From: Schleiferia thermophila
GTDB taxonomy: Bacteria; Bacteroidota; Bacteroidia; Flavobacteriales; Schleiferiaceae
Assembly (NCBI RefSeq): GCF_003337435.1
Contig: NZ_QPJS01000001.1
Span: forward strand, 636,513-700,512
Length of the DNA stretch: 64,000 nucleotides
Direction of reading: 5' to 3'
Positions 1 to 64,000 of this stretch are shown here, piece after piece (positions within the stretch are counted from its first letter, which is position 1; each line of letters begins with the position of its first letter). Under the pieces are notes generated by a model. That model worked only from the letters and a program-made list of their open reading frames with translations. It was not told the DNA's origin and did not search any database. A program made the translations under genes and the position numbers.

Positions 1-1
1 G

Positions 2-1618
2 CAACAAATAAAATCACTATTGAAAAACCTGAATTCTTTTTCAAAAATTTCATTGGTAACTCTAAATTCAGCTCCTCAAACATTTAACTCCATCGATGAA
101 GCTCTCACTGCCATTGAATCCCTATCACCTACGGCAGCCATTGGCAGTTGGCATGAACTGAATTCCAAAATCCAACGGGTCACCAGAGGTCAGGAGAACA
201 AACCAAATATTCTGCTCTTCAGCGACTTCTTGAACAAAAATGATGATTTGAAACAAATCAGTATAAAATTTACTCCGGTAATTGTCCCTTCATTTGATTT
301 CAACACATTACAATGTATAGACTCCTTATGGGAGTTTCCAATTGCATCTGGCTCATTTTATTTCCAATTAAAGGGTGATACTTCTAATGCATATCCTGTT
401 GTCTACGGAGAGAAAAAACCGATTTTTTCAGCTGAGCGTACCAAAGAAATGCCAAATGTGTATTCATTTCGATTTCCTGCAAATATGAATTTTACATACG
501 GCATTATAACACCTCAGAACAGTTTCAATCCTGCACAAAACTTTTTTTTCATTCCCTCAACAATGGAAAAAAAATCTATTTTACTTCTTTATAATAACAA
601 GAAACTTTCAGACTTATACAAAAGTAAATTTTTCAATATGCAAACTGTAGAAGTGGATCACTTCACTTTTGACGATGTGAAATCAATTAATTTTTTGAAA
701 TACAATCATGTTATTTTAATTGAAGTTGAAAAAATCGACGACCGACTCAGCAGAGAACTACAGGAATTTCTGAAACGAAATACCAGGGTATTTTTAGTAC
801 CGTCTTCTGATGCGGATCTAACGTCGATCAATCGATTTTTACAAAATTATGGATTGAATTTCACGCAGCAGGAAACTGTAATCACCGAGGCTGAAAAAAT
901 TGAATACCAGGACTTGCTATTTCGAAATGTTTTTGAAGAAGAATATGAACTTCCACATTTGCCATTTTTCAAAAAATATTATAATGTTGAGGTCTCCAAC
1001 GGCATCCCAATATTATATACAATTTCCGGAAAGAATATGCTCGTTAAAACTACCTCAATGAATGGGGGTATCTTATACGTATCTTCGGGTTCTTTTCATC
1101 CCGAAAATTCAGATATTTTAATGCATGAGATTTTTTCTCCAATGATATATAATTTTTTGCATAGAGATATGACGATTTCTATGCCGTATTATTTGTGTGG
1201 GCAGGACTATACATTTAATTTTTCTTTAGCTGTAAAAAACCATGATGAATCTATCAAACTCAAAACTCCTATGCAAGAGGAAATCATTCCGCTGCAAACG
1301 AAAAGAGGTTCTGATTTTAGTGTGACTCTCGGAAAAGAGTTTTTACAAAATGGAATATATTCCTTGTGGTATGATGGTGAAAAAATTAAAGATATTGCTT
1401 TTAATTTACCAGTGTGTAAATTAAATAACAGATATTATACACCTAAGGATTTGGCATCTGATGGAGTTATTGATTTGTCTGATATAATGTATTTAACTGA
1501 TAACAATATTCTTTCCAGAATTCAAGCTAGTACTGGGGTCCAATTATGGGTATATTTTGTAACCCTAGGTATCCTTTTGCTGTTTGTTGAATTATCAATT
1601 ATTAAATTCTTAAAATGA
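2..1618 (+). CDS. BatA-like membrane protein, 5' end outside window
   Basis: The frame is open to the left edge of the window, so the true start lies upstream; the TTG at 20 is only an in-frame leucine. About 538 residues are visible. They contain no recognisable catalytic motif and end in one transmembrane helix (last 25 residues or so, VYFVTLGILLLFVELS) with a short basic tail. BatA-type proteins of Bacteroidota have two N-terminal helices, a large extracytoplasmic region and a C-terminal helix, and belong to the MoxR/DUF58/Bat group linked to stress tolerance and envelope function. The missing N-terminus would carry the diagnostic helices, so the family call is an inference from overall shape and from the dihydroorotase-like gene that follows with an ATGA overlap, a pairing common in the phylum. 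A DUF58 gene of the same functional group lies at 13137. Confidence 0.6.
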   Translation, partial: QQIKSLLKNLNSFSKISLVTLNSAPQTFNSIDEALTAIESLSPTAAIGSWHELNSKIQRVTRGQENKPNILLFSDFLNKNDDLKQISIKFTPVIVPSFDFNTLQCIDSLWEFPIASGSFYFQLKGDTSNAYPVVYGEKKPIFSAERTKEMPNVYSFRFPANMNFTYGIITPQNSFNPAQNFFFIPSTMEKKSILLLYNNKKLSDLYKSKFFNMQTVEVDHFTFDDVKSINFLKYNHVILIEVEKIDDRLSRELQEFLKRNTRVFLVPSSDADLTSINRFLQNYGLNFTQQETVITEAEKIEYQDLLFRNVFEEEYELPHLPFFKKYYNVEVSNGIPILYTISGKNMLVKTTSMNGGILYVSSGSFHPENSDILMHEIFSPMIYNFLHRDMTISMPYYLCGQDYTFNFSLAVKNHDESIKLKTPMQEEIIPLQTKRGSDFSVTLGKEFLQNGIYSLWYDGEKIKDIAFNLPVCKLNNRYYTPKDLASDGVIDLSDIMYLTDNNILSRIQASTGVQLWVYFVTLGILLLFVELSIIKFLK

Positions 1619-2877
1619 GTGCTCCGAACGTCAATTTTTCTGATGTCTATAATTTGATTCCAGGTCACGAACATTACGGAAAGATTTGCAATATTTCTCT
1701 TACCGATAAGTTTTTGGAAATTAAACCTGTTACTGATCATCTGCATCTTTCTGAGGATACCACTCCCGGTGGAAAATTAATTCTGGCTCCCGGATTTATC
1801 GATATGCATTCTGAAATAAACGAGCCTGGTCGAGAAGACCGTGAAACATTATCTCAAACCATTGAACTTGCAATAAAGGGCGGATATATTGCCGTAGCAG
1901 CAATGCCCTCTGCCCAGCCTGTAATAGATCACAAAGCTTTTGTCGATTTTCTCAAAAAGAGCACGGTGGGAGCTGTCTGTGAAATTTTGCCAGTAGGAGC
2001 AGTTACCAAAGAATTAAAAGGTAATGAGCTCAGTGAAATGTTTGATATGAAAATGGCATCTGCCATAGCTTTTTCGGATTATAAATGCAGACATCGAAAT
2101 ACAAAACTACTCATGCTAGCTATGCAATATGCCAGGCAAATGGATATGCCGATTATGATCAGTGCAGGAGATGTGGATTTGATGAAATTTGGAAGTGTAC
2201 ACGAAGGAAATAATGCTGTAAAACTGGGTCTGAAATCCATACCCTCCATTGCGGAATCGATTGGTCTGAAGCGCGATATCGAATTGGTAAAATATACCGG
2301 ATGCAAAGTTCATTTTCAATCCATTTCCACAATTGAAGGAATTGAATTGATCAGGAGGGCGAAAAACGAAGGACTTCCGGTGACTGCTGACGTCAATTTT
2401 TACCATCTGCTTCTAAACGATGAGTATCTACATACATTTGATTCCAATTACAAGACAGATCCGCCCCTACGAGATGAAGAAACCCGACTTGCTCTGATAG
2501 ATGCAGTAAAAGACGGAACTATTGATGCCATAGCTGCCGACCATCAACCTAGGACTTATGAAGAAAAAGTTTGTGAATTTGATAGAGCTCAATATGGAAT
2601 GTTTACCCTGCCTTTTGTATTTGGAACACTTTGGAATTCAAATTATTTTACCATCAGAATGTTAATTGAGAAACTTCATCAATCACCCAAAAAAATACTC
2701 AACCTTCCAGCCCATATATCAGAAAAATATTTATTGTTAGATTTAGAAAAAAAATACACGATCAAAGCCGATGACTTTAATTGGTTTTCTTGTACTAACT
2801 CTCCCTTTTTTTCCTATGAAATAAAAGGCAAAATAGAGTATATAATCTCAGAAAACATATGCGAAAAAATCAGCTGA
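1615..2877 (+). CDS. pyrC: Dihydroorotase-like protein (PyrC family, metal motif lost)
   Basis: A 420-residue amidohydrolase-fold protein whose start overlaps the upstream stop by 4 nt (ATGA), suggesting translational coupling. True dihydroorotases cyclise carbamoyl-aspartate in pyrimidine synthesis using a DxHxH metal motif after the first strand. Here that place reads FIDMHSEINEPG, so the second histidine is a glutamate. Other family landmarks remain: EPGREDRET, a D-x-H near the end (AADHQP), and a PPLR substrate-loop segment (DPPLRDEE). Bacteroidota commonly carry such a PyrC variant without the HxH pair, resembling the inactive PyrC' partner of aspartate transcarbamoylase in other bacteria. 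It may be a structural or regulatory subunit, or an enzyme using altered ligands. The family assignment is firm; activity is doubtful. Confidence 0.85.
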   Translation: MSAPNVNFSDVYNLIPGHEHYGKICNISLTDKFLEIKPVTDHLHLSEDTTPGGKLILAPGFIDMHSEINEPGREDRETLSQTIELAIKGGYIAVAAMPSAQPVIDHKAFVDFLKKSTVGAVCEILPVGAVTKELKGNELSEMFDMKMASAIAFSDYKCRHRNTKLLMLAMQYARQMDMPIMISAGDVDLMKFGSVHEGNNAVKLGLKSIPSIAESIGLKRDIELVKYTGCKVHFQSISTIEGIELIRRAKNEGLPVTADVNFYHLLLNDEYLHTFDSNYKTDPPLRDEETRLALIDAVKDGTIDAIAADHQPRTYEEKVCEFDRAQYGMFTLPFVFGTLWNSNYFTIRMLIEKLHQSPKKILNLPAHISEKYLLLDLEKKYTIKADDFNWFSCTNSPFFSYEIKGKIEYIISENICEKIS

Positions 2878-5270
2878 TAATCTTTCTATGGTTGATGTGC
2901 TGGATAGCTAGGTCGCAGGATTACCATATATGCCATCCAAAAGATGTTCGGTATTCACCCAGAGAGCGATATATTGACATGCACCACTTAAAATTAGAAA
3001 TTGAACCTAATGCCATCAAAGGAGAAGTAAATGGTTTAGCAATTTTGTCATTTACCCCTCTTTGGAGAGAGGTGGATAGCATTTGGTTGGATGCTGTAAA
3101 GTTTGATGTTCACTCCATTAAACTCAATGGTAAACCGGTTCGCTTTATAAATGCTGATTCTGGAATTGCTATTTTTCCTCACACACTTGGTAGGAAGGAA
3201 GCCAACTATCTTGAGATCAAATACCGGGCAACACCAGAAAAGGGAATGTACTTCACCGGTTGGGATGACCCGACCGGGAGAGGTCGCAAGCAAATATGGA
3301 CTCAGGGACAAGGAATTGACCATAGGCATTGGATTCCTTACTATGACGAACAACACGATAAACTGACCACCGAAATTGTGGTCTACTTTGATAGCAGATA
3401 TAAAGTAGTTTCAAACGGTATACTGCTTTCTGCCGATACCATACGAGATAAAATCAAATGGCATTATTTGCAAAACAAGCCTCACCCGGGATATTTAATT
3501 ATGATAGCTGTAGGCGATTACAATATGTATTCCTCCCTTTATGAAAATGAGGGAAGACAGCTTGAATTTCAAGAATATATGTATCCGGATGTACCCGGGG
3601 GCGAGACCTCAACTTATCGCTACAGCAGATTTTTTATGCAAAAGCTCGAAGAGCTACTAAAAGTGCCATATCCCTGGCCTGGCCCTTACAGGCAGGTGCC
3701 GGTAGCAGACTTCATCTATGGAGCGATGGAAAATACCGGTGCCGTCATTTTTGCAGAGAGTCTGATAAGCGACCAGTACTCAGAAAGCAATGTAAACTAC
3801 CACCAGGTAAATGCCCATGAAATGGCTCACCAGTGGTTTGGCAATTTGGTTACTGCCTGGAGTGCACGCCACCACTGGCTTCATGAAAGTTTTGCTACAT
3901 ACTTTGACCTACTCTCCATACAGTGGCTGAGTGGTGACCATGCTTTTTCCAATAAAATAAGAGAGTCCATACATCTGATTAAGGCTCATGAGGTTAAAGA
4001 CAATCTTCCCATTGCGCACTCAAAGGCAGGGAATGCACGCCATTATCAAAAAGGTGGTGTAGTGCTGCACATGCTTCGAAATCTTGTGGGAGATGAAGCA
4101 TTTTATAAGTCATTGCAAGTATTTCTGGAGCGATACCAATTTAGAAATGCCCACTCAGACGATTTACTCTATGTATTTCATGAAGTGACCGGCAGAGACC
4201 TACAATGGTTTTGGGACCAATGGTTCTATGGCTCCGGTATGCCTGTTATGACTTTTTCACACAGAGTAGTTGCTGATACAAAGGGCAAGCATTTAGCGCT
4301 GTATTTCAACCAAAAAAACATCAATAGAATTGACAGCAAAAAGCTGTTTCGATTGCATTTTGATGTGGAAATTGTCAGTTCAAAAAGACGAATTATAACC
4401 CCTGTCACGGTTTCAAATGCTTCAGATACCATACGCATATTTGTTGATAAAGACGAAGATATTTGGATGGTCAACCCTGATCCCGGAAAAAGACAATTGA
4501 TCGAATGGGTAAATCTCAATGAAAATGCACTTGCCATTACTAAACATTCGGAAAATGCATTTGACAGAGTGTTTGCTTACCAACATGCGCAGAAAGTATT
4601 CAAAGTTTCGGATCTGGAATTTTTCAGAGATGAAAAAGACTCAGATATATTGGCCATGTGGGCTAAAGCAATCGGAAAAAATATAATGAATCCAATTGTT
4701 TGGAATTTTTTTAACAAGGTAGAATCTGATAAGGTGAAATTTGCCGCTTTGGTAAATACCGATGGTAATTTTTGGAGGTTAAGGTCTGAAGGTGAATTGC
4801 TTGAGTTTGCGAATTCACATGAATGTCAACTGAAATTTTTGGTATACTTACTGGCAATATCCGCCAGACCTGAGAGGCTGGAATTTTATAAAAAAGTAAT
4901 ACAAATACCAGAAAAGTTCACCCTACAAAAAATGCGTTTACTAATTGCCATAACAGAGTACAATATCAACAAAAGCAATGAAAACATTCGAAATATTGCA
5001 TCTTTTGCATCCACTGAATTTAGAGGTGCTATAAGGGCTGAGGCAATGGAATTTTTAACCTCAATTGATTATCGTACCGACGAATTGATTAATATATGCG
5101 TTCACGCCTTAGGTCACTATGACCGTACGCTGCCTCTGGCCGCTGCAGGATATCTGAAGAAAGTTGCTGAAACCCAGTATAAAGAGCTGATACAAAAAGA
5201 GCTAAAGAAATACGAAAAAATCTGGCCGGAGTGGAAGATTAAAAAGGCCTACAGACTGTTGGAAGCGTAA
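2859..5270 (+). CDS. M1 family zinc aminopeptidase, exported
   Basis: An 803-residue metallopeptidase that removes N-terminal amino acids from peptides. The zinc site is complete: H320-E-M-A-H324 and E343 18 residues after the second histidine. The exopeptidase motif GAMEN precedes it by about 30 residues. A hydrophobic N-terminus (LIIFLWLMCWIARSQ) looks like a Sec signal peptide, so it should act in the periplasm or at the cell surface. After the catalytic part there is a long C-terminal region rich in helices, as in ERAP/HEAT-type M1 proteins. The ATG start overlaps the end of the dihydroorotase-like gene by 19 nt and follows it in the same operon. A tyrosine expected to stabilise the intermediate lies downstream in the conserved region but I did not place it exactly. 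Confidence 0.93.
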   Translation: MRKNQLIIFLWLMCWIARSQDYHICHPKDVRYSPRERYIDMHHLKLEIEPNAIKGEVNGLAILSFTPLWREVDSIWLDAVKFDVHSIKLNGKPVRFINADSGIAIFPHTLGRKEANYLEIKYRATPEKGMYFTGWDDPTGRGRKQIWTQGQGIDHRHWIPYYDEQHDKLTTEIVVYFDSRYKVVSNGILLSADTIRDKIKWHYLQNKPHPGYLIMIAVGDYNMYSSLYENEGRQLEFQEYMYPDVPGGETSTYRYSRFFMQKLEELLKVPYPWPGPYRQVPVADFIYGAMENTGAVIFAESLISDQYSESNVNYHQVNAHEMAHQWFGNLVTAWSARHHWLHESFATYFDLLSIQWLSGDHAFSNKIRESIHLIKAHEVKDNLPIAHSKAGNARHYQKGGVVLHMLRNLVGDEAFYKSLQVFLERYQFRNAHSDDLLYVFHEVTGRDLQWFWDQWFYGSGMPVMTFSHRVVADTKGKHLALYFNQKNINRIDSKKLFRLHFDVEIVSSKRRIITPVTVSNASDTIRIFVDKDEDIWMVNPDPGKRQLIEWVNLNENALAITKHSENAFDRVFAYQHAQKVFKVSDLEFFRDEKDSDILAMWAKAIGKNIMNPIVWNFFNKVESDKVKFAALVNTDGNFWRLRSEGELLEFANSHECQLKFLVYLLAISARPERLEFYKKVIQIPEKFTLQKMRLLIAITEYNINKSNENIRNIASFASTEFRGAIRAEAMEFLTSIDYRTDELINICVHALGHYDRTLPLAAAGYLKKVAETQYKELIQKELKKYEKIWPEWKIKKAYRLLEA

Positions 5271-5390
5271 TTCGTTGAAGTTGCATTTTGTCACTGAGAC
5301 ATAATGCTTGATTCAGACATAAGATGAAAAAACAATGAAAAAGCAATTCATCTTCCATTCCTTTTACCATGATTTGAGTTGTTCTGGTAT

Positions 5391-5398
5391 TAACTTTG
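5391..5398 (+). promoter_or_regulatory. Predicted -7 promoter box of the histidine kinase gene
   Basis: TAACTTTG matches the Bacteroidota -7 consensus TAnnTTTG and sits 41 nt before the kinase ATG. I see no TTTG at the preferred 19-21 nt spacing upstream, so this is supported by one half of the promoter only. Confidence 0.45.
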
Positions 5399-5439
5399 AG
5401 CATGAAAGAGCCTTTTTGATACCGGAGCTCTAAATCATT

Positions 5440-6912
5440 ATGCGACTACGATACACCATTATTCTTGCCATTGTGGTTGTAAACATTCTCTCCTTTATTC
5501 TGACGGGAGTATACTTTTCGTATTATTACAAAAAAGAAAGTGAAATCTATCATCTGGAGAGAATCAGACGTAAAGAATATTCCATCAAAGCAGCAATAGC
5601 CCATCACATAAAGGAGCAAAAGCTACCAAAAATCCCACATCAAATAGCTGCTGCATTTAATCAGAAAATTTGTGAAATCAGTGATATTCACAATGTAGAT
5701 ATTGCCTTCTACAACTTAAATGGAACATTTCTAACCGGAGCAGTGCGCAATCCTATTGATAAAGACAAACTTTTTGTTTTTAAACTCGATTCACTTGTAT
5801 TAGAAACGATTTTCCATAGCTTCAGTGATCGGGTAACCATAAAAAAAAACATAGAAAATAGATCCTATTTGTATGACTATTTTTTTCTGCACGACGACTA
5901 TGGTGAAGAGATTTTGATCATCAATATTCCGTATCTTCTGGATAAGAATTTTTTCAATCGGGAAATGAAAAATTTCCTTTTGAATCTAGTTCAGATCTAT
6001 TTTGTTTTGTTCTTAATTGCTATTGCAGCAGCAATTTTATTGGCGACCACCATTACAAAACCATTGGATAAACTGAGGGCATTGCTCAAAAATAATGTAA
6101 AAATTGAGGATGCAAAACCTATAGAAGGTCAATATCCGTCCGAAATTCAGCAACTAGTGGACGATTACAATCGCGTACTTCAGGAGCTGAAAAACAGCGC
6201 AATGCTACTAGCAGAACGGGAGCGCGATTCAGCTTGGCGAGATGTAGCACGTCAGGTCGCACATGAAATAAAGAATCCCATCACACCGATGAGGCTTAGT
6301 GTGCAATGGATCGAAAGAACACTTCAAACCAATGAGCCCGATAAACTAAAGGAATTCTGTACAAGTATGTTAGTTCAAATTGACACACTTTCGCGCATTG
6401 CAGATACCTTTTCGCGCTACAGCAAGTTGCCGGAAATATCCTTCGAAAGAATAAATTTGTGTGAGATAGCCCGTCAGACCAGCAGTTTACTTACCGATCA
6501 GCCTATTTCGATCATCACTCCAAAGAGCCCTGTGTATATCATTGGAGATAAAAACCAGCTGACTCAAGCACTGAACAATGTGCTTAAAAACGCCATACAA
6601 GCAACGGAAGGCAGACATGCTCCGGAAATAAAGATTGAAGTTTCGGACAATTCACATGAAGCCGCAATTTCAATTACAGACAATGGATGTGGAATCGAGC
6701 CTGAACTTTTGGATAAGATTTTTATACCAAAATTTACCACAAAAACATCAGGAATGGGTCTTGGTCTGGCAATCGTAAAAAATATTGTAGAGGCCCATCG
6801 GGGCCGCATAGATTTGCAATCTGTCAAGCATAAAGGCACAACCATAAAAATAACTCTACCAAAAAACACGGAATACAATGGAACTCATAAACCTGATCAT
6901 TCAAAAGTCTGA
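5440..6912 (+). CDS. Membrane sensor histidine kinase, NtrY-like
   Basis: A 490-residue two-component sensor. An N-terminal helix (about residues 5-27) and a second helix (about 183-205) bracket a roughly 155-residue extracytoplasmic sensing region without a domain I recognise. A HAMP-like linker follows (TKPLDKLRALLK). The dimerisation helix carries the phospho-accepting H275 in VAHEIKNPITP, the form typical of NtrY-type kinases. The ATPase domain has an N box (NNVLKNAIQA), DNGCGI and GMGLGLAIV. No response regulator gene is adjacent, so its partner is unknown. An in-frame stop just upstream fixes the start region. The 3' end overlaps the next gene by 35 nt in another frame. Confidence 0.92.
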   Translation: MRLRYTIILAIVVVNILSFILTGVYFSYYYKKESEIYHLERIRRKEYSIKAAIAHHIKEQKLPKIPHQIAAAFNQKICEISDIHNVDIAFYNLNGTFLTGAVRNPIDKDKLFVFKLDSLVLETIFHSFSDRVTIKKNIENRSYLYDYFFLHDDYGEEILIINIPYLLDKNFFNREMKNFLLNLVQIYFVLFLIAIAAAILLATTITKPLDKLRALLKNNVKIEDAKPIEGQYPSEIQQLVDDYNRVLQELKNSAMLLAERERDSAWRDVARQVAHEIKNPITPMRLSVQWIERTLQTNEPDKLKEFCTSMLVQIDTLSRIADTFSRYSKLPEISFERINLCEIARQTSSLLTDQPISIITPKSPVYIIGDKNQLTQALNNVLKNAIQATEGRHAPEIKIEVSDNSHEAAISITDNGCGIEPELLDKIFIPKFTTKTSGMGLGLAIVKNIVEAHRGRIDLQSVKHKGTTIKITLPKNTEYNGTHKPDHSKV

Positions 6913-7654
6913 TAGATATGCTCTGGTAACGATCAACCGTCCTGAAAAACTCAATGCATTGAATACAAGTACCATCCAGGAGCTCCACACCGTACTTCAG
7001 GAGCTGGTGGATGATAAAGAGGTACGTGTAGTAGTGCTTACCGGCGCTGGACACAAGGCCTTTGTCGCTGGTGCTGATATAGCGGAGTTTGCTTCTTTTG
7101 GAGTGGAAGAAGGTATGAATCTCGCTTCTAAAGGCCAGGAGTTGCTGTTCGATTTCATCGCTAATTATCCCAAGCCGGTAATCGCTGCCGTCAATGGCTA
7201 TGCATTAGGAGGTGGACTGGAGCTGGCCATGGCTTGTCATATGCGAATAGCTTCCAACAATGCAAAGCTTGGACTACCGGAGGTAACTTTGGGTCTTATA
7301 CCTGGCTATGGAGGTACGCAACGATTGGCACAGCTTGTAGGCAAAGGCAAAGCATTGGAAATGATCCTAACAGCATCAATGATCAGCGCCGATGAAGCAT
7401 TGAGCTGGGGATTGGTAAACAAAGTGACCAGCCAGGAAGAACTCCTTGATATGGCCATCGAAGTAGCAGCCGCAATGGCAAAAAATTCATCAAGCGCCCT
7501 CGCAGCTGCCATTAGAGCTGTCAATGCAGGATATGCCTTTGAAAAAGATGGCCTCAAAAAGGAAATAGAAGAGTTTGGAAAGTGTTTTGGTACCCCTGAT
7601 TTTGTAGAAGGTACTGCTGCATTTCTTGAAAAGAGGAAACCAAATTTTTCTTAA
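6878..7654 (+). CDS. Enoyl-CoA hydratase/crotonase family
   Basis: A 258-residue crotonase-fold enzyme, the usual length for short-chain enoyl-CoA hydratase, which adds water across the trans-2 double bond during beta-oxidation. Both catalytic glutamates of the classical enzyme are present, E115 (GGGLELAM) and E135 (LGLPEVTLG), 20 residues apart as in rat crotonase. The oxyanion-hole segments AFVAGADIAEF and NGYALGGG are also intact, so hydratase activity is likely. The ATG lies 35 nt inside the upstream kinase gene, implying cotranscription. Together with the acyl-CoA dehydrogenase at 56330 it points to fatty acid oxidation, though the genes are far apart. Confidence 0.92.
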   Translation: MELINLIIQKSDRYALVTINRPEKLNALNTSTIQELHTVLQELVDDKEVRVVVLTGAGHKAFVAGADIAEFASFGVEEGMNLASKGQELLFDFIANYPKPVIAAVNGYALGGGLELAMACHMRIASNNAKLGLPEVTLGLIPGYGGTQRLAQLVGKGKALEMILTASMISADEALSWGLVNKVTSQEELLDMAIEVAAAMAKNSSSALAAAIRAVNAGYAFEKDGLKKEIEEFGKCFGTPDFVEGTAAFLEKRKPNFS

Positions 7655-7679
7655 ACCATTAATGACAGCTGGTAAAAAA

Positions 7680-7710
7680 TTTGCTAATCGTAAAGGACTA
7701 AATATTTTCG
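7680..7710 (+). promoter_or_regulatory. Predicted promoter of the deoxyhypusine-synthase-like gene
   Basis: TTTG (7680-7683), then 19 nt, then TATTTTCG (7703-7710). The spacing is the Bacteroidota optimum and the -7 box differs from TAnnTTTG at one position. The start codon follows at 7732. Confidence 0.5.
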
Positions 7711-7731
7711 CCCCCAAATCTTACTTCATCC

Positions 7732-8709
7732 ATGAAAAACAGAGGACCTGTTTCGAAGTTTATTGAACACAATTTCAGGCACTTCAATGCGGCAGCATTG
7801 GTGGACGCGGCCAAAGCCTATGAAAAACATCTCGAAGAAGACGGCAAAATGATGATAACCCTCGCTGGTGCCATGAGCACTGCTGAATTAGGTGTTAGCT
7901 TGGCCGAGATGATCCGTCAGGATAAGGTTCACATCATATCATGTACCGGTGCCAACCTCGAGGAAGATTTGATGAATCTGGTAGCTCACGACCATTACAA
8001 AAGAATTCCCAACTACAGAGACCTAAGCCCACAAGACGAATGGGAGCTTCTGGAAAATGGTTTTAACAGAGTCACAGATACTTGTATTCCAGAGGAGGAG
8101 GCTTTCAGAAGGCTTCAAAAACACATATTTAAATTGTGGAAAGACGCTGATCAATCAGGAAAAAGATATTTTCCACATGAATATATGTATGAGCTCATTC
8201 GCAGCGGAGTGCTCGAACAATACTACCAGATCAATCCCAAGGACTCCTGGATGGTAGCTGCTGCAGAAAAAAATTTACCCATAGTAGTACCTGGTTGGGA
8301 AGATTCCACCATGGGCAACATTTTTGCATCCTATTGCATAAAAGGTGATCTCAAGCCTTCCATCGTAAAATCTGGCATTGAATACATGACCTGGTTGGCA
8401 GATTACTACATAAAAAACAGCAAGGGCAAAGGAATTGGTTTCTTTCAAATTGGCGGAGGTATAGCCGGAGATTTCCCTATTTGTGTCGTTCCTATGTTGT
8501 ATCAGGACCTGGAGATGGAAAACATTCCATTTTGGAGCTACTTCTGCCAAATAAGCGATTCTACCACAAGCTATGGAAGTTATTCAGGTGCTATTCCCAA
8601 TGAGAAAATTACCTGGGGAAAATTGGGAATTGATACCCCAAAATTTGTTATCGAATCGGATGCTACTATCGTAGCACCTTTGATTTTTGCATGGGTTTTA
8701 GGACAATAA
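7732..8709 (+). CDS. Deoxyhypusine synthase family protein
   Basis: A 325-residue protein of the deoxyhypusine synthase/homospermidine synthase family. The eukaryotic enzyme moves the aminobutyl group of spermidine, using NAD, onto a lysine of eIF5A through an enzyme-lysine intermediate. The C-terminal segment keeps the matching W-G-K (K297 in ITWGKLG) followed by a conserved S/D-rich strand (VIESDATIVAPLIF). NAD-binding features such as GAMSTAELG and SCTGANLEEDL occur in the N-terminal half. Bacteria lack eIF5A, so a polyamine-making role (as in plant homospermidine synthase, which derives from this family) or a new protein substrate must be considered. It has its own promoter and is followed after 12 nt by a small acidic-tailed protein. 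Confidence 0.88.
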   Translation: MKNRGPVSKFIEHNFRHFNAAALVDAAKAYEKHLEEDGKMMITLAGAMSTAELGVSLAEMIRQDKVHIISCTGANLEEDLMNLVAHDHYKRIPNYRDLSPQDEWELLENGFNRVTDTCIPEEEAFRRLQKHIFKLWKDADQSGKRYFPHEYMYELIRSGVLEQYYQINPKDSWMVAAAEKNLPIVVPGWEDSTMGNIFASYCIKGDLKPSIVKSGIEYMTWLADYYIKNSKGKGIGFFQIGGGIAGDFPICVVPMLYQDLEMENIPFWSYFCQISDSTTSYGSYSGAIPNEKITWGKLGIDTPKFVIESDATIVAPLIFAWVLGQ

Positions 8710-8721
8710 TATCATGGAGCT

Positions 8722-9159
8722 ATGGAGAAGAAAAGAATTATAGTGGATTATAAAAACATTACCAATAAACTTTTAAGTCTGCTGGTTGAAACTTATCCCA
8801 ATGGATACGAAGATCACATCATCAAATTTAAAAATGCAAAAAACGAATGGGTATCGGCTGTGCCTCTCGAAACTGACGAAGCCAAATACCTGGTAAAGGT
8901 GGGAGTAGAGCTCGACAAGCGCGTAGAAGCTTTTACACTGTTGGACGAAGAAGATGAAAATATCCCCGTACCTCTAGATGTACCTCCCACCGATATCGAT
9001 GACGAGGATCTGGAAAGTGAGCAAGACGATGAAAGACCTAAACGTAAAAAGAGAACCTCTGACAGGCTTCTTGAAGCAGGTTTTGACCCCGAAGACGACG
9101 AAGACGAAGAGGATGACTATGCCGATGAAGAAGATGATGAGGACGAAGATGAGTACTAA
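8722..9159 (+). CDS. Small protein with hyperacidic C-terminal tail
   Basis: A 145-residue protein I cannot assign to a named family. Residues 1-75 look folded, with a helix-rich start (KNITNKLLSLLVETYPNGY) and a following strand region. Residues about 80-145 are mostly aspartate and glutamate, interrupted by a basic patch (RPKRKKRTSDR) and a short GFDPEDD segment. Such tails occur in RNA polymerase delta subunits and histone-like chaperones, but the N-terminal part does not resemble them to my eye. The gene lies 12 nt behind the deoxyhypusine-synthase-like gene and before a terminator, so the two probably form a two-gene operon. The chosen ATG is preceded by GGAG. Confidence 0.75.
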   Translation: MEKKRIIVDYKNITNKLLSLLVETYPNGYEDHIIKFKNAKNEWVSAVPLETDEAKYLVKVGVELDKRVEAFTLLDEEDENIPVPLDVPPTDIDDEDLESEQDDERPKRKKRTSDRLLEAGFDPEDDEDEEDDYADEEDDEDEDEY

Positions 9160-9184
9160 TCATCGATATTTTTATCTTTTTTGG

Positions 9185-9209
9185 AGCATGGCTATGTCCA
9201 TGCTTTTTT
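9185..9209 (+). terminator. Rho-independent terminator
   Basis: Stem AGCATGG (9185-9191) and CCATGCT (9198-9204) with a 6-nt loop, running into a six-T tract. It closes the deoxyhypusine-synthase-like operon. Confidence 0.75.
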
Positions 9210-9250
9210 AATTTTATATCTGATGTACTTTCTTATTAATTACGGTATCT

Positions 9251-10672
9251 ATGTCTTTATCATCTGGATTTAGAGGGATTATTTTATGTATTGCACCCTT
9301 CGTATTTGCAATACAAATAGCTTATGCACAATTGCATATCCTGGTACAGCAAATCCCAGTTAATACACCCGTAAATGCCTCCATCTACATTGCGGGCAAT
9401 TTTAATAACTGGAATCCATCAGATACGGCAACTATATTGAACAAGTCTGGTACAGAGTATTTTAAAACCTTATCAATAACTTCAAATCCGATTCAATTCA
9501 AATTTACCAGGGGGAGTTGGCAGACCGTAGAAGGAAACCAAAACGGGAGTTTTTTGCCAAACAGGGTCCATTCCTGGAGTCCGGGCGACACTTTAAAATT
9601 GTCAATTCTCAGCTGGGAAGATCTCGGAAGTTCTACTTCTACTGCAGCAGCAAATGTTTCCATCCTGCATCCTTCATTTTTTATGCCTCCACTCAACCGA
9701 AGCCGAAGGATATGGCTTTATCTTCCACCCGATTATCACGCTACTGCAGACAGTTTTCCTGTGTTGTACATGCACGATGGCCAGAATCTCTTTGATCAGT
9801 CCACGTCTTTTGCAGGCGAATGGCAAGTGTACGAAACTTTGAATCTCCTTCATTCAACTTTAGGTAGGTCTTTGATAGTAGTTGGAATCGATAATGGAGG
9901 TGTGGATAGAATCAATGAATACAGCCCTTGGGTGCATCCGCAATATGGCGGAGGGCAAGGTGATTTGTACCTTGACTTTATATCCGGCTATCTGAAGCCC
10001 TATATCGACAGCACATTTCGCACTTTTAAAAACCGCTTACATACAGGTATGATGGGAAGTAGTATGGGTGGTCTAATAACCTTATATGGAGGTGTAAGAG
10101 ATCAGCATGTTTATTCCCGATTGGGAATTTTCTCCCCAAGCTACTGGTTTTCCAGTCAAGTATGGAGTTATCCGGCAAGCATTGGTGCTCAGCATCCCAT
10201 GCGCATCTACCAATTGGCCGGTGGCCTGGAAGGCAATGGCTCTGTGGCGCAGAATATTGCTCAGATGAAGCAGACGTTGATTAACTCTGGCTTTAATGAA
10301 AGTTCTATTCTCAACAAAGTAGTGCCATCAGGTCAGCACAATGAGGCCTTCTGGCGTCAGGAATTCGGAGAAGCTGTTTTATGGTTGTTTTACGACCATT
10401 TTTTCATGTCTTTCAATGAAGCAAGCAATAATGCCCATCTTGAAGTATATCCCAATCCAATGAAAGATTCAACGATGCTAAAAGTACGGAAAGGGGGACG
10501 ATATACTGTAGAGGTTTCTGATCTCACTGGAAGACTGTATTACTTCAAAGAACAGTACGTAGAACGTGGAGAGATATTTTTGGATGTGACAGGGCTTCCT
10601 TCGGGCGTTTATCTTTTGACTGTAAATAGCAACGATGCAAAGGAGATAAAGAAAATTATCGTACAGCGATGA
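9251..10672 (+). CDS. Secreted esterase with starch-binding-like domain and T9SS sorting tail
   Basis: A 473-residue exported protein. A signal peptide ends near AYA|Q (residue 26). Residues about 28-120 form an early-set/CBM20- or CBM48-like beta domain (IAGNFNNWNP is the typical strand-turn). Residues about 140-385 are an alpha/beta hydrolase of the esterase D/enterochelin esterase group, with nucleophile S271 in GSSMGG and a candidate catalytic H363 (GQHNEAF). The last 80 residues are a type A sorting domain (EVYPNPMKD, VYLLTV, terminal KKIIVQR), which directs export and surface attachment by the type IX system. The likely role is hydrolysis of acylated glycans or similar esters; substrate is unknown. 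The stop overlaps the next start. Confidence 0.88.
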   Translation: MSLSSGFRGIILCIAPFVFAIQIAYAQLHILVQQIPVNTPVNASIYIAGNFNNWNPSDTATILNKSGTEYFKTLSITSNPIQFKFTRGSWQTVEGNQNGSFLPNRVHSWSPGDTLKLSILSWEDLGSSTSTAAANVSILHPSFFMPPLNRSRRIWLYLPPDYHATADSFPVLYMHDGQNLFDQSTSFAGEWQVYETLNLLHSTLGRSLIVVGIDNGGVDRINEYSPWVHPQYGGGQGDLYLDFISGYLKPYIDSTFRTFKNRLHTGMMGSSMGGLITLYGGVRDQHVYSRLGIFSPSYWFSSQVWSYPASIGAQHPMRIYQLAGGLEGNGSVAQNIAQMKQTLINSGFNESSILNKVVPSGQHNEAFWRQEFGEAVLWLFYDHFFMSFNEASNNAHLEVYPNPMKDSTMLKVRKGGRYTVEVSDLTGRLYYFKEQYVERGEIFLDVTGLPSGVYLLTVNSNDAKEIKKIIVQR

Positions 10673-11094
10673 ACAAAGTGGAGCGATACGACAGAGCATA
10701 TCTCCGTATGGCCCTGCAGTGGGCACAGCTCTCTCATTGCAATAGGAAGAAAGTAGGAGCCTTGATCGTAAAGGATCGGATGATCATTTCCGATGGTTAC
10801 AATGGCACTCCTTCAGGATTTGAGAATGAGTGTGAAGACGAAAACGGCGAAACCAAATGGTATGTGCTGCATGCAGAGGCCAACGCTATATTGAAGGTAG
10901 CCGGAAGCACCCAGTCATGCAATGGGGCCACCTTATATCTGACACTATCGCCTTGCCGCGACTGCGCTAAACTCATACATCAGGCTGGTATCAGGCGATT
11001 GGTGTATATCAGAAAGTACAGCGACACCTCAGGATTGGAATTTTTGGAAAAAGCAGGTGTGGAAATAGCTCATTATCCAGACATGGCCGATTAG
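10669..11094 (+). CDS. dCMP deaminase (ComEB-like cytidine deaminase family)
   Basis: A 141-residue zinc deaminase. The zinc ligands and proton shuttle are visible: H68 and E70 in LHAEANA, C95 and C98 in SPCRDC. Length and the YNGTPSG and SPCRDCAK segments match deoxycytidylate deaminase, which makes dUMP for thymidylate synthesis, rather than tRNA adenosine deaminase. The ATG overlaps the esterase stop by 4 nt, which is an odd functional pairing and probably reflects only compact packing. Confidence 0.9.
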   Translation: MNKVERYDRAYLRMALQWAQLSHCNRKKVGALIVKDRMIISDGYNGTPSGFENECEDENGETKWYVLHAEANAILKVAGSTQSCNGATLYLTLSPCRDCAKLIHQAGIRRLVYIRKYSDTSGLEFLEKAGVEIAHYPDMAD

Positions 11095-11143
11095 GAAAAT
11101 AAACAAATGCGAAAGAATACAGTTTCAATGATAAATTTACAAT

Positions 11144-12667
11144 GTGAAAGATTCAAAGTTCACATACTGGCCAATTTACATTGCTGCAGCAGTGGCTTTT
11201 GGCATTCTTGCAGGTGTATATATCACTGAAAATAAGAGTCCCGCATCTTCAGAATTGAATGTTGGTCCTTTCTCTAAATTCAAAAGAGTTATATCATTAA
11301 TCGAAAATCAATATGTAGAGAAAATCAATCTCGACTCATTGTTGGATTTAACTATTAATGATCTTCTTCACAGACTGGATCCTCACTCTACGTTTATTGA
11401 CTCAGAGCATTCTCAGGAAGTGGAAGATGAAATATCCGGAAAATTTCTCGGACTTGGAATTGAATTTACTCTAATGCGTGACACGGCTGTAGTGCTTAGC
11501 ATTCTTCCATCCTCTCCAGCCGAAGCATCCGGCTTGCAACCAGGTGATAAAATATTGGAGATCAATCAAATAAATATTTGTAAAGCGCCTTATTTCGGCG
11601 ATTTATCCAAAGTAGTCGCCCTCATAAAGAAAAGCGAAAAAAAGAATATAAAAATCCATGTACTTAGATCCGGAAATAAATTAAATATTTCTGTACAAAG
11701 AGATTGGATTACTATGCCATCTGTGACTTCAGCCGTGTACTTGCCGGGAGGGGTAGCTTTGATTGCTATAGAAAAATTCACTGAAAATACTTACAGCCAG
11801 TTTTTAAGAGAAGCTAAGCGATTGAGGATTGATACAGCCATAGGCTTGATAATCGATTTAAGAGACAATCCTGGCGGACTTCTTTCAGAAGCTGTTAAAA
11901 TCACCCGAGAATTCCTTTCGGCTAATGACACCATAGTCCTCATAGAAGACAGAAATAAAAAAATAAAAGCAGAAATAACTCCTTTTGACGGGCGCTACAG
12001 ACATATTCCCCTTATTGTGCTGGTAAACGAAGGCTCAGCTTCAGCTTCCGAAATTTTGGCCGGTGCTATACAGGATAATTCCAGAGGTATGATAGCCGGT
12101 AGTCCGACTTTTGGCAAGGGTCTGGTGCAGGAAGAGAGCATATTACCCGATGGAGGAAGGGTGCGAATCACCACAGCCAGATATTACACACCTTCCGGGA
12201 GGTCACTACAAGCGCCTTATTTGCCTGAAATTCATGATGTAAAAACTAAGGAAATCAAATCGCATAAGGCAAAAAACGGCAACTTTCTTTTGGAAAAAGG
12301 AGGTATTCAACCAGATATTGAATTAAAAAATTTCACGAATACCACTTCCGTTTTTAACCGTGAATACCTGATCAATCCAAATGAACAGATGCTGGAATAT
12401 GTACTGCACAACTTCAGTGACATTAAATCCAAAGGATTTGACATGTATTTGAAGCACTTTGATCCCACTTACGAAGAATCTTTAAAAATTTTGGGCCTAA
12501 ATCCAAAAAATGCTTCATCTGCTACAGAAGAATTAAAAGAATACACAGTACTACATGTCAAAGCTTCCATTGCTTACATGGTATTTGGAGCACGCGCCGG
12601 ACGTGAAGTCGTTGCATTAAACGACCCTTACATTGCAGCTGCTGCTAAAACCTTTTCAAAAAAGTAA
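11144..12667 (+). CDS. S41 C-terminal processing protease (CtpA/Prc type)
   Basis: A 507-residue periplasmic serine protease. A single N-terminal helix (IYIAAAVAFGILAGVYI) serves as membrane anchor or signal. A PDZ domain covers about residues 95-180 (LGLGIEF, GLQPGDKIL). The catalytic dyad is S300 (SASASE) and K325 (TFGKGLVQ), exactly 25 residues apart as in E. coli Prc. Such enzymes trim or degrade envelope proteins from their C-termini. The start is a GTG at 11144; the overlapping ATG at 11142 runs straight into a stop and cannot be used. A C-terminal extension of about 100 residues is typical of Bacteroidota members. Confidence 0.92.
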   Translation: MKDSKFTYWPIYIAAAVAFGILAGVYITENKSPASSELNVGPFSKFKRVISLIENQYVEKINLDSLLDLTINDLLHRLDPHSTFIDSEHSQEVEDEISGKFLGLGIEFTLMRDTAVVLSILPSSPAEASGLQPGDKILEINQINICKAPYFGDLSKVVALIKKSEKKNIKIHVLRSGNKLNISVQRDWITMPSVTSAVYLPGGVALIAIEKFTENTYSQFLREAKRLRIDTAIGLIIDLRDNPGGLLSEAVKITREFLSANDTIVLIEDRNKKIKAEITPFDGRYRHIPLIVLVNEGSASASEILAGAIQDNSRGMIAGSPTFGKGLVQEESILPDGGRVRITTARYYTPSGRSLQAPYLPEIHDVKTKEIKSHKAKNGNFLLEKGGIQPDIELKNFTNTTSVFNREYLINPNEQMLEYVLHNFSDIKSKGFDMYLKHFDPTYEESLKILGLNPKNASSATEELKEYTVLHVKASIAYMVFGARAGREVVALNDPYIAAAAKTFSKK

Positions 12668-12746
12668 TTTTCATTACTCCTACCAGCATAGTTTTTGTCT
12701 ATTTTTTTTCAATCAAATCTTACTCAAGACCGGACAGTCTGAATTG

Positions 12747-12754
12747 TACCTTTG
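12747..12754 (+). promoter_or_regulatory. Predicted -7 promoter box of thioredoxin gene
   Basis: TACCTTTG, a full match to TAnnTTTG, 20 nt before the thioredoxin ATG. No clear -33 TTTG at the right spacing. Confidence 0.55.
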
Positions 12755-12773
12755 CCAACAAAAAAGAACACAG

Positions 12774-13094
12774 ATGGCTCTCGAATTGAACGAAACAAAT
12801 TTTGAAGAGTTGGTATTGAAATCCGACAAACCTGTATTGGTAGATTTTTGGGCAGAATGGTGTGGCCCTTGCCGAGTGATAGCCCCCACTATTGAAGAAT
12901 TGGCTAAAGATTATGAAGGTAAGGCAGTGGTAGGAAAACTCAACGTAGACAACAACATGTCCATAGCCTCCAAATTTGGTATACGAAATATTCCAACACT
13001 TCTGATATTCAAAAATGGGGAAGTAGTGGACAAGCACGTAGGTGTGGCTTCCAAAAATGTATTAGCCGACAAGTTAAACAAGCAATTAAATTAA
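12774..13094 (+). CDS. trxA: Thioredoxin
   Basis: A 106-residue thioredoxin with active site W29-C30-G-P-C33, the cis-proline segment IRNIPTL and the buried aspartate of VLVDFWAEW. It reduces protein disulfides in the cytoplasm. The frame is open further upstream to 12633, but that part is not thioredoxin-like and contains the promoter, so the ATG at 12774 is chosen. A strong terminator follows, making this a single-gene unit. Confidence 0.95.
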   Translation: MALELNETNFEELVLKSDKPVLVDFWAEWCGPCRVIAPTIEELAKDYEGKAVVGKLNVDNNMSIASKFGIRNIPTLLIFKNGEVVDKHVGVASKNVLADKLNKQLN

Positions 13095-13101
13095 TACACT
13101 G

Positions 13102-13132
13102 CGCCGGTATAGCCGGCGTTTTTCATTTTTTG
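13102..13132 (+). terminator. Rho-independent terminator after thioredoxin
   Basis: Perfect stem CGCCGG (13102-13107) and CCGGCG (13113-13118) with a 5-nt loop, then a T-rich tract. It ends just before the TTG start of the DUF58 gene, which therefore needs its own transcription signal or read-through. Confidence 0.85.
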
Positions 13133-13136
13133 TCTC

Positions 13137-14084
13137 TTGAAACCTAAGGAAATACAACTTCCGGGCAGATTTGAGTTTGGTTCACTGGAGTGGATTTCAC
13201 GTCAGCTGGCCAACGGATTTATGAGCGGGTACCACAGGAGCCCTTACCATGGATTTTCGGTAGAGTTTGCCGAGCATCGTCCATACTATCCCGGGGAGAG
13301 TATTCGATATGTCGATTGGAAAGTCTATGCCAGAACAGAAAAATTGCTTATTAAAAAATATGAAGAGGAGACCAACCTCAGATGTCGAATCCTGATAGAC
13401 ACAAGCTCATCGATGTACTATCCATTGGTCGAAGACGAGTATCTCTATCCGGCCAATCCCTCCAAAATTCAGTTTTCAATATTGGCAGCGGCCTCTTTGA
13501 TCCACTTGTTTAAATCACAAAGAGATAGTTTTTCAATCACTTTTTTCGATGAAAAAGTTTATCAAGATACGACAGAAGGAACCAGTGCTTTGCATCTGCG
13601 CACCTGTTTTGATCTTTTGAAATCGGCTCTTTCCAGGCCAATCTCTCAAGCTGCTAAAACGACAAAACTGCCCGAGGTTCTTCACCAATTAGCCGAAACA
13701 GCTCCCAGGCATTCGTTGCTGATTTTGTTTAGCGATCTGATACTCAGTGACCAAACAGACTTCGATGAGCTGGTTAATGCTGTTAATCATTTAAAATTCA
13801 ACAGAATAGACCTGCTCGTTTTTCATATAGTCCATCGAAAAACAGAGCTGGAATTTGATTTCGAAACAGATGCACCGCTTCTTTTAGTCGATTTGGAAAG
13901 TGGCAGAGAAATTAAAGTTTCTCCATTGGAAGCCAGAGAGATGTATCAGAAACAAATTCAGCGACAAATAAAAAAATTACATTCTTTTTGTATTGATGCA
14001 GGGATGGATATTCACTTGTCCGTGATTGAAAACGGGTACTACCAGGTTTTGTCCGAGTACCTCAAAAAGAGAAGTAAAAAATAA
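13137..14084 (+). CDS. DUF58 / von Willebrand A-like protein
   Basis: A 315-residue DUF58 protein, the class found with MoxR ATPases and Bat proteins. The family signature EHRPYYPGESIRYVDWKVYARTEKL occupies about residues 45-70 and a VWA metal site D88-T-S-S-S follows. There is no membrane helix, so it is cytoplasmic. The role of the family is thought to be assembly or activation of partner complexes with MoxR. No moxR gene is in the window; a BatA-like gene lies at the left edge. The start is a TTG; the first internal ATG would remove about 28 residues that belong to the family's N-terminal region. Confidence 0.88.
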   Translation: MKPKEIQLPGRFEFGSLEWISRQLANGFMSGYHRSPYHGFSVEFAEHRPYYPGESIRYVDWKVYARTEKLLIKKYEEETNLRCRILIDTSSSMYYPLVEDEYLYPANPSKIQFSILAAASLIHLFKSQRDSFSITFFDEKVYQDTTEGTSALHLRTCFDLLKSALSRPISQAAKTTKLPEVLHQLAETAPRHSLLILFSDLILSDQTDFDELVNAVNHLKFNRIDLLVFHIVHRKTELEFDFETDAPLLLVDLESGREIKVSPLEAREMYQKQIQRQIKKLHSFCIDAGMDIHLSVIENGYYQVLSEYLKKRSKK

Positions 14085-14209
14085 ATACCACCATAGAAGA
14101 AAGAACCCATACCCTTCCTAAAAAAAAGAGATGAATTTCTCTTTCTACAAATTATAAAAGTAAGCTGTAGTGTATTTTGGTCGCAAAAAGTTGTTTAGCA
14201 CGTAGGTAA

Positions 14210-16621
14210 ATGTACCAAATAAAGGATTTTGAAGTAAGTAAGGAACAAGATATACCGGATGAGGAGGAGATTTCGTCCATTTCCATAAGCGAAGTAATAA
14301 AAAAACTCCTAAGATTTTGGAAAATCTTTGTGATTTCAGCTTTCATTGGTGGTGTCATTGGTTTGTTTTTTTATCTGAATACAACGCCAAAATATGAGAC
14401 AAAAGCTATGCTTTTGCTCAACGTGGAGGACGATGGAAGCAGTGCATTCAAAAGTCTTCAGGAGCTGGTCAGAAGTTACAATCCCCGCTTGATGTATGAA
14501 AATGAGGTGGTGATAATGAAATCAAACAAATTAAGCTTAAGAACCATCAAATCTTATGATTATCACGTTGCTTATTTTGTTCCGGAGTTTATTAGGCGTA
14601 GAGAACTCTTTGGCAACTCACCCATACAGGTGGAATTAGATATAAATCACCCTCAACTGATCAATACAAATTTCATTATCCATGAAGTAAACCTCCGTAA
14701 TAAAACCTTTAAACTGAAAATAAAAAACCCTTCAAATCTAATCATTGATTATTCAACGGATAAGATTAACGAAATAAAATCAGACGATGATGTCATTAAA
14801 CATTTCAATACAAGAGAAAATCTATTCAGATTTGATGAATGGATAGTGTCCCCTTTGTTCAAGTTTAAAGTGCTTTTTAAAGGGGAAGAATTTCCATTTT
14901 CAGAGCTCTATTTTACCTTTAACAATCCCTATGAACTTGCAGAACAACTGCAAAAAAGTCTTACGTTTACTCCCACAGCCAAGGAAAGTTCTGGTTTGGA
15001 TATCCTGATAAAATCCAATACACCTGAAAAGACAATTTTTCTTCTAAAGAGACATGTGGAAGAGTATGAGGCAATGGGTAAAGAAATCAAGAACGAAAAC
15101 ATTATTAAAACCCTTGATTTCATACGACAACAATTGAACTTGCTTCAAGATTCACTTAGCTATATTGAATCCAGAATAGAACGCGTTAAATCCAGTCAGA
15201 TGCTTCTGGATTCCAAAAGTCAAGGTGCCCAATTGTTAAGCAAATTATTTGAATTGGACAAAAAAGATTTTGAGCTCCAAATGGCCGATAAATTTTTAAA
15301 ATATCTCATTGCTACTTCTGACGTTTCTGATTATGGAATCAGTACCGTTCCACAGGCATCAGGTATCAATGATCCCATCATTTTATCACTAACTAATCAG
15401 CTGAATCAGCTCAAGTTACAACGGAGAAAACTTACCGACCTAAGTGACAACAATCCAATAGTTAAGCAGCTTAATGACCAAATCAAAAGTACACTTAGTT
15501 TGATAAAATCACATGCAGAAAATCTTCTTAAGGTAAATAGCGAAGCCATTTCTCAAAATAAGCGTAAAATAGAAGAAATTGAAACAAAACTTTCTCAAAT
15601 TCCCGGTCTGGAAATAGGATTGATATCCATTGAACGCACTTATAAAGTCATTGAAAATATTTATAACTTTTTTCTTTACAAGAAATCTGAAATGGAGATC
15701 AGCTTAAACTTTAATAAATCAGGCATCCTGTTTATTGATTACGAAAATAGAGAACCTCAGAAAAAATCCCCCATCTTTATTGTGAATGTAGTTGGAGGTA
15801 GCATGGGAACGCTCTTTCTTGCTGTAGCCATCTTTATTGGTAGGATATTTACAAAAACCACAATTGATGAAGTAACCAATTACAACATTTTCACATATGT
15901 AAACTTTATAGCTCAAATACCCCATAATCATTACCATATTCCAAATGTAGTGTATCATCAGCCCCAATCCATAATCAGTGAATCGTTTAGAATCATTCGC
16001 TCCAAATTAAAGTTTTTTAAGCCTGCTGATCAGGATTCAACTCTTGTCGTAATAACCAGTTTTGTACCCGGGGAGGGCAAGAGCTTTTGCTCTTTGAATC
16101 TTGCCACATTGCTCGCTATGGGAGGTAAAAAGACACTTCTCATCGGCGCAGATATGCGGAAGCCAAAATTGTATGACGAACTTAAACTTACCAATGATGT
16201 GGGATTGAGCACTTTACTTTCCGGTGGTATTGAGTATCCATCTGCCATCCGGCAAACATTTATTGACAATTTGTATTTGCTCAGTGCCGGACCAGTGCCA
16301 CCCAATCCCAGTGAGTTGATTATTACGGAAAAGTTTAATGAGCTTATGACTTTTGCAAAAGGCAATTTTGACTATATAGTAATTGATACACCTCCAATGA
16401 TGGCAGTAAACGATGCATACGAAATTATGAATTACAGTGATGTAAATTTAATCATTGCCAGAAAAAATGTAACTCAACAGAGTTTTTTACAAAATTTAGA
16501 AAGAAAAATTAAGCAAAATCAGCTTAGAAATACAACAGTAGTTTTAAATGATTTTGATACCACCATTACGGCCTATGGATTAGGAACTCAGCTAAAAGGA
16601 TATGGATACATTAAGGAATGA
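14210..16621 (+). CDS. Exopolysaccharide co-polymerase / bacterial tyrosine kinase (Wzc-like)
   Basis: An 803-residue fused Wzz-BY-kinase. Helix 1 (about residues 40-60) and helix 2 (about 520-545) bracket a periplasmic Wzz/GNVR region with long coiled coils. The cytoplasmic kinase has Walker A PGEGKS (K624), Walker A' LLIGADMRKP (D648) and Walker B IVIDTPP. The first aspartate usual in Walker A' is glycine here (G646), which also occurs in other Bacteroidota members. Three tyrosines near the C-terminus (YGLGTQLKGYGY) could be the autophosphorylation cluster. It should control polymer length and export of a capsule or exopolysaccharide, although no other polysaccharide gene is adjacent. The stop overlaps cysQ by 4 nt. 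Confidence 0.93.
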   Translation: MYQIKDFEVSKEQDIPDEEEISSISISEVIKKLLRFWKIFVISAFIGGVIGLFFYLNTTPKYETKAMLLLNVEDDGSSAFKSLQELVRSYNPRLMYENEVVIMKSNKLSLRTIKSYDYHVAYFVPEFIRRRELFGNSPIQVELDINHPQLINTNFIIHEVNLRNKTFKLKIKNPSNLIIDYSTDKINEIKSDDDVIKHFNTRENLFRFDEWIVSPLFKFKVLFKGEEFPFSELYFTFNNPYELAEQLQKSLTFTPTAKESSGLDILIKSNTPEKTIFLLKRHVEEYEAMGKEIKNENIIKTLDFIRQQLNLLQDSLSYIESRIERVKSSQMLLDSKSQGAQLLSKLFELDKKDFELQMADKFLKYLIATSDVSDYGISTVPQASGINDPIILSLTNQLNQLKLQRRKLTDLSDNNPIVKQLNDQIKSTLSLIKSHAENLLKVNSEAISQNKRKIEEIETKLSQIPGLEIGLISIERTYKVIENIYNFFLYKKSEMEISLNFNKSGILFIDYENREPQKKSPIFIVNVVGGSMGTLFLAVAIFIGRIFTKTTIDEVTNYNIFTYVNFIAQIPHNHYHIPNVVYHQPQSIISESFRIIRSKLKFFKPADQDSTLVVITSFVPGEGKSFCSLNLATLLAMGGKKTLLIGADMRKPKLYDELKLTNDVGLSTLLSGGIEYPSAIRQTFIDNLYLLSAGPVPPNPSELIITEKFNELMTFAKGNFDYIVIDTPPMMAVNDAYEIMNYSDVNLIIARKNVTQQSFLQNLERKIKQNQLRNTTVVLNDFDTTITAYGLGTQLKGYGYIKE

Positions 16622-17433
16622 AATTTTTTGAATTCGAAATATCTTTAGCAATTTCAGCTGCTATCAACGCAGCTGAGAAAATTATGCAGATTTACAACAG
16701 TGCAGACTATGAGATACGGCAGAAAGATGACCAAACCCCCGTAACAGAAGCTGATCTCGTCTCTGATGAAATCATCCGTGAAGTGCTTTCAAAAACCGGA
16801 ATTCCGGTGGTCAGTGAAGAAGGAATTTCCGAACTTGGGCATACGCACCCAAACGGTTTGTATTGGTTGGTTGATCCCTTAGATGGAACAAAAGAATTCA
16901 TCCGAAAAAATGGTGAATTTTGCATAAATATCGCATTGCTTGAGCATCAAATTCCAATATCGGGAATTATAGCCATTCCTGCAAAACGCATATTGTATGC
17001 TGTATCTGAAAAAGGAAGGGTTTATAAAGCAGTCTTCCCAAACGGTTTTATTGACCACATGAACACCAATGAATTGAAAAGACCTGATTTAAATCCCGCT
17101 CAAAAAGATAAAGTTGTGCTGATGAGCCGATCCCATTTTCAGACCAGTAAACCGGATCCCGTACTCCACACACTGAAGAAAAGATTTACACTACACTTTG
17201 CCCAGGTGGGTTCTGCAATAAAATATACCTATTTAATTGAAGGCAAAGGTGATATTTACTACAGAAATGGTCATACTATGGAATGGGATACTGCTGCCGG
17301 CGATGCCCTTCTGAGGGCACTGGGCGGAGGAGTTTTCGACTTAAAGACGAATGAAAAACTTCAATATGGCAAAGATGGATTTCTCAACTCCGACTTTATT
17401 GCATCTTTGATGCCGATTGACCAACTGTTATGA
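16618..17433 (+). CDS. cysQ: 3'(2'),5'-bisphosphate nucleotidase CysQ
   Basis: A 271-residue inositol-monophosphatase-fold enzyme that hydrolyses 3'-phosphoadenosine 5'-phosphate (PAP) from sulfate assimilation to AMP and phosphate. Metal ligands are visible in VSEEG, DPLDGTKEF and EWDTAAGDAL. It is first in a chain of ATGA overlaps with dgkA and the small membrane gene, and itself overlaps the tyrosine kinase gene. Confidence 0.93.
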   Translation: MKFFEFEISLAISAAINAAEKIMQIYNSADYEIRQKDDQTPVTEADLVSDEIIREVLSKTGIPVVSEEGISELGHTHPNGLYWLVDPLDGTKEFIRKNGEFCINIALLEHQIPISGIIAIPAKRILYAVSEKGRVYKAVFPNGFIDHMNTNELKRPDLNPAQKDKVVLMSRSHFQTSKPDPVLHTLKKRFTLHFAQVGSAIKYTYLIEGKGDIYYRNGHTMEWDTAAGDALLRALGGGVFDLKTNEKLQYGKDGFLNSDFIASLMPIDQLL

Positions 17434-17831
17434 AATTTAAGACCAAGAGATATATAGTAAAGAGAAAGCATGCATTTCAATTTGCATTCTATGGAATTCA
17501 AGAGCTGGTCAAAGAGTCACACTTTAGGATTCATGTATTGGCAGCTGGAATGGTTCTTATAATGGCCATTGTACTTAGAATCAATGTTTTGGAGTGGGTA
17601 TTTTGTGTGCTTAGCATCGGGTTGGTGCTATTTTCCGAAGCAATGAATTCTGCCATCGAAACCATATGTGACCTTGTGATGCCTCAACGTCATCCTATGG
17701 TAAAACGGATAAAAGATATCGCTGCCGGAGCAGTTTTAATTTCTTCGGTTACAGCGGCCATGGTAGGTCTTATTATTTTTGTTCCGAAATTGTATCTTTG
17801 GGTTAGGGAATTTTTCTTGTTAGTCAAATGA
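17430..17831 (+). CDS. dgkA: Diacylglycerol/undecaprenol kinase DgkA
   Basis: A 133-residue integral membrane kinase with three helices after a basic N-terminus. The catalytic segment SEAMNSAIETICD matches the ELxNSAIE motif, and the MVKRIKDIAAGAV segment matches the conserved KxxKDxAAGAV. It phosphorylates diacylglycerol or undecaprenol, recycling lipid carriers used for envelope polymers, which fits the exopolysaccharide kinase two genes upstream. Both ends overlap neighbours by 4 nt. Confidence 0.92.
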   Translation: MKFKTKRYIVKRKHAFQFAFYGIQELVKESHFRIHVLAAGMVLIMAIVLRINVLEWVFCVLSIGLVLFSEAMNSAIETICDLVMPQRHPMVKRIKDIAAGAVLISSVTAAMVGLIIFVPKLYLWVREFFLLVK

Positions 17832-18127
17832 GCAAATTTATTTTTTTCAGAACTGCTAAACCAAAAGGTTTCCATTACAAGCCATTGTATTATGATGCTT
17901 CAAAAGAAAGAATTGAAAAACTCAAAAGAGAATTGGAATCGGAATCACATTCAAGCTCAGAAGCCAGAGCACAAGAGTTTGGTATACGACTGAAAGAAAA
18001 TCTTGAGAGAATCCGCAAAAACAAACCCAATAACCAATCAGGGCAAAATATCAGAATTTTTCTCATTTTACTGGGTTTATTATTTATTTTTTACATTTTG
18101 GTTAAGCCCATTTTGGGGACATCATAA
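17828..18127 (+). CDS. Small membrane protein upstream of mutL
   Basis: A 99-residue protein with a basic, helical cytoplasmic part (residues about 20-70, rich in K, E, R) and one C-terminal transmembrane helix (about 75-94, IRIFLILLGLLFIFYILV). The topology suggests a tail-anchored inner membrane protein. I do not recognise a named family, but small proteins of this kind occur in front of mutL in other Bacteroidota as far as I recall. It overlaps dgkA by 4 nt. Confidence 0.75.
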   Translation: MSKFIFFRTAKPKGFHYKPLYYDASKERIEKLKRELESESHSSSEARAQEFGIRLKENLERIRKNKPNNQSGQNIRIFLILLGLLFIFYILVKPILGTS

Positions 18128-18142
18128 GTGCAGAATTATTTG

Positions 18143-19990
18143 ATGAACAATGTGATAAAATTGCTGCCCGATCACGTAGCCAATCAGATTGCGGCTGGTG
18201 AGGTAGTGCAGCGTCCGGCTTCGGTGGTCAAAGAGCTGCTGGAGAATTCGATAGATGCCGGAGCTAGTCAGATCACCCTGGTGATAGAAGACGCCGGTAA
18301 AAGCCTTATCCAAGTAATCGACAACGGATGTGGAATTCCGGAGCAAGACGTCAGACTTGCTTTCGAACGGCATGCCACTTCCAAAATCAGTACAGCCGAG
18401 GACCTATTTAAAATCCGCACGATGGGTTTCAGGGGCGAAGCACTTGCTTCAATAGCGGCAGTCAGCCAGGTAGATTGCATTTCAAAAACCAAAGATGACC
18501 AGGTTGCTACTCATTTGAGTCTGGAGGCCGGTAAAGTAGTACACCAAACGCATATCGCTGCCAACCAAGGTACTATTCTTTCCGTAAAAAATCTCTTTTA
18601 CAACATTCCGGCCAGACGGAATTTTTTAAAATCGGCTCAAGTGGAGCAGAAGCACATTTATGAGGAATTTATAAAGATAGCTTTGGCTCATCCCGACAAG
18701 CGTCTTAAACTCATTAACAACGACACGGAAGTATTTCACCTGCTCCCCGGCAATCTAAAACAGAGAATTCACTCCCTTTTTGGCCAAAAAACAGCAGATA
18801 ATTTGCTGGCTATCAATGAGGAAACCTCTTTTGTACAACTTGGGGGATATGTGACGACCCCCACTGTGGCAAAAAAAATCCGCGGAGAGCAATACTTTTT
18901 TATCAACAAAAGGTATGTGCGAAATACCTACCTGCATCATGCGATAATGACGGCTTATGAAGGATTAATTGGTCCGGAGCTGTTTCCGTCGTATTTCATA
19001 TTTATCGAAATTGACCCATCGGAAATAGATGTCAATATTCATCCTACCAAGACGGAAGTTAAATTCAGGGATGAACGAACTGTATACCATCTGCTCAAAT
19101 CAGCCGCTAAAAGAGCCTTGGGCATTAGTGCTGTGGGGCATGTACTGGATTTCGAGCAGGAAACATCCATTCAAGTGCCATTTGATGCTACCAAACCTCC
19201 GGTAGTGCCTACCATTCTGGTAAATGCTGATTTCAACCCCTTTAATCCTGAGACTTACAAATCACAGGGAAACACGGTAAAAGTTCCGACGATAGGCACT
19301 CCTAAAAATTGGGAAGAGCTGTATAAAATAGCTCAAAAGGTAGAGGCAAATACATCCTCCCCAGATGAGACTGACCCGCTTTTTGGGTATGATATTCCCA
19401 CTCAGGTCATTTCCCTTTCAGAGGACCTGGTAACTGAGCTTTTTCAACTCTATAAGAAATACATTATGTATGTGCGTCTTGAACAGGCGTATCTCATTCA
19501 TCAGCAGTATGCACACGAGCGAGTGCTCTATGAGAGCCTTAAAAAATCCATAAAAAACAGAACGGTTCTTTCACAACAGATGCTCATCCCTGTCAAACTG
19601 GAGTTTTCAGCTCGTGAAATGGATAGAATCCTCCACTTTAAAACACTGCTGAATTCTATAGGATTTGATTTTGAAGCGATTGGGAAAACAGAAATAGCCC
19701 TTTACGGACTACCAATTGAGTTAGAAGCTGCCCATGCTGAGGATATCATGCGAAGCCTTTCCCTTGATGAATCCGAATGGAATGGAGCAGAAGAGGTCCT
19801 CTATGATTTTCTTTGCCGGAAAATAGCCGCAGGCTCAGCCTATAAAAGCGGGCAAAAACTTACGCAAACACAAATGGCTCAGCTTGTTAAAAATTTGTTT
19901 AACCTGGAGAATCCGGCATCCGGCATTCGTGGAAAAAAAACATTTGCCCTTGTGCGGTTGTCTGATTTTGACAAATTGTTCAATTCATAA
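18143..19990 (+). CDS. mutL: DNA mismatch repair protein MutL
   Basis: A 615-residue MutL from the ATG at 18143; an in-frame GTG 15 nt earlier is less likely because homologues begin with the equivalent of NVIKLLPDHVANQIAAGE. The GHKL ATPase is complete: ELLENSIDAG, DNGCGI, GFRGEALASI. The S5-like transducer contains the DVNIHPTKTEV motif. In the C-terminal dimerisation domain the endonuclease motif DQHAxxE is replaced by HQQYAHE, and the CPHGRP segment by ASGIRGKK, so strand cleavage by this MutL is doubtful. It couples MutS mismatch recognition to downstream repair. Confidence 0.95.
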   Translation: MNNVIKLLPDHVANQIAAGEVVQRPASVVKELLENSIDAGASQITLVIEDAGKSLIQVIDNGCGIPEQDVRLAFERHATSKISTAEDLFKIRTMGFRGEALASIAAVSQVDCISKTKDDQVATHLSLEAGKVVHQTHIAANQGTILSVKNLFYNIPARRNFLKSAQVEQKHIYEEFIKIALAHPDKRLKLINNDTEVFHLLPGNLKQRIHSLFGQKTADNLLAINEETSFVQLGGYVTTPTVAKKIRGEQYFFINKRYVRNTYLHHAIMTAYEGLIGPELFPSYFIFIEIDPSEIDVNIHPTKTEVKFRDERTVYHLLKSAAKRALGISAVGHVLDFEQETSIQVPFDATKPPVVPTILVNADFNPFNPETYKSQGNTVKVPTIGTPKNWEELYKIAQKVEANTSSPDETDPLFGYDIPTQVISLSEDLVTELFQLYKKYIMYVRLEQAYLIHQQYAHERVLYESLKKSIKNRTVLSQQMLIPVKLEFSAREMDRILHFKTLLNSIGFDFEAIGKTEIALYGLPIELEAAHAEDIMRSLSLDESEWNGAEEVLYDFLCRKIAAGSAYKSGQKLTQTQMAQLVKNLFNLENPASGIRGKKTFALVRLSDFDKLFNS

Positions 19991-20004
19991 CATAGCATAT
20001 TTAC

Positions 20005-20763
20005 ATGTACTACAGACCAGTCCGATTCAACCTTCTTCCGGAAGTAATTAAAAACCTTTTGATTATCAATGGTATTTTCTTTTTCGCCACCTTTTCGTTT
20101 AAAAATACTTTTGGTTTAGACCTCAATGAGATATTGGGTTTGTATCTACCCGGCTCGCAGCAGTTCAGACCATATCAGTTGGTGACTCACATGTTTATGC
20201 ACGGAAATTTCGGACACATTTTTTTTAATATGTTCGCCCTATGGATGTTTGGAACCAGTATTGAAAATTACTGGGGGGGAAAGAAGTTTTTGATATATTA
20301 CTTTTTTACAGGTCTTGGAGCGGCTGTGCTGCATCTGGGTGTCAATTATTGGGAGATGATGAAACTGGAGAGCATTCTCAGAGCTTCGGGTTTCGATGAT
20401 CTTTCGCTGGCCATGCTTCGCACTGGTGAAATTCATCAAGGCCTTTCCATAGCAGTGCCACGGGATATCTTGCAGCAATATTATCTGAAGTTTAATATAC
20501 CCACTGTGGGTGCATCGGGTGCGGTATTCGGAGTCTTACTGGCATTTGGCATGATGTTCCCAAATCAATATATATTTATTTATTTTCTGTTTCCTATTAA
20601 GGCCAAGTATTTTGTGATGATATACGGGGCTTTGGAGCTGATCAATGGGCTTAGTAATGATCCATCGTCCAACATTGCTCATTTTGCCCACTTAGGAGGC
20701 ATGTTGTTTGGATTTATTCTGATAAAATACTGGCAAAACAAAGAAGATCGATATTATTATTAA
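20005..20763 (+). CDS. Rhomboid intramembrane serine protease (first of two)
   Basis: A 252-residue six-helix rhomboid. The catalytic dyad is S171 (GASGAVFG) and H229 (AHLGGMLFG). The helix-2 HxxxN-type segment HMFMHGNFGHIFFNM is intact. A 50-residue cytoplasmic or loop insertion between helices 2 and 4 (around LRASGFDDL) is typical of Bacteroidota members. It starts 14 nt after mutL. Confidence 0.93.
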   Translation: MYYRPVRFNLLPEVIKNLLIINGIFFFATFSFKNTFGLDLNEILGLYLPGSQQFRPYQLVTHMFMHGNFGHIFFNMFALWMFGTSIENYWGGKKFLIYYFFTGLGAAVLHLGVNYWEMMKLESILRASGFDDLSLAMLRTGEIHQGLSIAVPRDILQQYYLKFNIPTVGASGAVFGVLLAFGMMFPNQYIFIYFLFPIKAKYFVMIYGALELINGLSNDPSSNIAHFAHLGGMLFGFILIKYWQNKEDRYYY

Positions 20764-20816
20764 ATTGAGTCATTTTATAACGGGCTTATTTGTTATTTTG
20801 TAAAGAAATTTAGCTT

Positions 20817-21692
20817 ATGAGGTCGGAGCTGAAAAGATTGATAGAAGATGGAGATATGCTCACCAGACTGATAGTGGTCAATGTGCTTGTGTTTGTAGTG
20901 GTTCTTTTTATCAACATATTTCAATTTCTCTTTCAAAGCAATTTCGCTCATCGGATACTCTACTGGTTTACTTTGCCGGCGTTTTTACCCGATTTGGTTA
21001 CCCGACCATGGACTTTGATTACCTATATGTTTCTTCACGAAGGTGTTTTTCATTTGATATTTAATCTTCTATGGTTGTATTTTGGAGGGCTTATTTTTCT
21101 GAATTTTTTTAGTGAGAAGCAGCTGTTGGGCACCTACATCTCAGGCGGACTGGCGGGAGGTGTTCTGTATATTATCTCTTACAATTTGTTCCCAGTATTC
21201 GAAACGGTTTTACCGGCGGCTACCAATAGAGGGGCTTCGGCTGCTGTAATGGCGATCATCATTGCTGCTGCCACATACGCGCCGGGATATCCGGTCAGGC
21301 TCTTTTTTGTACTGGAGGTAAAACTGTGGGTAGTAGCAGTCATTGCCGTTTTGTTTGATCTGGCGGGAATTGAGCGTTCAAATGCCGGTGGACACATCGC
21401 TCATCTTGGTGGAGCTATTTTTGGCTATTTGATGGCAAAATCATTTGACCGGGGGGTGGATATTACACATTGGATTTATGATTTTTCTGATTATTTACAA
21501 GTTCTTTTTGGTAAAAAAAAGAAATTGAGAAAAGTATATTCAAAGAAGGGATATACCAATGTGTATTCAAGGTACCAGCATATGTCGGACCAAGAGCGAT
21601 TGGACCAAATACTCGATAAAATATCCATGTCCGGTTATGATAGTTTGAGCAAGGAAGAAAAAGAGTTTTTATTCAAAATAGGCAAACAGTAA
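20817..21692 (+). CDS. Rhomboid intramembrane serine protease (second of two)
   Basis: A 291-residue rhomboid with S141 in GASAAV and H196 in IAHLGG, and EGVFHLIFNLLWLYF on helix 2. The GxSG motif is GASA here, as in many Bacteroidota paralogues. A basic, non-membrane C-terminal tail of about 60 residues (KKKKLRKVYSKKG, then DQERLDQILDKI) may bind another protein. It lies 53 nt after the first rhomboid and 14 nt before the EEP gene. Confidence 0.92.
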   Translation: MRSELKRLIEDGDMLTRLIVVNVLVFVVVLFINIFQFLFQSNFAHRILYWFTLPAFLPDLVTRPWTLITYMFLHEGVFHLIFNLLWLYFGGLIFLNFFSEKQLLGTYISGGLAGGVLYIISYNLFPVFETVLPAATNRGASAAVMAIIIAAATYAPGYPVRLFFVLEVKLWVVAVIAVLFDLAGIERSNAGGHIAHLGGAIFGYLMAKSFDRGVDITHWIYDFSDYLQVLFGKKKKLRKVYSKKGYTNVYSRYQHMSDQERLDQILDKISMSGYDSLSKEEKEFLFKIGKQ

Positions 21693-21706
21693 AGCAGTAT
21701 TTCTTA

Positions 21707-22810
21707 TTGAAAAAGCTACTCAATCTCATCATCTATAGTGTTCATATTTCAGTAGTATTTGCTACTATTCTGTCAGGTTATTCTTATTTTATACCCCCTG
21801 ATTTAGTCAAATATATTGGAATAGCCGGTTTGCTGTTTCCTGTGTTTCTCATTGTAAATGTTTTGTTGGGATTGTACTGGATATTACAGCTCAATTTAAG
21901 GGTGTTGCTCACCTTAGGATCCATCGCCCTCGTATTGCCACAGGCCAATACATTGTTTCAAAATTTTATTCGAAATGAAGAGGTTTTTACAGAAGAAAGC
22001 ATTACTGTGACGACTTTCAATGTACGACTCTTTAACCACTGGCACTGGTTCGATGAGGATGTGAAAGAGATTATGCCAAAATTATTGGATTCACTCGGCT
22101 CTCAAATCGTTGGTATTCAAGAGTATTATCAGTCAGAAAACACTCCCAAATTCAATGATTTCAAATATCAGTTTATTGCTACATCTTTTAGAAACAAAAA
22201 TTTTGGAATGGCGATCTTTTCAAAATTTCCAATTGCACAAAAACAGGTTGTTTATTTCCAATCAGAGGCTGCTGATGACCGGGATGGATTCATTTATGCC
22301 GATATTAAAACTCCATTGGGAATGGCACGAGTGGTTTGTGCACATCTGGTGTCGTTTAAACTCACTAATGAAGACCTGGAAATGGTCGAAAATCCATCGA
22401 TAGAAAGTGATTCCGAGCAGCTTAAAGCCAACTATCTCTCTGTATTGCAAAAAATCAACCGGGCATTTGAAAAAAGGGCTCATCAGGTACGAGAGCTTAA
22501 GGAATTTATCATCGAGTCTCCACATCCAGTTATACTATTGGGCGATTTAAACGATACTCCTGTTTCCTACACCTACAAAGTGCTCAGCGGAAGATTGCAA
22601 GATACTTTTACTCAGGCGGGCACCGGTATTGGCCACACTTACAACCGCACTCGATATCCTTTCAGAATTGATTACATATTTCATAGTTCTGAATTCAAAA
22701 CAATAAAACACATGGTAACAACCCGGCCAATGGTATCAGACCACTATCCGGTTACAGCAGTTTTAATCAGAAGTCAGTATGAAAGTAAAGTATTCCATTC
22801 GGACAAGTGA
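21707..22810 (+). CDS. Membrane-anchored endonuclease/exonuclease/phosphatase family protein
   Basis: A 367-residue protein with three N-terminal transmembrane helices (about residues 5-85) and a soluble EEP domain (about 95-357). Catalytic landmarks are TTFNVRLF, GIQEYY (metal-binding E), GDLNDTP and SDHYPV. Substrates in this superfamily range from DNA to phospholipids, so none can be named. The start is TTG at 21707, the first codon that includes the whole first helix. The gene overlaps hemL by 32 nt. The order mutL-rhomboid-rhomboid-EEP is one I recognise from other Bacteroidota. Confidence 0.88.
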   Translation: MKKLLNLIIYSVHISVVFATILSGYSYFIPPDLVKYIGIAGLLFPVFLIVNVLLGLYWILQLNLRVLLTLGSIALVLPQANTLFQNFIRNEEVFTEESITVTTFNVRLFNHWHWFDEDVKEIMPKLLDSLGSQIVGIQEYYQSENTPKFNDFKYQFIATSFRNKNFGMAIFSKFPIAQKQVVYFQSEAADDRDGFIYADIKTPLGMARVVCAHLVSFKLTNEDLEMVENPSIESDSEQLKANYLSVLQKINRAFEKRAHQVRELKEFIIESPHPVILLGDLNDTPVSYTYKVLSGRLQDTFTQAGTGIGHTYNRTRYPFRIDYIFHSSEFKTIKHMVTTRPMVSDHYPVTAVLIRSQYESKVFHSDK

Positions 22811-24077
22811 AATTCTGTTCGAAAGAGCTCAGGAGAGCATTCCCGGAGGAGTAAACTCTCCTGTACGTGCCTTTAAGAGTGTAGGGGGGACCCCGGTATT
22901 TTTCGAACGTGCAGAAGGGGCATATCTCTATGATGTGGATGGTAACCGATACATCGACCTGATCGCCTCCTGGGGGCCTATGATCTTGGGTCATTCACAT
23001 CCTACCGTGGTAGAAGCGGTAGCCAGACAGGTGTCTGTGGCTACTTCATTTGGCGCTCCTACTCGTCTCGAAATTGAAATGGCCGAACTGATGAAAGAGA
23101 TGGTCCCCGGTCTGGAGATGGTAAGGATGGTAAACAGTGGTACTGAAGCCTGCATGAGTGCGCTAAGGCTTGCCAGGGGCTACACTGGCAAAAACAAATT
23201 TATCAAATTCAACGGCTGCTACCATGGTCATGCGGATTCATTTCTGGTAAAAGCCGGAAGTGGTGTCGCAACTTTTGACATTCAAAACGTTCCTGGAGTG
23301 ACCGGAGGTACAGCACAAGATACCCTGACAGCTCCGTACAACGACATTGAAGCGGTAAAAAGACTCATAGACCAAAATCCCGGTGATATAGCGGCCATCA
23401 TCGTAGAGCCGGTCGCTGGAAATATGGGTTGTGTTCCACCCCAAAATGATTTTTTGAAAAAACTTCGAACATTGTGTGACCTGTATGGAATTATATTAAT
23501 TTTTGACGAGGTGATGACGGGTTTCAGACTGGCGCCTGGTGGTGCCCAGCAGCGACTTGGTATTCAGGCTGATTTGGTCACCTTTGGAAAAGTAATTGGC
23601 GGTGGCTTGCCAGTCGGCGCTTTTGGCGGCAAGAGGGACATCATGAAAGCTATAGCACCTCTTGGAAATGTGTATCAGGCCGGCACTCTATCGGGCAATC
23701 CATTGGCAATGACTGCCGGATATGCGACGCTATCCATATTAAACCAACATTCTGAAATATACTCGGAACTCGACCATAAAACTGAATTGCTCGAGAAGAA
23801 ACTATCTGAAGCACTTAGTGCCAATGGGTGGACCTTTGTTGCTAATAGACTGGGGAGTATGCTCTCTTTTCACTTTGATGTGGACCAGGTAACCAACTTT
23901 GAACAAGCTTCTAAGGCCAACTTAAATACTTTTAAGAAATTTTTCCATCACATGCTGAGCAGAGGAGTATATCTGCCACCATCCGCCTTTGAAAGTTACT
24001 TTCTGAGCAATGCTCTGAGCAATGCCGATATTGAATATATAGCTGATATGGCCTATGAATTCAAAAATATAGGATGA
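22779..24077 (+). CDS. hemL: Glutamate-1-semialdehyde 2,1-aminomutase HemL
   Basis: A 432-residue PLP enzyme that makes 5-aminolevulinate, the haem precursor, in the C5 pathway. The PLP lysine is K271 (FGKVIGGGLPVGA). The family start SIPGGVNSPVRAFK and the FDEVMTGFR cofactor aspartate are intact. The ATG lies 32 nt inside the upstream EEP gene, which is unusually deep, but the family N-terminus requires it. No other haem gene is nearby. Confidence 0.96.
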   Translation: MKVKYSIRTSEILFERAQESIPGGVNSPVRAFKSVGGTPVFFERAEGAYLYDVDGNRYIDLIASWGPMILGHSHPTVVEAVARQVSVATSFGAPTRLEIEMAELMKEMVPGLEMVRMVNSGTEACMSALRLARGYTGKNKFIKFNGCYHGHADSFLVKAGSGVATFDIQNVPGVTGGTAQDTLTAPYNDIEAVKRLIDQNPGDIAAIIVEPVAGNMGCVPPQNDFLKKLRTLCDLYGIILIFDEVMTGFRLAPGGAQQRLGIQADLVTFGKVIGGGLPVGAFGGKRDIMKAIAPLGNVYQAGTLSGNPLAMTAGYATLSILNQHSEIYSELDHKTELLEKKLSEALSANGWTFVANRLGSMLSFHFDVDQVTNFEQASKANLNTFKKFFHHMLSRGVYLPPSAFESYFLSNALSNADIEYIADMAYEFKNIG

Positions 24078-24168
24078 GTCGGTTTTTAATTTTACTTAAC
24101 AGATAACATTCAAGAGCTGATGGTTCCGCTTTGTCCTTTTTAAGTCAAGAATTATAGCGCTGTGGTCT

Positions 24169-25437
24169 CTATTCATATCTGAGTGCTTCTACCGGATCGA
24201 GACTGGCAGCTTTGTTAGCAGGATAGTATCCTGCCAGTACACCTGTTACAAAACACAGCACAAATGCCAGCAGAATCCATTGCCAGGGTGCTGTGAAGGT
24301 TCCACCTATCAGGTAAGCTGTCAGATTGCCGATGGCAAGTCCAAGTAGGATGCCCGCGGCACCACCCATTTGTGTCAGCACAATGGCTTCTGTGAGGAAT
24401 TGCTGGCGTATGGTGGCCTTTCTGGCTCCGAGGGCTTTGAGTATGCCAATTTCTCTGGTGCGTTCGGTTACGGACACCAGCATGATGTTGAGCAATGCAA
24501 TGGCGGCTCCCAGCAAGGTAATGAGGCCAATTCCCGTAGCTGCAAGTGTTACATACCTGAGGTTGCTGATGAGAATTTGGGCAAATGAATCGCTTTTGAT
24601 AATTTCGAAATTGTTGGGTTGGTCAGGTTTCAACTTTTTGATAGCCCGCATGATAGCTGTGACCTCACCAATCAGACCATCGAGCGCTTCGGCGGTGGGT
24701 GCCAACACGTTGACTGCGTAGGTACTGGAAGTTCTCTGGTAGTTAGCCCGTGCGTTGGTGAGCGGGATTATGGCCGAGCGGTCGCCCCCAAAGCCCGAAG
24801 AAGCTCCTTTGAGTTTTAAAACGCCGATTACTCTGTAGCGATTGGAACCTATATAAATAAATCGACCCAGCGGATTTTCTTCTTCTGAAAAAAGTAATTT
24901 TTGCACTTCATTTCCAATTATGACTTCATTACTTCCCCTGTGCATCTCTTGTTCGGTGAAATATCTTCCCATAGCCAATTCATAGCCTGCTGTGAGCAAA
25001 TAGTCGCCTTCTGCTGCCCAGATAGCGATGTTGGGATTTGTTTTTTTTGAATTTCTTTTTAGTGTGGCGGTACCGGTGGCCAGATAAGAGACTGAGCTGC
25101 TGATGTCTTTTTCGCCGAGTTGAGCACTTAGTTTACGGGCTTGTATCAAAGTAATCGGGGGAAATACCTGTACGGGATTTCTCCTCCGGCCAATTTGGAT
25201 GTTTAATGCCCTGTTTTGTACGGTAAATGTGGTGGCGCCCAATCTGCTGAATTGACCGCTGATCGTTTGCTCAATGGCTGAGGTAGAGGTTAAAATACCG
25301 ACCAATGCAGTAATCCCGAAAGCGATTATCAGCATTGTGATTACAGATCTTAGTCGATGACTAAAAATGTTTTTAATCGACTGAACGAGATTTTCTCTGA
25401 AAACAATCCAGCTTTCCATCCTCTGATCAGAATTCAA
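24169..25437 (-). CDS. MacB/FtsX-type ABC transporter permease
   Basis: A 422-residue permease of the MacB fold: a helix after residue 30 (VITMLIIAFGITALVGIL), a periplasmic MacB-PCD domain of about 220 residues, then three helices near 285-410 with the FtsX signature (TREIGILKALGA). There is no ATPase gene beside it, so the ATP-binding partner is encoded elsewhere. The frame opens with TTG at 25437, inside the amylase stop region; an ATG at 25419 (MESWIVFREN) is an alternative that would remove six residues. Related proteins expel macrolides, peptides or lipoproteins. Confidence 0.88.
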   Translation of the reverse strand: MNSDQRMESWIVFRENLVQSIKNIFSHRLRSVITMLIIAFGITALVGILTSTSAIEQTISGQFSRLGATTFTVQNRALNIQIGRRRNPVQVFPPITLIQARKLSAQLGEKDISSSVSYLATGTATLKRNSKKTNPNIAIWAAEGDYLLTAGYELAMGRYFTEQEMHRGSNEVIIGNEVQKLLFSEEENPLGRFIYIGSNRYRVIGVLKLKGASSGFGGDRSAIIPLTNARANYQRTSSTYAVNVLAPTAEALDGLIGEVTAIMRAIKKLKPDQPNNFEIIKSDSFAQILISNLRYVTLAATGIGLITLLGAAIALLNIMLVSVTERTREIGILKALGARKATIRQQFLTEAIVLTQMGGAAGILLGLAIGNLTAYLIGGTFTAPWQWILLAFVLCFVTGVLAGYYPANKAASLDPVEALRYE

Positions 25438-27295
25438 CTACTACACTTTGCCATGGCGCAAGATTTATTTCCACGAAGCCTTCTGATTTGCCAATATTTA
25501 CAAGGTAAGCAGTGTGGCCTGAGAGGAGGTCACTTCCGGGATAGGTCCCCGGACTGAGCTGTAGTTTTTTTACTACCTGAGGAGATATTTTTATGTTTAG
25601 CTTTTTGGTTTTCGCTGAAAAATTACATGCGATCAGCAGTCGACTCATATTTTTTGAGCGGATGAAGGCATAGGTTTTTTCATCGTAGTTCTCCGTTTTT
25701 GCAGTTCTGTTGTGGAGGTGGAGGTCGTAGTGTGTTCCAGTGAGTGCAGGGTGGCTACGTGCTATGTTGAGCAAGGTTTTGTAGTAATTTCTAAGGATTT
25801 TTTCTGATTCGCTCAGAGCGCCACCGTCAAATTTACCACCGTTCATCCAGCGCTGGTGAGCTGGTACACCTATGTAATCAAAGATACTGGTCCTGGTGGG
25901 TTTTCCAAATCCGGGATCTTCAGCGGCTGGCTCGCCCACTTCTTGCCCGAAATATATCATTGTGGCGCCTTGGTCCACTGTAGCCGATACCACCATAGCT
26001 GGAAGCGCCTTGATAGGATCTCCGGCAAAGGCCGGACTTGCAATACGCTGCTCGTCATGATTTTCGAGAAAGTGCAGCAGGTGTCTCTGTATATCTGCAT
26101 TCCGTGCTATTATGGAGGGAAGTGCATCGGTGCTGCCGCGACCTTCCACTATCGCTCTCAGGCTGTCGTACATCTCTACTTTGTCGTAGAGATAATCCAT
26201 TTTTCCCAACATGATGTAATCGCGGTAAAGATTAGGGTTGTAAATTTCAGCCAGCAGAAAGGCGTCTGGTTTTTTGTTTTTAATGGCAGAATTTAAGTAA
26301 CTCCAAAATTCTACTGGTACCATTTCTGCCATATCGTAACGAAATCCATCTACCCCAAAATCAATCCAAAACTCTGCAATTTGTCTGAATTTGACCCAGG
26401 TATCCGGTACGCGTTTATTTTTCCAAAATTCATAATGGGCGCGATAATCCTTTTGTCTGAATTTTTCAGGAAGAGAAGGAAAGTGTTTTTTGCCCTCCGG
26501 GTCCACTCCATAATTGAGCTTTACTGTTTCATACCAATCATAGAAATCCGGTTGTGGCGAACGGCTGCCGTTTCCGGTCCACTTTGCCGGATGTTCATCA
26601 AACAACCCATCGGCCAGTGGATGTGGCTCACCTCCAAGTGGTAGATATCCATCTTTCCACACCGGAACTTTAAAGGATTTACCTGGTATATAGTAAAAAT
26701 TATTGTCTACATGAAATTCCACGCTGGTATCATCGGATTCTCCCAAATCTTTGATTCCCGGCGGTCGGCTGATGCTGTTGTACCTTCGGGCCACGTGATT
26801 GGGAACCAGATCCATAATGGCCTTTAACCCAACTCGGTGTGTGCGCTCAATCAGGGCTTTGTATTCTTGCAATCTCTGTGACACATCATTGGCCAGGTCG
26901 GGATTCACATTGTAATAATCTTTGACTGCATAGGGACTTCCCGCTCGTCCTTTTACTACATCGGGGTCATCTTCTGAAATTCCGTACTGAGTATAGTCTC
27001 CTACCAAGGCATGATGTGGTACCCCTGTATACCAGATATGAGTGGCACCGAGAGCTTTCAGTTCCATAAGAGCTTCCAGGGTGATATCGTCAAACTTTCC
27101 TACTCCGTTTTCCTCTTTTGTACCCCAGGGTTTATTTACCGCTGCCTTATTTCCAAATAATCTCACCATCATTTGATATACAACGGGCCTATCGGAAGAC
27201 ACTTCCTTTTGATTCATGTCGCCAGAAGTTTTTGGGTCCTTACAACCACTATACATAAGTGTAAAACCAAATATTCCCCATAAAATACGTTTCAT
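25427..27295 (-). CDS. Alpha-amylase family (GH13) lipoprotein
   Basis: A 622-residue glycoside hydrolase. The signal peptide ends in a lipobox with C18 (MYSGC), so the protein is probably a lipoprotein exposed in the periplasm or on the outer membrane. The TIM barrel contains all four GH13 regions: DLVPNHV, GFRYD with nucleophile D321, LLAEI with acid/base E350, and ENHD with D414. A C-terminal beta domain follows. Its action on alpha-glucans such as starch or maltodextrin is likely, though GH13 subfamilies differ. The stop overlaps the start of the permease gene. Confidence 0.93.
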   Translation of the reverse strand: MKRILWGIFGFTLMYSGCKDPKTSGDMNQKEVSSDRPVVYQMMVRLFGNKAAVNKPWGTKEENGVGKFDDITLEALMELKALGATHIWYTGVPHHALVGDYTQYGISEDDPDVVKGRAGSPYAVKDYYNVNPDLANDVSQRLQEYKALIERTHRVGLKAIMDLVPNHVARRYNSISRPPGIKDLGESDDTSVEFHVDNNFYYIPGKSFKVPVWKDGYLPLGGEPHPLADGLFDEHPAKWTGNGSRSPQPDFYDWYETVKLNYGVDPEGKKHFPSLPEKFRQKDYRAHYEFWKNKRVPDTWVKFRQIAEFWIDFGVDGFRYDMAEMVPVEFWSYLNSAIKNKKPDAFLLAEIYNPNLYRDYIMLGKMDYLYDKVEMYDSLRAIVEGRGSTDALPSIIARNADIQRHLLHFLENHDEQRIASPAFAGDPIKALPAMVVSATVDQGATMIYFGQEVGEPAAEDPGFGKPTRTSIFDYIGVPAHQRWMNGGKFDGGALSESEKILRNYYKTLLNIARSHPALTGTHYDLHLHNRTAKTENYDEKTYAFIRSKNMSRLLIACNFSAKTKKLNIKISPQVVKKLQLSPGTYPGSDLLSGHTAYLVNIGKSEGFVEINLAPWQSVVVEF

Positions 27296-27509
27296 CGGAA
27301 TTGTATTATGCTGTTCCGGCTACGAAATAAGGGAAAATTAAAGATACTTTACTACTGCTTTTTTATTTTTACTGCAAAAGAAGGCCTGGTATAAATCGAA
27401 GTAAAAAGCATATTAAAAAATACCTGAGCCAATGCTTCAGCAAACACAAAATCATCATCAATGTCACAGAGCTGCTAACCGAATGTGTGTGATTACGGGC
27501 GCCATTCGA

Positions 27510-27517
27510 TACTTTTG
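27510..27517 (+). promoter_or_regulatory. Predicted -7 box directly before the M23-like start codon
   Basis: TACTTTTG matches TAnnTTTG and ends 5 nt before the ATG at 27523. Transcription starting a few bases downstream of the box would give a leaderless mRNA. Confidence 0.5.
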
Positions 27518-27522
27518 CGCCG

Positions 27523-28374
27523 ATGTCGCTTCGAAACCGTTTAAAAAAATCGTTTAAAAATCGCTACAGGCTGGTTATTCTCAACGATGAGAACTTCGAA
27601 GAACGGTTCTCTGTGAAGTTGACCAAGCCTCTTGTATTCTCCCTGGTAGCCGGGGGTAGTCTGCTTTTGGTGATAGCCACCACATTTATCATTGCCTTTA
27701 CCCCTTTGCGCGAATACATACCTGGATACTCCAGTACCGAGCTGAAACGCCTTGCCATACAAAATGCTGCTGCCATTGACTCTCTTGAACGCCAGCTGCA
27801 ATATGCTGAAAATTATCTCACTGTGCTCAAATCCGTGATCAGTGGTGAAATTCAACCCGACGACTCTACCGATATCAAAATGCTGGCTGAGACCTCCGTG
27901 CAGATTGATCTGACGATAGGTAAGCACGACAGCTTACTTCGTTATGAAATAGAACAGGAGGAGCAATTTAACCTGCAACCCGTAAGTCGTGAACAGTTCT
28001 TCAGTGCATTGTTGCTGTTTCCGCCGGTCAGAGGAGTAGTGGTTGCGGGATTTGACCCGGAGCAGAAAAATTATCACATTGAAATCACCACAACTAACTC
28101 AGAGTCTGTTAAAAGTGTGTATGACGGAGTGGTGGTGTTTGCAGATTTTAATCCTGTTTGGAATCATGTAGTGATCATTCAGCATAGCAATGATTTAATT
28201 TCCGTATATCGAAATCTGGCATTTCCTCTTAAGAGAAAAGGACAAAATGTGCGGGCAGGCGAAGTGATTTCATTTGTAGAAAGTACTCGTGAATTCGATA
28301 GCAAACCGATTTTTGCATTTGAACTCTGGCAAAAAGGCCAACCGATGAATCCACAATTGTTCATCAACTTCTAA
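27523..28374 (+). CDS. M23/LytM-like protein, catalytically degenerate
   Basis: A 283-residue bitopic protein. A basic cytoplasmic tail is followed by one transmembrane helix (about residues 35-59), a short coiled coil (about 75-100) and a LytM-like beta domain (about 185-280). The fold pattern GVVVFADFNP...HVVIIQH...GQNVRAGEVIS matches M23 peptidases, but the zinc ligands do not: YxH is YRN and the HLHFE motif is FAFELW. It is probably not a hydrolase and may instead regulate a peptidoglycan amidase, as EnvC and NlpD do. This function is inferred from the family. Confidence 0.82.
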   Translation: MSLRNRLKKSFKNRYRLVILNDENFEERFSVKLTKPLVFSLVAGGSLLLVIATTFIIAFTPLREYIPGYSSTELKRLAIQNAAAIDSLERQLQYAENYLTVLKSVISGEIQPDDSTDIKMLAETSVQIDLTIGKHDSLLRYEIEQEEQFNLQPVSREQFFSALLLFPPVRGVVVAGFDPEQKNYHIEITTTNSESVKSVYDGVVVFADFNPVWNHVVIIQHSNDLISVYRNLAFPLKRKGQNVRAGEVISFVESTREFDSKPIFAFELWQKGQPMNPQLFINF

Positions 28375-28396
28375 ACACAATCTTTTGAGATAAAAA

Positions 28397-29899
28397 ATGT
28401 CGCTAAAGTCTTTTTTTGCGCGCCAACTGGCGAAATACGTGGTGGCAGATACACGTCAATGGGCGTCAAAGCCGGTTGAAATCCAAATGAAATGGATGTA
28501 TAAACTCATCCAACAAGCCAGAAATACTGACTTTGGTCGAGAGCACGGTTTTGAGGAAATAACAAATTATATCGACTTTAAAAAACAGGTTCCCATACGC
28601 GACTACGAAGGGCTGAAATTTTACATTGAGCGAATCAAGGAGGGAAATGCTAATGTGCTATGGCCTGGTAAACCTCTTTATTTTGCTAAAACATCCGGTA
28701 CTACGTCAGGCACGAAGTACATTCCCATCAGTCGCGAAAGCATGCCCTATCACATCAGCGGGGCGCGCAACATGCTGTTGCATTACATTTATCACAGCGG
28801 CAATGCCGGTTTTGTAGACGGCAAAATGATTTTTTTACAGGGGAGCCCGGTACTGAGCGAAGTGGCAGGCATTAAAACGGGAAGACTTTCAGGAATTGTT
28901 GCACATTATGTTCCTGGCTATTTGCAGCGCAACCGCATGCCATCCTGGGCTACCAATTGCATCGAAGACTGGGAGCAGAAAGTAGATGCCATAGTACGCG
29001 AAACCGTGAAGGAAGACATGCGGTTGATCAGTGGAATACCTCCCTGGATTCAGATGTATTTTGAGCGACTTTTACAGCACACCGGAAAGTCCACAGTCGG
29101 ACAAGTTTTCCCGAATTTTTCGCTTCTTGTGGTGGGTGGCGTAGCCTTTGAACCCTACGTTAAGGTTTTTGAAAAACTCATCGGACGACAGGTTGATGTA
29201 TTGGAATTATATCCTGCCAGTGAAGGGTTTATAGCATATCAGGATCAGCCCGGCAGTTCCGATTTATTGCTCCTGCTGAATGCAGGTATTTTCTATGAAT
29301 TCATCCCAGCCGATCGGTTTTTTGAAGAAAATCCACCGCGATATCACATCGGACAAGTTCAAACCGGGGTCAATTACGTATTGATTCTCAACACCAATGC
29401 CGGGCTATGGGGATACAATATTGGCGATACCATCGAATTCGTAAGTACAAATCCTTACAGGATACGCGTCACAGGTCGTATAAAACACTTTATTTCAGCT
29501 TTTGGTGAGCATGTCATTGGAAGTGAGGTTGAAGCTGCTATCAAGGCTGCTCAGCAGCATCATGGAGGTAGGGTAAATGAGTTCACGGTAGCTCCTCAAG
29601 TGGCCCCGCCTGAAGGTGGTTTACCCTATCATGAATGGTGGATCGAATTTGATGAGCTACCGTTCGATTTAGATGCGTTCGCAAAAACCATCGATCAGAT
29701 ACTGCAGGAAAAAAATGTATATTACCGCGATTTGATCGAAGGAAAAATTCTCCGTCCTGCGGTAGTGAGAGTCCTCCCGAAAAATTCCTTCAATCGATAT
29801 ATGAAATCAATCGGAAAGCTGGGTGGTCAAAATAAACTACCTCGCCTGGCAAATGACCGAAAAATAGCCGATGCTTTGGTAGAACTTACCTTACAGTAA
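28397..29899 (+). CDS. GH3-type acyl-adenylating enzyme
   Basis: A 500-residue member of the GH3 auxin-responsive promoter family, whose plant members join amino acids to acyl acids such as auxin or jasmonate via acyl-adenylates. The P-loop-like motif KTSGTTSGTKYIP (about residues 96-108) and the adenylate motif GYNIGDTIEFV are present. Bacterial members are common in Bacteroidota and have no assigned substrate; an acyl or amino acid conjugation role is inferred. It lies 22 nt downstream of the M23-like gene and is probably cotranscribed. Confidence 0.9.
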   Translation: MSLKSFFARQLAKYVVADTRQWASKPVEIQMKWMYKLIQQARNTDFGREHGFEEITNYIDFKKQVPIRDYEGLKFYIERIKEGNANVLWPGKPLYFAKTSGTTSGTKYIPISRESMPYHISGARNMLLHYIYHSGNAGFVDGKMIFLQGSPVLSEVAGIKTGRLSGIVAHYVPGYLQRNRMPSWATNCIEDWEQKVDAIVRETVKEDMRLISGIPPWIQMYFERLLQHTGKSTVGQVFPNFSLLVVGGVAFEPYVKVFEKLIGRQVDVLELYPASEGFIAYQDQPGSSDLLLLLNAGIFYEFIPADRFFEENPPRYHIGQVQTGVNYVLILNTNAGLWGYNIGDTIEFVSTNPYRIRVTGRIKHFISAFGEHVIGSEVEAAIKAAQQHHGGRVNEFTVAPQVAPPEGGLPYHEWWIEFDELPFDLDAFAKTIDQILQEKNVYYRDLIEGKILRPAVVRVLPKNSFNRYMKSIGKLGGQNKLPRLANDRKIADALVELTLQ

Positions 29900-30522
29900 A
29901 CGAAGATTACCAGCTTGAAAATTCTCAATACGTTTATAAAATATGCTTTTTTAAAGGTGTTGTTCTGTTAAAATGAATTTTTCAGGGAGCTGAGAGAGAA
30001 ATAGGACCTTTCTATACTACCAGGGTGAACTTTTTTGTCCAAAGAATATTTTATTACGATAGCTGATATGGAGACAGAAGAATCCTATCCATTACCTGAT
30101 TTCTTTTTTTAAAAAAGCTTTAAGCATCCAGACTACGGGAACAAAAACTGTTTTTACGCTAATAAATGCACTGCAAGTTGTTCTAATGATGATAGTACAG
30201 AACAGCGTTATTACCGGAGATTCGGATTGTGTTAAATAGATTTCTACAATGCAATTAACGATTTACGTTCAAGGAATTGGACATTCATGAACCAATACCA
30301 TCTCTGAGCAAAATGGTTAAAGTATCAGCGGAAAGAATAAGCTTAACTTTCAAAAGTTCACAGATAAAAAAGCATATTACGTGTTTGAAAATTTGAAAAT
30401 TGTTAAGAATCAACATATTACTTTTGCAATCCTTTTTTTTGAGGATAGTTAATTTTTCAACCAATCATAGTATATTAACTCCAACAAAAAATATATTTAC
30501 AGATATTTAGGAAGATCAGGAA
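29900..30522. other. 623-nt stretch without a gene
   Basis: AT-rich DNA between the GH3-type gene and recQ. I find no open frame of useful length on either strand, no tRNA or riboswitch pattern and no terminator with a clear stem and T tract. The only signal is a -7 promoter box for recQ near the right end. Confidence 0.6.
30419..30426 (+). promoter_or_regulatory. Predicted -7 promoter box of recQ
   Basis: TACTTTTG, full match to TAnnTTTG, with TTTG at 30392-30395 (23-nt spacing). It would give recQ a leader of about 90 nt. Confidence 0.5.
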
Positions 30523-32709
30523 ATGAGCAACACAACCTTAGCCGAGAATCTTAAAAAGTTCTTTGGATTCAACACCTTTAAGGGAAATCAGGAAGCCGTA
30601 ATCAAAAGTTTACTAGAGGGAAATGACACCTTCGTCATAATGCCTACAGGTGGAGGCAAATCCCTTTGCTATCAACTACCAGCACTCATGAGCGAGGGTA
30701 CAGCCATAATTGTATCGCCCTTGATTGCCCTGATGAAGAATCAGGTAGATGCCATGAGAGGTTTTGCCACCGAAAACGGCGTAGCCCACGTTTTGAATTC
30801 TTCCCTTACCAAAAAGGAGATCCAACAGGTAAAGGACGATATTACGGCAGGCATTACCAAAATGTTGTATGTGGCACCGGAGAGCCTAACCAAAGAAGAT
30901 AACATCGAATTTCTTAAATCGGTCACTATTAGCTTTTATGCCATCGATGAGGCCCACTGTATATCGGAGTGGGGCCACGACTTCAGACCAGAATACCGGA
31001 ACCTCCGCAGCATCATGCACAAGATAGGTAAGCGACCCATTATAGCGCTTACGGCCACAGCTACACCCAAAGTGCAATCAGACATTCAAAAAAACCTGGG
31101 CATGGAAAAGGCCAAGGTGTTTAAATCCTCATTTAACCGGGAAAATCTATACTATGAAATTCGACCTAAGGTCAATACTGAAAAAGAAATCATCAAATTC
31201 ATAAAAAACAATATAGGCAAAAGTGGTATCATCTACTGTATGAGTCGAAAAAAAGTGGAAGAGCTGGCGCAGACCCTTCAGGTGAATGGCATTAAAGCTT
31301 TGCCCTACCACGCTGGACTCGACAGCCATACCCGAGCTCGTCATCAGGATGCCTTTCTGATGGAAGAAGTGGATGTGATCGTAGCAACCATCGCTTTTGG
31401 GATGGGTATAGATAAACCCGATGTGCGATTTGTAATCCACTACGATATGCCCAAATCACTCGAAAGTTATTATCAGGAAACCGGCAGGGCCGGACGTGAC
31501 GGTGGTGAGGGTAACTGTATAGCCTTCTATGCCTATCAGGACCTGGAAAAAATGGAAAAACTCATGGCCGGTAAACAGGTTGCTGAGCTCGAAATCGGAA
31601 AACAGCTGATTTCTGAAACCATTGCATACGCTGAGACATCAGGCTGCCGCAGAAAGTATCTGCTGAAATATTTTGGCGAAGAATTCGACGAGGCCAATTG
31701 TGGCAATATGTGTGACAATTGCCGGAATCCAAAAGAGAAATTTGATGCTCAGGAAGACGTAAAACTAGTACTCGAAACCGTAGTATCCGGACAAAACCGT
31801 TTCAAAGCCCCTCAAATAGTCGCCATTCTCAAAGGACAGCTCAATCAACAGCTTCGCTCCTACAAGGTAGATGAATACGAGCAGTTTAACGAAGGTGCAG
31901 ATAAAAGCGAGCATTTCTGGAACAGCGTCATCCGGCAGTGCATCGTCAGAGGTCTACTTGAAAAAGAAATTGAAACCTACGGAATACTCAAAATCACCCC
32001 GGAAGGAAAAATATTCATCGAGCATCCTCAACCCTTCATGATGGCAGAAGACAACAGCTTTGAAGGCATCACTGATGACGACGATGATCTGATTCTGGCC
32101 GGTAAGAGTGCAACAGCCTTCGATGAGGTCCTCTTTAAAATGTTGAAAGACCTGACTAAATCAGAGGCTAAAAAGAAAGGCGTTCCTCCTTATGCGGTTT
32201 TTCAGGAAAGTGCACTTAATGAAATGGCGCTGCACTATCCTACCACTCTTGAAGAACTCAAAAATATACCCGGAGTAGGTGAGGGCAAGGCAAAAAAATT
32301 CGGACAGCCTTTTGTAGAACTTATAGCCAGATATGTAAAGGAAAACGACATCGAAAAACCCGAAGACTTTGTAGTCAAGTCAGTAGTAAACAAAAGCAGT
32401 CTAAAAGTATACATCATCAACTCAACTGACCGCAAAATATCACTCGACGACATCGCCAAGTCCAAAGGCCTCACCATGGAAGAGCTGCTCGACGAAATAG
32501 AGGGTATTGTTAACTCCGGCACCAGAATCAACATAAACTATTACCTGGAGCGAATATTGGATGATGACCAAATTGAGGAGATTTATGACTATTTCATGGA
32601 ATCTGAGACGGATTCCATCAAAGATGCATACGAAGAATTTGGCGGTGAATATACCGAAGAGGAGATTCGCATGGTCCGCATCAAATTCATGAGTGAGGTG
32701 GCCAACTGA
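30523..32709 (+). CDS. recQ: ATP-dependent DNA helicase RecQ
   Basis: A 728-residue superfamily 2 helicase for recombination and fork repair. Walker A TGGGKS has K46; DEAH-type Walker B reads DEAHCISEWGHDFRPEY. The RecQ zinc domain has four cysteines (GCRRK, then CGNMCDNC). A winged-helix domain and an HRDC domain (about residues 545-610, GVGEGKAKKFG) follow. A further 100-residue acidic C-terminal extension (KVYIINSTDRKISLDDIAKSKG) has a helix-turn-helix-like repeat also seen in other Bacteroidota RecQ proteins. Confidence 0.96.
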   Translation: MSNTTLAENLKKFFGFNTFKGNQEAVIKSLLEGNDTFVIMPTGGGKSLCYQLPALMSEGTAIIVSPLIALMKNQVDAMRGFATENGVAHVLNSSLTKKEIQQVKDDITAGITKMLYVAPESLTKEDNIEFLKSVTISFYAIDEAHCISEWGHDFRPEYRNLRSIMHKIGKRPIIALTATATPKVQSDIQKNLGMEKAKVFKSSFNRENLYYEIRPKVNTEKEIIKFIKNNIGKSGIIYCMSRKKVEELAQTLQVNGIKALPYHAGLDSHTRARHQDAFLMEEVDVIVATIAFGMGIDKPDVRFVIHYDMPKSLESYYQETGRAGRDGGEGNCIAFYAYQDLEKMEKLMAGKQVAELEIGKQLISETIAYAETSGCRRKYLLKYFGEEFDEANCGNMCDNCRNPKEKFDAQEDVKLVLETVVSGQNRFKAPQIVAILKGQLNQQLRSYKVDEYEQFNEGADKSEHFWNSVIRQCIVRGLLEKEIETYGILKITPEGKIFIEHPQPFMMAEDNSFEGITDDDDDLILAGKSATAFDEVLFKMLKDLTKSEAKKKGVPPYAVFQESALNEMALHYPTTLEELKNIPGVGEGKAKKFGQPFVELIARYVKENDIEKPEDFVVKSVVNKSSLKVYIINSTDRKISLDDIAKSKGLTMEELLDEIEGIVNSGTRININYYLERILDDDQIEEIYDYFMESETDSIKDAYEEFGGEYTEEEIRMVRIKFMSEVAN

Positions 32710-32800
32710 CCTACCATATAAACTCATAATAAAGGAAACAAACTGAGGATTTTTATATGAATTTTTTTATGCACAGCTGTAAGCCAAATAGAGCAAAATG

Positions 32801-33406
32801 CTAGATATCAAAGAGTTTTGGTATCGTAAACTTGCTTACAAATTTCTTTCTATGGTGCTGGCTCACTCCTGAGTTTCTGATGGCTTCGATATGTGCCTTT
32901 GTGGGATAGCCTTTGTTTTTAAGCCACTGATAGTGCGGAAAATGCATGTGTAGCTCAGCCATGATGCGATCTCTGTACACTTTGGCCAGGATGCTTGCTG
33001 CGGCTATGGACTGAAAGCGGGCGTCTCCTTTGACAAAGCACAGGTGCGGTATCTCCCAACGAGGAAATCGATTGCCATCGATCAGCAGCAAAGCAGGGGT
33101 GAGGTTGAGATTTTTCACGGCCCGCTTCATGGCCAGCAGAGAGGCATTTAGTATGTTGATATGGTCAATTTCTGCTACAGATACCTCAGCTATCGACCAT
33201 GCAGCAGCTTTTGTACATATCTGTATAAACAGCTCTTCACGTTGTCTGACAGAGAGTTTTTTGCTATCGTTGAGTCCCTCTATGGGTCTAAGTGGATCGA
33301 GGATAACTGCAGCGGCTACTACAGGGCCGACAAGGCAGCCTCTGCCGGCTTCGTCACAGCCGGCTTCAGGTACAGCTGTTTGATAATATGCCTGTAAGCT
33401 GCTCAT
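32801..33406 (-). CDS. rnhB: Ribonuclease HII
   Basis: A 201-residue RNase HII that nicks DNA at embedded ribonucleotides and removes RNA primers. Catalytic D18 and E19 (CDEAGRG) and the LLIDGN aspartate are visible. The ATG overlaps the stop of the upstream glycosyltransferase gene by 4 nt, so the two are translationally coupled. Its 3' end faces recQ across 91 nt without a clear terminator. Confidence 0.95.
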   Translation of the reverse strand: MSSLQAYYQTAVPEAGCDEAGRGCLVGPVVAAAVILDPLRPIEGLNDSKKLSVRQREELFIQICTKAAAWSIAEVSVAEIDHINILNASLLAMKRAVKNLNLTPALLLIDGNRFPRWEIPHLCFVKGDARFQSIAAASILAKVYRDRIMAELHMHFPHYQWLKNKGYPTKAHIEAIRNSGVSQHHRKKFVSKFTIPKLFDI

Positions 33407-34530
33407 AGAAGTGTTTTTTCAATTGAATGCCAAAGTCGAACGGCCGAATCTTCCCATGTGAAGAGTTTTGCTCTGTTCATTCCTTTGATGATGAGAGCAT
33501 TGCGCAATTTAGAATCTCTCGCCAGCCGTAGCATAGCTTCAGCTATGGCATAGTGGTCAGCAGGATTGCATAGCAAAGCTGCATCGCCAGCTACTTCCGG
33601 CAGCGAAGTGACCGTTGAGGTAATTACCGGTACCCCAGCGCGAAAGGCTTCCACTATGGGGATCCCAAAGCCTTCAAAATTCGACACAAACCACAAGCCT
33701 TCTGAGGCAGCAAGAATGTCATTGAGTTCGCGACCCTGTCGCCTGCCTGCAAAGATTACTTTTTCCCGGTGTTTCATTTGCCTGAATGAATCCTGCATAC
33801 TTGTGGTCCAATGCATTTTTTCACCGACGATTACCAACCTAAAGTCCCGGTCGATGCGATCAGCAAATAGATCAAATGACCTGAAAAGCCCTTCAATGTT
33901 TTTCCTTGGATTGAAGGCACCCACGAAAATAAAATACGGTTTGCCATCTGATATCATTTGCCGCTTTGACACTTTTTCTGCGGGACTAATGGGAGCAAAA
34001 ATCTCGGAGGCACCATTATACACCACATCAATTTTGCTGGATGTCACACCATAAGTTTTGACCAGATCATTCGCAGACCATTGGCTTACCGTTGCAATCC
34101 TTCGGGCATGTCGGGCGTATCTGGGGAAAAAGTGTCGGTAATAAGCTCGAACAAGCGGAGGCAAAAATTTGGGATGGTGTTCAAAATTGATGTCATGTAT
34201 CACCGCCAATTGAGGTGTTTTTTTATGTCGAAGGCTTAGAAAGCCATCGGTACTCAAAAACAAATCACACCGATGTCGCCTGAGATATTCATGGATAGAG
34301 TATTCGAAATACAAATACCACAACACCGGATGACGAGCCGGTGGTCTCAATATCACAGGATGCACATTGGGGCCAAAAACAAAACCTTTGTCCCACGGCC
34401 GGTCAAAGAGAAAAATAAATTCGACCTCAGGATGCTTTTGAGTGATAATTTTCAATGTGTGGTAAGTAAACCAACCAATACCTTCCATACGACCAGGTAT
34501 CAGAAATCGTGTATTGACAGCAATGCGCAC
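33403..34530 (-). CDS. Glycosyltransferase family 4
   Basis: A GT-B fold transferase of about 375 residues. The C-terminal nucleotide-sugar site shows GAFNPRKN and EGFGIPIVEAFRAGVPVI. The start is uncertain: homologues begin with the equivalent of RIAVNTRFLIPGRMEGIGWFT, so a GTG at 34530 is preferred. The frame stays open to an ATG at 34599, which would add 23 residues lacking family similarity. Acceptor and donor sugars are unknown; a cell-surface polysaccharide or lipid is likely. Confidence 0.88.
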   Translation of the reverse strand: MRIAVNTRFLIPGRMEGIGWFTYHTLKIITQKHPEVEFIFLFDRPWDKGFVFGPNVHPVILRPPARHPVLWYLYFEYSIHEYLRRHRCDLFLSTDGFLSLRHKKTPQLAVIHDINFEHHPKFLPPLVRAYYRHFFPRYARHARRIATVSQWSANDLVKTYGVTSSKIDVVYNGASEIFAPISPAEKVSKRQMISDGKPYFIFVGAFNPRKNIEGLFRSFDLFADRIDRDFRLVIVGEKMHWTTSMQDSFRQMKHREKVIFAGRRQGRELNDILAASEGLWFVSNFEGFGIPIVEAFRAGVPVITSTVTSLPEVAGDAALLCNPADHYAIAEAMLRLARDSKLRNALIIKGMNRAKLFTWEDSAVRLWHSIEKTLL

Positions 34531-34599
34531 AGCAATTGTTTTCTTGGGGACAAATTTTAAGATTTTAAGCCATTGATAAGGAATAAAATTGCAAAACAT

Positions 34600-36364
34600 C
34601 AGTAAGATGGACCGAGTGGACTGGTAATCACCATTGGTTATACTTAATCATTAGCACAAAGACTAACGAATATCCTTTTCAAAATTTGAAAAATTATGTA
34701 CTTTATTTTGATTGTAAATATCCCAAATACACGATATCCAAATGGAAGAAATCTGAATTTTGCGCAAAAGATTTTTCAACTTTATTCCCGTTTTTTCTAT
34801 TTACACTGAATGTTGAAAAATGCAAAGTATGATAAATAAAATCAATACAATTCTTCCGATATGTTTTGTCATTTTTTAAGTAAAAATTTCAAAATAATTC
34901 GATGAAAGTTTCTTATGAAGCATTCTCTTCTTTTATAGCTGATTAGAATATAAAACAGTATTCGAAATTCCTAAAAATTCTGAGGGAGTAGAAACATGGA
35001 GATATGTGTGTAAGTACTTTTGATCAGATACATCCGCTCATGAATGAACACGGGTTTTTTGTGCCATCGCAGGTGCATCTAAGAGGGAATCAAAATCAGT
35101 CTACAAAAGGATTCATTCTCTGACTTCACCTTCATCGAACTTTGGTAAGTTAACCTGAATATTTCAAAAATTTAATTACAGAAACATCATAAATTTTTCC
35201 AAAGATAAATACTTGATAGCTCCTTTTACAATTTAATGGTCTTTCAAATTTTTTTCCTGACCATATCTACTAGTGAAGATGCACAAAAATCGTCTTCATT
35301 TTGACTCATAGAATTTTTTAAAGCCACAAGCAGGAAGAAAAGGACTTAAGAAAAATTTAATTGGCTGAATATTCTCTGATAGGTGAATGCAATGGTAACC
35401 TGCACCTGTTTTTTTCGATTATTTTATGTTCAAATAGGCGCTTATTAGCGCGATTCATTAGGTCTGATGAGAGCGAGAATCGTAAGGGTAGAAATGGTTT
35501 TAATCAAAGTTTTAAGGCAACAATACGGTTGTCCACCCTTTGGGCCAGTCGTGGAAATGGAAAGTATGATTAACAACACAACAGTTCATTTAGGTCAATC
35601 CAAGCCCCAATTCACAATCGAGGACTCTATAGTAAGTGGAAATGACCCGAGGTTTCGAGTGGTTCTATAATTGGATCGCCTTATGTTCGTAAGAAACCTT
35701 GCGCCGATCAGGTAAAAATGATCAGCAAAAGAACTTAACCCTTTTAATATAGGCTACTAAATTCATCCCATTGTCCTTGGAAGATGTAGCAAACAACACC
35801 GCAGGTCGGGAAATATTTCATTTTAGTAACACAACTTATCTCCTAGGAGCAGCAACATTAGGATGAAGTTGTAAATGAAAATTATTGAACTCTGTAAAAC
35901 CCAAACCAGAGTTGCAAAGCCCAGCTAAGACACGATATATCAATGAAGGAATGAGTTTGATAGATCCTCTAAACTTTCTGGCATCAGTGCCAGCTAAGCC
36001 GAATCGCTCTTCGCGGAGAGTCATATTTCCTGATGCGCATCCCAAATTTTTACACTTAATATCTGAATACAAATCCCTGATGCGAAAAGTGTGAGTTGTC
36101 AAATTGGAATCAATAGTTCTGACAATCCACTAGTCTGCCTTTACCCTCTGCTGTATACAATAATTTTAAAGCTAAACTCAGAATGTAAAATTGTTTTGAT
36201 GGAGATCTAACAATAAAACAAGTGCCCCTACCGAAAAAAATTTTACAAGTTGATTGTTTTTTTATACAGGACGACTTGCATTCGGGATTTGGACCTGGGT
36301 GAAATTTTTTCAAAAAAAATGCGCGGTCAGATAGGACCGCGCTTTGTCGATATCATTGTACTTA
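34600..36364. other. 1.8-kb gene-poor, AT-rich interval
   Basis: No gene I can support. Only short open frames occur: 35361-35573 and 35467-35670 (+), 35836-36102 and 36110-36313 (-), and 35885-36094 (+). None has a family motif, a convincing start signal or a credible protein composition. One -7-like box TACTTTTG lies at 35015-35022 and is followed by a 27-codon frame from 35040. The segment 35840-36100 is less AT-rich than its surroundings and could be a decayed gene. The right end holds the terminator of the minus-strand NYN gene. Confidence 0.6.
36311..36342 (-). terminator. Rho-independent terminator of the NYN-CSD operon
   Basis: Perfect 8-bp stem GCGCGGTC/GACCGCGC (36321-36328 and 36335-36342) with a 6-nt loop. 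Read on the minus strand it is followed by A and eight T, so it ends the minus-strand transcript. Confidence 0.88.
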
Positions 36365-37333
36365 CTATTCCAGTATTTTCCTGACCTCTTTGGCTACCTC
36401 TTGTCCCTGGTCATTTTTTGCTATTGAAAAAAATACCTTTTCACCTGGCTGAAGCTCTTGAAAATCAGTATTTACTACATCGGTATAGTGGAAAAAAAGA
36501 TTGTTATTCGGATATTTGATAAAGCCATAGCCATTTTTTAAAGTTAGAATTTCACCCTCGAATATAGCGTTGTCGGTCGTGTCGATATGGCCATTGTTTT
36601 GCGTGTTTGAAGGGGTTGGGACTTTTTCATCCGATGTGAAATCAAAATCCTCTTCTAAGAGTTCATTGTCTTTGTTTCCGTGTGGTTCTCGTTCGCTGAC
36701 AAAGATTTTTTCAATCCAATAATCTGTAGTGCGCTGCTTGTCGATAAGCTCGCTCATGTTTACGGTAAAGGTACAGGCTTCCAGCAGATTGTAAGAAGTT
36801 TTAACGGATACTTCAGTACCTTCATCGTTATGGTAATCAAATTCCCAATGAAACAAAAACACTGGAATTCCCAGAGCATTTACCTTAATGACGGCATCGG
36901 CATAGGCTCCGTCGTTTACGATCAGAGCTACAGCATCAAGCTTGTTTTGATAGCATGCATCAAGCAGCTCTACCGATAGTCTGGCTTCCATTGATGGGGT
37001 TTCTTTTCTTACTCCGCCATTTGGACGGTAGATGATGTAATGAGGTCTGATGTTTTCGTAAGAGAGGATATCGTCGAGCTGCCGGTCGTAGTAGAGTTGA
37101 TGTCCCCTATTACTGGCCTCGAATGCATTGATTCGAATTCTGAAATAGTGTGACTCTACTATTTTTACCAGTCTTCGGTCTTGCTCTTCGGTTTGAGCCA
37201 CCCAATTTCGGATAAAGTCATGCAGTCCGCCCAGATGAAGTCTTCGGCGTTTGGTATGAGTGTAATGATAGTAATTGCTGGTGTGGTTGAGGTAATTTCC
37301 GTCGATAAATATTCCAATTCTCCTTGTTTTCAC
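36365..37333 (-). CDS. NYN (PIN-like) nuclease domain fused to a cold-shock domain
   Basis: A 322-residue protein. Residues 1-195 form a NYN domain of the PIN-like nuclease superfamily: IGIFIDGNYLN with D11, then SVELLDACYQ and LIVNDGAYADAV carry further acidic positions. After a low-complexity acidic linker (about 215-255), residues 258-322 are a cold-shock-like beta barrel (GYGFIKY, LFFHYTDV, GEKVFFSI) that binds RNA or single-stranded DNA. This suggests an RNase that brings its own nucleic-acid-binding module; activity is not proven. The start is GTG. It is the last gene of the ridA operon and has a strong terminator. Confidence 0.85.
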   Translation of the reverse strand: MKTRRIGIFIDGNYLNHTSNYYHYTHTKRRRLHLGGLHDFIRNWVAQTEEQDRRLVKIVESHYFRIRINAFEASNRGHQLYYDRQLDDILSYENIRPHYIIYRPNGGVRKETPSMEARLSVELLDACYQNKLDAVALIVNDGAYADAVIKVNALGIPVFLFHWEFDYHNDEGTEVSVKTSYNLLEACTFTVNMSELIDKQRTTDYWIEKIFVSEREPHGNKDNELLEEDFDFTSDEKVPTPSNTQNNGHIDTTDNAIFEGEILTLKNGYGFIKYPNNNLFFHYTDVVNTDFQELQPGEKVFFSIAKNDQGQEVAKEVRKILE

Positions 37334-37357
37334 TTGTTGTTTTTTTTATATTTTACA

Positions 37358-37945
37358 TTAAAATCCGATATTGAAACGAAAAATTATTGAATTTGGATAG
37401 ACTTGATTGGCCCCTTGATGAACGGGATAAAATAACCCTATGCTGTAAAAATTATCTTGTCCAAGGGTGATATATCCTCCTCCTATCATAAATGGATACG
37501 ACCAGAAAAAATTCTCCCCTGACCAAATTCTCAACATTTCATATTCGACACCCACAAACAGGGTATTGTAGAGCAGCTTATGGACTAAAAAATTTACTCC
37601 AGCAATGTTGTATCTGACATTCCAAATTCTGTCGTGAATATATTGGTACATCAGACCAGTGCCTAGAATAGAGCTGACTTTGGATTCGTAAATATTGATG
37701 CGTGGGTTGAGCATTATGTTGGTAAAACTGCCCAACATTAATCCGAGATTTCCTCCGTAAAAAACTTTCTTATCACTTAAAAAAGCATCTGAAGTCGAAG
37801 AAACTCTCCGCTCATAACTATCCGAAGGATTCGAACGGCGTAGGGTGTATTCATCAGTAGTGTCTTGGGTCTGAGCTGACACTGTATATACACTGATAAA
37901 TACTATAAATAGGATCTGTCTGATCAAAATGCTTTTTTTACTCAA
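37358..37945 (-). CDS. Outer-membrane beta-barrel-like protein
   Basis: A 195-residue exported protein with a signal peptide ending near VSA|QTQD. From residue 60 on it alternates glycine and aromatic residues in short strands and ends in phenylalanine (FRFNIGF), the mark of an outer-membrane barrel. I cannot assign a family. It overlaps ridA by 8 nt and precedes the NYN-CSD gene by 24 nt, so the three genes are probably one transcript. Confidence 0.75.
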   Translation of the reverse strand: MSKKSILIRQILFIVFISVYTVSAQTQDTTDEYTLRRSNPSDSYERRVSSTSDAFLSDKKVFYGGNLGLMLGSFTNIMLNPRINIYESKVSSILGTGLMYQYIHDRIWNVRYNIAGVNFLVHKLLYNTLFVGVEYEMLRIWSGENFFWSYPFMIGGGYITLGQDNFYSIGLFYPVHQGANQVYPNSIIFRFNIGF

Positions 37946-38318
37946 AATATGCTATAACTGATACTTCAACATGTGCACCTTTTGGCAACCTGGCTACTTC
38001 TACTGTTTCTCTGGCCGGATAAGGCTCTTTAAAGTATTCGCTGTAAATTTCATTAATTACTGGAAAAGATGCCATATCTTTCAGAAAAATCGTCGTCTTT
38101 ACCACTTTTTGAAAATCAAGTCCAGCTTCGTTTAATATATTTTTAATGTTTTCAAACACGAGTCGTGCTTCCACGGCGATATCACCGGTTACCAGTTTAT
38201 TGGTATCGGGGCTGATGGCGATCTGTCCGCTCACAAACAAAAAGTCACCAGCTCTGATGGCCTGATTGTAAGGGCCTATGGGACTTGGAGCTCTTTTTGT
38301 ATTAACTATCTGCTTCAT
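37938..38318 (-). CDS. ridA: RidA family enamine/imine deaminase
   Basis: A 126-residue RidA (YjgF/YER057c) protein that hydrolyses reactive 2-aminoacrylate and related imines made by PLP enzymes. The conserved PSPIGPYNQA start and the catalytic arginine in PARETVEV are present. It is the first gene of a three-gene minus-strand operon and is divergent from bshA. Confidence 0.93.
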   Translation of the reverse strand: MKQIVNTKRAPSPIGPYNQAIRAGDFLFVSGQIAISPDTNKLVTGDIAVEARLVFENIKNILNEAGLDFQKVVKTTIFLKDMASFPVINEIYSEYFKEPYPARETVEVARLPKGAHVEVSVIAYFE

Positions 38319-38326
38319 CTATGTGG

Positions 38327-38334
38327 CAAATATA
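38327..38334 (-). promoter_or_regulatory. Predicted -7 promoter box of ridA
   Basis: On the minus strand this reads TATATTTG, a match to TAnnTTTG, 8 nt before the ridA ATG. It implies a leader of only a few bases. Confidence 0.5.
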
Positions 38335-38431
38335 GCAACGTACATCTATTCATTCGGATAGAGAATAAAGATGTCTATGGCTTTGGCTTTTTCCTCTTAC
38401 TGCGATTTTTATACGATTTTGGTAAGTTGTG

Positions 38432-38462
38432 TTTAACCGGTACGTCTGGAAGGATACCTTTG
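38432..38462 (+). promoter_or_regulatory. Predicted promoter of bshA, leaderless
   Basis: TTTA (38432-38435), 19 nt, then TACCTTTG (38455-38462). The ATG follows only 4 nt after the box, so the transcript probably begins at or next to the start codon. Confidence 0.6.
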
Positions 38463-38466
38463 TTTT

Positions 38467-39600
38467 ATGAATATTGGAATCCTTTGTCATCCTACCTATG
38501 GAGGTAGTGGGGTAGTAGCTACAGAGCTGGGAATGTTTTTGGCCGCTAAAGGTTATAAAGTCCACTTTATCACCTATGCCCAGCCGGTACGACTTGATAT
38601 ACTGGCCGAAAACATTTACTATCACGAAGTGCAGGTACATGAATATCCGCTGTTTGAATTCCCGCCTTATGAACTGGCATTGGCCAGTAAAGTGGTGCAA
38701 ACAGCCCTGAAGTGGAAACTTGATGTCATTCACGCTCATTATGCCATTCCTCATGCATATGCAGCCATCAGCGCCAGTCGAATCTTACGGGAGCAGGGCG
38801 TCAAACTCCCAGTAATTACTACCTTGCATGGTACCGATATCACCGTGGTAGGCCGCAACCCTGCTTACAAACCGGCTGTAACCTATTCCATCAACCACAG
38901 CGATATTGTAACAGCGGTATCTCAAAGCCTGAAAAAAGATTCCTACGACAATTTCGACATTACCAAGGAAATTGTCGTCGTTCCAAATTTTGTAGACTTA
39001 AAAGCATTTGAGAAGGAGATCCCCTGTATTAAAAGGCAGTTTGCCCCGGAAGGACAAAACATCATTACGCACATTAGCAATATGAGACCTGTCAAAAGAC
39101 TCCATGATGTAATTCGGACTTTTGGCCTAATCCGCCAGTCTCTTCCGGCCAGGTTGCTAATGGTTGGCGATGGCCCCGAAAAAGAACCTGCCCGCCAATT
39201 AGCGCGTGAAATTGGTGTGATCGATGATGTCATTTTTGTGGGAAATGCCGTGGATATATACCGTGTCCTGAAATGCTCTGACTTGCTGCTGTTGCCTTCC
39301 GAGAAGGAGAGCTTTGGCCTGGTTGCTCTTGAAGCGATGGCAGCCGGCATCCCTGTAATAAGTACCAACACAGGCGGACTGCCGGAGGTCAATTTAAATG
39401 GCATCACTGGATTTACGGCCAATGTAGGCAATGTGGAAGACATGGCTCATTACGCATTGAAGCTCCTAAATGACAAATCACTATACAGCCGCTTCAGCTT
39501 GAATGCGATCCAGAACGCCCGTAAATTTTCCATTGAAAAAATAGCTCCTATATACATAGCACTTTACGAAGAAGCTGTAGGAAGTCTCATTAAAAAATAA
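38467..39600 (+). CDS. bshA: N-acetyl-alpha-D-glucosaminyl L-malate synthase BshA
   Basis: A 377-residue GT4 enzyme that joins UDP-GlcNAc to L-malate, the first step of bacillithiol synthesis. The BshA signature is strong: CHPTYGGSGVVATELG at the N-terminus, HAHYAIPHAYAA and TLHGTDIT in the acceptor site, and EKESFGLVALEAMA for the nucleotide sugar. BshB and BshC are not in the window. The presence of bacillithiol as the main thiol fits Bacteroidota and is consistent with thioredoxin at 12774. Confidence 0.95.
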   Translation: MNIGILCHPTYGGSGVVATELGMFLAAKGYKVHFITYAQPVRLDILAENIYYHEVQVHEYPLFEFPPYELALASKVVQTALKWKLDVIHAHYAIPHAYAAISASRILREQGVKLPVITTLHGTDITVVGRNPAYKPAVTYSINHSDIVTAVSQSLKKDSYDNFDITKEIVVVPNFVDLKAFEKEIPCIKRQFAPEGQNIITHISNMRPVKRLHDVIRTFGLIRQSLPARLLMVGDGPEKEPARQLAREIGVIDDVIFVGNAVDIYRVLKCSDLLLLPSEKESFGLVALEAMAAGIPVISTNTGGLPEVNLNGITGFTANVGNVEDMAHYALKLLNDKSLYSRFSLNAIQNARKFSIEKIAPIYIALYEEAVGSLIKK

Positions 39601-39638
39601 TTTTTTTCATTTCCGCATTTACCAGTTTATCATTTTAT

Positions 39639-40673
39639 TTGAAAAAATTCTTAAATGTGGAAACCGTTTATTACATAGCCTGGTGGAATCTGGAAAACCT
39701 TCTCGATGTAGAGGATGCGCCTAGGCCAGAATGGCGTACCCGAAAAATCGGCAGATACCTTCAGGGATGGAACGAGCAAGTCCTGGACCGAAAAATCAGC
39801 AATCTAGCTTCCGTCCTGGCCGAAATGAACAATGGAACAGGGCCCGACATCGCAGGTGTCTGCGAGGTAGAGAATGAAAGACTCCTCTCGCTACTTACAG
39901 AAAAACTAGCACCTACCGGACGTACTTATGCCTATGTTCACCATGCGAGCTTCGACAAGAGGGGTATTGATATTGCTTTTTTATACGACAAAGACCTCTT
40001 TAACGTACCTCAGGACCTCATTTTTACTGTAAGATTGCACAAGCGATCGGCTACCCGGGATCTGTTGCAGGCTGAATTTCACACAAGAAGGGGAAATTCG
40101 CTCATCATCATTGCCAATCATTGGCCAAGTCGTACAGGTGGGCAATACGAATCAGAGCCCTTTAGAATTATGGCAGCCGAAACGCTCAGCTATTGGCTCT
40201 ATCAAATAGCTGAAAAGAGAGGTAACGATCAACCTGTTCTGGTGATGGGCGATTTCAACGACGAACCCTTCAACAGGTCCATTACAGACTACGCTCTTTC
40301 GACCGCAAACATCCGGCAAATCCGAAATGCCAAAAAAGACCACAATGGCATTTTTACTCCCTACCTGCTCAATCTGCTATGGAATGAAATGGCAGATGGC
40401 AAAGGCACCTTGCTCTATCAAGGGAAGTGGAGCCTACTGGACCAGATCATGGTCAATCGCGCCATTGTGCTTAATAAAGGCTTTACTGTACTTAGTGCTG
40501 GAGTCTACGATCATCCGGATCTGATTTCGAACCGTCATGCCCCTATGGCATTTGGCGCTCCCGGTAAAACAACAAAAGACAAAAATGGGAATCCAAAGGA
40601 AATTTTAGGCCGGTATTGGCCAAAAGGTTATAGCGATCATTTGCCGGTTGTCGTACTTTTGAAAGAAAATTAA
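39639..40673 (+). CDS. Endonuclease/exonuclease/phosphatase family protein, soluble
   Basis: A 344-residue EEP-fold hydrolase without signal peptide or membrane helix. The landmarks are WWNLENL, CEVENERLL (metal-binding E), ANHWPSR, MGDFNDEP and GYSDHLPV at the end. The substrate is not known. The frame opens with TTG at 39639, which lies in a promoter-like TTTATTTG; a GTG at 39657 (VETVYYIAWWN) is an alternative start. Confidence 0.85.
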   Translation: MKKFLNVETVYYIAWWNLENLLDVEDAPRPEWRTRKIGRYLQGWNEQVLDRKISNLASVLAEMNNGTGPDIAGVCEVENERLLSLLTEKLAPTGRTYAYVHHASFDKRGIDIAFLYDKDLFNVPQDLIFTVRLHKRSATRDLLQAEFHTRRGNSLIIIANHWPSRTGGQYESEPFRIMAAETLSYWLYQIAEKRGNDQPVLVMGDFNDEPFNRSITDYALSTANIRQIRNAKKDHNGIFTPYLLNLLWNEMADGKGTLLYQGKWSLLDQIMVNRAIVLNKGFTVLSAGVYDHPDLISNRHAPMAFGAPGKTTKDKNGNPKEILGRYWPKGYSDHLPVVVLLKEN

Positions 40674-40685
40674 TTTTCTTTATAT

Positions 40686-41060
40686 ATGAAAATAATGCTC
40701 GTGGACGATGATCCCATATTCAATTTCATCGCCCGTAAACTCATAGAATCTACTAAGATAGAGCACGAGCTCGAAGAATATCTGGACGGCTCCGAGGCCC
40801 TGGAAGCGATTAAGCAAAAAAAATCACCTGATGAGCTACCTGATCGCATCCTCCTCGATATCAATATGCCAAAAGTAAATGGATGGCAATTCTTGGAGGC
40901 TCTTCGGCACCTCAATATCTCCAAAGACGTGAGCGTGACCATAGTAACCTCCAGTATTGATGGTGAGGATCGCCGAAAGGCGTTTTCCTTTCCGGAAATT
41001 GATGAATTTCTCATAAAACCCATTTCAAAAAAAGAAATAGCTGAAATTTTAAATAAATAA
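40686..41060 (+). CDS. Single-domain response regulator
   Basis: A 124-residue receiver domain with nothing attached. The acidic pocket is D7-D8-D9, the phospho-acceptor is D58 (LLDINMP), the switch threonine is T88 and the conserved lysine is K111 (IKP). It is 15 nt upstream of the CheB-CheR-PAS gene. CheB proteins usually carry a receiver domain; here the fusion protein lacks one, so this separate receiver could supply it, or it could be a CheY-like output of the large kinase two genes on. Confidence 0.93.
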   Translation: MKIMLVDDDPIFNFIARKLIESTKIEHELEEYLDGSEALEAIKQKKSPDELPDRILLDINMPKVNGWQFLEALRHLNISKDVSVTIVTSSIDGEDRRKAFSFPEIDEFLIKPISKKEIAEILNK

Positions 41061-41075
41061 TTTACTTCCAACAAC

Positions 41076-43982
41076 ATGAAAGTGAGAAATGGTAAGTCCA
41101 AATCAGAATCTGAATATGTAGTAGGCATCGGGGCATCAGCAGGAGGATTGGAAGCACTTCAGGAATTTTTCAAAAATGCGCCGGCCAATACCGGACTTGC
41201 CTATGTAGTTGTACAGCATTTATCACCCGATTACAAAAGCCTAATGAACGAGCTTTTGGCGCGTTTTACCAGCATCCCCATTCAAATCATTGAGGATGGA
41301 ATGCTGATTGAGCCCAACCACATTTATTTAATCCCTCCAAAGAAAAATCTTTCGGTTTTCCACGGCAGACTCCTGCTCGAAGATCAGAGGCAAAACAAAG
41401 GTATCAATTTGCCAATAGATATTTTTTTTAGATCATTGGCCGTAGACTACGGTAAAAAAGCTATAGGCATCATACTATCCGGCACCGGAAGCGATGGTAC
41501 CCTTGGCATTAAAGCGATTAAGGAAGCAGGGGGTATGGTCATCGTTCAGGACGAAAAAACTGCCAAATTCGACGGAATGCCCAAATCCTCAATTGCTACC
41601 GGAGTGGTAGACTACATTTTGCCACCGGCAAAGATGCCAGATGCCATCATCAACTATATAAAGCATCCTTTTATCGAAAACAAAAATGGGATAGAAGAAA
41701 TCCTGAATCAAAATATTGATCAGCTGGTCAAAATCATGCACATACTCCGCGATTACAGTGGAATTGATTTCAGCTACTACAAAGAAAACACCATAATCCG
41801 TCGGCTTGAACGTCGCATGTCCATCAACCGACTCAACTCACTGGATGAATATATTTTACTACTCTCTTCGGACGACCGGGAAAAAGATGTACTCTACCGC
41901 GAATTTTTGATCGGAGTCACCAGATTTTTCAGAGATGAGGGAGCCTTTGAGTTTTTCAAAGACCATGTGATTCCAGAGCTTCTTAGCAAGGAGAGGAAAA
42001 TCTTGCGTGTTTGGTCAGTGGGATGCTCTACGGGAGAGGAGGTTTATTCGGTCGCCTTATTGATCCGAGATTTTATTGACACTTTCAATCTTACAACTGA
42101 AGTTAAAATCTTTGCTACCGACATAGATAAGACCGCCATCGAAATAGCAGGGCAGGGTGTCTATGCCGAAAGTGTTATCAGCGATATAGATCCTATATTG
42201 GTATCCAAATATTTTATCAAAAAAGAAAATACTTACCAGATTTCCGAATCCATTCGGAAGATGGTCATTTTCGCCACCCACAATGTCTTGAAAGATCCGC
42301 CATTTTCAAAAATAAATCTGATTATATGCCGCAACTTATTTATATATCTCAAACCTGACAGTCAATACCGAGTGCTCAATATGTTCTACATGTCACTTGC
42401 ACAAAAGGGCATCCTCTTTTTGGGCACTAGCGAAACCCTAGGAGATCTAAACGAAGCCTTTGAACCTATCAATGTCAAATTCAAAATTTTCAGAAAAAAA
42501 GAAGGATACCAGCCCTTGCTGATCCCAGAGACCAATCTGATGTATCAAAATACCAGAAATTTCACCCTCGAACCGCGTACCGGATTACTCAAAGAAGTAA
42601 AGCGCCAGTCAGAGCTCACCGAGAAAATTATCAGTGCTATATTACCACCTTCTATAGTCATCAACAATAAATTTCAGATCTTGCATGTCATCAACGACAT
42701 CAATCCATTTGTCTCCATACAATCCGGCAGGTTTAATCAAAACCTCACCAACATCATTCATCAGGATCTTCAGATCGTCGTAAACAACATCATACGCCGG
42801 CTCAAAGATGTCGGCGAATCCGTAGCTTTCGAAAACATCAAATTTGAAAATCTATCCATCACTTACGACGTTCAGGGGACCAAAATCGCAGAAAGCGAGG
42901 CAGAAACCATTTATCTCATCAGTTTTTACAAGAGAAAAAGCAAGAAATCCGCTGAAAAAGAAGAAATCCTTACACTGGAAGACCACTACCACGATCGCGT
43001 GAAAGAGCTGGAGTACGAACTGCAATTTGTAAAAGAAAGCCTCCAGGCTACGGTAGAAGAATTGGAGACCTCCAATGAAGAACTACAATCGTCCAATGAA
43101 GAGTTGATAGCGGCTAATGAAGAGCTGCAAAGCACCAACGAAGAGTTGCAAAGCGTGAACGAAGAGCTCTACACCGTAAACAGCGAATTTCAAATAAAAA
43201 TCGATGAACTTACACAACTGAACAACGATATTACCAATCTGCTCAACAACACCGGCATAGCAGCTCTCTACCTGGATCGTAAAATGTGCATCCGAAAAAT
43301 TACCCCATCGTTTAGCGAACTGAGCCATGTGATGGATTTTGACATCGGTCGCCCGATTCAGCACTTCTCAAATTCCATATTATATCCTGATTTTCTGGAA
43401 GATATCAAATCAGTGCAGAAAAATCTCCAAATTATTGAAAAGGAAATAGAAGTTAACCAGCATGTATATCTGCTGCGAATAGCTCCCTATCGCACTGATT
43501 TTCAGGCTGTAGATGGTATACTGGTCACCCTTACCAATCTAAAGAACATTTACGAGCAGAAAAAAGCCCTGAATCAAGCCACCCAAAGATTGCAGATGGC
43601 TCTGGAAATGGGCAACATGGCCTGGTGGGAATGGGATGTAAAAACAGGACAGGTGACAATGCACGAAAAAAAAGCCACCATGATTGGCTACTCCCTTAGT
43701 GAATTTCCTAAAGATGTGTACGAAATCTGTCAACTCATCCACCCAGAGGACTATGAACACACTATGCAGGTAATGCGCGACCACCTGGAAGGTAAAATAC
43801 CCATGTGGGACACCGTTTACCGCATTCGTTGCAAAGATGGGAGCTATAAAATCTATCACGATCGAGGCGGAGTGGTCGCCCGCGATGACCTAGGAAATCC
43901 TCTGAAACTAGTCGGAATCGTGATGGATGTATCAGATCACATGATGATGCATGCAGTACCCGATGAAAAAAGAGGATATTAA
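41076..43982 (+). CDS. CheB-CheR-PAS fusion protein without kinase domain
   Basis: A 968-residue protein. Residues about 14-190 are a CheB methylesterase with triad S21 (GASAGG), H48 (VVQHLSP) and D140 (TGSDGT). Residues about 210-470 are a CheR methyltransferase with the SAM site SVGCSTGEE and [13 protein letters not shown]-like region follows, then a long coiled coil (about 640-715) with repeated EELxSxNEEL heptads, and two PAS domains, the last with WWEWDVKTG and HPEDYE motifs. Such proteins normally continue into HisKA/HATPase domains; this one stops after the last PAS. Its end overlaps the following kinase gene by 32 nt. Confidence 0.92.
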
Positions 43983-46900
43983 AAAAAAAATAGAGGAATT
44001 TCTCAACAATGGGGAAAATACCGAAAGTCAGATCGAAAACCTGGCCGAAAACATACTTATATTTAAAAAAGAACTCGAATACCAAAATGAAGAACTCCTG
44101 CGAATCAACAACCAGCTGGAGCGAAAGAATCAATTTATTGAAACTCTCTTTCACTCCATTCCCGAGCCAATCGTTTTGATTGACCAAAACTTTAGGGTTA
44201 TAAAATACAATAATTGTGCACTTCTTCAATTTTTTTTTTCCGAAAAAACAAGTGACGATTTCAGAAAATGGATAGATCCATCCAGCCAGGATGCCTTTTA
44301 CAAACTCGTTACCGGCAGACTTTCAGAAAGTGTGTTGACCACCGTATATCAGAGAAAATATTTGTCGCGAATCAATAATATAGAACTTGACGAATCTTCT
44401 GCATTTATCCTCTACCTGTCTGATATTACAGAAATCGAAAAAACAAAACAAATACTGGCAATCGAAAATCAAATCAATCAAATCATCATTGAATACCTAA
44501 ACGTAGAGGTAAATGAGAATACGGATCTGCAACAAGTGTTCACCAGAGTATTGAGCAGCATTTGTAAAGTCATCAGCGCAGAAGCCATTGTCTGGAAACA
44601 GGATGATATCCTTTTCAGCAGCGCTGAAAACACACAGTATCACAGTGAATTATTAGAAAAATGTGTAAATTTTTTTTTATCAAATAATGAATCATCTTTA
44701 CATACCTTAAGTGTCCAAAAGAAATTGATGGATGAGGCAAAAAAGAGCAATGTATTCATCTATCACTCTACGGAAGAAGATTTAAAAAAATACAAAGGTT
44801 CTCTCCTATTACTTTCTAAAGAACAAATAGACATTCAAATCTTTCAACTTATATCACTAGAAGTATCTAATCTTTTTCATCGTTTTAAGGGTGAAATTGA
44901 AATTAGAAACAGCGAAAGAAAATTCAGAAAACTGGCAGAAAATACAGCAGATGGCCTGGCAATCATTAAAAATAATTCACTAGTTTATGCCAACGACAAT
45001 TATTTTAAAATAACCGGAGTACCTCGATACGACAAACGGTATCAAAATCTTAGTGAAATATTCAATTATATTCACCCTGAGGACAGAGAGTCAGTTCAAA
45101 GTACATTCTTCAGAAACACACAAAACAAAATCAATTCTTTTGAGTATGAATTCAGAATACTAAATGCATCTGGTGAATACATCTGGCAATTTGATAAAGT
45201 AACCGTAGATTATCATCCTGATGGTAGCTATACTTTATACATAATTTCGGTAAACATCGATCAAAAGAAAAAGCAGCTCCAATGGCTGGCTATGCTGGAA
45301 AAAGCTATTCAGCAGAGTCCAGCCTCTATAGTAATGACAGATCCAGAAGGAAATATTCAATATGTAAACCAAGCGTTTACAGAAATTACAGGCTATACAC
45401 ATGAGGATATTCTCGGAAAAAATCCGCGAATTCTAAAATCCGGATTGGTATCTGAGGAGACCTATAAAGAATTGTGGAATACGATCATATCCGGTAAAAC
45501 CTGGAGAGGGGAATTTATAAACCGAAGAAAAAACGGTACTTTGTATTACGAAAGTGCTCACATATCTCCGGTGATAATAGAAGAAAAAATCGCCGGATTT
45601 ATCGCGATAAAAAATGATATCACGGAACTTAAGGAAATAAACAAAAAATTAGAACTGCTTTCACTGGTAGCTTCTCATACTCAAAATATGGTCATCATAA
45701 CCGATCACAACGGATATACCATTTGGGTCAATCGAAGCTTCGAAAAATTTACGGGGTATACCCTGGATGAGATGATTGGAAAAAAGCCTGGAGATGTGCT
45801 GCAAGGAAAAGAAACAAGTAAAAAACATATCAATGAAATGTCTAATAAACTTCAAGAATTAAAGCCATTTACCCAGGAGATACTCAATTACACTAAAAGT
45901 GGAAAACCTTATTGGGTAGAGCTAAACATTACTCCGATTTTTGACAGTTCAGGGCGACATACGATGTATATATCCGTAGAAAATGATATCACCCATAAAA
46001 TAGAACAGGAACAGAAACTACGCGAAAGTGAACGAAAAAACAGAGCAATTCTCAATGCAATTCCTGATTTGATTTTTATCATTGACAGAGAGCTTCGATA
46101 TATTGATTATCATGCCTTTGAGCCTGGTCAATTGCTGATGCCTCCTTCGAGATTTCTGGGTAGAACTGTACCAGATGTAATGCCAGAAAATTCCGGAAAA
46201 ATCATAGTAGATAACATTAAACAAACATTCCGTACTGCAGAGCTGAGTGAATTTATTTTTGAAATAGATGTTGGAAATCGAAGACGGTTTTACGAAGCCC
46301 GATGTGTAATGAAAGATTTCAACTCGGTATTGCTACTGATTCGAGATATAACGAAAAGCAAGGAAATTGAATTTCAGTTGAAAAACGAACAGCATTTGCT
46401 GAAAACCGTAATCGACAATCTTCCCAATACAATTTATCTCAAAGACAAAGAGTTAAAAAAAATACTTGTTAACAAAGCAGAGATCCTATATCTTGGAAAA
46501 ACCTCGGAAGAAGAAGTTATCGGTCGTACTGATTTCGAATTTTACGATCGTAAAGTTGCTTTAGGAATTTACAAAGAAGATATCGAAGTATTAAAAAAAG
46601 GGAAACCTTTAATTAATAAGATCATCGAATACACCAATCACTTAGGTGACAGGAAATTTATGATGATATCCAAATTTCCTTACAGGGATGTTAGTGAAAA
46701 CATTATTGGAATTTTAGGGATTGGAATCGATATTACCGAACTTAAGAAAAAGGAAGAAGAACTTCAAAATACAATTGCCATTATCACAGATCAAAACGAG
46801 CGCCTGAGGAGTTTTACCTATATAGTAAGTCACAACATCAGAGCCTATGCCGCTAATATCGATGGTCTGGTGGAGCTTATCAATAGTGAGCTCACGCCCG

Positions 46901-47472
46901 CCAGCGAGAAAAATCAGATGCTGAATCTGTTACAGGTGGCTTCAGCCAATCTGATGGAAACCATCAAAACACTCAACGAATCACTTGCTGCAGAAAAAAA
47001 AGGAAAAGAAAATATACAAAAAGTCAATATTTGTGAAGTGCTTGAAAAAGTACTTAAAGTTGTTAAAAAAGATATAGAATCCAACGATATTTTAATCATA
47101 AATGAAATATCCAAAGAACAAAACGTGGACTTTAATCCGGCTTTTTTCGAAAGCGTAATACTAAACCTTACGACCAATGCTATACGGTATCGTAGAAAAG
47201 ATGTAAAAAGCTATATTAAATATGAGTATAAAGAAGAAAATGGCATAAAACAATTAGAAATTTCTGATAATGGATTGGGTATAGACCTTGATAAATACGG
47301 ACATAAAATGTTTCGCATGTTTGAAACATTTCACATGCATCCGGAATCTAAGGGATTGGGATTATTTCTCACAAAGGCTCATATTGAAGCGATGGGGGGT
47401 AAAATTGAGGTAGAAAGCAGGGTAAATGAAGGCACTACCTTCAGAATTATTTTCAATCCTTTAAAACAGTAG
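43951..47472 (+). CDS. Giant soluble multi-PAS hybrid sensor kinase
   Basis: A 1173-residue histidine kinase without transmembrane helices. After an N-terminal coiled coil I see about six PAS domains (from near residues 50, 330, 450, 570, 690 and 810, several with PAC motifs such as GYTHEDILGKNPRIL) and a GAF-like region near 180-300. The dimerisation helix has H961 in VSHNIRAYAANI, followed by N box LNLTTNAIRYR, DNGLGI and GLGLFLTKAH. An ATG at 43963 is an alternative start, 12 nt downstream. The gene lies directly behind the CheB-CheR-PAS gene and probably provides its missing kinase half. Its 3' end overlaps the convergent MarC gene by 12 nt. Confidence 0.9.
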   Translation: MQYPMKKEDIKKKIEEFLNNGENTESQIENLAENILIFKKELEYQNEELLRINNQLERKNQFIETLFHSIPEPIVLIDQNFRVIKYNNCALLQFFFSEKTSDDFRKWIDPSSQDAFYKLVTGRLSESVLTTVYQRKYLSRINNIELDESSAFILYLSDITEIEKTKQILAIENQINQIIIEYLNVEVNENTDLQQVFTRVLSSICKVISAEAIVWKQDDILFSSAENTQYHSELLEKCVNFFLSNNESSLHTLSVQKKLMDEAKKSNVFIYHSTEEDLKKYKGSLLLLSKEQIDIQIFQLISLEVSNLFHRFKGEIEIRNSERKFRKLAENTADGLAIIKNNSLVYANDNYFKITGVPRYDKRYQNLSEIFNYIHPEDRESVQSTFFRNTQNKINSFEYEFRILNASGEYIWQFDKVTVDYHPDGSYTLYIISVNIDQKKKQLQWLAMLEKAIQQSPASIVMTDPEGNIQYVNQAFTEITGYTHEDILGKNPRILKSGLVSEETYKELWNTIISGKTWRGEFINRRKNGTLYYESAHISPVIIEEKIAGFIAIKNDITELKEINKKLELLSLVASHTQNMVIITDHNGYTIWVNRSFEKFTGYTLDEMIGKKPGDVLQGKETSKKHINEMSNKLQELKPFTQEILNYTKSGKPYWVELNITPIFDSSGRHTMYISVENDITHKIEQEQKLRESERKNRAILNAIPDLIFIIDRELRYIDYHAFEPGQLLMPPSRFLGRTVPDVMPENSGKIIVDNIKQTFRTAELSEFIFEIDVGNRRRFYEARCVMKDFNSVLLLIRDITKSKEIEFQLKNEQHLLKTVIDNLPNTIYLKDKELKKILVNKAEILYLGKTSEEEVIGRTDFEFYDRKVALGIYKEDIEVLKKGKPLINKIIEYTNHLGDRKFMMISKFPYRDVSENIIGILGIGIDITELKKKEEELQNTIAIITDQNERLRSFTYIVSHNIRAYAANIDGLVELINSELTPASEKNQMLNLLQVASANLMETIKTLNESLAAEKKGKENIQKVNICEVLEKVLKVVKKDIESNDILIINEISKEQNVDFNPAFFESVILNLTTNAIRYRRKDVKSYIKYEYKEENGIKQLEISDNGLGIDLDKYGHKMFRMFETFHMHPESKGLGLFLTKAHIEAMGGKIEVESRVNEGTTFRIIFNPLKQ

Positions 47473-48024
47473 TTTGATGTTTTGTGTAAAGAGCCTAATG
47501 GAAATCGCCAGGAGTACAATGCCAAAAGATTTTCTCAATATTCCAAGGCCGCTGTTTCCAAAGAGTTTCTCCAGTCTTTCCGTGTTCTTCAGCACGATGT
47601 AAACCAACAAAGAGTTGACTAAAATTCCGGCTAAAATGATGGTATATTCATACTCTGCCCGAAGAGAAATAATTGTGGTGAGCGTACCGGCACCAGCAAT
47701 AAGTGGAAAAGCAATTGGGATTATTGAGGCTGTATCCGGGTTTTCTTCTTTGTAAATCCTGATGCCCAAAATCATCTCTATTGCCAGAAAAAACAAAACC
47801 AAAGAACCAGCTACAGCAAAACTGTTTACATCCACACCTAGCAACCCCAGAAGCTTTTCACCTGTAAAAAGAAATACAACCATAATCACCAGGGCAACGA
47901 GAGTTGCCTTTTTCGATTGCACATGCCCGACCTTTTGTCTTAATGAGATAATTAAGGGTATAGAACCCAAAATATCTATTACGGCAAAAAGCACCATGGT
48001 TACAGTAATAAAATCGTTGAACAT
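47461..48024 (-). CDS. MarC family inner-membrane protein
   Basis: A 187-residue protein with six predicted helices and the MarC/YhgN features: an N-terminal FAVIDILGSIPLI, FLAIEMILGIRI and PIAFPLIAGAGTLTTII. The family has no firmly established function; it was once linked to multiple antibiotic resistance but is now regarded as a transporter of unknown substrate. It is on the opposite strand to the surrounding signalling genes. Confidence 0.9.
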   Translation of the reverse strand: MFNDFITVTMVLFAVIDILGSIPLIISLRQKVGHVQSKKATLVALVIMVVFLFTGEKLLGLLGVDVNSFAVAGSLVLFFLAIEMILGIRIYKEENPDTASIIPIAFPLIAGAGTLTTIISLRAEYEYTIILAGILVNSLLVYIVLKNTERLEKLFGNSGLGILRKSFGIVLLAISIRLFTQNIKLLF

Positions 48025-48056
48025 ATAAAAAATTTTTCCTGCAAAGTAGGTGTATA

Positions 48057-48064
48057 TACTTTTG
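48057..48064 (+). promoter_or_regulatory. Predicted -7 promoter box of the PAS-DHp gene
   Basis: TACTTTTG matches TAnnTTTG, with TTTT at the 19-nt spacing position. The ATG is 29 nt downstream. Confidence 0.55.
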
Positions 48065-48092
48065 AGTATTGGTAAAGCAATTGATAAATTAA

Positions 48093-49454
48093 ATGATCGT
48101 CAGCGTTAACAGTGAATCCTCTGTCGAAGTGCCTGATTATTTGCACTGCAGCAAAGAGTTTCCCGTGTTGATTACAGATTTGAAAGGGATCATCCGGTAT
48201 ATCAATCGAGGGTATTCAATTCTATACGGATATTCACCAGAGGAGGTACTTGGACACTCAGCCGAGGAACAGGTAATGAATTTCGATTTTGATAAAATGC
48301 ATTATACTGTAAATCAATGTCTTAATCAGATTGGAATACCCCAAAAAGTATTGCTGAGAAAGCCTTGTAAATACGGCAAAGGCGTACACTTCACAGAGTG
48401 GGAGTTTACCGCCATACCTGACACTACCTGTAAGGTAGCGGCCATTTTTTGCCTGGGTAAGATCGTAACGCCGTTGTACACCGGTGAATCCGACCAGATT
48501 AAAGAAGAATTCCTGACCGTCATTGACCAATTATCATCCGAAGCCTGGGCCTTTTACGATTGTCAACTGAAACTAAGGCTGGCCAATCGGAAGGCGGTTC
48601 AAATCGTAAAAGAGGAGTTCGGACGAGAGCCTCTTCCTGGAGATGACGCGATGCTGTACACAGGAGGAGATCATGCAGGACTGATGCGCGATGCCTACAG
48701 CAGGGCTTTAAAAGGGGAAACCATTCAGTATGAGCTAACTTCACCAAATGGGAGATCGTACATTCTTACCATCAAACCCGTTTATTCAAAAAAAAGTGCA
48801 TTGCTGGGGGTAGTCCATTACATGGTAGACATAACCCAGGTAGTTCAAAACAAAAAACAACTTAATACCTTGTCGACACGTTACAAAACCCTGCTGGATC
48901 AGCTAAGTGGCTTGGTGCTCATCATCGAACAGGATGGACAAATCAGCTTTGTATCCGAAAATGTGCAATCTTTGTCAGGGTTTAGTAAAGAGCAGGTGAT
49001 TGGTAAAAATTTCTTGCAATTTGTACACCAGGATGATTGGGAATTAAGTCAAACATTTTTCAAAGAAGTTTTTTCGTCCCAAAAGCCCAACACTTTGGCT
49101 ATTCGCACCCTAAATTCAGACCAAACCTACAATTGGACATTGGTAAAGGTAGGTATTTTTGAAGAGGATGGCCAAAGCCGTCTGCTCGTATTATTGATCA
49201 ATATAGAGGAAACCAAACAAAAGGAAGCATTAATCGAGGATTTTCACGAGACCTTCAGGCGAATTGCTTTTTTACAATCCCATGTGGTCAGGGCTCCGTT
49301 GGCCAGGCTCCTTGGTCTGACCCAAGCACTTGAAAACTGCATGATAGACAATCGCGATGAGCTGGAGAAATTTATCCAATACATAAAGGAGGCAGCCTTT
49401 GAGTTGGACGGTGTGATTCATCAAATCGTAAAGATGACCACACATAAAGATTAA
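48093..49454 (+). CDS. Multi-PAS protein ending in a kinase dimerisation helix, no ATPase
   Basis: A 453-residue soluble protein with three PAS domains (about residues 20-125, 145-250 and 260-375; motifs ILYGYSPEEVLG and SLSGFSKEQVIGKNF). The last 75 residues form a helical hairpin with an H-box, FLQSHVVRAPLARLLGL (H397), like the dimerisation and phosphotransfer domain of a histidine kinase. The protein ends after the second helix, with no N, G1 or G2 box of an ATPase. It could be phosphorylated by another kinase as a phosphorelay protein, or act as a dominant partner of the giant kinase upstream. This function is inferred. Confidence 0.85.
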   Translation: MIVSVNSESSVEVPDYLHCSKEFPVLITDLKGIIRYINRGYSILYGYSPEEVLGHSAEEQVMNFDFDKMHYTVNQCLNQIGIPQKVLLRKPCKYGKGVHFTEWEFTAIPDTTCKVAAIFCLGKIVTPLYTGESDQIKEEFLTVIDQLSSEAWAFYDCQLKLRLANRKAVQIVKEEFGREPLPGDDAMLYTGGDHAGLMRDAYSRALKGETIQYELTSPNGRSYILTIKPVYSKKSALLGVVHYMVDITQVVQNKKQLNTLSTRYKTLLDQLSGLVLIIEQDGQISFVSENVQSLSGFSKEQVIGKNFLQFVHQDDWELSQTFFKEVFSSQKPNTLAIRTLNSDQTYNWTLVKVGIFEEDGQSRLLVLLINIEETKQKEALIEDFHETFRRIAFLQSHVVRAPLARLLGLTQALENCMIDNRDELEKFIQYIKEAAFELDGVIHQIVKMTTHKD

Positions 49455-49677
49455 AATTGTATCCTCAAGTCTTGGTCCACACCTTTCTGTACCAACGACC
49501 AATCCAGTTGAGAAAGTGAAAATGAGAATTCATGTTTGCAAACCTAAAACAAGGGAAATAATAAAGCCTATCTCATACTTCAAAGTTTCATTTTTCTATG
49601 AGAGATATGTACGCTTGTAATTGCCGTATCTTATGAGCTTCAAAAAAAAAATTCAGACAAATGCGTCAGAATCTGTA

Positions 49678-51450
49678 TTACATCCGGCCGGGAGCGGATA
49701 TACCCAACAAGTGAAGGCCATCGTAAAGCACCTGTTTAGTACAGTGGCTCAGAAGAATTCTCAATTGTTTTTTCTCATGACTTTCAGCGGTCAGGATGCT
49801 ATACTTTTGATACATGGCATTGTAATTTCTAGCCAGTTCAAAGAGATAGTTGGCCAACTCAGAAGGATTATATTCAGCAGCTGCCCGATGAACGGTGTCG
49901 TTATAATCCAAAAGCGTTTTCAGAAGTTGAGATTCCTCAGCATACAGCTCTTTGGGCAATGCCTTCAGATCAGGTGTTGAAGCTTTTTGAAGCAGACTGT
50001 TGATACGGGCGTGGGTATATTGAATAAAGGGACCTGTATGTCCGTTGAAATCAATAGATTCTTCGGGATTGAAAATCATTTTCTTTTTCGGATCCACTTT
50101 AAGGATAAAATATTTTAAGGCTCCCAATCCTATGATATGGTAAAGCTCCAGTTTTTCTTCATCTGAAAGTCCTTCTGCTTTGCCCAGGCTGGAGGTAAGG
50201 TCAGCACTGGTCTTAATCATTTCATCGATCAGATCATCGGCGTCTACTACAGTACCTTCCCGGCTTTTCATTCGTCCGTGAGGAAGTTCTACCATACCGT
50301 AGCTAAGGTGATACAATTGGTCTGCCCATGGAAATCCTAGTTTTTTCAATATCAAAAAGAGCACTTTAAAGTGGTAGTCTTGCTCATTGGCTACGGTGTA
50401 AATAAGTTTATGAATGGGAAACTCTTCAAATCGGGCAATTGCGGTTCCAATATCCTGGGTTATGTACACCGATGTGCCGTCGCGTCGGAGCAGCAGTTTC
50501 TGATCGAGTCCTTCTGAAGTGAGATCCACCCATATTGATCCATCTTCCTTTTGGAAGAATATACCTTCATGCAAACCCTTCAATATCACGTCTTTTCCTA
50601 GTCTGTAGGTATCGCTTTCATAGTAATTTTTGTCGAAGCTGACTCCAAGCTTTTGGTATGTCTGGTCAAAACCTTCGTACACCCATTCGTTCATTTGCTT
50701 CCACAGTGCCATAGTGTCAGGGTCTCCCTGTTCCCATAGCCTTAGCATTTCCCTGGCTTCCAGCATGATAGGGGCGTTTTCTTTGGCATCTTCCTCTTTT
50801 ACACCCCTGGCCATAAGCTGCTGTACTTGTCTTTTGTACTCTTTTTCAAACAATACGTAGTAATCGCCCACGAAGTGGTCTCCTTTTACGCCTTTGAACT
50901 GGGGTGTGGCACCGTTGGCAAATTTTTTCCATGCAACCATCGACTTACAGATATGAATACCACGGTCGTTAATGATTTGGACCCTGTATACTTTATGGCC
51001 GATGGCTTCATAAAGTTTTGATACCGACCAACCGAGCAGGCAGTTTCGAATATGTCCCAGGTGAAGCGGTTTGTTGGTATTGGGAGACGAATATTCCACC
51101 ATTATTGCACCTGCATCGGAAACGGGGGTTATCCATTGACCTGATCGATAGTGCTCAGTGAGTTTTTTCAGATAGAGCTCTTTTTTCAGGCATATGTTTA
51201 GAAAACCTTTAATTACATTGAACTTTTCTACCAGGTCAGGAGCTGATTCCATGAGCATTTCGCCGAGTTCGCGACCGAGAATTTCCGGATTTTTTCCAGT
51301 AATTTTTACCAGTGGAAACACCGTAAAGGTCAGGTCACCTTCAAAATCCTTACGGGTAGGTTGAAGGTCAATCTGTTTGATATTTATGTTAAGGCGCTTA
51401 TTAAGCAGATGGAGTAGTGTCTGTGCCAGCGTGTATTTCAGGTCATTCAT
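49678..51450 (-). CDS. argS: Arginyl-tRNA synthetase
   Basis: A 590-residue class I tRNA synthetase. The HIGH motif is HLGH (NTNKPLHLGHIRN) and the KMSKS-like loop is MKSREGT. The N-terminal additional domain and the C-terminal anticodon-binding helices ending RLGISAPGRM-like are family typical. It is the last gene of the purK-arginase-argS operon, starting one base after the arginase stop. Confidence 0.96.
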   Translation of the reverse strand: MNDLKYTLAQTLLHLLNKRLNINIKQIDLQPTRKDFEGDLTFTVFPLVKITGKNPEILGRELGEMLMESAPDLVEKFNVIKGFLNICLKKELYLKKLTEHYRSGQWITPVSDAGAIMVEYSSPNTNKPLHLGHIRNCLLGWSVSKLYEAIGHKVYRVQIINDRGIHICKSMVAWKKFANGATPQFKGVKGDHFVGDYYVLFEKEYKRQVQQLMARGVKEEDAKENAPIMLEAREMLRLWEQGDPDTMALWKQMNEWVYEGFDQTYQKLGVSFDKNYYESDTYRLGKDVILKGLHEGIFFQKEDGSIWVDLTSEGLDQKLLLRRDGTSVYITQDIGTAIARFEEFPIHKLIYTVANEQDYHFKVLFLILKKLGFPWADQLYHLSYGMVELPHGRMKSREGTVVDADDLIDEMIKTSADLTSSLGKAEGLSDEEKLELYHIIGLGALKYFILKVDPKKKMIFNPEESIDFNGHTGPFIQYTHARINSLLQKASTPDLKALPKELYAEESQLLKTLLDYNDTVHRAAAEYNPSELANYLFELARNYNAMYQKYSILTAESHEKKQLRILLSHCTKQVLYDGLHLLGISAPGRM

Positions 51451-51451
51451 G

Positions 51452-52402
51452 TCAGTTATTAGATTTTAATACATCCACTACAGTATTGAGTATGCGAAAG
51501 GCAGCTTCGCCCATGGCATTGCCTTTATCGTCGAGAACAGGATTGATTTCTGTAAATTCAAGGCATACTACCCTGGGGTCTTCCAGAAGGCGCACAATGA
51601 TAGCTGTGGCCTCTTCTTCAAAAAGTCCGCCGGGCACGGGTGTACCTGTGCCACGTGATACCGAGGGGTCCATGCTGTCTACATCAAATGAGATGTAGAT
51701 GATGTCGCAATCTTTCAGGTAATTAAGTGCTTTTTCCGCAGTTTTTACAGGGCCTATTTCCCTTACTTCCTGCACGCGGATTACAGGCACTTTATTTCGG
51801 AGGATCAAGTAATCTTCGGGCATTTCGGTGCTTCTGAGCGCTATAAAGACCAGGTCGCTGTATTGAATCCGTGGTGATTGGCCCTTGAGCTGATTCCAAT
51901 ACTGAAGGGTGGTTTCGGGCACTTTTTTGAGTTTGCAGTCCAGATTGTCTTCACTCAAAGCGGTGGCCAGGGGCATGCCGTGTACATTGCCGGAAGGAGA
52001 TGTATAGGGCGAATGCAGGTCGGCGTGCGCATCAATCCAGATGACACCTAATCTTTTGTTAGGATAAGCTGTTTTGATGCCGGCAATTGTTCCACCGGCA
52101 TTGCTGTGGTCGCCTGATATTACAATTGGAAAATAGCCATGGTCGAGTACTTCATCGATGCTTTCCTCTATTCGCTTGTACATCTGTACAATACCGTCCA
52201 GACGCTTGGCGTAAGGGGTTGCGTCTTCTTCAAAAAGCATGTTGTTGAGGTGCTTGACCTCATCCACTTTATATTTTTTAAAAAATTTAGGGTTGAGCTT
52301 AAAAGAGGCTATACGCATGGCATCAAGTCCGAGACTGGCTCCTCTTGTTCCTGCCCCTAGCTCGCTCATTACGCTGATAAGACGAATTTTTCTTTTGGCC
52401 AT
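51452..52402 (-). CDS. Arginase/agmatinase family (ureohydrolase)
   Basis: A 316-residue ureohydrolase. The two-manganese site is complete: SGDHS, WIDAHADLH and SFDVDSMDP, plus a final ECL-like EFTEINP. SGNVHGMPLA favours arginase over agmatinase, although the family overlaps. It hydrolyses arginine (or a guanidino relative) to ornithine and urea. Its place between purK and argS, with gaps of 5 and 1 nt, links arginine use to translation and purine synthesis only by transcription. Confidence 0.9.
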   Translation of the reverse strand: MAKRKIRLISVMSELGAGTRGASLGLDAMRIASFKLNPKFFKKYKVDEVKHLNNMLFEEDATPYAKRLDGIVQMYKRIEESIDEVLDHGYFPIVISGDHSNAGGTIAGIKTAYPNKRLGVIWIDAHADLHSPYTSPSGNVHGMPLATALSEDNLDCKLKKVPETTLQYWNQLKGQSPRIQYSDLVFIALRSTEMPEDYLILRNKVPVIRVQEVREIGPVKTAEKALNYLKDCDIIYISFDVDSMDPSVSRGTGTPVPGGLFEEEATAIIVRLLEDPRVVCLEFTEINPVLDDKGNAMGEAAFRILNTVVDVLKSNN

Positions 52403-52407
52403 AAAAA

Positions 52408-53565
52408 TTATTGAGAAATAACCTTAATCATTTTTTTTATCTCTACGGCTTTCTCCAAAACCAATTCCAGAGTCTTGTCTATAGTGGTTATATGACCCAT
52501 CTTCCGATGTGGTCGTGTCACAGATTTGCCGTAGAGGTGCAGCCAGGTATTGGGTATGCTGAGTACTTCATCGGCGCCTTCATACTTTACGGGTCCTATG
52601 TATCCGGGTGCGCCAGTCAGATTGATCATGCAAGCAGGTGAAATCAGGTGGCTTGCTCCGAGAGGCAGTCCTGCGATGGCTCTGAGATGTTGCTCAAACT
52701 GGGAGGAGGGGGTAGCTTCTATGGTAAGGTGGCCGGAATTGTGAACTCTTGGCGCAGCTTCATTGATGTATACCTCATCTGAAGCTGTGATAAAAAATTC
52801 TATAGCCAGGGTACCTACCAAAGAAAGCTTTTCTGCTAATTCGGTAGCAATATTTATGCACTTGAGCTGTAGACCAAAGTCAATATGCGATGGAGTAAAA
52901 ACCATTTCCACAAAATGAGCTTCCGGATGAAAAGACATTTCAACCAGGGGCTGGCAGACCAATTCGCCGATTTCATTTCTGTGAACAATTACTGCTACCT
53001 CGGTTTTGAGCTCTATATGGCTTTCAAGGATGCAAGGAATATCCGGAAGCTTTGATAGATCCCCGGAACTGCTTAGCTTGATCACTCCTCGCCCGTCGTA
53101 TCCTCCGATGGCTGCCTTCCAAACAAGCGGAAAGGAAAGTTTGCCGGAATCGTTCAGAGCCATAACGTCGCTGATACGCTCACAAATAGTAAACGGTGCA
53201 GTAGGGAACTGATTTTTCTGGTAAAATTTCTTTTGTTCTTGTTTATTTTTAAACAATTCTACAAGACCGGGTTGTGGATATACTTTTATGCCTTTGCTCG
53301 CTAGTTGAAGAAGGGCATCGGTATTTACGTCTTCAATTTCAATAGTAATCACGCTACAGTCCTTACCAAAATCCATTACCGTGTCAAAATCTCTGAAATC
53401 ACCCGGACAAAATTCTTTGACAACATGGGCTGCGGGTGCATCAGCCGAAGGATCCAGTACTTTTAGCGAAAAATCCCACTGTGCTGCCTTAAGTGCCAAC
53501 ATTTTTCCAAGCTGACCACCTCCTAAAATTCCAATTTTACGATTTGAAGAAAAAAAAGAATCCAT
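52408..53565 (-). CDS. purK: N5-carboxyaminoimidazole ribonucleotide synthase PurK
   Basis: A 385-residue ATP-grasp enzyme that carboxylates AIR at N5 with bicarbonate and ATP in purine synthesis. The family start GILGGGQLGKMLA, FPLVWKAAIGGYDGRGV and EVYINEAAPRVHNSGH are intact. PurE, its partner mutase, is not in the window. It is the first gene of a three-gene minus-strand operon. Confidence 0.95.
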   Translation of the reverse strand: MDSFFSSNRKIGILGGGQLGKMLALKAAQWDFSLKVLDPSADAPAAHVVKEFCPGDFRDFDTVMDFGKDCSVITIEIEDVNTDALLQLASKGIKVYPQPGLVELFKNKQEQKKFYQKNQFPTAPFTICERISDVMALNDSGKLSFPLVWKAAIGGYDGRGVIKLSSSGDLSKLPDIPCILESHIELKTEVAVIVHRNEIGELVCQPLVEMSFHPEAHFVEMVFTPSHIDFGLQLKCINIATELAEKLSLVGTLAIEFFITASDEVYINEAAPRVHNSGHLTIEATPSSQFEQHLRAIAGLPLGASHLISPACMINLTGAPGYIGPVKYEGADEVLSIPNTWLHLYGKSVTRPHRKMGHITTIDKTLELVLEKAVEIKKMIKVISQ

Positions 53566-53626
53566 TGATATGGTTTATAAATCTGTGGAGTTTTTACGGG
53601 AATTCTGCCTTATGAAAATTCCGGCC

Positions 53627-53634
53627 CAAAGGTA
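53627..53634 (-). promoter_or_regulatory. Predicted -7 promoter box of purK operon
   Basis: On the minus strand this reads TACCTTTG, a full match, with TTTA 21 nt further upstream. The purK ATG is about 60 nt downstream. Confidence 0.55.
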
Positions 53635-53773
53635 AGCAAAGGCAGATCAGATCAGTAAAATCTTTAAAAACGCGACGGCCGAATGCTCAAACCAATAGTT
53701 GATAACTGAGTGTAAAAAGAACACATACCTTTTCTTCAGCTAAAAAAGACCTTTAAAAATTGGCAGGTCTACC

Positions 53774-53781
53774 TATTTTTG
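53774..53781 (+). promoter_or_regulatory. Predicted -7 promoter box of pdhA
   Basis: TATTTTTG matches TAnnTTTG. The TTG inside it (53779) is in frame with pdhA but is promoter, not a start codon; the ATG at 53800 follows an AAAGGAA ribosome-binding site. Confidence 0.55.
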
Positions 53782-53799
53782 CCCGGTAAAGGAACCAAC

Positions 53800-54798
53800 A
53801 TGCCGAAAAAACCAATCACCAAGGAAGTTTACCTCAAATGGTATGAAGATATGCTGCTTTGGCGCAAGTTTGAAGACAAGGCTGCAGCATTATACATTCA
53901 ACAGAAAATCAGAGGATTTTTACATCTATACAACGGTCAAGAAGCTGTATTGGCCGGTTGTCTATACGCATTGGAACCTGGCGACAGAATGATATCCGGA
54001 TATCGTTGTCACGTACAGCCTATAGGTTTGGGACTTCATCCAAAATTCGTAATGGCGGAGCTGCTTGGCAAAAAGACCGGATGCTCCAAAGGAAACGGGG
54101 GATCCATGCATATGTTTTCTAAAGAGCACAACTATTTTGGAGGTCACGGTATAGTCGGAGGTCAGATTCCTTTAGGGGCAGGCATCGCTTTTGCCGACAA
54201 ATACCTAAACCGACCCCATGTCACACTTACCTTTATGGGCGATGGTGCCGTGCGGCAGGGTTCGCTTCATGAAACCCTGAACATGGCCATGATGTGGAAA
54301 CTTCCTGTGGTTTTTATCGTCGAAAACAACGGCTATGCCATGGGAACTTCAGTAGAGCGGTCAGCCAATCACACTGAAATCTGGAAACTCGGCCTCGGCT
54401 ATGAAATGCCCTGCTGGCAAGTCAACGGTATGAATCCCGTAGATGTGTATGAAGGAGTGTGGGAAGCAATCGACAACGCCCGCGCTGGTAAAGGTCCATC
54501 CTTTATCGAAATCAAAACTTACCGATTTAAAGGCCACTCAATGAGCGATGCTCAGCATTACCGTACAAAAGAAGAAGTAGCCGAATACATGAAAGTAGAC
54601 CCCCTAACGCAGGTACTCAATGTGATAAAAGAAAACCATTGGGCTACAGATCCTGAAATTGAGGCTATTGAAGAGCGTGTGAAAAATCTCATCAATGAAT
54701 GCGTGGAATTTGCAGAAAACAGCCCGTTTCCAGAGCCCGGACAGCTCTATGAAGATGTATATGTACAGAAAGACTATCCGTTTATCAACATATTTTAA
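53800..54798 (+). CDS. pdhA: Pyruvate dehydrogenase E1 component, alpha subunit
   Basis: A 332-residue thiamine-diphosphate-dependent E1 alpha subunit. The TPP motif is GDGAVRQGS with NN about 27 residues on (VENNGYAMG). The catalytic loop FKGHSMSDAQHYR lies near the C-terminus. It decarboxylates pyruvate with the beta subunit and transfers the acetyl group to E2. The E1 beta gene is not next to it: E2 follows directly after 12 nt. Both start sites that differ by seven codons were considered and the ATG with an AAAGGAA site was kept. Confidence 0.94.
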   Translation: MPKKPITKEVYLKWYEDMLLWRKFEDKAAALYIQQKIRGFLHLYNGQEAVLAGCLYALEPGDRMISGYRCHVQPIGLGLHPKFVMAELLGKKTGCSKGNGGSMHMFSKEHNYFGGHGIVGGQIPLGAGIAFADKYLNRPHVTLTFMGDGAVRQGSLHETLNMAMMWKLPVVFIVENNGYAMGTSVERSANHTEIWKLGLGYEMPCWQVNGMNPVDVYEGVWEAIDNARAGKGPSFIEIKTYRFKGHSMSDAQHYRTKEEVAEYMKVDPLTQVLNVIKENHWATDPEIEAIEERVKNLINECVEFAENSPFPEPGQLYEDVYVQKDYPFINIF

Positions 54799-54810
54799 GA
54801 TAAAAGACTT

Positions 54811-56121
54811 ATGGCAGAAATTGTAACCATGCCCAGGCTCAGCGATACCATGACGGAGGGTACCGTGGCCAAATGGCATAAAAAAGAAGGCGATAAGGTA
54901 AAGGAAGGCGATCTGCTGGCTGAAATCGAAACCGATAAGGCTACAATGGAATTTGAGTCCTTCCAGGAAGGAGTATTGCTTTACATTGGAGTCAATGAAG
55001 GCGAAACAGCTCCGGTAGATAGCATTTTGGCTATATTGGGAGAGGAAGGTGAGGATATTTCAGCTCTTATCGATGGGAAATCTTCTGATCAACCGGTAGA
55101 GAGTAAAGACACAGAAAAGAAAGCTTCTGATGAGAAATCGCCTCAGAACCTAGCCAGTAAATCAGAAAAGGAAGATCCATCTGAAGAAGACACAGAGGAA
55201 ATTGAGACAGAAGGTAAAAGAATTAAAATATCCCCTCTGGCCCGAAGATTGGCTAAAGAGAAAGGAATCGATATTAATCAGTTGAAAGGCACTGGTGAAG
55301 GCGGCAGAATAATCAAAAGAGACATAGAAAACTTCAAGCCTGAAGAAGCTCCAAAACAAGCAGCTGCAGAGGAGTCAAAAGCAGAAGCACCGGCTCCCTC
55401 TTATCCGAAAGAAACCACTTATACACCGGGACCATCCGGAGCACCATATACGGAAGAACCAATTTCTCAAATGCGGAAAACTATAGCCCGCAGGCTGGCC
55501 GAAAGCAAGTTTTCGGCTCCACACTTCTACCTCACCATCGAAATTGATATGGACAAGGCCATGGAGGTACGAAGAATGCTCAATGAAATTTCCGAAACCA
55601 AAATATCATTCAATGATCTGGTAATCAAAGCAGCAGCTCTTGCCCTCAGAAAACATCCGAAAATCAATGCCTCCTGGTTAGGTGAAAAAATCCGTTACAA
55701 CCACGATATTAACATTGGTGTGGCCGTAGCTGTGGAAGAAGGGCTACTGGTACCCGTCGTTCGCCATGCCGACCGAAAAGGTCTGAGCACCATAGCGGCT
55801 GAAATAAAAGAATATGCCCAAAAAGCTAAAAACAAAAAATTACAACCATCTGATTGGGAGGGCAATACTTTTACCATTTCCAACCTTGGCATGTTTGGTA
55901 TCGACGAGTTTACAGCCATCATCAACCCACCGGATGCTTGTATCATGGCAGTGGGTGGAATCCGCCAAGTTCCTGTTGTTAAAAATGGTGAAATTGTGCC
56001 GGGCCATGTGATGAAAGTGACACTAAGTTGTGATCACAGAGCAGTTGATGGTGCTACTGGTGCAGCATTTTTGCAAACGTTCAAATCGCTACTGGAAGAT
56101 CCTATGAAAATGATGCTGTAG
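54811..56121 (+). CDS. pdhC: Dihydrolipoamide acetyltransferase (E2 of pyruvate dehydrogenase)
   Basis: A 436-residue acyltransferase. One lipoyl domain with lipoyl-lysine K43 (ETDKATM), a charged flexible linker, a peripheral-subunit-binding domain (about residues 145-180, ISPLARRLAKEKGID), a second Pro/Ala linker and the catalytic domain with H409 and D413 (DHRAVDG). It transfers acetyl from lipoate to CoA and forms the complex core. It has a single lipoyl domain, unlike the three of E. coli. A strong terminator follows. Confidence 0.95.
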   Translation: MAEIVTMPRLSDTMTEGTVAKWHKKEGDKVKEGDLLAEIETDKATMEFESFQEGVLLYIGVNEGETAPVDSILAILGEEGEDISALIDGKSSDQPVESKDTEKKASDEKSPQNLASKSEKEDPSEEDTEEIETEGKRIKISPLARRLAKEKGIDINQLKGTGEGGRIIKRDIENFKPEEAPKQAAAEESKAEAPAPSYPKETTYTPGPSGAPYTEEPISQMRKTIARRLAESKFSAPHFYLTIEIDMDKAMEVRRMLNEISETKISFNDLVIKAAALALRKHPKINASWLGEKIRYNHDINIGVAVAVEEGLLVPVVRHADRKGLSTIAAEIKEYAQKAKNKKLQPSDWEGNTFTISNLGMFGIDEFTAIINPPDACIMAVGGIRQVPVVKNGEIVPGHVMKVTLSCDHRAVDGATGAAFLQTFKSLLEDPMKMML

Positions 56122-56146
56122 CCAGAAAAATCTATACGTAGGTACA

Positions 56147-56174
56147 AAGCCCCGGAGATTACCGGGGCTTTTTT
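56147..56174 (+). terminator. Rho-independent terminator of the pdh operon
   Basis: Nine-bp stem AAGCCCCGG (56147-56155) and CCGGGGCTT (56162-56170), six-nt loop, T tract. Confidence 0.9.
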
Positions 56175-56263
56175 CTTCACTGGCTTTCAAAATCAAGTAC
56201 TTACGGTCAAATAAAAACATCGGTTTTTACCTCAGGAATGCACGCAACTCAGCATAATTCTAA

Positions 56264-56290
56264 AGAAAAAACCGGAGGTTGACCTCCGGT
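56264..56290 (-). terminator. Rho-independent terminator of the acyl-CoA dehydrogenase gene
   Basis: Inverted repeat ACCGGAGGT/ACCTCCGGT (56271-56279, 56282-56290) followed on the minus strand by TTTTTTC. It faces the pdh terminator across about 90 nt. Confidence 0.85.
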
Positions 56291-56329
56291 GTCTCAAGGA
56301 ACATTTTATTCATTTCTCAACAATCGGTA

Positions 56330-58129
56330 TTAAAAGCAATACCTTCCTTCTTCAATGAGTTTTGAAGCAATGTGTCTTCTGATATTTTTTGGATTTACAG
56401 GCTGCTGGTATTTCGTAAAACGTTTCAGACCCATCAACAATATGCGCTGCTCATCGCCTTCAGTAAAGCTGTAAATAGCCTCTCTGGCAGCTTTTTGCAC
56501 TTTTTCCACAGCTAGAAATGTGTAAAGCTGCGCCATAAGGATCTGATATCGGGCAGCATCTTCACCATTGCGATGCAGGGTTTTCAACGCGCGCAATACG
56601 GTTGATTCCGCTACGTAAGTTTCTATTAATATATCCGCTGCATTGATCAGGATTTCCTGCTGGTCTTCTATCTGCATTCCAAACTTTTCAACTGCCTTGC
56701 CGGCTACCATAAGAAAGGCCTTTTTTAAGTTGTCTATGATTTCCATTTCCTGAGTGAGGGGCTTACTATAATCAGGAGCATCAAACGATGGAATTGCCAT
56801 TAATTCAGAGGCCACCTTCATGGCTGGTGTCATAAGGTCAAGCTGGCCTTTTATAGCTTTTTTCAGCAGCATGCCTACCGAAAGCATGCGGTTGATTTCG
56901 TTAGTACCTTCATAGATACGGGCAATTCGGATATCTCTGTATGCTGCTTCCATTGGAGTATCGGCACTGTACCCCATACCACCGTATATCTGCAGACCTT
57001 CATCTGCTACGAAGGACCCGGTTTCAGAACCGTGAACTTTTAACAGTGCGCATTCAATAGCAAATTCTTCTACCCCTTTCAGTTTTGCTTCCTGGGGATT
57101 CATACCAGAAGCTTCAAGTCTGGCGATGTTTTCTTCAATATCCTGACCAGCGCGATATGTGGCCGATTCGCTGGCAAACGTCCGTGTAGCCATATCGGCT
57201 AACTTCTGTTGAATAGCCCCAAAACTCGAGATGGGCACGCCAAACTGTACTCGTTCATTGGCATATTTTACCGCTAAGGTAGTAACGCGTCTGCAGGAAT
57301 CCAATACGGCAGCTGCCAGCTTAATGCGCCCGACATTTAGTGCATTCATGGCTATTTTAAAACCACCTCCACGTTCACCAAGCATGTTTTCTGCTGGTAT
57401 TTTACAATCGTTGAAAAAAACCTGACGGGTAGAGGATGCTCTGATGCCGAGTTTGTTTTCTTCTTCACCAAAGCTCATCCCCGGTGTGCCGCGCTCCACA
57501 ATAAAACCAGTGATATACTTGTCGTCTTCAATTCTAGCAAATACGATAAATAAGTCAGCAAAGCCAGCGTTGGAGATCCACATTTTCTGTCCGGTTATGC
57601 TCCATGTGTTGTCCGTCTTATTCCATACGGCCTTAGTTTTACCCGAATTGGCATCTGACCCGGCTCCCGGCTCAGTCAGACAATACGCACCCATCCATTC
57701 GCCGGTGGCCAGTTTTGGTAGATACTTTTTTTTCTGTTCTTCCGTGCCGTACAGCAATATCGGAAGGGTGCCAATACCGGTATGTGCTCCGTAGGCTGTG
57801 GAGAGTGAACCGGAGATTCCAGATATCCTGTCACATACCAGCATCGAGGTATTGAAGCCCATGCCAAGTCCGCCATATTCCTCAGGAACTGAAATTCCGA
57901 GCATACCCAGCTCTCCGAGTTTTTTCATGATCTGCAGGGTAAAATCGTAATCTTTTTCCTCAAACTTATGTCGTTGTGGTGCTACTTCCTTTTCAATGAA
58001 TTCTGTGCAGGCATTGGCCATCATCAGTTGCTCTTCTGTAAAATCTTCAGGGGTAAATATTTCTTCCCAGGATTGCGAGCGAATTACAAATTCACCTCCC
58101 TTTATTGGATTTTTTACGAGTGTTTCCAT
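56330..58129 (-). CDS. Acyl-CoA dehydrogenase
   Basis: A 599-residue FAD enzyme for the first step of beta-oxidation, longer than the 380-residue short-chain type because of a C-terminal extension as in very-long-chain members. The active site includes TEPGAGSD, the flavin segment NVGRIKLAAAVLDS and catalytic base E407 (IYEGTNEINR). The ATG at 58129 is the true start; an in-frame TTG 24 nt earlier is inside the promoter. Together with the crotonase at 6878 it points to fatty acid use. It is a single-gene unit. Confidence 0.94.
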   Translation of the reverse strand: METLVKNPIKGGEFVIRSQSWEEIFTPEDFTEEQLMMANACTEFIEKEVAPQRHKFEEKDYDFTLQIMKKLGELGMLGISVPEEYGGLGMGFNTSMLVCDRISGISGSLSTAYGAHTGIGTLPILLYGTEEQKKKYLPKLATGEWMGAYCLTEPGAGSDANSGKTKAVWNKTDNTWSITGQKMWISNAGFADLFIVFARIEDDKYITGFIVERGTPGMSFGEEENKLGIRASSTRQVFFNDCKIPAENMLGERGGGFKIAMNALNVGRIKLAAAVLDSCRRVTTLAVKYANERVQFGVPISSFGAIQQKLADMATRTFASESATYRAGQDIEENIARLEASGMNPQEAKLKGVEEFAIECALLKVHGSETGSFVADEGLQIYGGMGYSADTPMEAAYRDIRIARIYEGTNEINRMLSVGMLLKKAIKGQLDLMTPAMKVASELMAIPSFDAPDYSKPLTQEMEIIDNLKKAFLMVAGKAVEKFGMQIEDQQEILINAADILIETYVAESTVLRALKTLHRNGEDAARYQILMAQLYTFLAVEKVQKAAREAIYSFTEGDEQRILLMGLKRFTKYQQPVNPKNIRRHIASKLIEEGRYCF

Positions 58130-58150
58130 GATTTTAAGATTTAATTGCGT

Positions 58151-58158
58151 CAAATATA
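58151..58158 (-). promoter_or_regulatory. Predicted -7 box of the acyl-CoA dehydrogenase gene
   Basis: On the minus strand this reads TATATTTG, a full match, 21 nt before the ATG. Confidence 0.6.
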
Positions 58159-58338
58159 CTAAAAAAAGTTATGCATGCATAGTAATTTTTTAAATTTTCC
58201 GCTGCCTTAGTAGGTCATTTAGAAAAATATTCTGGACAATGTTGAGACCATTCAGGTTACTGTCCCGCAAATTTCATTTAATCTCGCATAAAGATAGGGT
58301 ATACGTATTTTTTAATATTTTCAAACTTGGCTGGTTTC

Positions 58339-58346
58339 TATTTTTG
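58339..58346 (+). promoter_or_regulatory. Predicted -7 promoter box of the S1/P1 nuclease gene
   Basis: TATTTTTG matches TAnnTTTG, 33 nt before the ATG. Confidence 0.55.
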
Positions 58347-58379
58347 ACCACCTTTAAATGGTAATTCGGTGTGCATTGT

Positions 58380-59153
58380 ATGAAAAAAAATATTTGGTAT
58401 TTACTGCTGTTGGTTCTTTATTCTTTTAGCAATCAATTGTTTGGATGGGGTCAGACCGGCCATAGAATCACCGGGGCTATAGCTGAAAAATACCTCACCT
58501 CCAAGGCACGCCGGAATATTCAAAAACTCATAGGCAAAGAATCTCTTGCCATGGTAAGTACTTGGATGGACGAAATCAGGAGCGAACCCGCCTACAACCA
58601 TACGCATGATTGGCATTGGGTGACGATACCCGATGGTATGACCTACGAACAATCCGAAAAAAATCCAAACGGCGATATCATTGAAGCCATTCAAAGGCTT
58701 TCCAATGTACTGAAGAACAAAAGTGAGACCGACTCTGCCAGGCGCGATGCCTTGAAAATGCTCGTGCATCTGGTAGGCGATATTCATCAACCCCTCCATG
58801 TAGGCCGAGGCGACGATCGGGGAGGTAATGACGTAAAAGTCCGTTGGTTCGGTCAGAATTCCAATCTGCACAGAGTGTGGGACAGCGATATGATCGAAGC
58901 ATACAAACTTTCGTATACTGAATATGCTGATTATATCCTTAGAAAATACAGCAAGCAGGCCAACAGTTGGAAGTCAACCAACCCTCTTCAGTGGGCCTAT
59001 GAATCAATGCAACCCAGAGAACAAATCTACGATTTTGATCCCAAAAAATCCCTGGGATTTGAATACCATTACAAAATGCGTGACCTGTATGAGATGCGCC
59101 TGATGCAGGCTGGTGTAAGGATTGCAGCCCTTCTCAATGAAATATTCTCGTGA
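58380..59153 (+). CDS. S1/P1 nuclease family, exported
   Basis: A 257-residue zinc-dependent single-strand nuclease/3'-nucleotidase. The signal peptide is cleaved just before W23, which as the mature N-terminal residue is a zinc ligand in this family, and WGQTGHR follows (H28). The HTHDWHWV and GDIHQPLHV segments carry further ligands, as does the HRVWDSDM motif. It probably scavenges nucleic acids outside the cytoplasm. A GTG nine bases upstream is in frame but the ATG is preferred. Confidence 0.9.
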   Translation: MKKNIWYLLLLVLYSFSNQLFGWGQTGHRITGAIAEKYLTSKARRNIQKLIGKESLAMVSTWMDEIRSEPAYNHTHDWHWVTIPDGMTYEQSEKNPNGDIIEAIQRLSNVLKNKSETDSARRDALKMLVHLVGDIHQPLHVGRGDDRGGNDVKVRWFGQNSNLHRVWDSDMIEAYKLSYTEYADYILRKYSKQANSWKSTNPLQWAYESMQPREQIYDFDPKKSLGFEYHYKMRDLYEMRLMQAGVRIAALLNEIFS

Positions 59154-59351
59154 ATGTAATCGTTTTTTCGGGCTTTTATTCTGATAATTATTATTTTTTG
59201 AGTTGATAAGGCTCAGCCTTAGTTTGGTAAATCTTTTTTTTTTCACGTTGTCATTTCAGTCTTTTAGGAACTGAAGGATAAATCTAGAAATTTCACAAAA
59301 AAAATAAACCATTTAGTGAAATTTCGCTAACAATAAAATTTCGATTAATGC

Positions 59352-59359
59352 TATGTTTG
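59352..59359 (+). promoter_or_regulatory. Predicted -7 promoter box of a small orphan gene
   Basis: TATGTTTG matches TAnnTTTG, 40 nt before the ATG at 59400. Confidence 0.55.
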
Positions 59360-59399
59360 CAACGGGAAAACTAACCATATAACCTCAAAACCAATCCTC

Positions 59400-59732
59400 A
59401 TGAAAACAATTCTGAGCCAACGTTCTGTCCAGTTTCTCAACAAGAGCATCGCCAGTCAGGCCTCACAGTACAACTCACCCTTGACCTTAGCTGTACAGCA
59501 GCTGAGTATGGGCAACTACTCGCCCCTGGAAAATTATCTGAAAGAGAAGTTGTTACTTATAGACGACCCGGATATGCGTGCGCAGGTAATCGACAATTTT
59601 TTTTCAAAAGTGAAACAACTTATACAATCTCTCCGTCATAATGCTGCTTTAGAACACGACCTCTATGAGATTGAAAAAATGGAAAAAGCAGAGGTCTACC
59701 TTCCCATTCTTATGAAAAAATTCAGGAGATGA
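59400..59732 (+). CDS. Small soluble helical protein, unknown
   Basis: A 110-residue protein I cannot assign. It lacks a signal peptide and membrane helices. It has mixed helical composition, with a serine-rich N-terminal part and two long amphipathic helices in the C-terminal half (LENYLKEKLLLI and KQLIQSLRHNAALEHDLYEIE). It has its own promoter box and terminator, so it is expressed alone. Confidence 0.7.
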   Translation: MKTILSQRSVQFLNKSIASQASQYNSPLTLAVQQLSMGNYSPLENYLKEKLLLIDDPDMRAQVIDNFFSKVKQLIQSLRHNAALEHDLYEIEKMEKAEVYLPILMKKFRR

Positions 59733-59754
59733 CTGCAGATTGATTTCTAAAAGG

Positions 59755-59779
59755 TCCCCTTACTTTAAGGGGATTTTTT
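59755..59779 (+). terminator. Rho-independent terminator of the small orphan gene
   Basis: Stem TCCCCTTA (59755-59762) and TAAGGGGA (59766-59773) with a 3-nt loop and a six-T tract. It abuts the stop codon of the convergent DUF3050 gene and may also serve it weakly. Confidence 0.85.
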
Positions 59780-60569
59780 ATATTTCTACTTCTCTGGATG
59801 TGGATATCTGCTTCAGTATTGCATCCCAAAGCAGCTTTCGCATTTCCAGAGCTTTTGTTGCAGCCTCCAGTGCTTCCTCCCATTTTATTTGGTTAGTACC
59901 ACACAGGCCGGCGACCATTTCCAGAGCCAGATGGCTATGATGCTCCCCATCGACCTGTATATGCCGCTCAATGTAATATTTGAATGCACTGATCCTCTCC
60001 GGAAACTCCCGGTGAAGTTGGTCAATAATGGAGAGAAACATGTCCGGAATTAAATCCTCTCTACCGAAAGTGAATACGGCTGCGATCTGATGTAATTTAT
60101 TACTTTGTATGATTTGAAAAGTAAAATTTAAAAATTCGATTACTCCTCTTGGTACTTCCGTTAGGCGGATGGCTGTACCTACATCACCGGTTGCTTGTAA
60201 GTGTTTAATAAATTGTCTGATGGAGGCAGTATTGGCTCCTGCACGTTCCATAGCGTCAAGGTACATTTCAAAATGACTGCTTCTCCTGCTCTCATAGTCC
60301 AAGTCCGATTCTTCACCGATAACTATTTCATTGATCAGATAGCGAATATTTGCGTCACCTACCGGTAGCCATGGCACCGTTGTACACGTCAGTTGGTTTT
60401 GTAAGGATTTGAGTAGCGACATAAAATCCCACACCGCATACACGTGATGTTCCATAAAAGTGTATATGTGCTCCATGGAGTGGATTTTGGCATATACCGG
60501 ATGCTCAATGATCTGCCTGCGAAGTGGTTGGATAATTTTTTTAATGTGTTCGATCTGGCCTGAATTCAT
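59778..60569 (-). CDS. DUF3050 family protein, haem-oxygenase-like fold
   Basis: A 263-residue all-helical protein matching DUF3050, part of the haem-oxygenase-like diiron superfamily. Candidate metal ligands are spread over the helices as in that fold: MEHHVYAVWDF, NEIVIGEESD, SSHFEMYL, and RHIQVDGEHHSHLALEM near the end. Members include N-oxygenases and desaturases, but the reaction of DUF3050 proteins is not established. No cofactor or biosynthetic gene lies beside it. Confidence 0.82.
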   Translation of the reverse strand: MNSGQIEHIKKIIQPLRRQIIEHPVYAKIHSMEHIYTFMEHHVYAVWDFMSLLKSLQNQLTCTTVPWLPVGDANIRYLINEIVIGEESDLDYESRRSSHFEMYLDAMERAGANTASIRQFIKHLQATGDVGTAIRLTEVPRGVIEFLNFTFQIIQSNKLHQIAAVFTFGREDLIPDMFLSIIDQLHREFPERISAFKYYIERHIQVDGEHHSHLALEMVAGLCGTNQIKWEEALEAATKALEMRKLLWDAILKQISTSREVEI

Positions 60570-60680
60570 ACTGTTTTAATTTTCAACAAAAAAAAACATC
60601 ATCTGTACGGGCTTGTTTGCATCAACGGCAGACGCAGGACGGGATTACCAAAAATTTAGGATTTCTTCGGATTGGGCAGA

Positions 60681-62426
60681 TCAGAAGTTGGTAGTTATAG
60701 TCATGGTAATGCCATTGGATGGAGGAACCACTCTGCAGATTCCCCCTACGCAGAAGATGCCCCGCATTTGCCGTCCATAATTGAGCTGAAATCTGGTGGT
60801 ATTTAGTGTGTACCCCATCGAGCCCAGTGTATAATGAAGTCGTTCTTCGGGATTTGGATTACCGTAGTTCCACGAATTTTGAACTGCCAAAAACCAGTGT
60901 GGTGATACACTGTATTCAGCCAATACCATCAGCCAGTCACCCCTGTCTTGTTTGGTAAACATCCCTTGTATTTCGGAACGAAGGCTGTGACGGGGTCTGA
61001 ATTTGTAGAGCATTTCTATCACAAAGGCATTGATAAATATCAGATTTTGGTAACCCCTCTGGATAATTTCCGCATCTGTGATCCCTTTTTCCAGCACTTC
61101 CTGGTTATAGGTAAAATTGTAATACGTAAAAGTGGATTTCAGATTTCTGTTGATGGTTTTTCTGATTTCGATGTTCAGGTCTTTAAAATAAGTCACAGGT
61201 CCCCTTTGCCAGGGATTGGAAGTATAACCTTTGGTGCCTGCCCATGTGCAATCGATTATCTCCTCCGGATTTATCTGGCTGTAAATGGGTCTTTTGTCCA
61301 CAAATTGACGGTCGATGGACGATATATCTGAGTAATTGACTGCTACGGTAGTTCCATATTTTCCGCCGAGAGGTGTGCCTTTTTTAAAAGTATACGACAC
61401 CTCCAGTTGTATGCCCATCTCACCATTGGGTTGTACAGCATTGGGATATAAAGCTGGCAAGGTGTAGGTGTGCAGTTTGGTGGTGGGGGGAAGAAAGTTG
61501 ATCTGAGCATCAATCAATGAAGCATTGCGATCCGAACGAAAACTCATGTTGTCAATACGCTTTGCTGTGGCCATTGCACTAAAGCCTTTGGAAGCATAAG
61601 TGAGCGTAGTCAAAAATCCCGTACCGTGTCTAAAGATAAAACCGTTGTCAAATGAAGGGTCATTGATTTTGTAAACGAATTCGCTACTGAGACCAAAATT
61701 TCCCCGTTGAATAAACATTCTCCATGCTGAGGATCCTACGTTTTCGGGTAGGTTGAGTACCGGATCGACTGCCCGCTGATACTTACTGACGAAGGAGGCT
61801 CCCAATGTGATGCTCCAAGGGGAATTTTCAATACGTGAAACATTTTCATTGAGCACCCACTCTACATCCAGTCCTCTCACAATGCCGGGAGCTTTAGCAA
61901 AATAAAGTCTTTGTCTGCCAATCACACCCTTCAGATATAATCCCTTAGCAGGTCGGTAGCGCAGTCGTATGCCGTCCATCGCATTGTCGAGTCCCAATCC
62001 GCGTTCTTCAAAGGACCGGAATATCATCCCGCTGCCAAATTGCTCATAATAATTTCCTACGGTGACATCCAGTCCATCTTTTTCAAATCTGAGAAAGCGA
62101 AAAGGAATACCTTCTCCTCTGAAACCTTCAGGGAGCCCTAGCAAATTGTTTTGATAATTTTCATAACGCAAACCAGCAGAAAAACTGCCCTGAGTATAGA
62201 TGAAGTTGGCAAAACCAGCTGCCAACAAGCGCTCTCTTGGAAAAAATTCACCCGTAGGATCGATGGCCTCATCTCTGAAATAGTATTGCACATCGGTCTG
62301 AAAATTTCCGTGAAGTTCGCCTTTTGGGGGATCATTTTGTGCAATTAGCCTAAGATTAACGAAACACAGGTATAAAAATATGGTGTAGCCGTTTTTCAAT
62401 TCAGATAGTTTTATCAGCACAAACAT
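60681..62426 (-). CDS. DUF6029 outer-membrane beta-barrel protein
   Basis: A 581-residue exported protein with a signal peptide (about 29 residues, ending LIAQ) and a repetitive strand pattern with aromatic girdle residues over nearly its whole length, ending TMTITTNF. It matches the Bacteroidota family DUF6029 (FQTDVQYYFRDEAI, GSGMIFRSFEERGLG, NAMDGIRLRY). The role of the family is not known; a large barrel porin or a secretion-associated channel is possible. It is a single gene divergent from ffh. Confidence 0.82.
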   Translation of the reverse strand: MFVLIKLSELKNGYTIFLYLCFVNLRLIAQNDPPKGELHGNFQTDVQYYFRDEAIDPTGEFFPRERLLAAGFANFIYTQGSFSAGLRYENYQNNLLGLPEGFRGEGIPFRFLRFEKDGLDVTVGNYYEQFGSGMIFRSFEERGLGLDNAMDGIRLRYRPAKGLYLKGVIGRQRLYFAKAPGIVRGLDVEWVLNENVSRIENSPWSITLGASFVSKYQRAVDPVLNLPENVGSSAWRMFIQRGNFGLSSEFVYKINDPSFDNGFIFRHGTGFLTTLTYASKGFSAMATAKRIDNMSFRSDRNASLIDAQINFLPPTTKLHTYTLPALYPNAVQPNGEMGIQLEVSYTFKKGTPLGGKYGTTVAVNYSDISSIDRQFVDKRPIYSQINPEEIIDCTWAGTKGYTSNPWQRGPVTYFKDLNIEIRKTINRNLKSTFTYYNFTYNQEVLEKGITDAEIIQRGYQNLIFINAFVIEMLYKFRPRHSLRSEIQGMFTKQDRGDWLMVLAEYSVSPHWFLAVQNSWNYGNPNPEERLHYTLGSMGYTLNTTRFQLNYGRQMRGIFCVGGICRVVPPSNGITMTITTNF

Positions 62427-62575
62427 AAGTGGTTAGCTTTAAACTAAAAGCGGGTACTCTTCCGGGCTTTGCATTATAAACTGTCCTCAGCAGATGGAAA
62501 CTGCTTCTAAAAGTATATACAAAAGCGTGTAAGGTGTTGCATGTATTAAACCACCTCCATATAAATAGCGATCAA

Positions 62576-62583
62576 TACCTTTG
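62576..62583 (+). promoter_or_regulatory. Predicted -7 promoter box of ffh
   Basis: TACCTTTG matches TAnnTTTG, 19 nt before the ffh ATG at 62603. Confidence 0.55.
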
Positions 62584-62602
62584 CAGCCCAAAAAATCCGA
62601 AA

Positions 62603-63931
62603 ATGTTTGAGAATCTTTCAGACAAAATTGATAAAGCTCTGCACATACTCAAAGGTCATGGAAAAATCACAGAAGTCAATGTCGCAGATACCTTGAAAGA
62701 AGTCCGCAGAGCCTTGCTCGATGCTGATGTCAACTTCAAGATCGCAAAAGAGTTTACCAATTCTGTTAAAGAAAAAGCCCTTGGACAGAAGGTACTTACC
62801 TCTCTGCAACCCGGGCAACTTCTTGTCAAAATTATGCGCGATGAAATGGCCGCGCTGATGGGAAGTAAGGCAGCTGATATCAGTTTACAAGGCAATCCAG
62901 CTGTTGTACTAATTGCAGGCCTTCAAGGTAGTGGTAAGACTACCTTTTCGGCCAAATTGGCCAATTTTCTGAAGCGAAAAAAAGGCCGCAATCCAATGCT
63001 TGTGGCAGCTGACGTGTATCGACCAGCAGCCATTGACCAGCTTAAAGTATTGGGCGAACAAATTCAGGTTCCGGTTTTTGCCATCGAGGGCAATAAAAAT
63101 CCAGTAGAAATCGCCCAAAAAGGTATAGAACATGCAAAAACTCTAGGCCACAATGTGGTAATTGTGGATACAGCCGGCCGTCTGTCAGTGGACCAGGAAA
63201 TGATGGATGAAATTGCACGGATACACAGGGCAGTGAAACCATCGGAAACCCTCTTTGTGGTCGATGCTATGACAGGTCAGGATGCGGTCAATACAGCCAA
63301 AGCCTTCAATGAGGTACTCGATTTTGACGGAGTTGTTCTGACGAAACTCGATGGCGACACCCGTGGCGGGGCAGCCCTCACCATAAAAGCCACTGTAAAC
63401 AAACCCATTAAATTTGTGGGTACAGGCGAAAAAATGGATGCAATTGACATCTTTCATCCTGACCGTATGGCCGATCGCATTTTGGGAATGGGTGATGTAG
63501 TGTCGCTGGTAGAAAGAGCCCAGGAACAGTACAATGAGGAAGAAGCACGAAGACTCAACAAAAAAATTGCGACCAATAAGTTTGACTTCGAGGACTTTTT
63601 CAGCCAGATTCAGCAAATAAAGAAAATGGGCAATGTAAAAGACCTCATGGGTATGCTTCCAGGTATGAATAAAGTAATGAAAAATATTGACATCGACGAA
63701 AATGCTTTTAAACACATCGAGGCCATCATCCAGTCCATGACTCCTCAGGAGCGCAGAAATCCGGAAATTCTCAATGGCTCACGGAAAAAGCGAATTGCCA
63801 TGGGTAGTGGACGCGACATTTCAGAAGTAAATAAGCTCATTAAACAATTTGAAGATATGAAGAAAGTAATGAAAATCATGCAGTCAGGGGGTCCCAGAGG
63901 ATTGACCGGGCTGATGCGTGGAATGCGTTAA
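62603..63931 (+). CDS. ffh: Signal recognition particle protein Ffh
   Basis: A 442-residue SRP GTPase that targets nascent membrane proteins. The N domain, the G domain with GLQGSGKTT, DTAGRL and TKLDGD, and the methionine-rich M domain (LMGMLPGMNKV, GSGRDISEVNKLIKQF) are all complete. The frame is open to 62534, but the extra residues include the promoter, so the ATG at 62603 is chosen. folD follows after 14 nt. Confidence 0.96.
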   Translation: MFENLSDKIDKALHILKGHGKITEVNVADTLKEVRRALLDADVNFKIAKEFTNSVKEKALGQKVLTSLQPGQLLVKIMRDEMAALMGSKAADISLQGNPAVVLIAGLQGSGKTTFSAKLANFLKRKKGRNPMLVAADVYRPAAIDQLKVLGEQIQVPVFAIEGNKNPVEIAQKGIEHAKTLGHNVVIVDTAGRLSVDQEMMDEIARIHRAVKPSETLFVVDAMTGQDAVNTAKAFNEVLDFDGVVLTKLDGDTRGGAALTIKATVNKPIKFVGTGEKMDAIDIFHPDRMADRILGMGDVVSLVERAQEQYNEEEARRLNKKIATNKFDFEDFFSQIQQIKKMGNVKDLMGMLPGMNKVMKNIDIDENAFKHIEAIIQSMTPQERRNPEILNGSRKKRIAMGSGRDISEVNKLIKQFEDMKKVMKIMQSGGPRGLTGLMRGMR

Positions 63932-63945
63932 AAATTCAATGGTCC

Positions 63946-64000
63946 ATGATTTTACTCGATGGCATAAAAACCTCTCAGGAACTTCGTACCGAAATCGCAA
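63946..64000 (+). CDS. folD: FolD N-terminus, cut by window edge
   Basis: Eighteen codons (MILLDGIKTSQELR...) that match the start of methylenetetrahydrofolate dehydrogenase/cyclohydrolase (family start xxLDGxxxAxxI). Only the first residues are seen, so the call rests on this short motif and on the common ffh-folD order in the phylum. Confidence 0.7.
   Translation, partial: MILLDGIKTSQELRTEIA

Follow-up and report, generated by a model that had tools for sequence, protein, structure and literature searches.

The 64-kb window of the Schleiferia thermophila genome analysed here carries a three-gene block on the + strand (a receiver, a CheB-CheR-PAS protein and a multi-PAS histidine kinase, confirmed by open reading frames and Pfam; Table 1), and it is our view, held with somewhat better than even confidence, that the CheB-CheR-PAS fusion is a self-contained sensor that adapts through methylation without a receptor and whose Glu-Glu coil is a built-in methyl acceptor. 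The mechanism that we envision begins with a 90-residue helix that would pair into a parallel dimeric coil, with Asn and Leu at the core positions a and d and Glu-Glu exposed at b and c. On the second Glu of the pairs the tethered CheR would place methyl groups, either within its own chain or on the partner chain of the dimer, and the tethered CheB would take them off again. The level of methylation would then change both how charged the coil is, with its little or no balancing positive charge, and how it packs. This would tune PAS signalling to the neighbouring kinase, which would in turn pass phosphate to the receiver; the 124-aa receiver is the probable phospho-acceptor of the block. Predicted as methylation sites are six Glu, each the second of its pair: E662, E669, E676, E683, E690 and E697.

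Table 1. Genes of the block and predicted parts of the fusion protein, in window coordinates
Feature	Position	Strand	Size and basis
Single-domain receiver (REC)	40686..41060	+	124 aa; Pfam Response_reg 1.4e-19
CheB-CheR-(PAS-like)-coil-PAS_10-PAS_3 fusion, without kinase domain	41076..43982	+	968 aa; Pfam
CheB methylesterase domain, residues 16-191	41121..41648	+	Pfam
CheR_N and CheR methyltransferase domains, residues 219-468	41730..42479	+	Pfam
Unannotated variable alpha/beta region with PAS-like element order, residues 504-619	42585..42932	+	AlphaFold2 model and conservation; PAS reading by eye
Single continuous predicted helix, residues 637-726	42984..43253	+	AlphaFold2 model
Proposed methyl-accepting segment, residues 661-702	43056..43181	+	Conservation and MCP site rule
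PAS_10 domain, residues 720-822	43233..43541	+	Pfam
PAS_3 domain, residues 862-949	43659..43922	+	Pfam
Multi-PAS histidine kinase	43963..47472	+	1169 aa; 1173 aa (43951-47472) if begun at the upstream ATG, 43951

The fusion matches CheB_methylest (4.9e-61), CheR (9.7e-55), CheR_N (1.1e-13), PAS_10 (2e-19) and PAS_3 (8e-18), and neither HisKA nor HATPase is found in its 968 residues by Pfam at E<=0.1. The first-pass annotation had described a receiver next to a CheB-CheR-PAS protein without a kinase, followed by a separate kinase of 1173 residues, and Pfam bears out all three, the length of 1173 residues being that from the earlier of the two possible kinase starts. This kinase matches HATPase_c (8.1e-16, at about 47140-47454) and several PAS models, its H-box reads SHNIRAYAANI by eye, and a total of about six PAS domains is plausible; the GAF domain once claimed for it has no Pfam match at E<=0.1. 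Rfam, run on the whole window at gathering scores, gave zero matches. The reading frames of the two large genes differ where they overlap, and Thermaurantimonas aggregans also has them as separate genes, so that a frame error joining them is unlikely. In that organism (locus L010) the same block is found again behind the same receiver: the receiver orthologue lies at 9587-9970 of the locus, with 102 of 124 residues identical, and 651 of 1150 aligned residues are identical in the kinase orthologue.

It would be misleading to see in this block a usual fusion that has been divided, as had been supposed. A kinase domain in the same chain is missing in 19 of 22 other fusions (a non-random choice, whose kinase-less set includes L028) and present in only three (L019, L031, L043), so it is no defining feature of the CheB-CheR-PAS family, and the gene downstream of a kinase-less fusion encodes a HATPase kinase in all seven other loci with a complete downstream gene (one of them on an Azospirillum plasmid; two further loci had only partial downstream frames). 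As kinase-less CheB-CheR-PAS proteins beside a separate kinase are common, the split is ordinary. Known CheB-CheR (cheBR) fusions with PAS and sometimes kinase domains, noted for Geobacter in a table footnote of PMC8396549, have the same domain order as the window fusion; in the window, by contrast, the kinase has a gene of its own that overlaps the fusion gene, an arrangement shared by many relatives. A match to the fusion at E<=1e-30, not always full-length, is found in 146 of the 296 Bacteroidota genomes; plasmids add 260 records at E<=1e-40, of which 211 cover at least 80%. CheB-CheR-PAS fusions extend from Bacteroidota to spirochaetes, alpha- and betaproteobacteria, a cyanobacterium and Deinococcus. 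Our search of the open-access literature found no paper stating what these fusions methylate, nor the reading of their coil as a methyl acceptor.

The coil between CheR and PAS_10 consists of six heptads, each with Glu-Glu at b and c and with Ser, Thr or Ala flanking the pair. Among 25 aligned fusions, residues 661-702 are the top-ranked of 926 42-residue windows in conservation (mean entropy per heptad position: a 0.43, b 0.00, c 0.00, d 0.42, e 0.98, f 0.59, g 1.00), and all 12 coil Glu are invariant in 25 of 25 relatives. A broader alignment of 27 rows leaves eight of the 12 invariant and the others in 24-26 of 27 (E661 26/27, E662 24/27, E669 26/27, E675 26/27), and comparison of residues 655-705 with the T. 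aggregans orthologue gives a pN of 0.016 and a pS of 0.74. Since exposed positions in a mere spacer should vary, the invariance of b and c speaks for a function of these residues, and such invariant, predictedly exposed pairs suggest a methyl-acceptor coil.

Chemoreceptor methylation sites, as set out in PMC2535941, are Glu residues that recur every seven positions, usually as Glu/Gln pairs, and the coil conforms to this published rule as a sequence pattern only; the paired Glu spaced by seven are common to the coil and to MCPs such as FrzCD and Tar. In contrast to MCPs, the fusion has no MCPsignal domain (no match to PF00015), the 64-kb window encodes neither a chemoreceptor nor CheA, as had been noted earlier, and no CheW either, and coils of the fusions can run to 10 heptads in a row. 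Among 403 heptads from 62 fused-CheR proteins (60 fusions and two CheR-coil-PAS proteins), 97% have A/S/T/G/V at position f and 83% at position g. This composition resembles the surroundings of MCP sites, and EEVSASMEEMSSS is seen in two MCPs (L077, L079) of spirochaetes whose genomes carry such fusions.

When a run is defined as at least four heptads, EE followed by EE, QE or EQ, and CheR is classified by profile, runs are present in 60 of 60 long CheB+CheR ORFs and 2 of 2 long CheR-only ORFs, frequencies that may be inflated because the query that retrieved many of the loci was the entire fusion with its coil; runs are absent from stand-alone CheR (0/7) and CheB-only ORFs (0/10). The coil search at E<=1e-5 missed G171, in which eight EE heptads can be read directly. 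Weak matches in L069 (G028) and L067 (G090), which have a single EE[LM] only, and in L073 (G096) and L072 (G160:C46), which have none, were treated as chance. We rejected the idea that the coil is exclusive to CheR-bearing proteins: a comparable coil, with runs of 4-5, is present in no fewer than six PAS histidine kinases that have no fused CheR (L058, L060, L061, L062, L065, L098), and this counts against the proposed mechanism. A further run of three EE heptads is found at L101. The genomes of the six coil kinases all encode CheR elsewhere, which is weak evidence because 185 of 292 genomes encode CheR, and for that reason we dropped it as proof of methylation in trans.

That the two enzyme domains modify the neighbouring kinase or some other partner in trans, and not the fusion's own coil, is the alternative that fares best, although we regard it as unlikely. 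Separate neighbouring kinases do carry EE heptads, both at L089, where a CheB-CheR protein precedes a coil-PAS-HWE kinase, and at L057, L070 and L071, where CheR and CheB genes lie beside a kinase with a run of 3-4 EE heptads between GAF and HisKA, and at L055 a second coil-PAS_10 ORF lies immediately downstream of a fusion. In the window, however, neither the kinase nor the fourth gene (48093-49454) has two consecutive EE heptads, whereas the fusion has six. The placement of EE heptads on an adjacent kinase at L057, L070, L071 and L089 was also counted in favour of the methyl-acceptor reading.

A possible precedent for methylation of the fusion's coil comes from Bacillus cereus, where RsbM is described in PMC4574943 as methylating RsbK on its signalling helix, RsbM being compared to CheR in PMC12848376. 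This likeness, a CheR-like methyltransferase acting on a helix in a sensor kinase, suggests by analogy that the coil may be methylated in the same manner. RsbM differs in being a separate orphan methyltransferase without a cognate esterase, while in the fusion both enzymes are joined to the coil, and RsbK is CHASE3-HAMP-GAF-S-helix-kinase-REC, while the window kinase shows only PAS and HATPase in Pfam. The RsbK/RsbM-type arrangement is not that of the window; it is seen at L057 and L070, whose RsbK-like kinases are CHASE3-GAF-HK-REC3, except for HAMP, which is absent from the domain listing there. In the RsbK-like coils the EE heptads are mostly surrounded by Gln rather than by Ser/Thr, which speaks against the proposed reading. 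The S-helix (Anantharaman et al. 2006) is likewise a coil between two signalling domains, and CheR and CheB never occur in the text of the S-helix paper (PMC1592074).

A shade less likely again is the possibility that CheB and CheR are catalytically idle, serving as structural or ligand-sensing domains, with mechanical signalling as the sole reason for the coil's conservation, which would fit the similar coils of PAS kinases without fused CheR. It would also fit the lack of any REC domain in the fusion chain by Pfam, where CheB begins at residue 16; in canonical chemotaxis CheB an N-terminal receiver regulates the esterase, whereas here REC is a separate gene upstream. The missing REC was also counted against the proposed mechanism. 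Against idle enzymes stand S21, H48 and D140 of CheB, which we take to be its Ser-His-Asp triad, and R286, E322, D349 and Y424 of CheR, presumably active-site residues, all invariant in 27 of 27 relatives; their retention was also counted in favour of self-methylation. The AlphaFold2 model of the fusion (mean pLDDT 78.1) is of a monomer with a pTM of 0.40, and as such carries no information on active-site reach. Segments 483-507 and 621-640, which flank the PAS-like region, have low confidence in it and are probably flexible, and a structure search gave CheR, CheB and PAS-containing chains among the 50 matches listed.

The first-pass annotation had raised the prospect that CheB and CheR act on something other than receptors, with the implication that chemoreceptors are missing. 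The latter had to be abandoned: in the S. thermophila genome (99.83% complete) the sole MCP and CheW-domain matches belong to an MCP-CheW-CheR-CheW-CheA-CheB operon outside the window, upstream of it (C1, about 619.5-628 kb) and about 50 kb from the block. The former gains from the MCP-like code inside the fusion and from the 68 of 91 fusion-bearing Bacteroidota genomes that have no MCP match, 41 of the 68 being from one family. That the coil is a dimerising spacer only, the enzymes modifying this single chemoreceptor in trans, is the least probable alternative, and a poor one, for all that the operon is complete and heptad-spaced Glu can be seen by eye in the helix of its MCP: a CheR and a CheB already belong to that operon, most fusion genomes have no MCP match, and invariant exposed positions are unexpected in a spacer.

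Taken together, conservation, the match to the MCP rule, co-occurrence with fused CheR and presence in genomes without an MCP match suggest self-methylation of the fusion, a prediction that names six specific residues. Whether CheB-CheR-coil-PAS proteins form a widespread class of receptor-free methylation-adaptive sensors, with writer, eraser and methyl acceptor in one polypeptide, is to our minds an evenly balanced proposition; such a class would give two-component kinases a reversible methylation memory, including in bacteria without a chemoreceptor. Reversible methylation memory has so far been tied to chemoreceptor arrays, and if the coil is the substrate, methylation-based adaptation would extend from chemotaxis to ordinary two-component signalling.

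The block of receiver, CheB-CheR-PAS fusion and multi-PAS histidine kinase genes recognized in the first-pass annotation is borne out by open reading frames at the positions it gave, and the overlap that it described also stands, in different reading frames. A Pfam scan finds no kinase domain in the 968-residue fusion, the CheB part of which lacks a REC domain, and the GAF domain ascribed to the window kinase has no Pfam support at E ≤ 0.1. The conserved positions of CheR and CheB that we take to be catalytic are kept in 27/27 relatives; the two domains were also aligned to solved CheR and CheB.

Positions of the block and of related or neighboring features (window positions unless a fetched locus, L, or a genome, G, is named)
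Feature	Position	Description
Receiver	40686-41060	Single REC domain
Fusion	41076-43982	968 residues; Pfam: CheB_methylest residues 16-191, CheR_N + CheR 219-468, PAS_10 720-822, PAS_3 862-949
Kinase	Start 43951, or more likely ATG at 43963	HATPase domain and several PAS domains
Second PAS-rich protein near the block	48093-49454	HisKA-like tail (E 0.0062, below cut-off); no HATPase domain at E ≤ 0.1; set apart from the block by an opposite-strand MarC-family gene
Interval of ~1.8 kb	34600-36364	No ORF >88 aa, no Rfam match
Chemosensory operon, own genome	L009 2507-11015 = G000:C1 ~619.5-628.0 kb	MCP-CheW-CheR-CheW-CheA(REC)-CheB(REC)-REC/kinase; upstream of the window, ~50 kb from the fusion; compact, single MCP
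Paracoccus liaowanqingii plasmid	L089 4962-8854	Adjacent genes CheB-CheR, coil-PAS-HWE kinase, response regulator
Bacteroidota	L070 7526-12509	Overlapping CheR, CheB, large GAF hybrid kinase genes
Bacteroidota	L057 1024-5889	As L070
Bacteroidota	L071 2363-7000	As L070
ORF directly downstream of a fusion	L055 1165-2892	576 residues; PAS_10 and an EE coil of its own, with three heptads in a row

The block is conserved in Thermaurantimonas aggregans (Bacteroidota, Schleiferiaceae), the closest relative that we found (best segment 84% identical), which has receiver, fusion and its own downstream kinase in identical order and, upstream of the receiver, what by eye is a homologue of the window's endonuclease/phosphatase-family gene. 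With identities of 651/1150 for the kinase versus 102/124 for the receiver and 816/954 for the fusion, the kinase diverges much faster than its neighbors. The separation of fusion from kinase, first taken as a departure from the usual form, is not unusual: a Pfam scan of 22 more fusions, hand-picked rather than random, shows no kinase domain in the same chain for 19 (9/9 and 9/9, one cut at its start, plus locus L028), and the three that do have one (L019, L031, L043) are longer. The downstream gene is a HATPase kinase in all seven kinase-less loci for which a complete one was scanned (L012, L013, L015, L016, L018, L021 and the Azospirillum plasmid L081, where the two genes overlap by 4 bases; L011 and L014 have partial downstream frames only).

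Between CheR and PAS_10 lies a segment of Glu-Glu (EE) heptads, residues 661-702 (the coil). Among the 926 windows of 42 residues in the protein, it is the most conserved across 25 aligned fusions that passed a simple pattern filter. Twelve Glu (661/662, 668/669, 675/676, 682/683, 689/690, 696/697) and the Asn at 667, 674, 681, 695 and 702 are invariant in 25/25; in a broader 27-row alignment with more distant members, 8/12 Glu remain so, the others being kept in 26 rows (E661, E669, E675) or 24 (E662). AlphaFold2 (27 sequences; mean pLDDT 78.1, pTM 0.40) predicts an unbroken helix from 637 to 726, with low-confidence residues (621-640) before it and PAS_10 after it. With Asn read as a and Leu as d of the coiled-coil register, the Glu pairs would sit at b and c, both exposed. 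These two positions have a mean entropy of 0.00 in the 25 fusions, against 0.98 for e and 1.00 for g, and this b/c invariance does not fit a merely dimerizing helix, because exposed positions there should vary freely. The flanks of the coil within the same predicted helix average 1.84 (637-659) and 1.20 bits (703-726), and another predicted helix, 823-845, averages 2.53. Relative to T. aggregans, residues 655-705 show a nonsynonymous difference of 0.016 and a synonymous difference of 0.74. Lys, Arg and Asp are all absent from the coil, which has 13 Glu; across 62 fused-CheR proteins net charge averages -1.90 per heptad, and the run is free of Lys and Arg in 25/62.

In these 62 proteins the coil follows the pair-and-spacing rule of methyl-accepting chemotaxis protein (MCP) methylation sites over 4 to 10 heptads, with six heptads in 29/62; according to PMC2535941, MCP sites are spaced by seven residues and typically lie in Glu/Gln pairs, with sites outside such pairs reported as well. 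Over 403 heptads, A/S/T/G/V occupies f in 97% and g in 83%, while Glu at b/c, being the selection criterion of the runs, cannot count as independent evidence. Two MCPs of spirochaetes whose genomes also encode a fusion have the same code (SGEEVSASMEEMSSSV), and the MCP helix of the S. thermophila genome itself has FrzCD-like sites (AETATSIAETTTTIEEI), by eye very like the methylated FrzCD peptide. The window indeed contains no chemoreceptor; the supposition that the whole genome lacks classic ones does not hold, as there is one MCP match in 2.6 Mb (99.83% complete). Since a CheR and a CheB are already encoded in the operon of this MCP, the pair in the fusion is a separate, second one. Within the phylum, 68 of the 91 genomes that match the fusion at E ≤ 1e-90 give no MCP match at E ≤ 0.001 (handles up to G288, those above being left out as probably outside the MCP search, which covered 289 genomes, the fusion search covering 296); these 68 are not independent, because a single family contributes 41 of them and other families 27.

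The survey of the coil's distribution took in ORFs ≥150 aa from the window and from the loci fetched by then, omitting overlapping shorter frames and duplicate own-genome pieces (L001-L008, L025), with a run defined as four or more heptads: EE, then EE, QE or EQ. Runs occur in 60/60 long CheB+CheR ORFs, in 2/2 long CheR-only ORFs (Azospirillum L091, Nonomuraea L094), in 0/7 stand-alone CheR and 0/10 CheB-only ORFs of the surveyed loci, and in 7/71 long and 1/330 short ORFs of the remainder. The one short CheB-CheR ORF, on the Paracoccus plasmid, has no run; the fusion is cut before the coil, which lies early in the following gene, encoding a PAS-HWE kinase; this layout may reflect either a natural split or a recent frameshift. 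That kinase is one of the eight other run-bearing ORFs, two more of which (L057, L071) are kinases adjoining CheR and CheB genes; L070 has the same three genes with a run of three. The other five (L058, L060, L061, L062, L065), fetched for matching the coil, are PAS histidine kinases with a similar coil and no CheR in the chain, as is L098, which was fetched later, and because of these six the EE-heptad code alone does not prove methylation. The 576-residue ORF at L055 has no CheB, CheR or HATPase match and is a possible trans substrate.

Retrieval was biased, in that the Bacteroidota loci were the best matches to the whole fusion; of the 60 listed plasmid matches, 16 were hand-picked from a spread ranking for breadth and low coverage, and these have the coil in the CheR ORF (15/16) or the adjacent gene (1/16). 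A coil search of 292 genomes (E ≤ 1e-5) matched 99, of which 92 have a fusion match; four others (G012, G080, G095, G138) carry 3 to 5 heptads in a row in other proteins, and the matches in G028, G090 and G096 look like chance. Of the 91 fusion genomes, G171 alone gave no coil match, yet it has eight EE heptads on direct reading. All 15 genomes (among 289) matching the coil type of the CheR-less kinases at E ≤ 1e-6 also have CheR, but nine match via the fusion itself and the CheR base rate is 185/292.

CheB-CheR fusions are known, for example cheBR of Geobacter in a table footnote of PMC8396549, and so is methylation of a kinase helix: as described in PMC4574943 and PMC12848376, RsbM of Bacillus cereus methylates the signaling helix of the sensor kinase RsbK, thereby repressing the pathway. 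Searches of an open-access library, a limited negative, turned up no proposal that the coil of CheB-CheR-PAS proteins serves as their methyl-acceptor, and a term search of the signaling-helix paper (PMC1592074) returned neither CheR nor CheB. The L057 and L070 kinases (CHASE3-GAF-kinase-REC3) come close to the RsbK architecture, and in L057, L070 and L071 the EE heptads are found between GAF and HisKA, the place of the methylated signaling helix in RsbK; unlike RsbK/RsbM, all three loci have an added esterase gene.

Most likely, by analogy with RsbM and RsbK, the fusion methylates and demethylates its own coil. Counting against this, 4/12 coil Glu fall short of invariance in the broader alignment, Ser/Thr flanks are mostly missing from the RsbK-like coils, and the CheB is without REC. 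We infer coil methylation, dimerization, an effect on the kinase and phosphotransfer: in each pair the second Glu would be methylated by CheR and demethylated by CheB, either in cis or between the subunits of a dimer, which would shift the packing of the highly negative coil; altered packing would in turn change how the PAS domains are coupled to the neighboring kinase, whose output may be the receiver.
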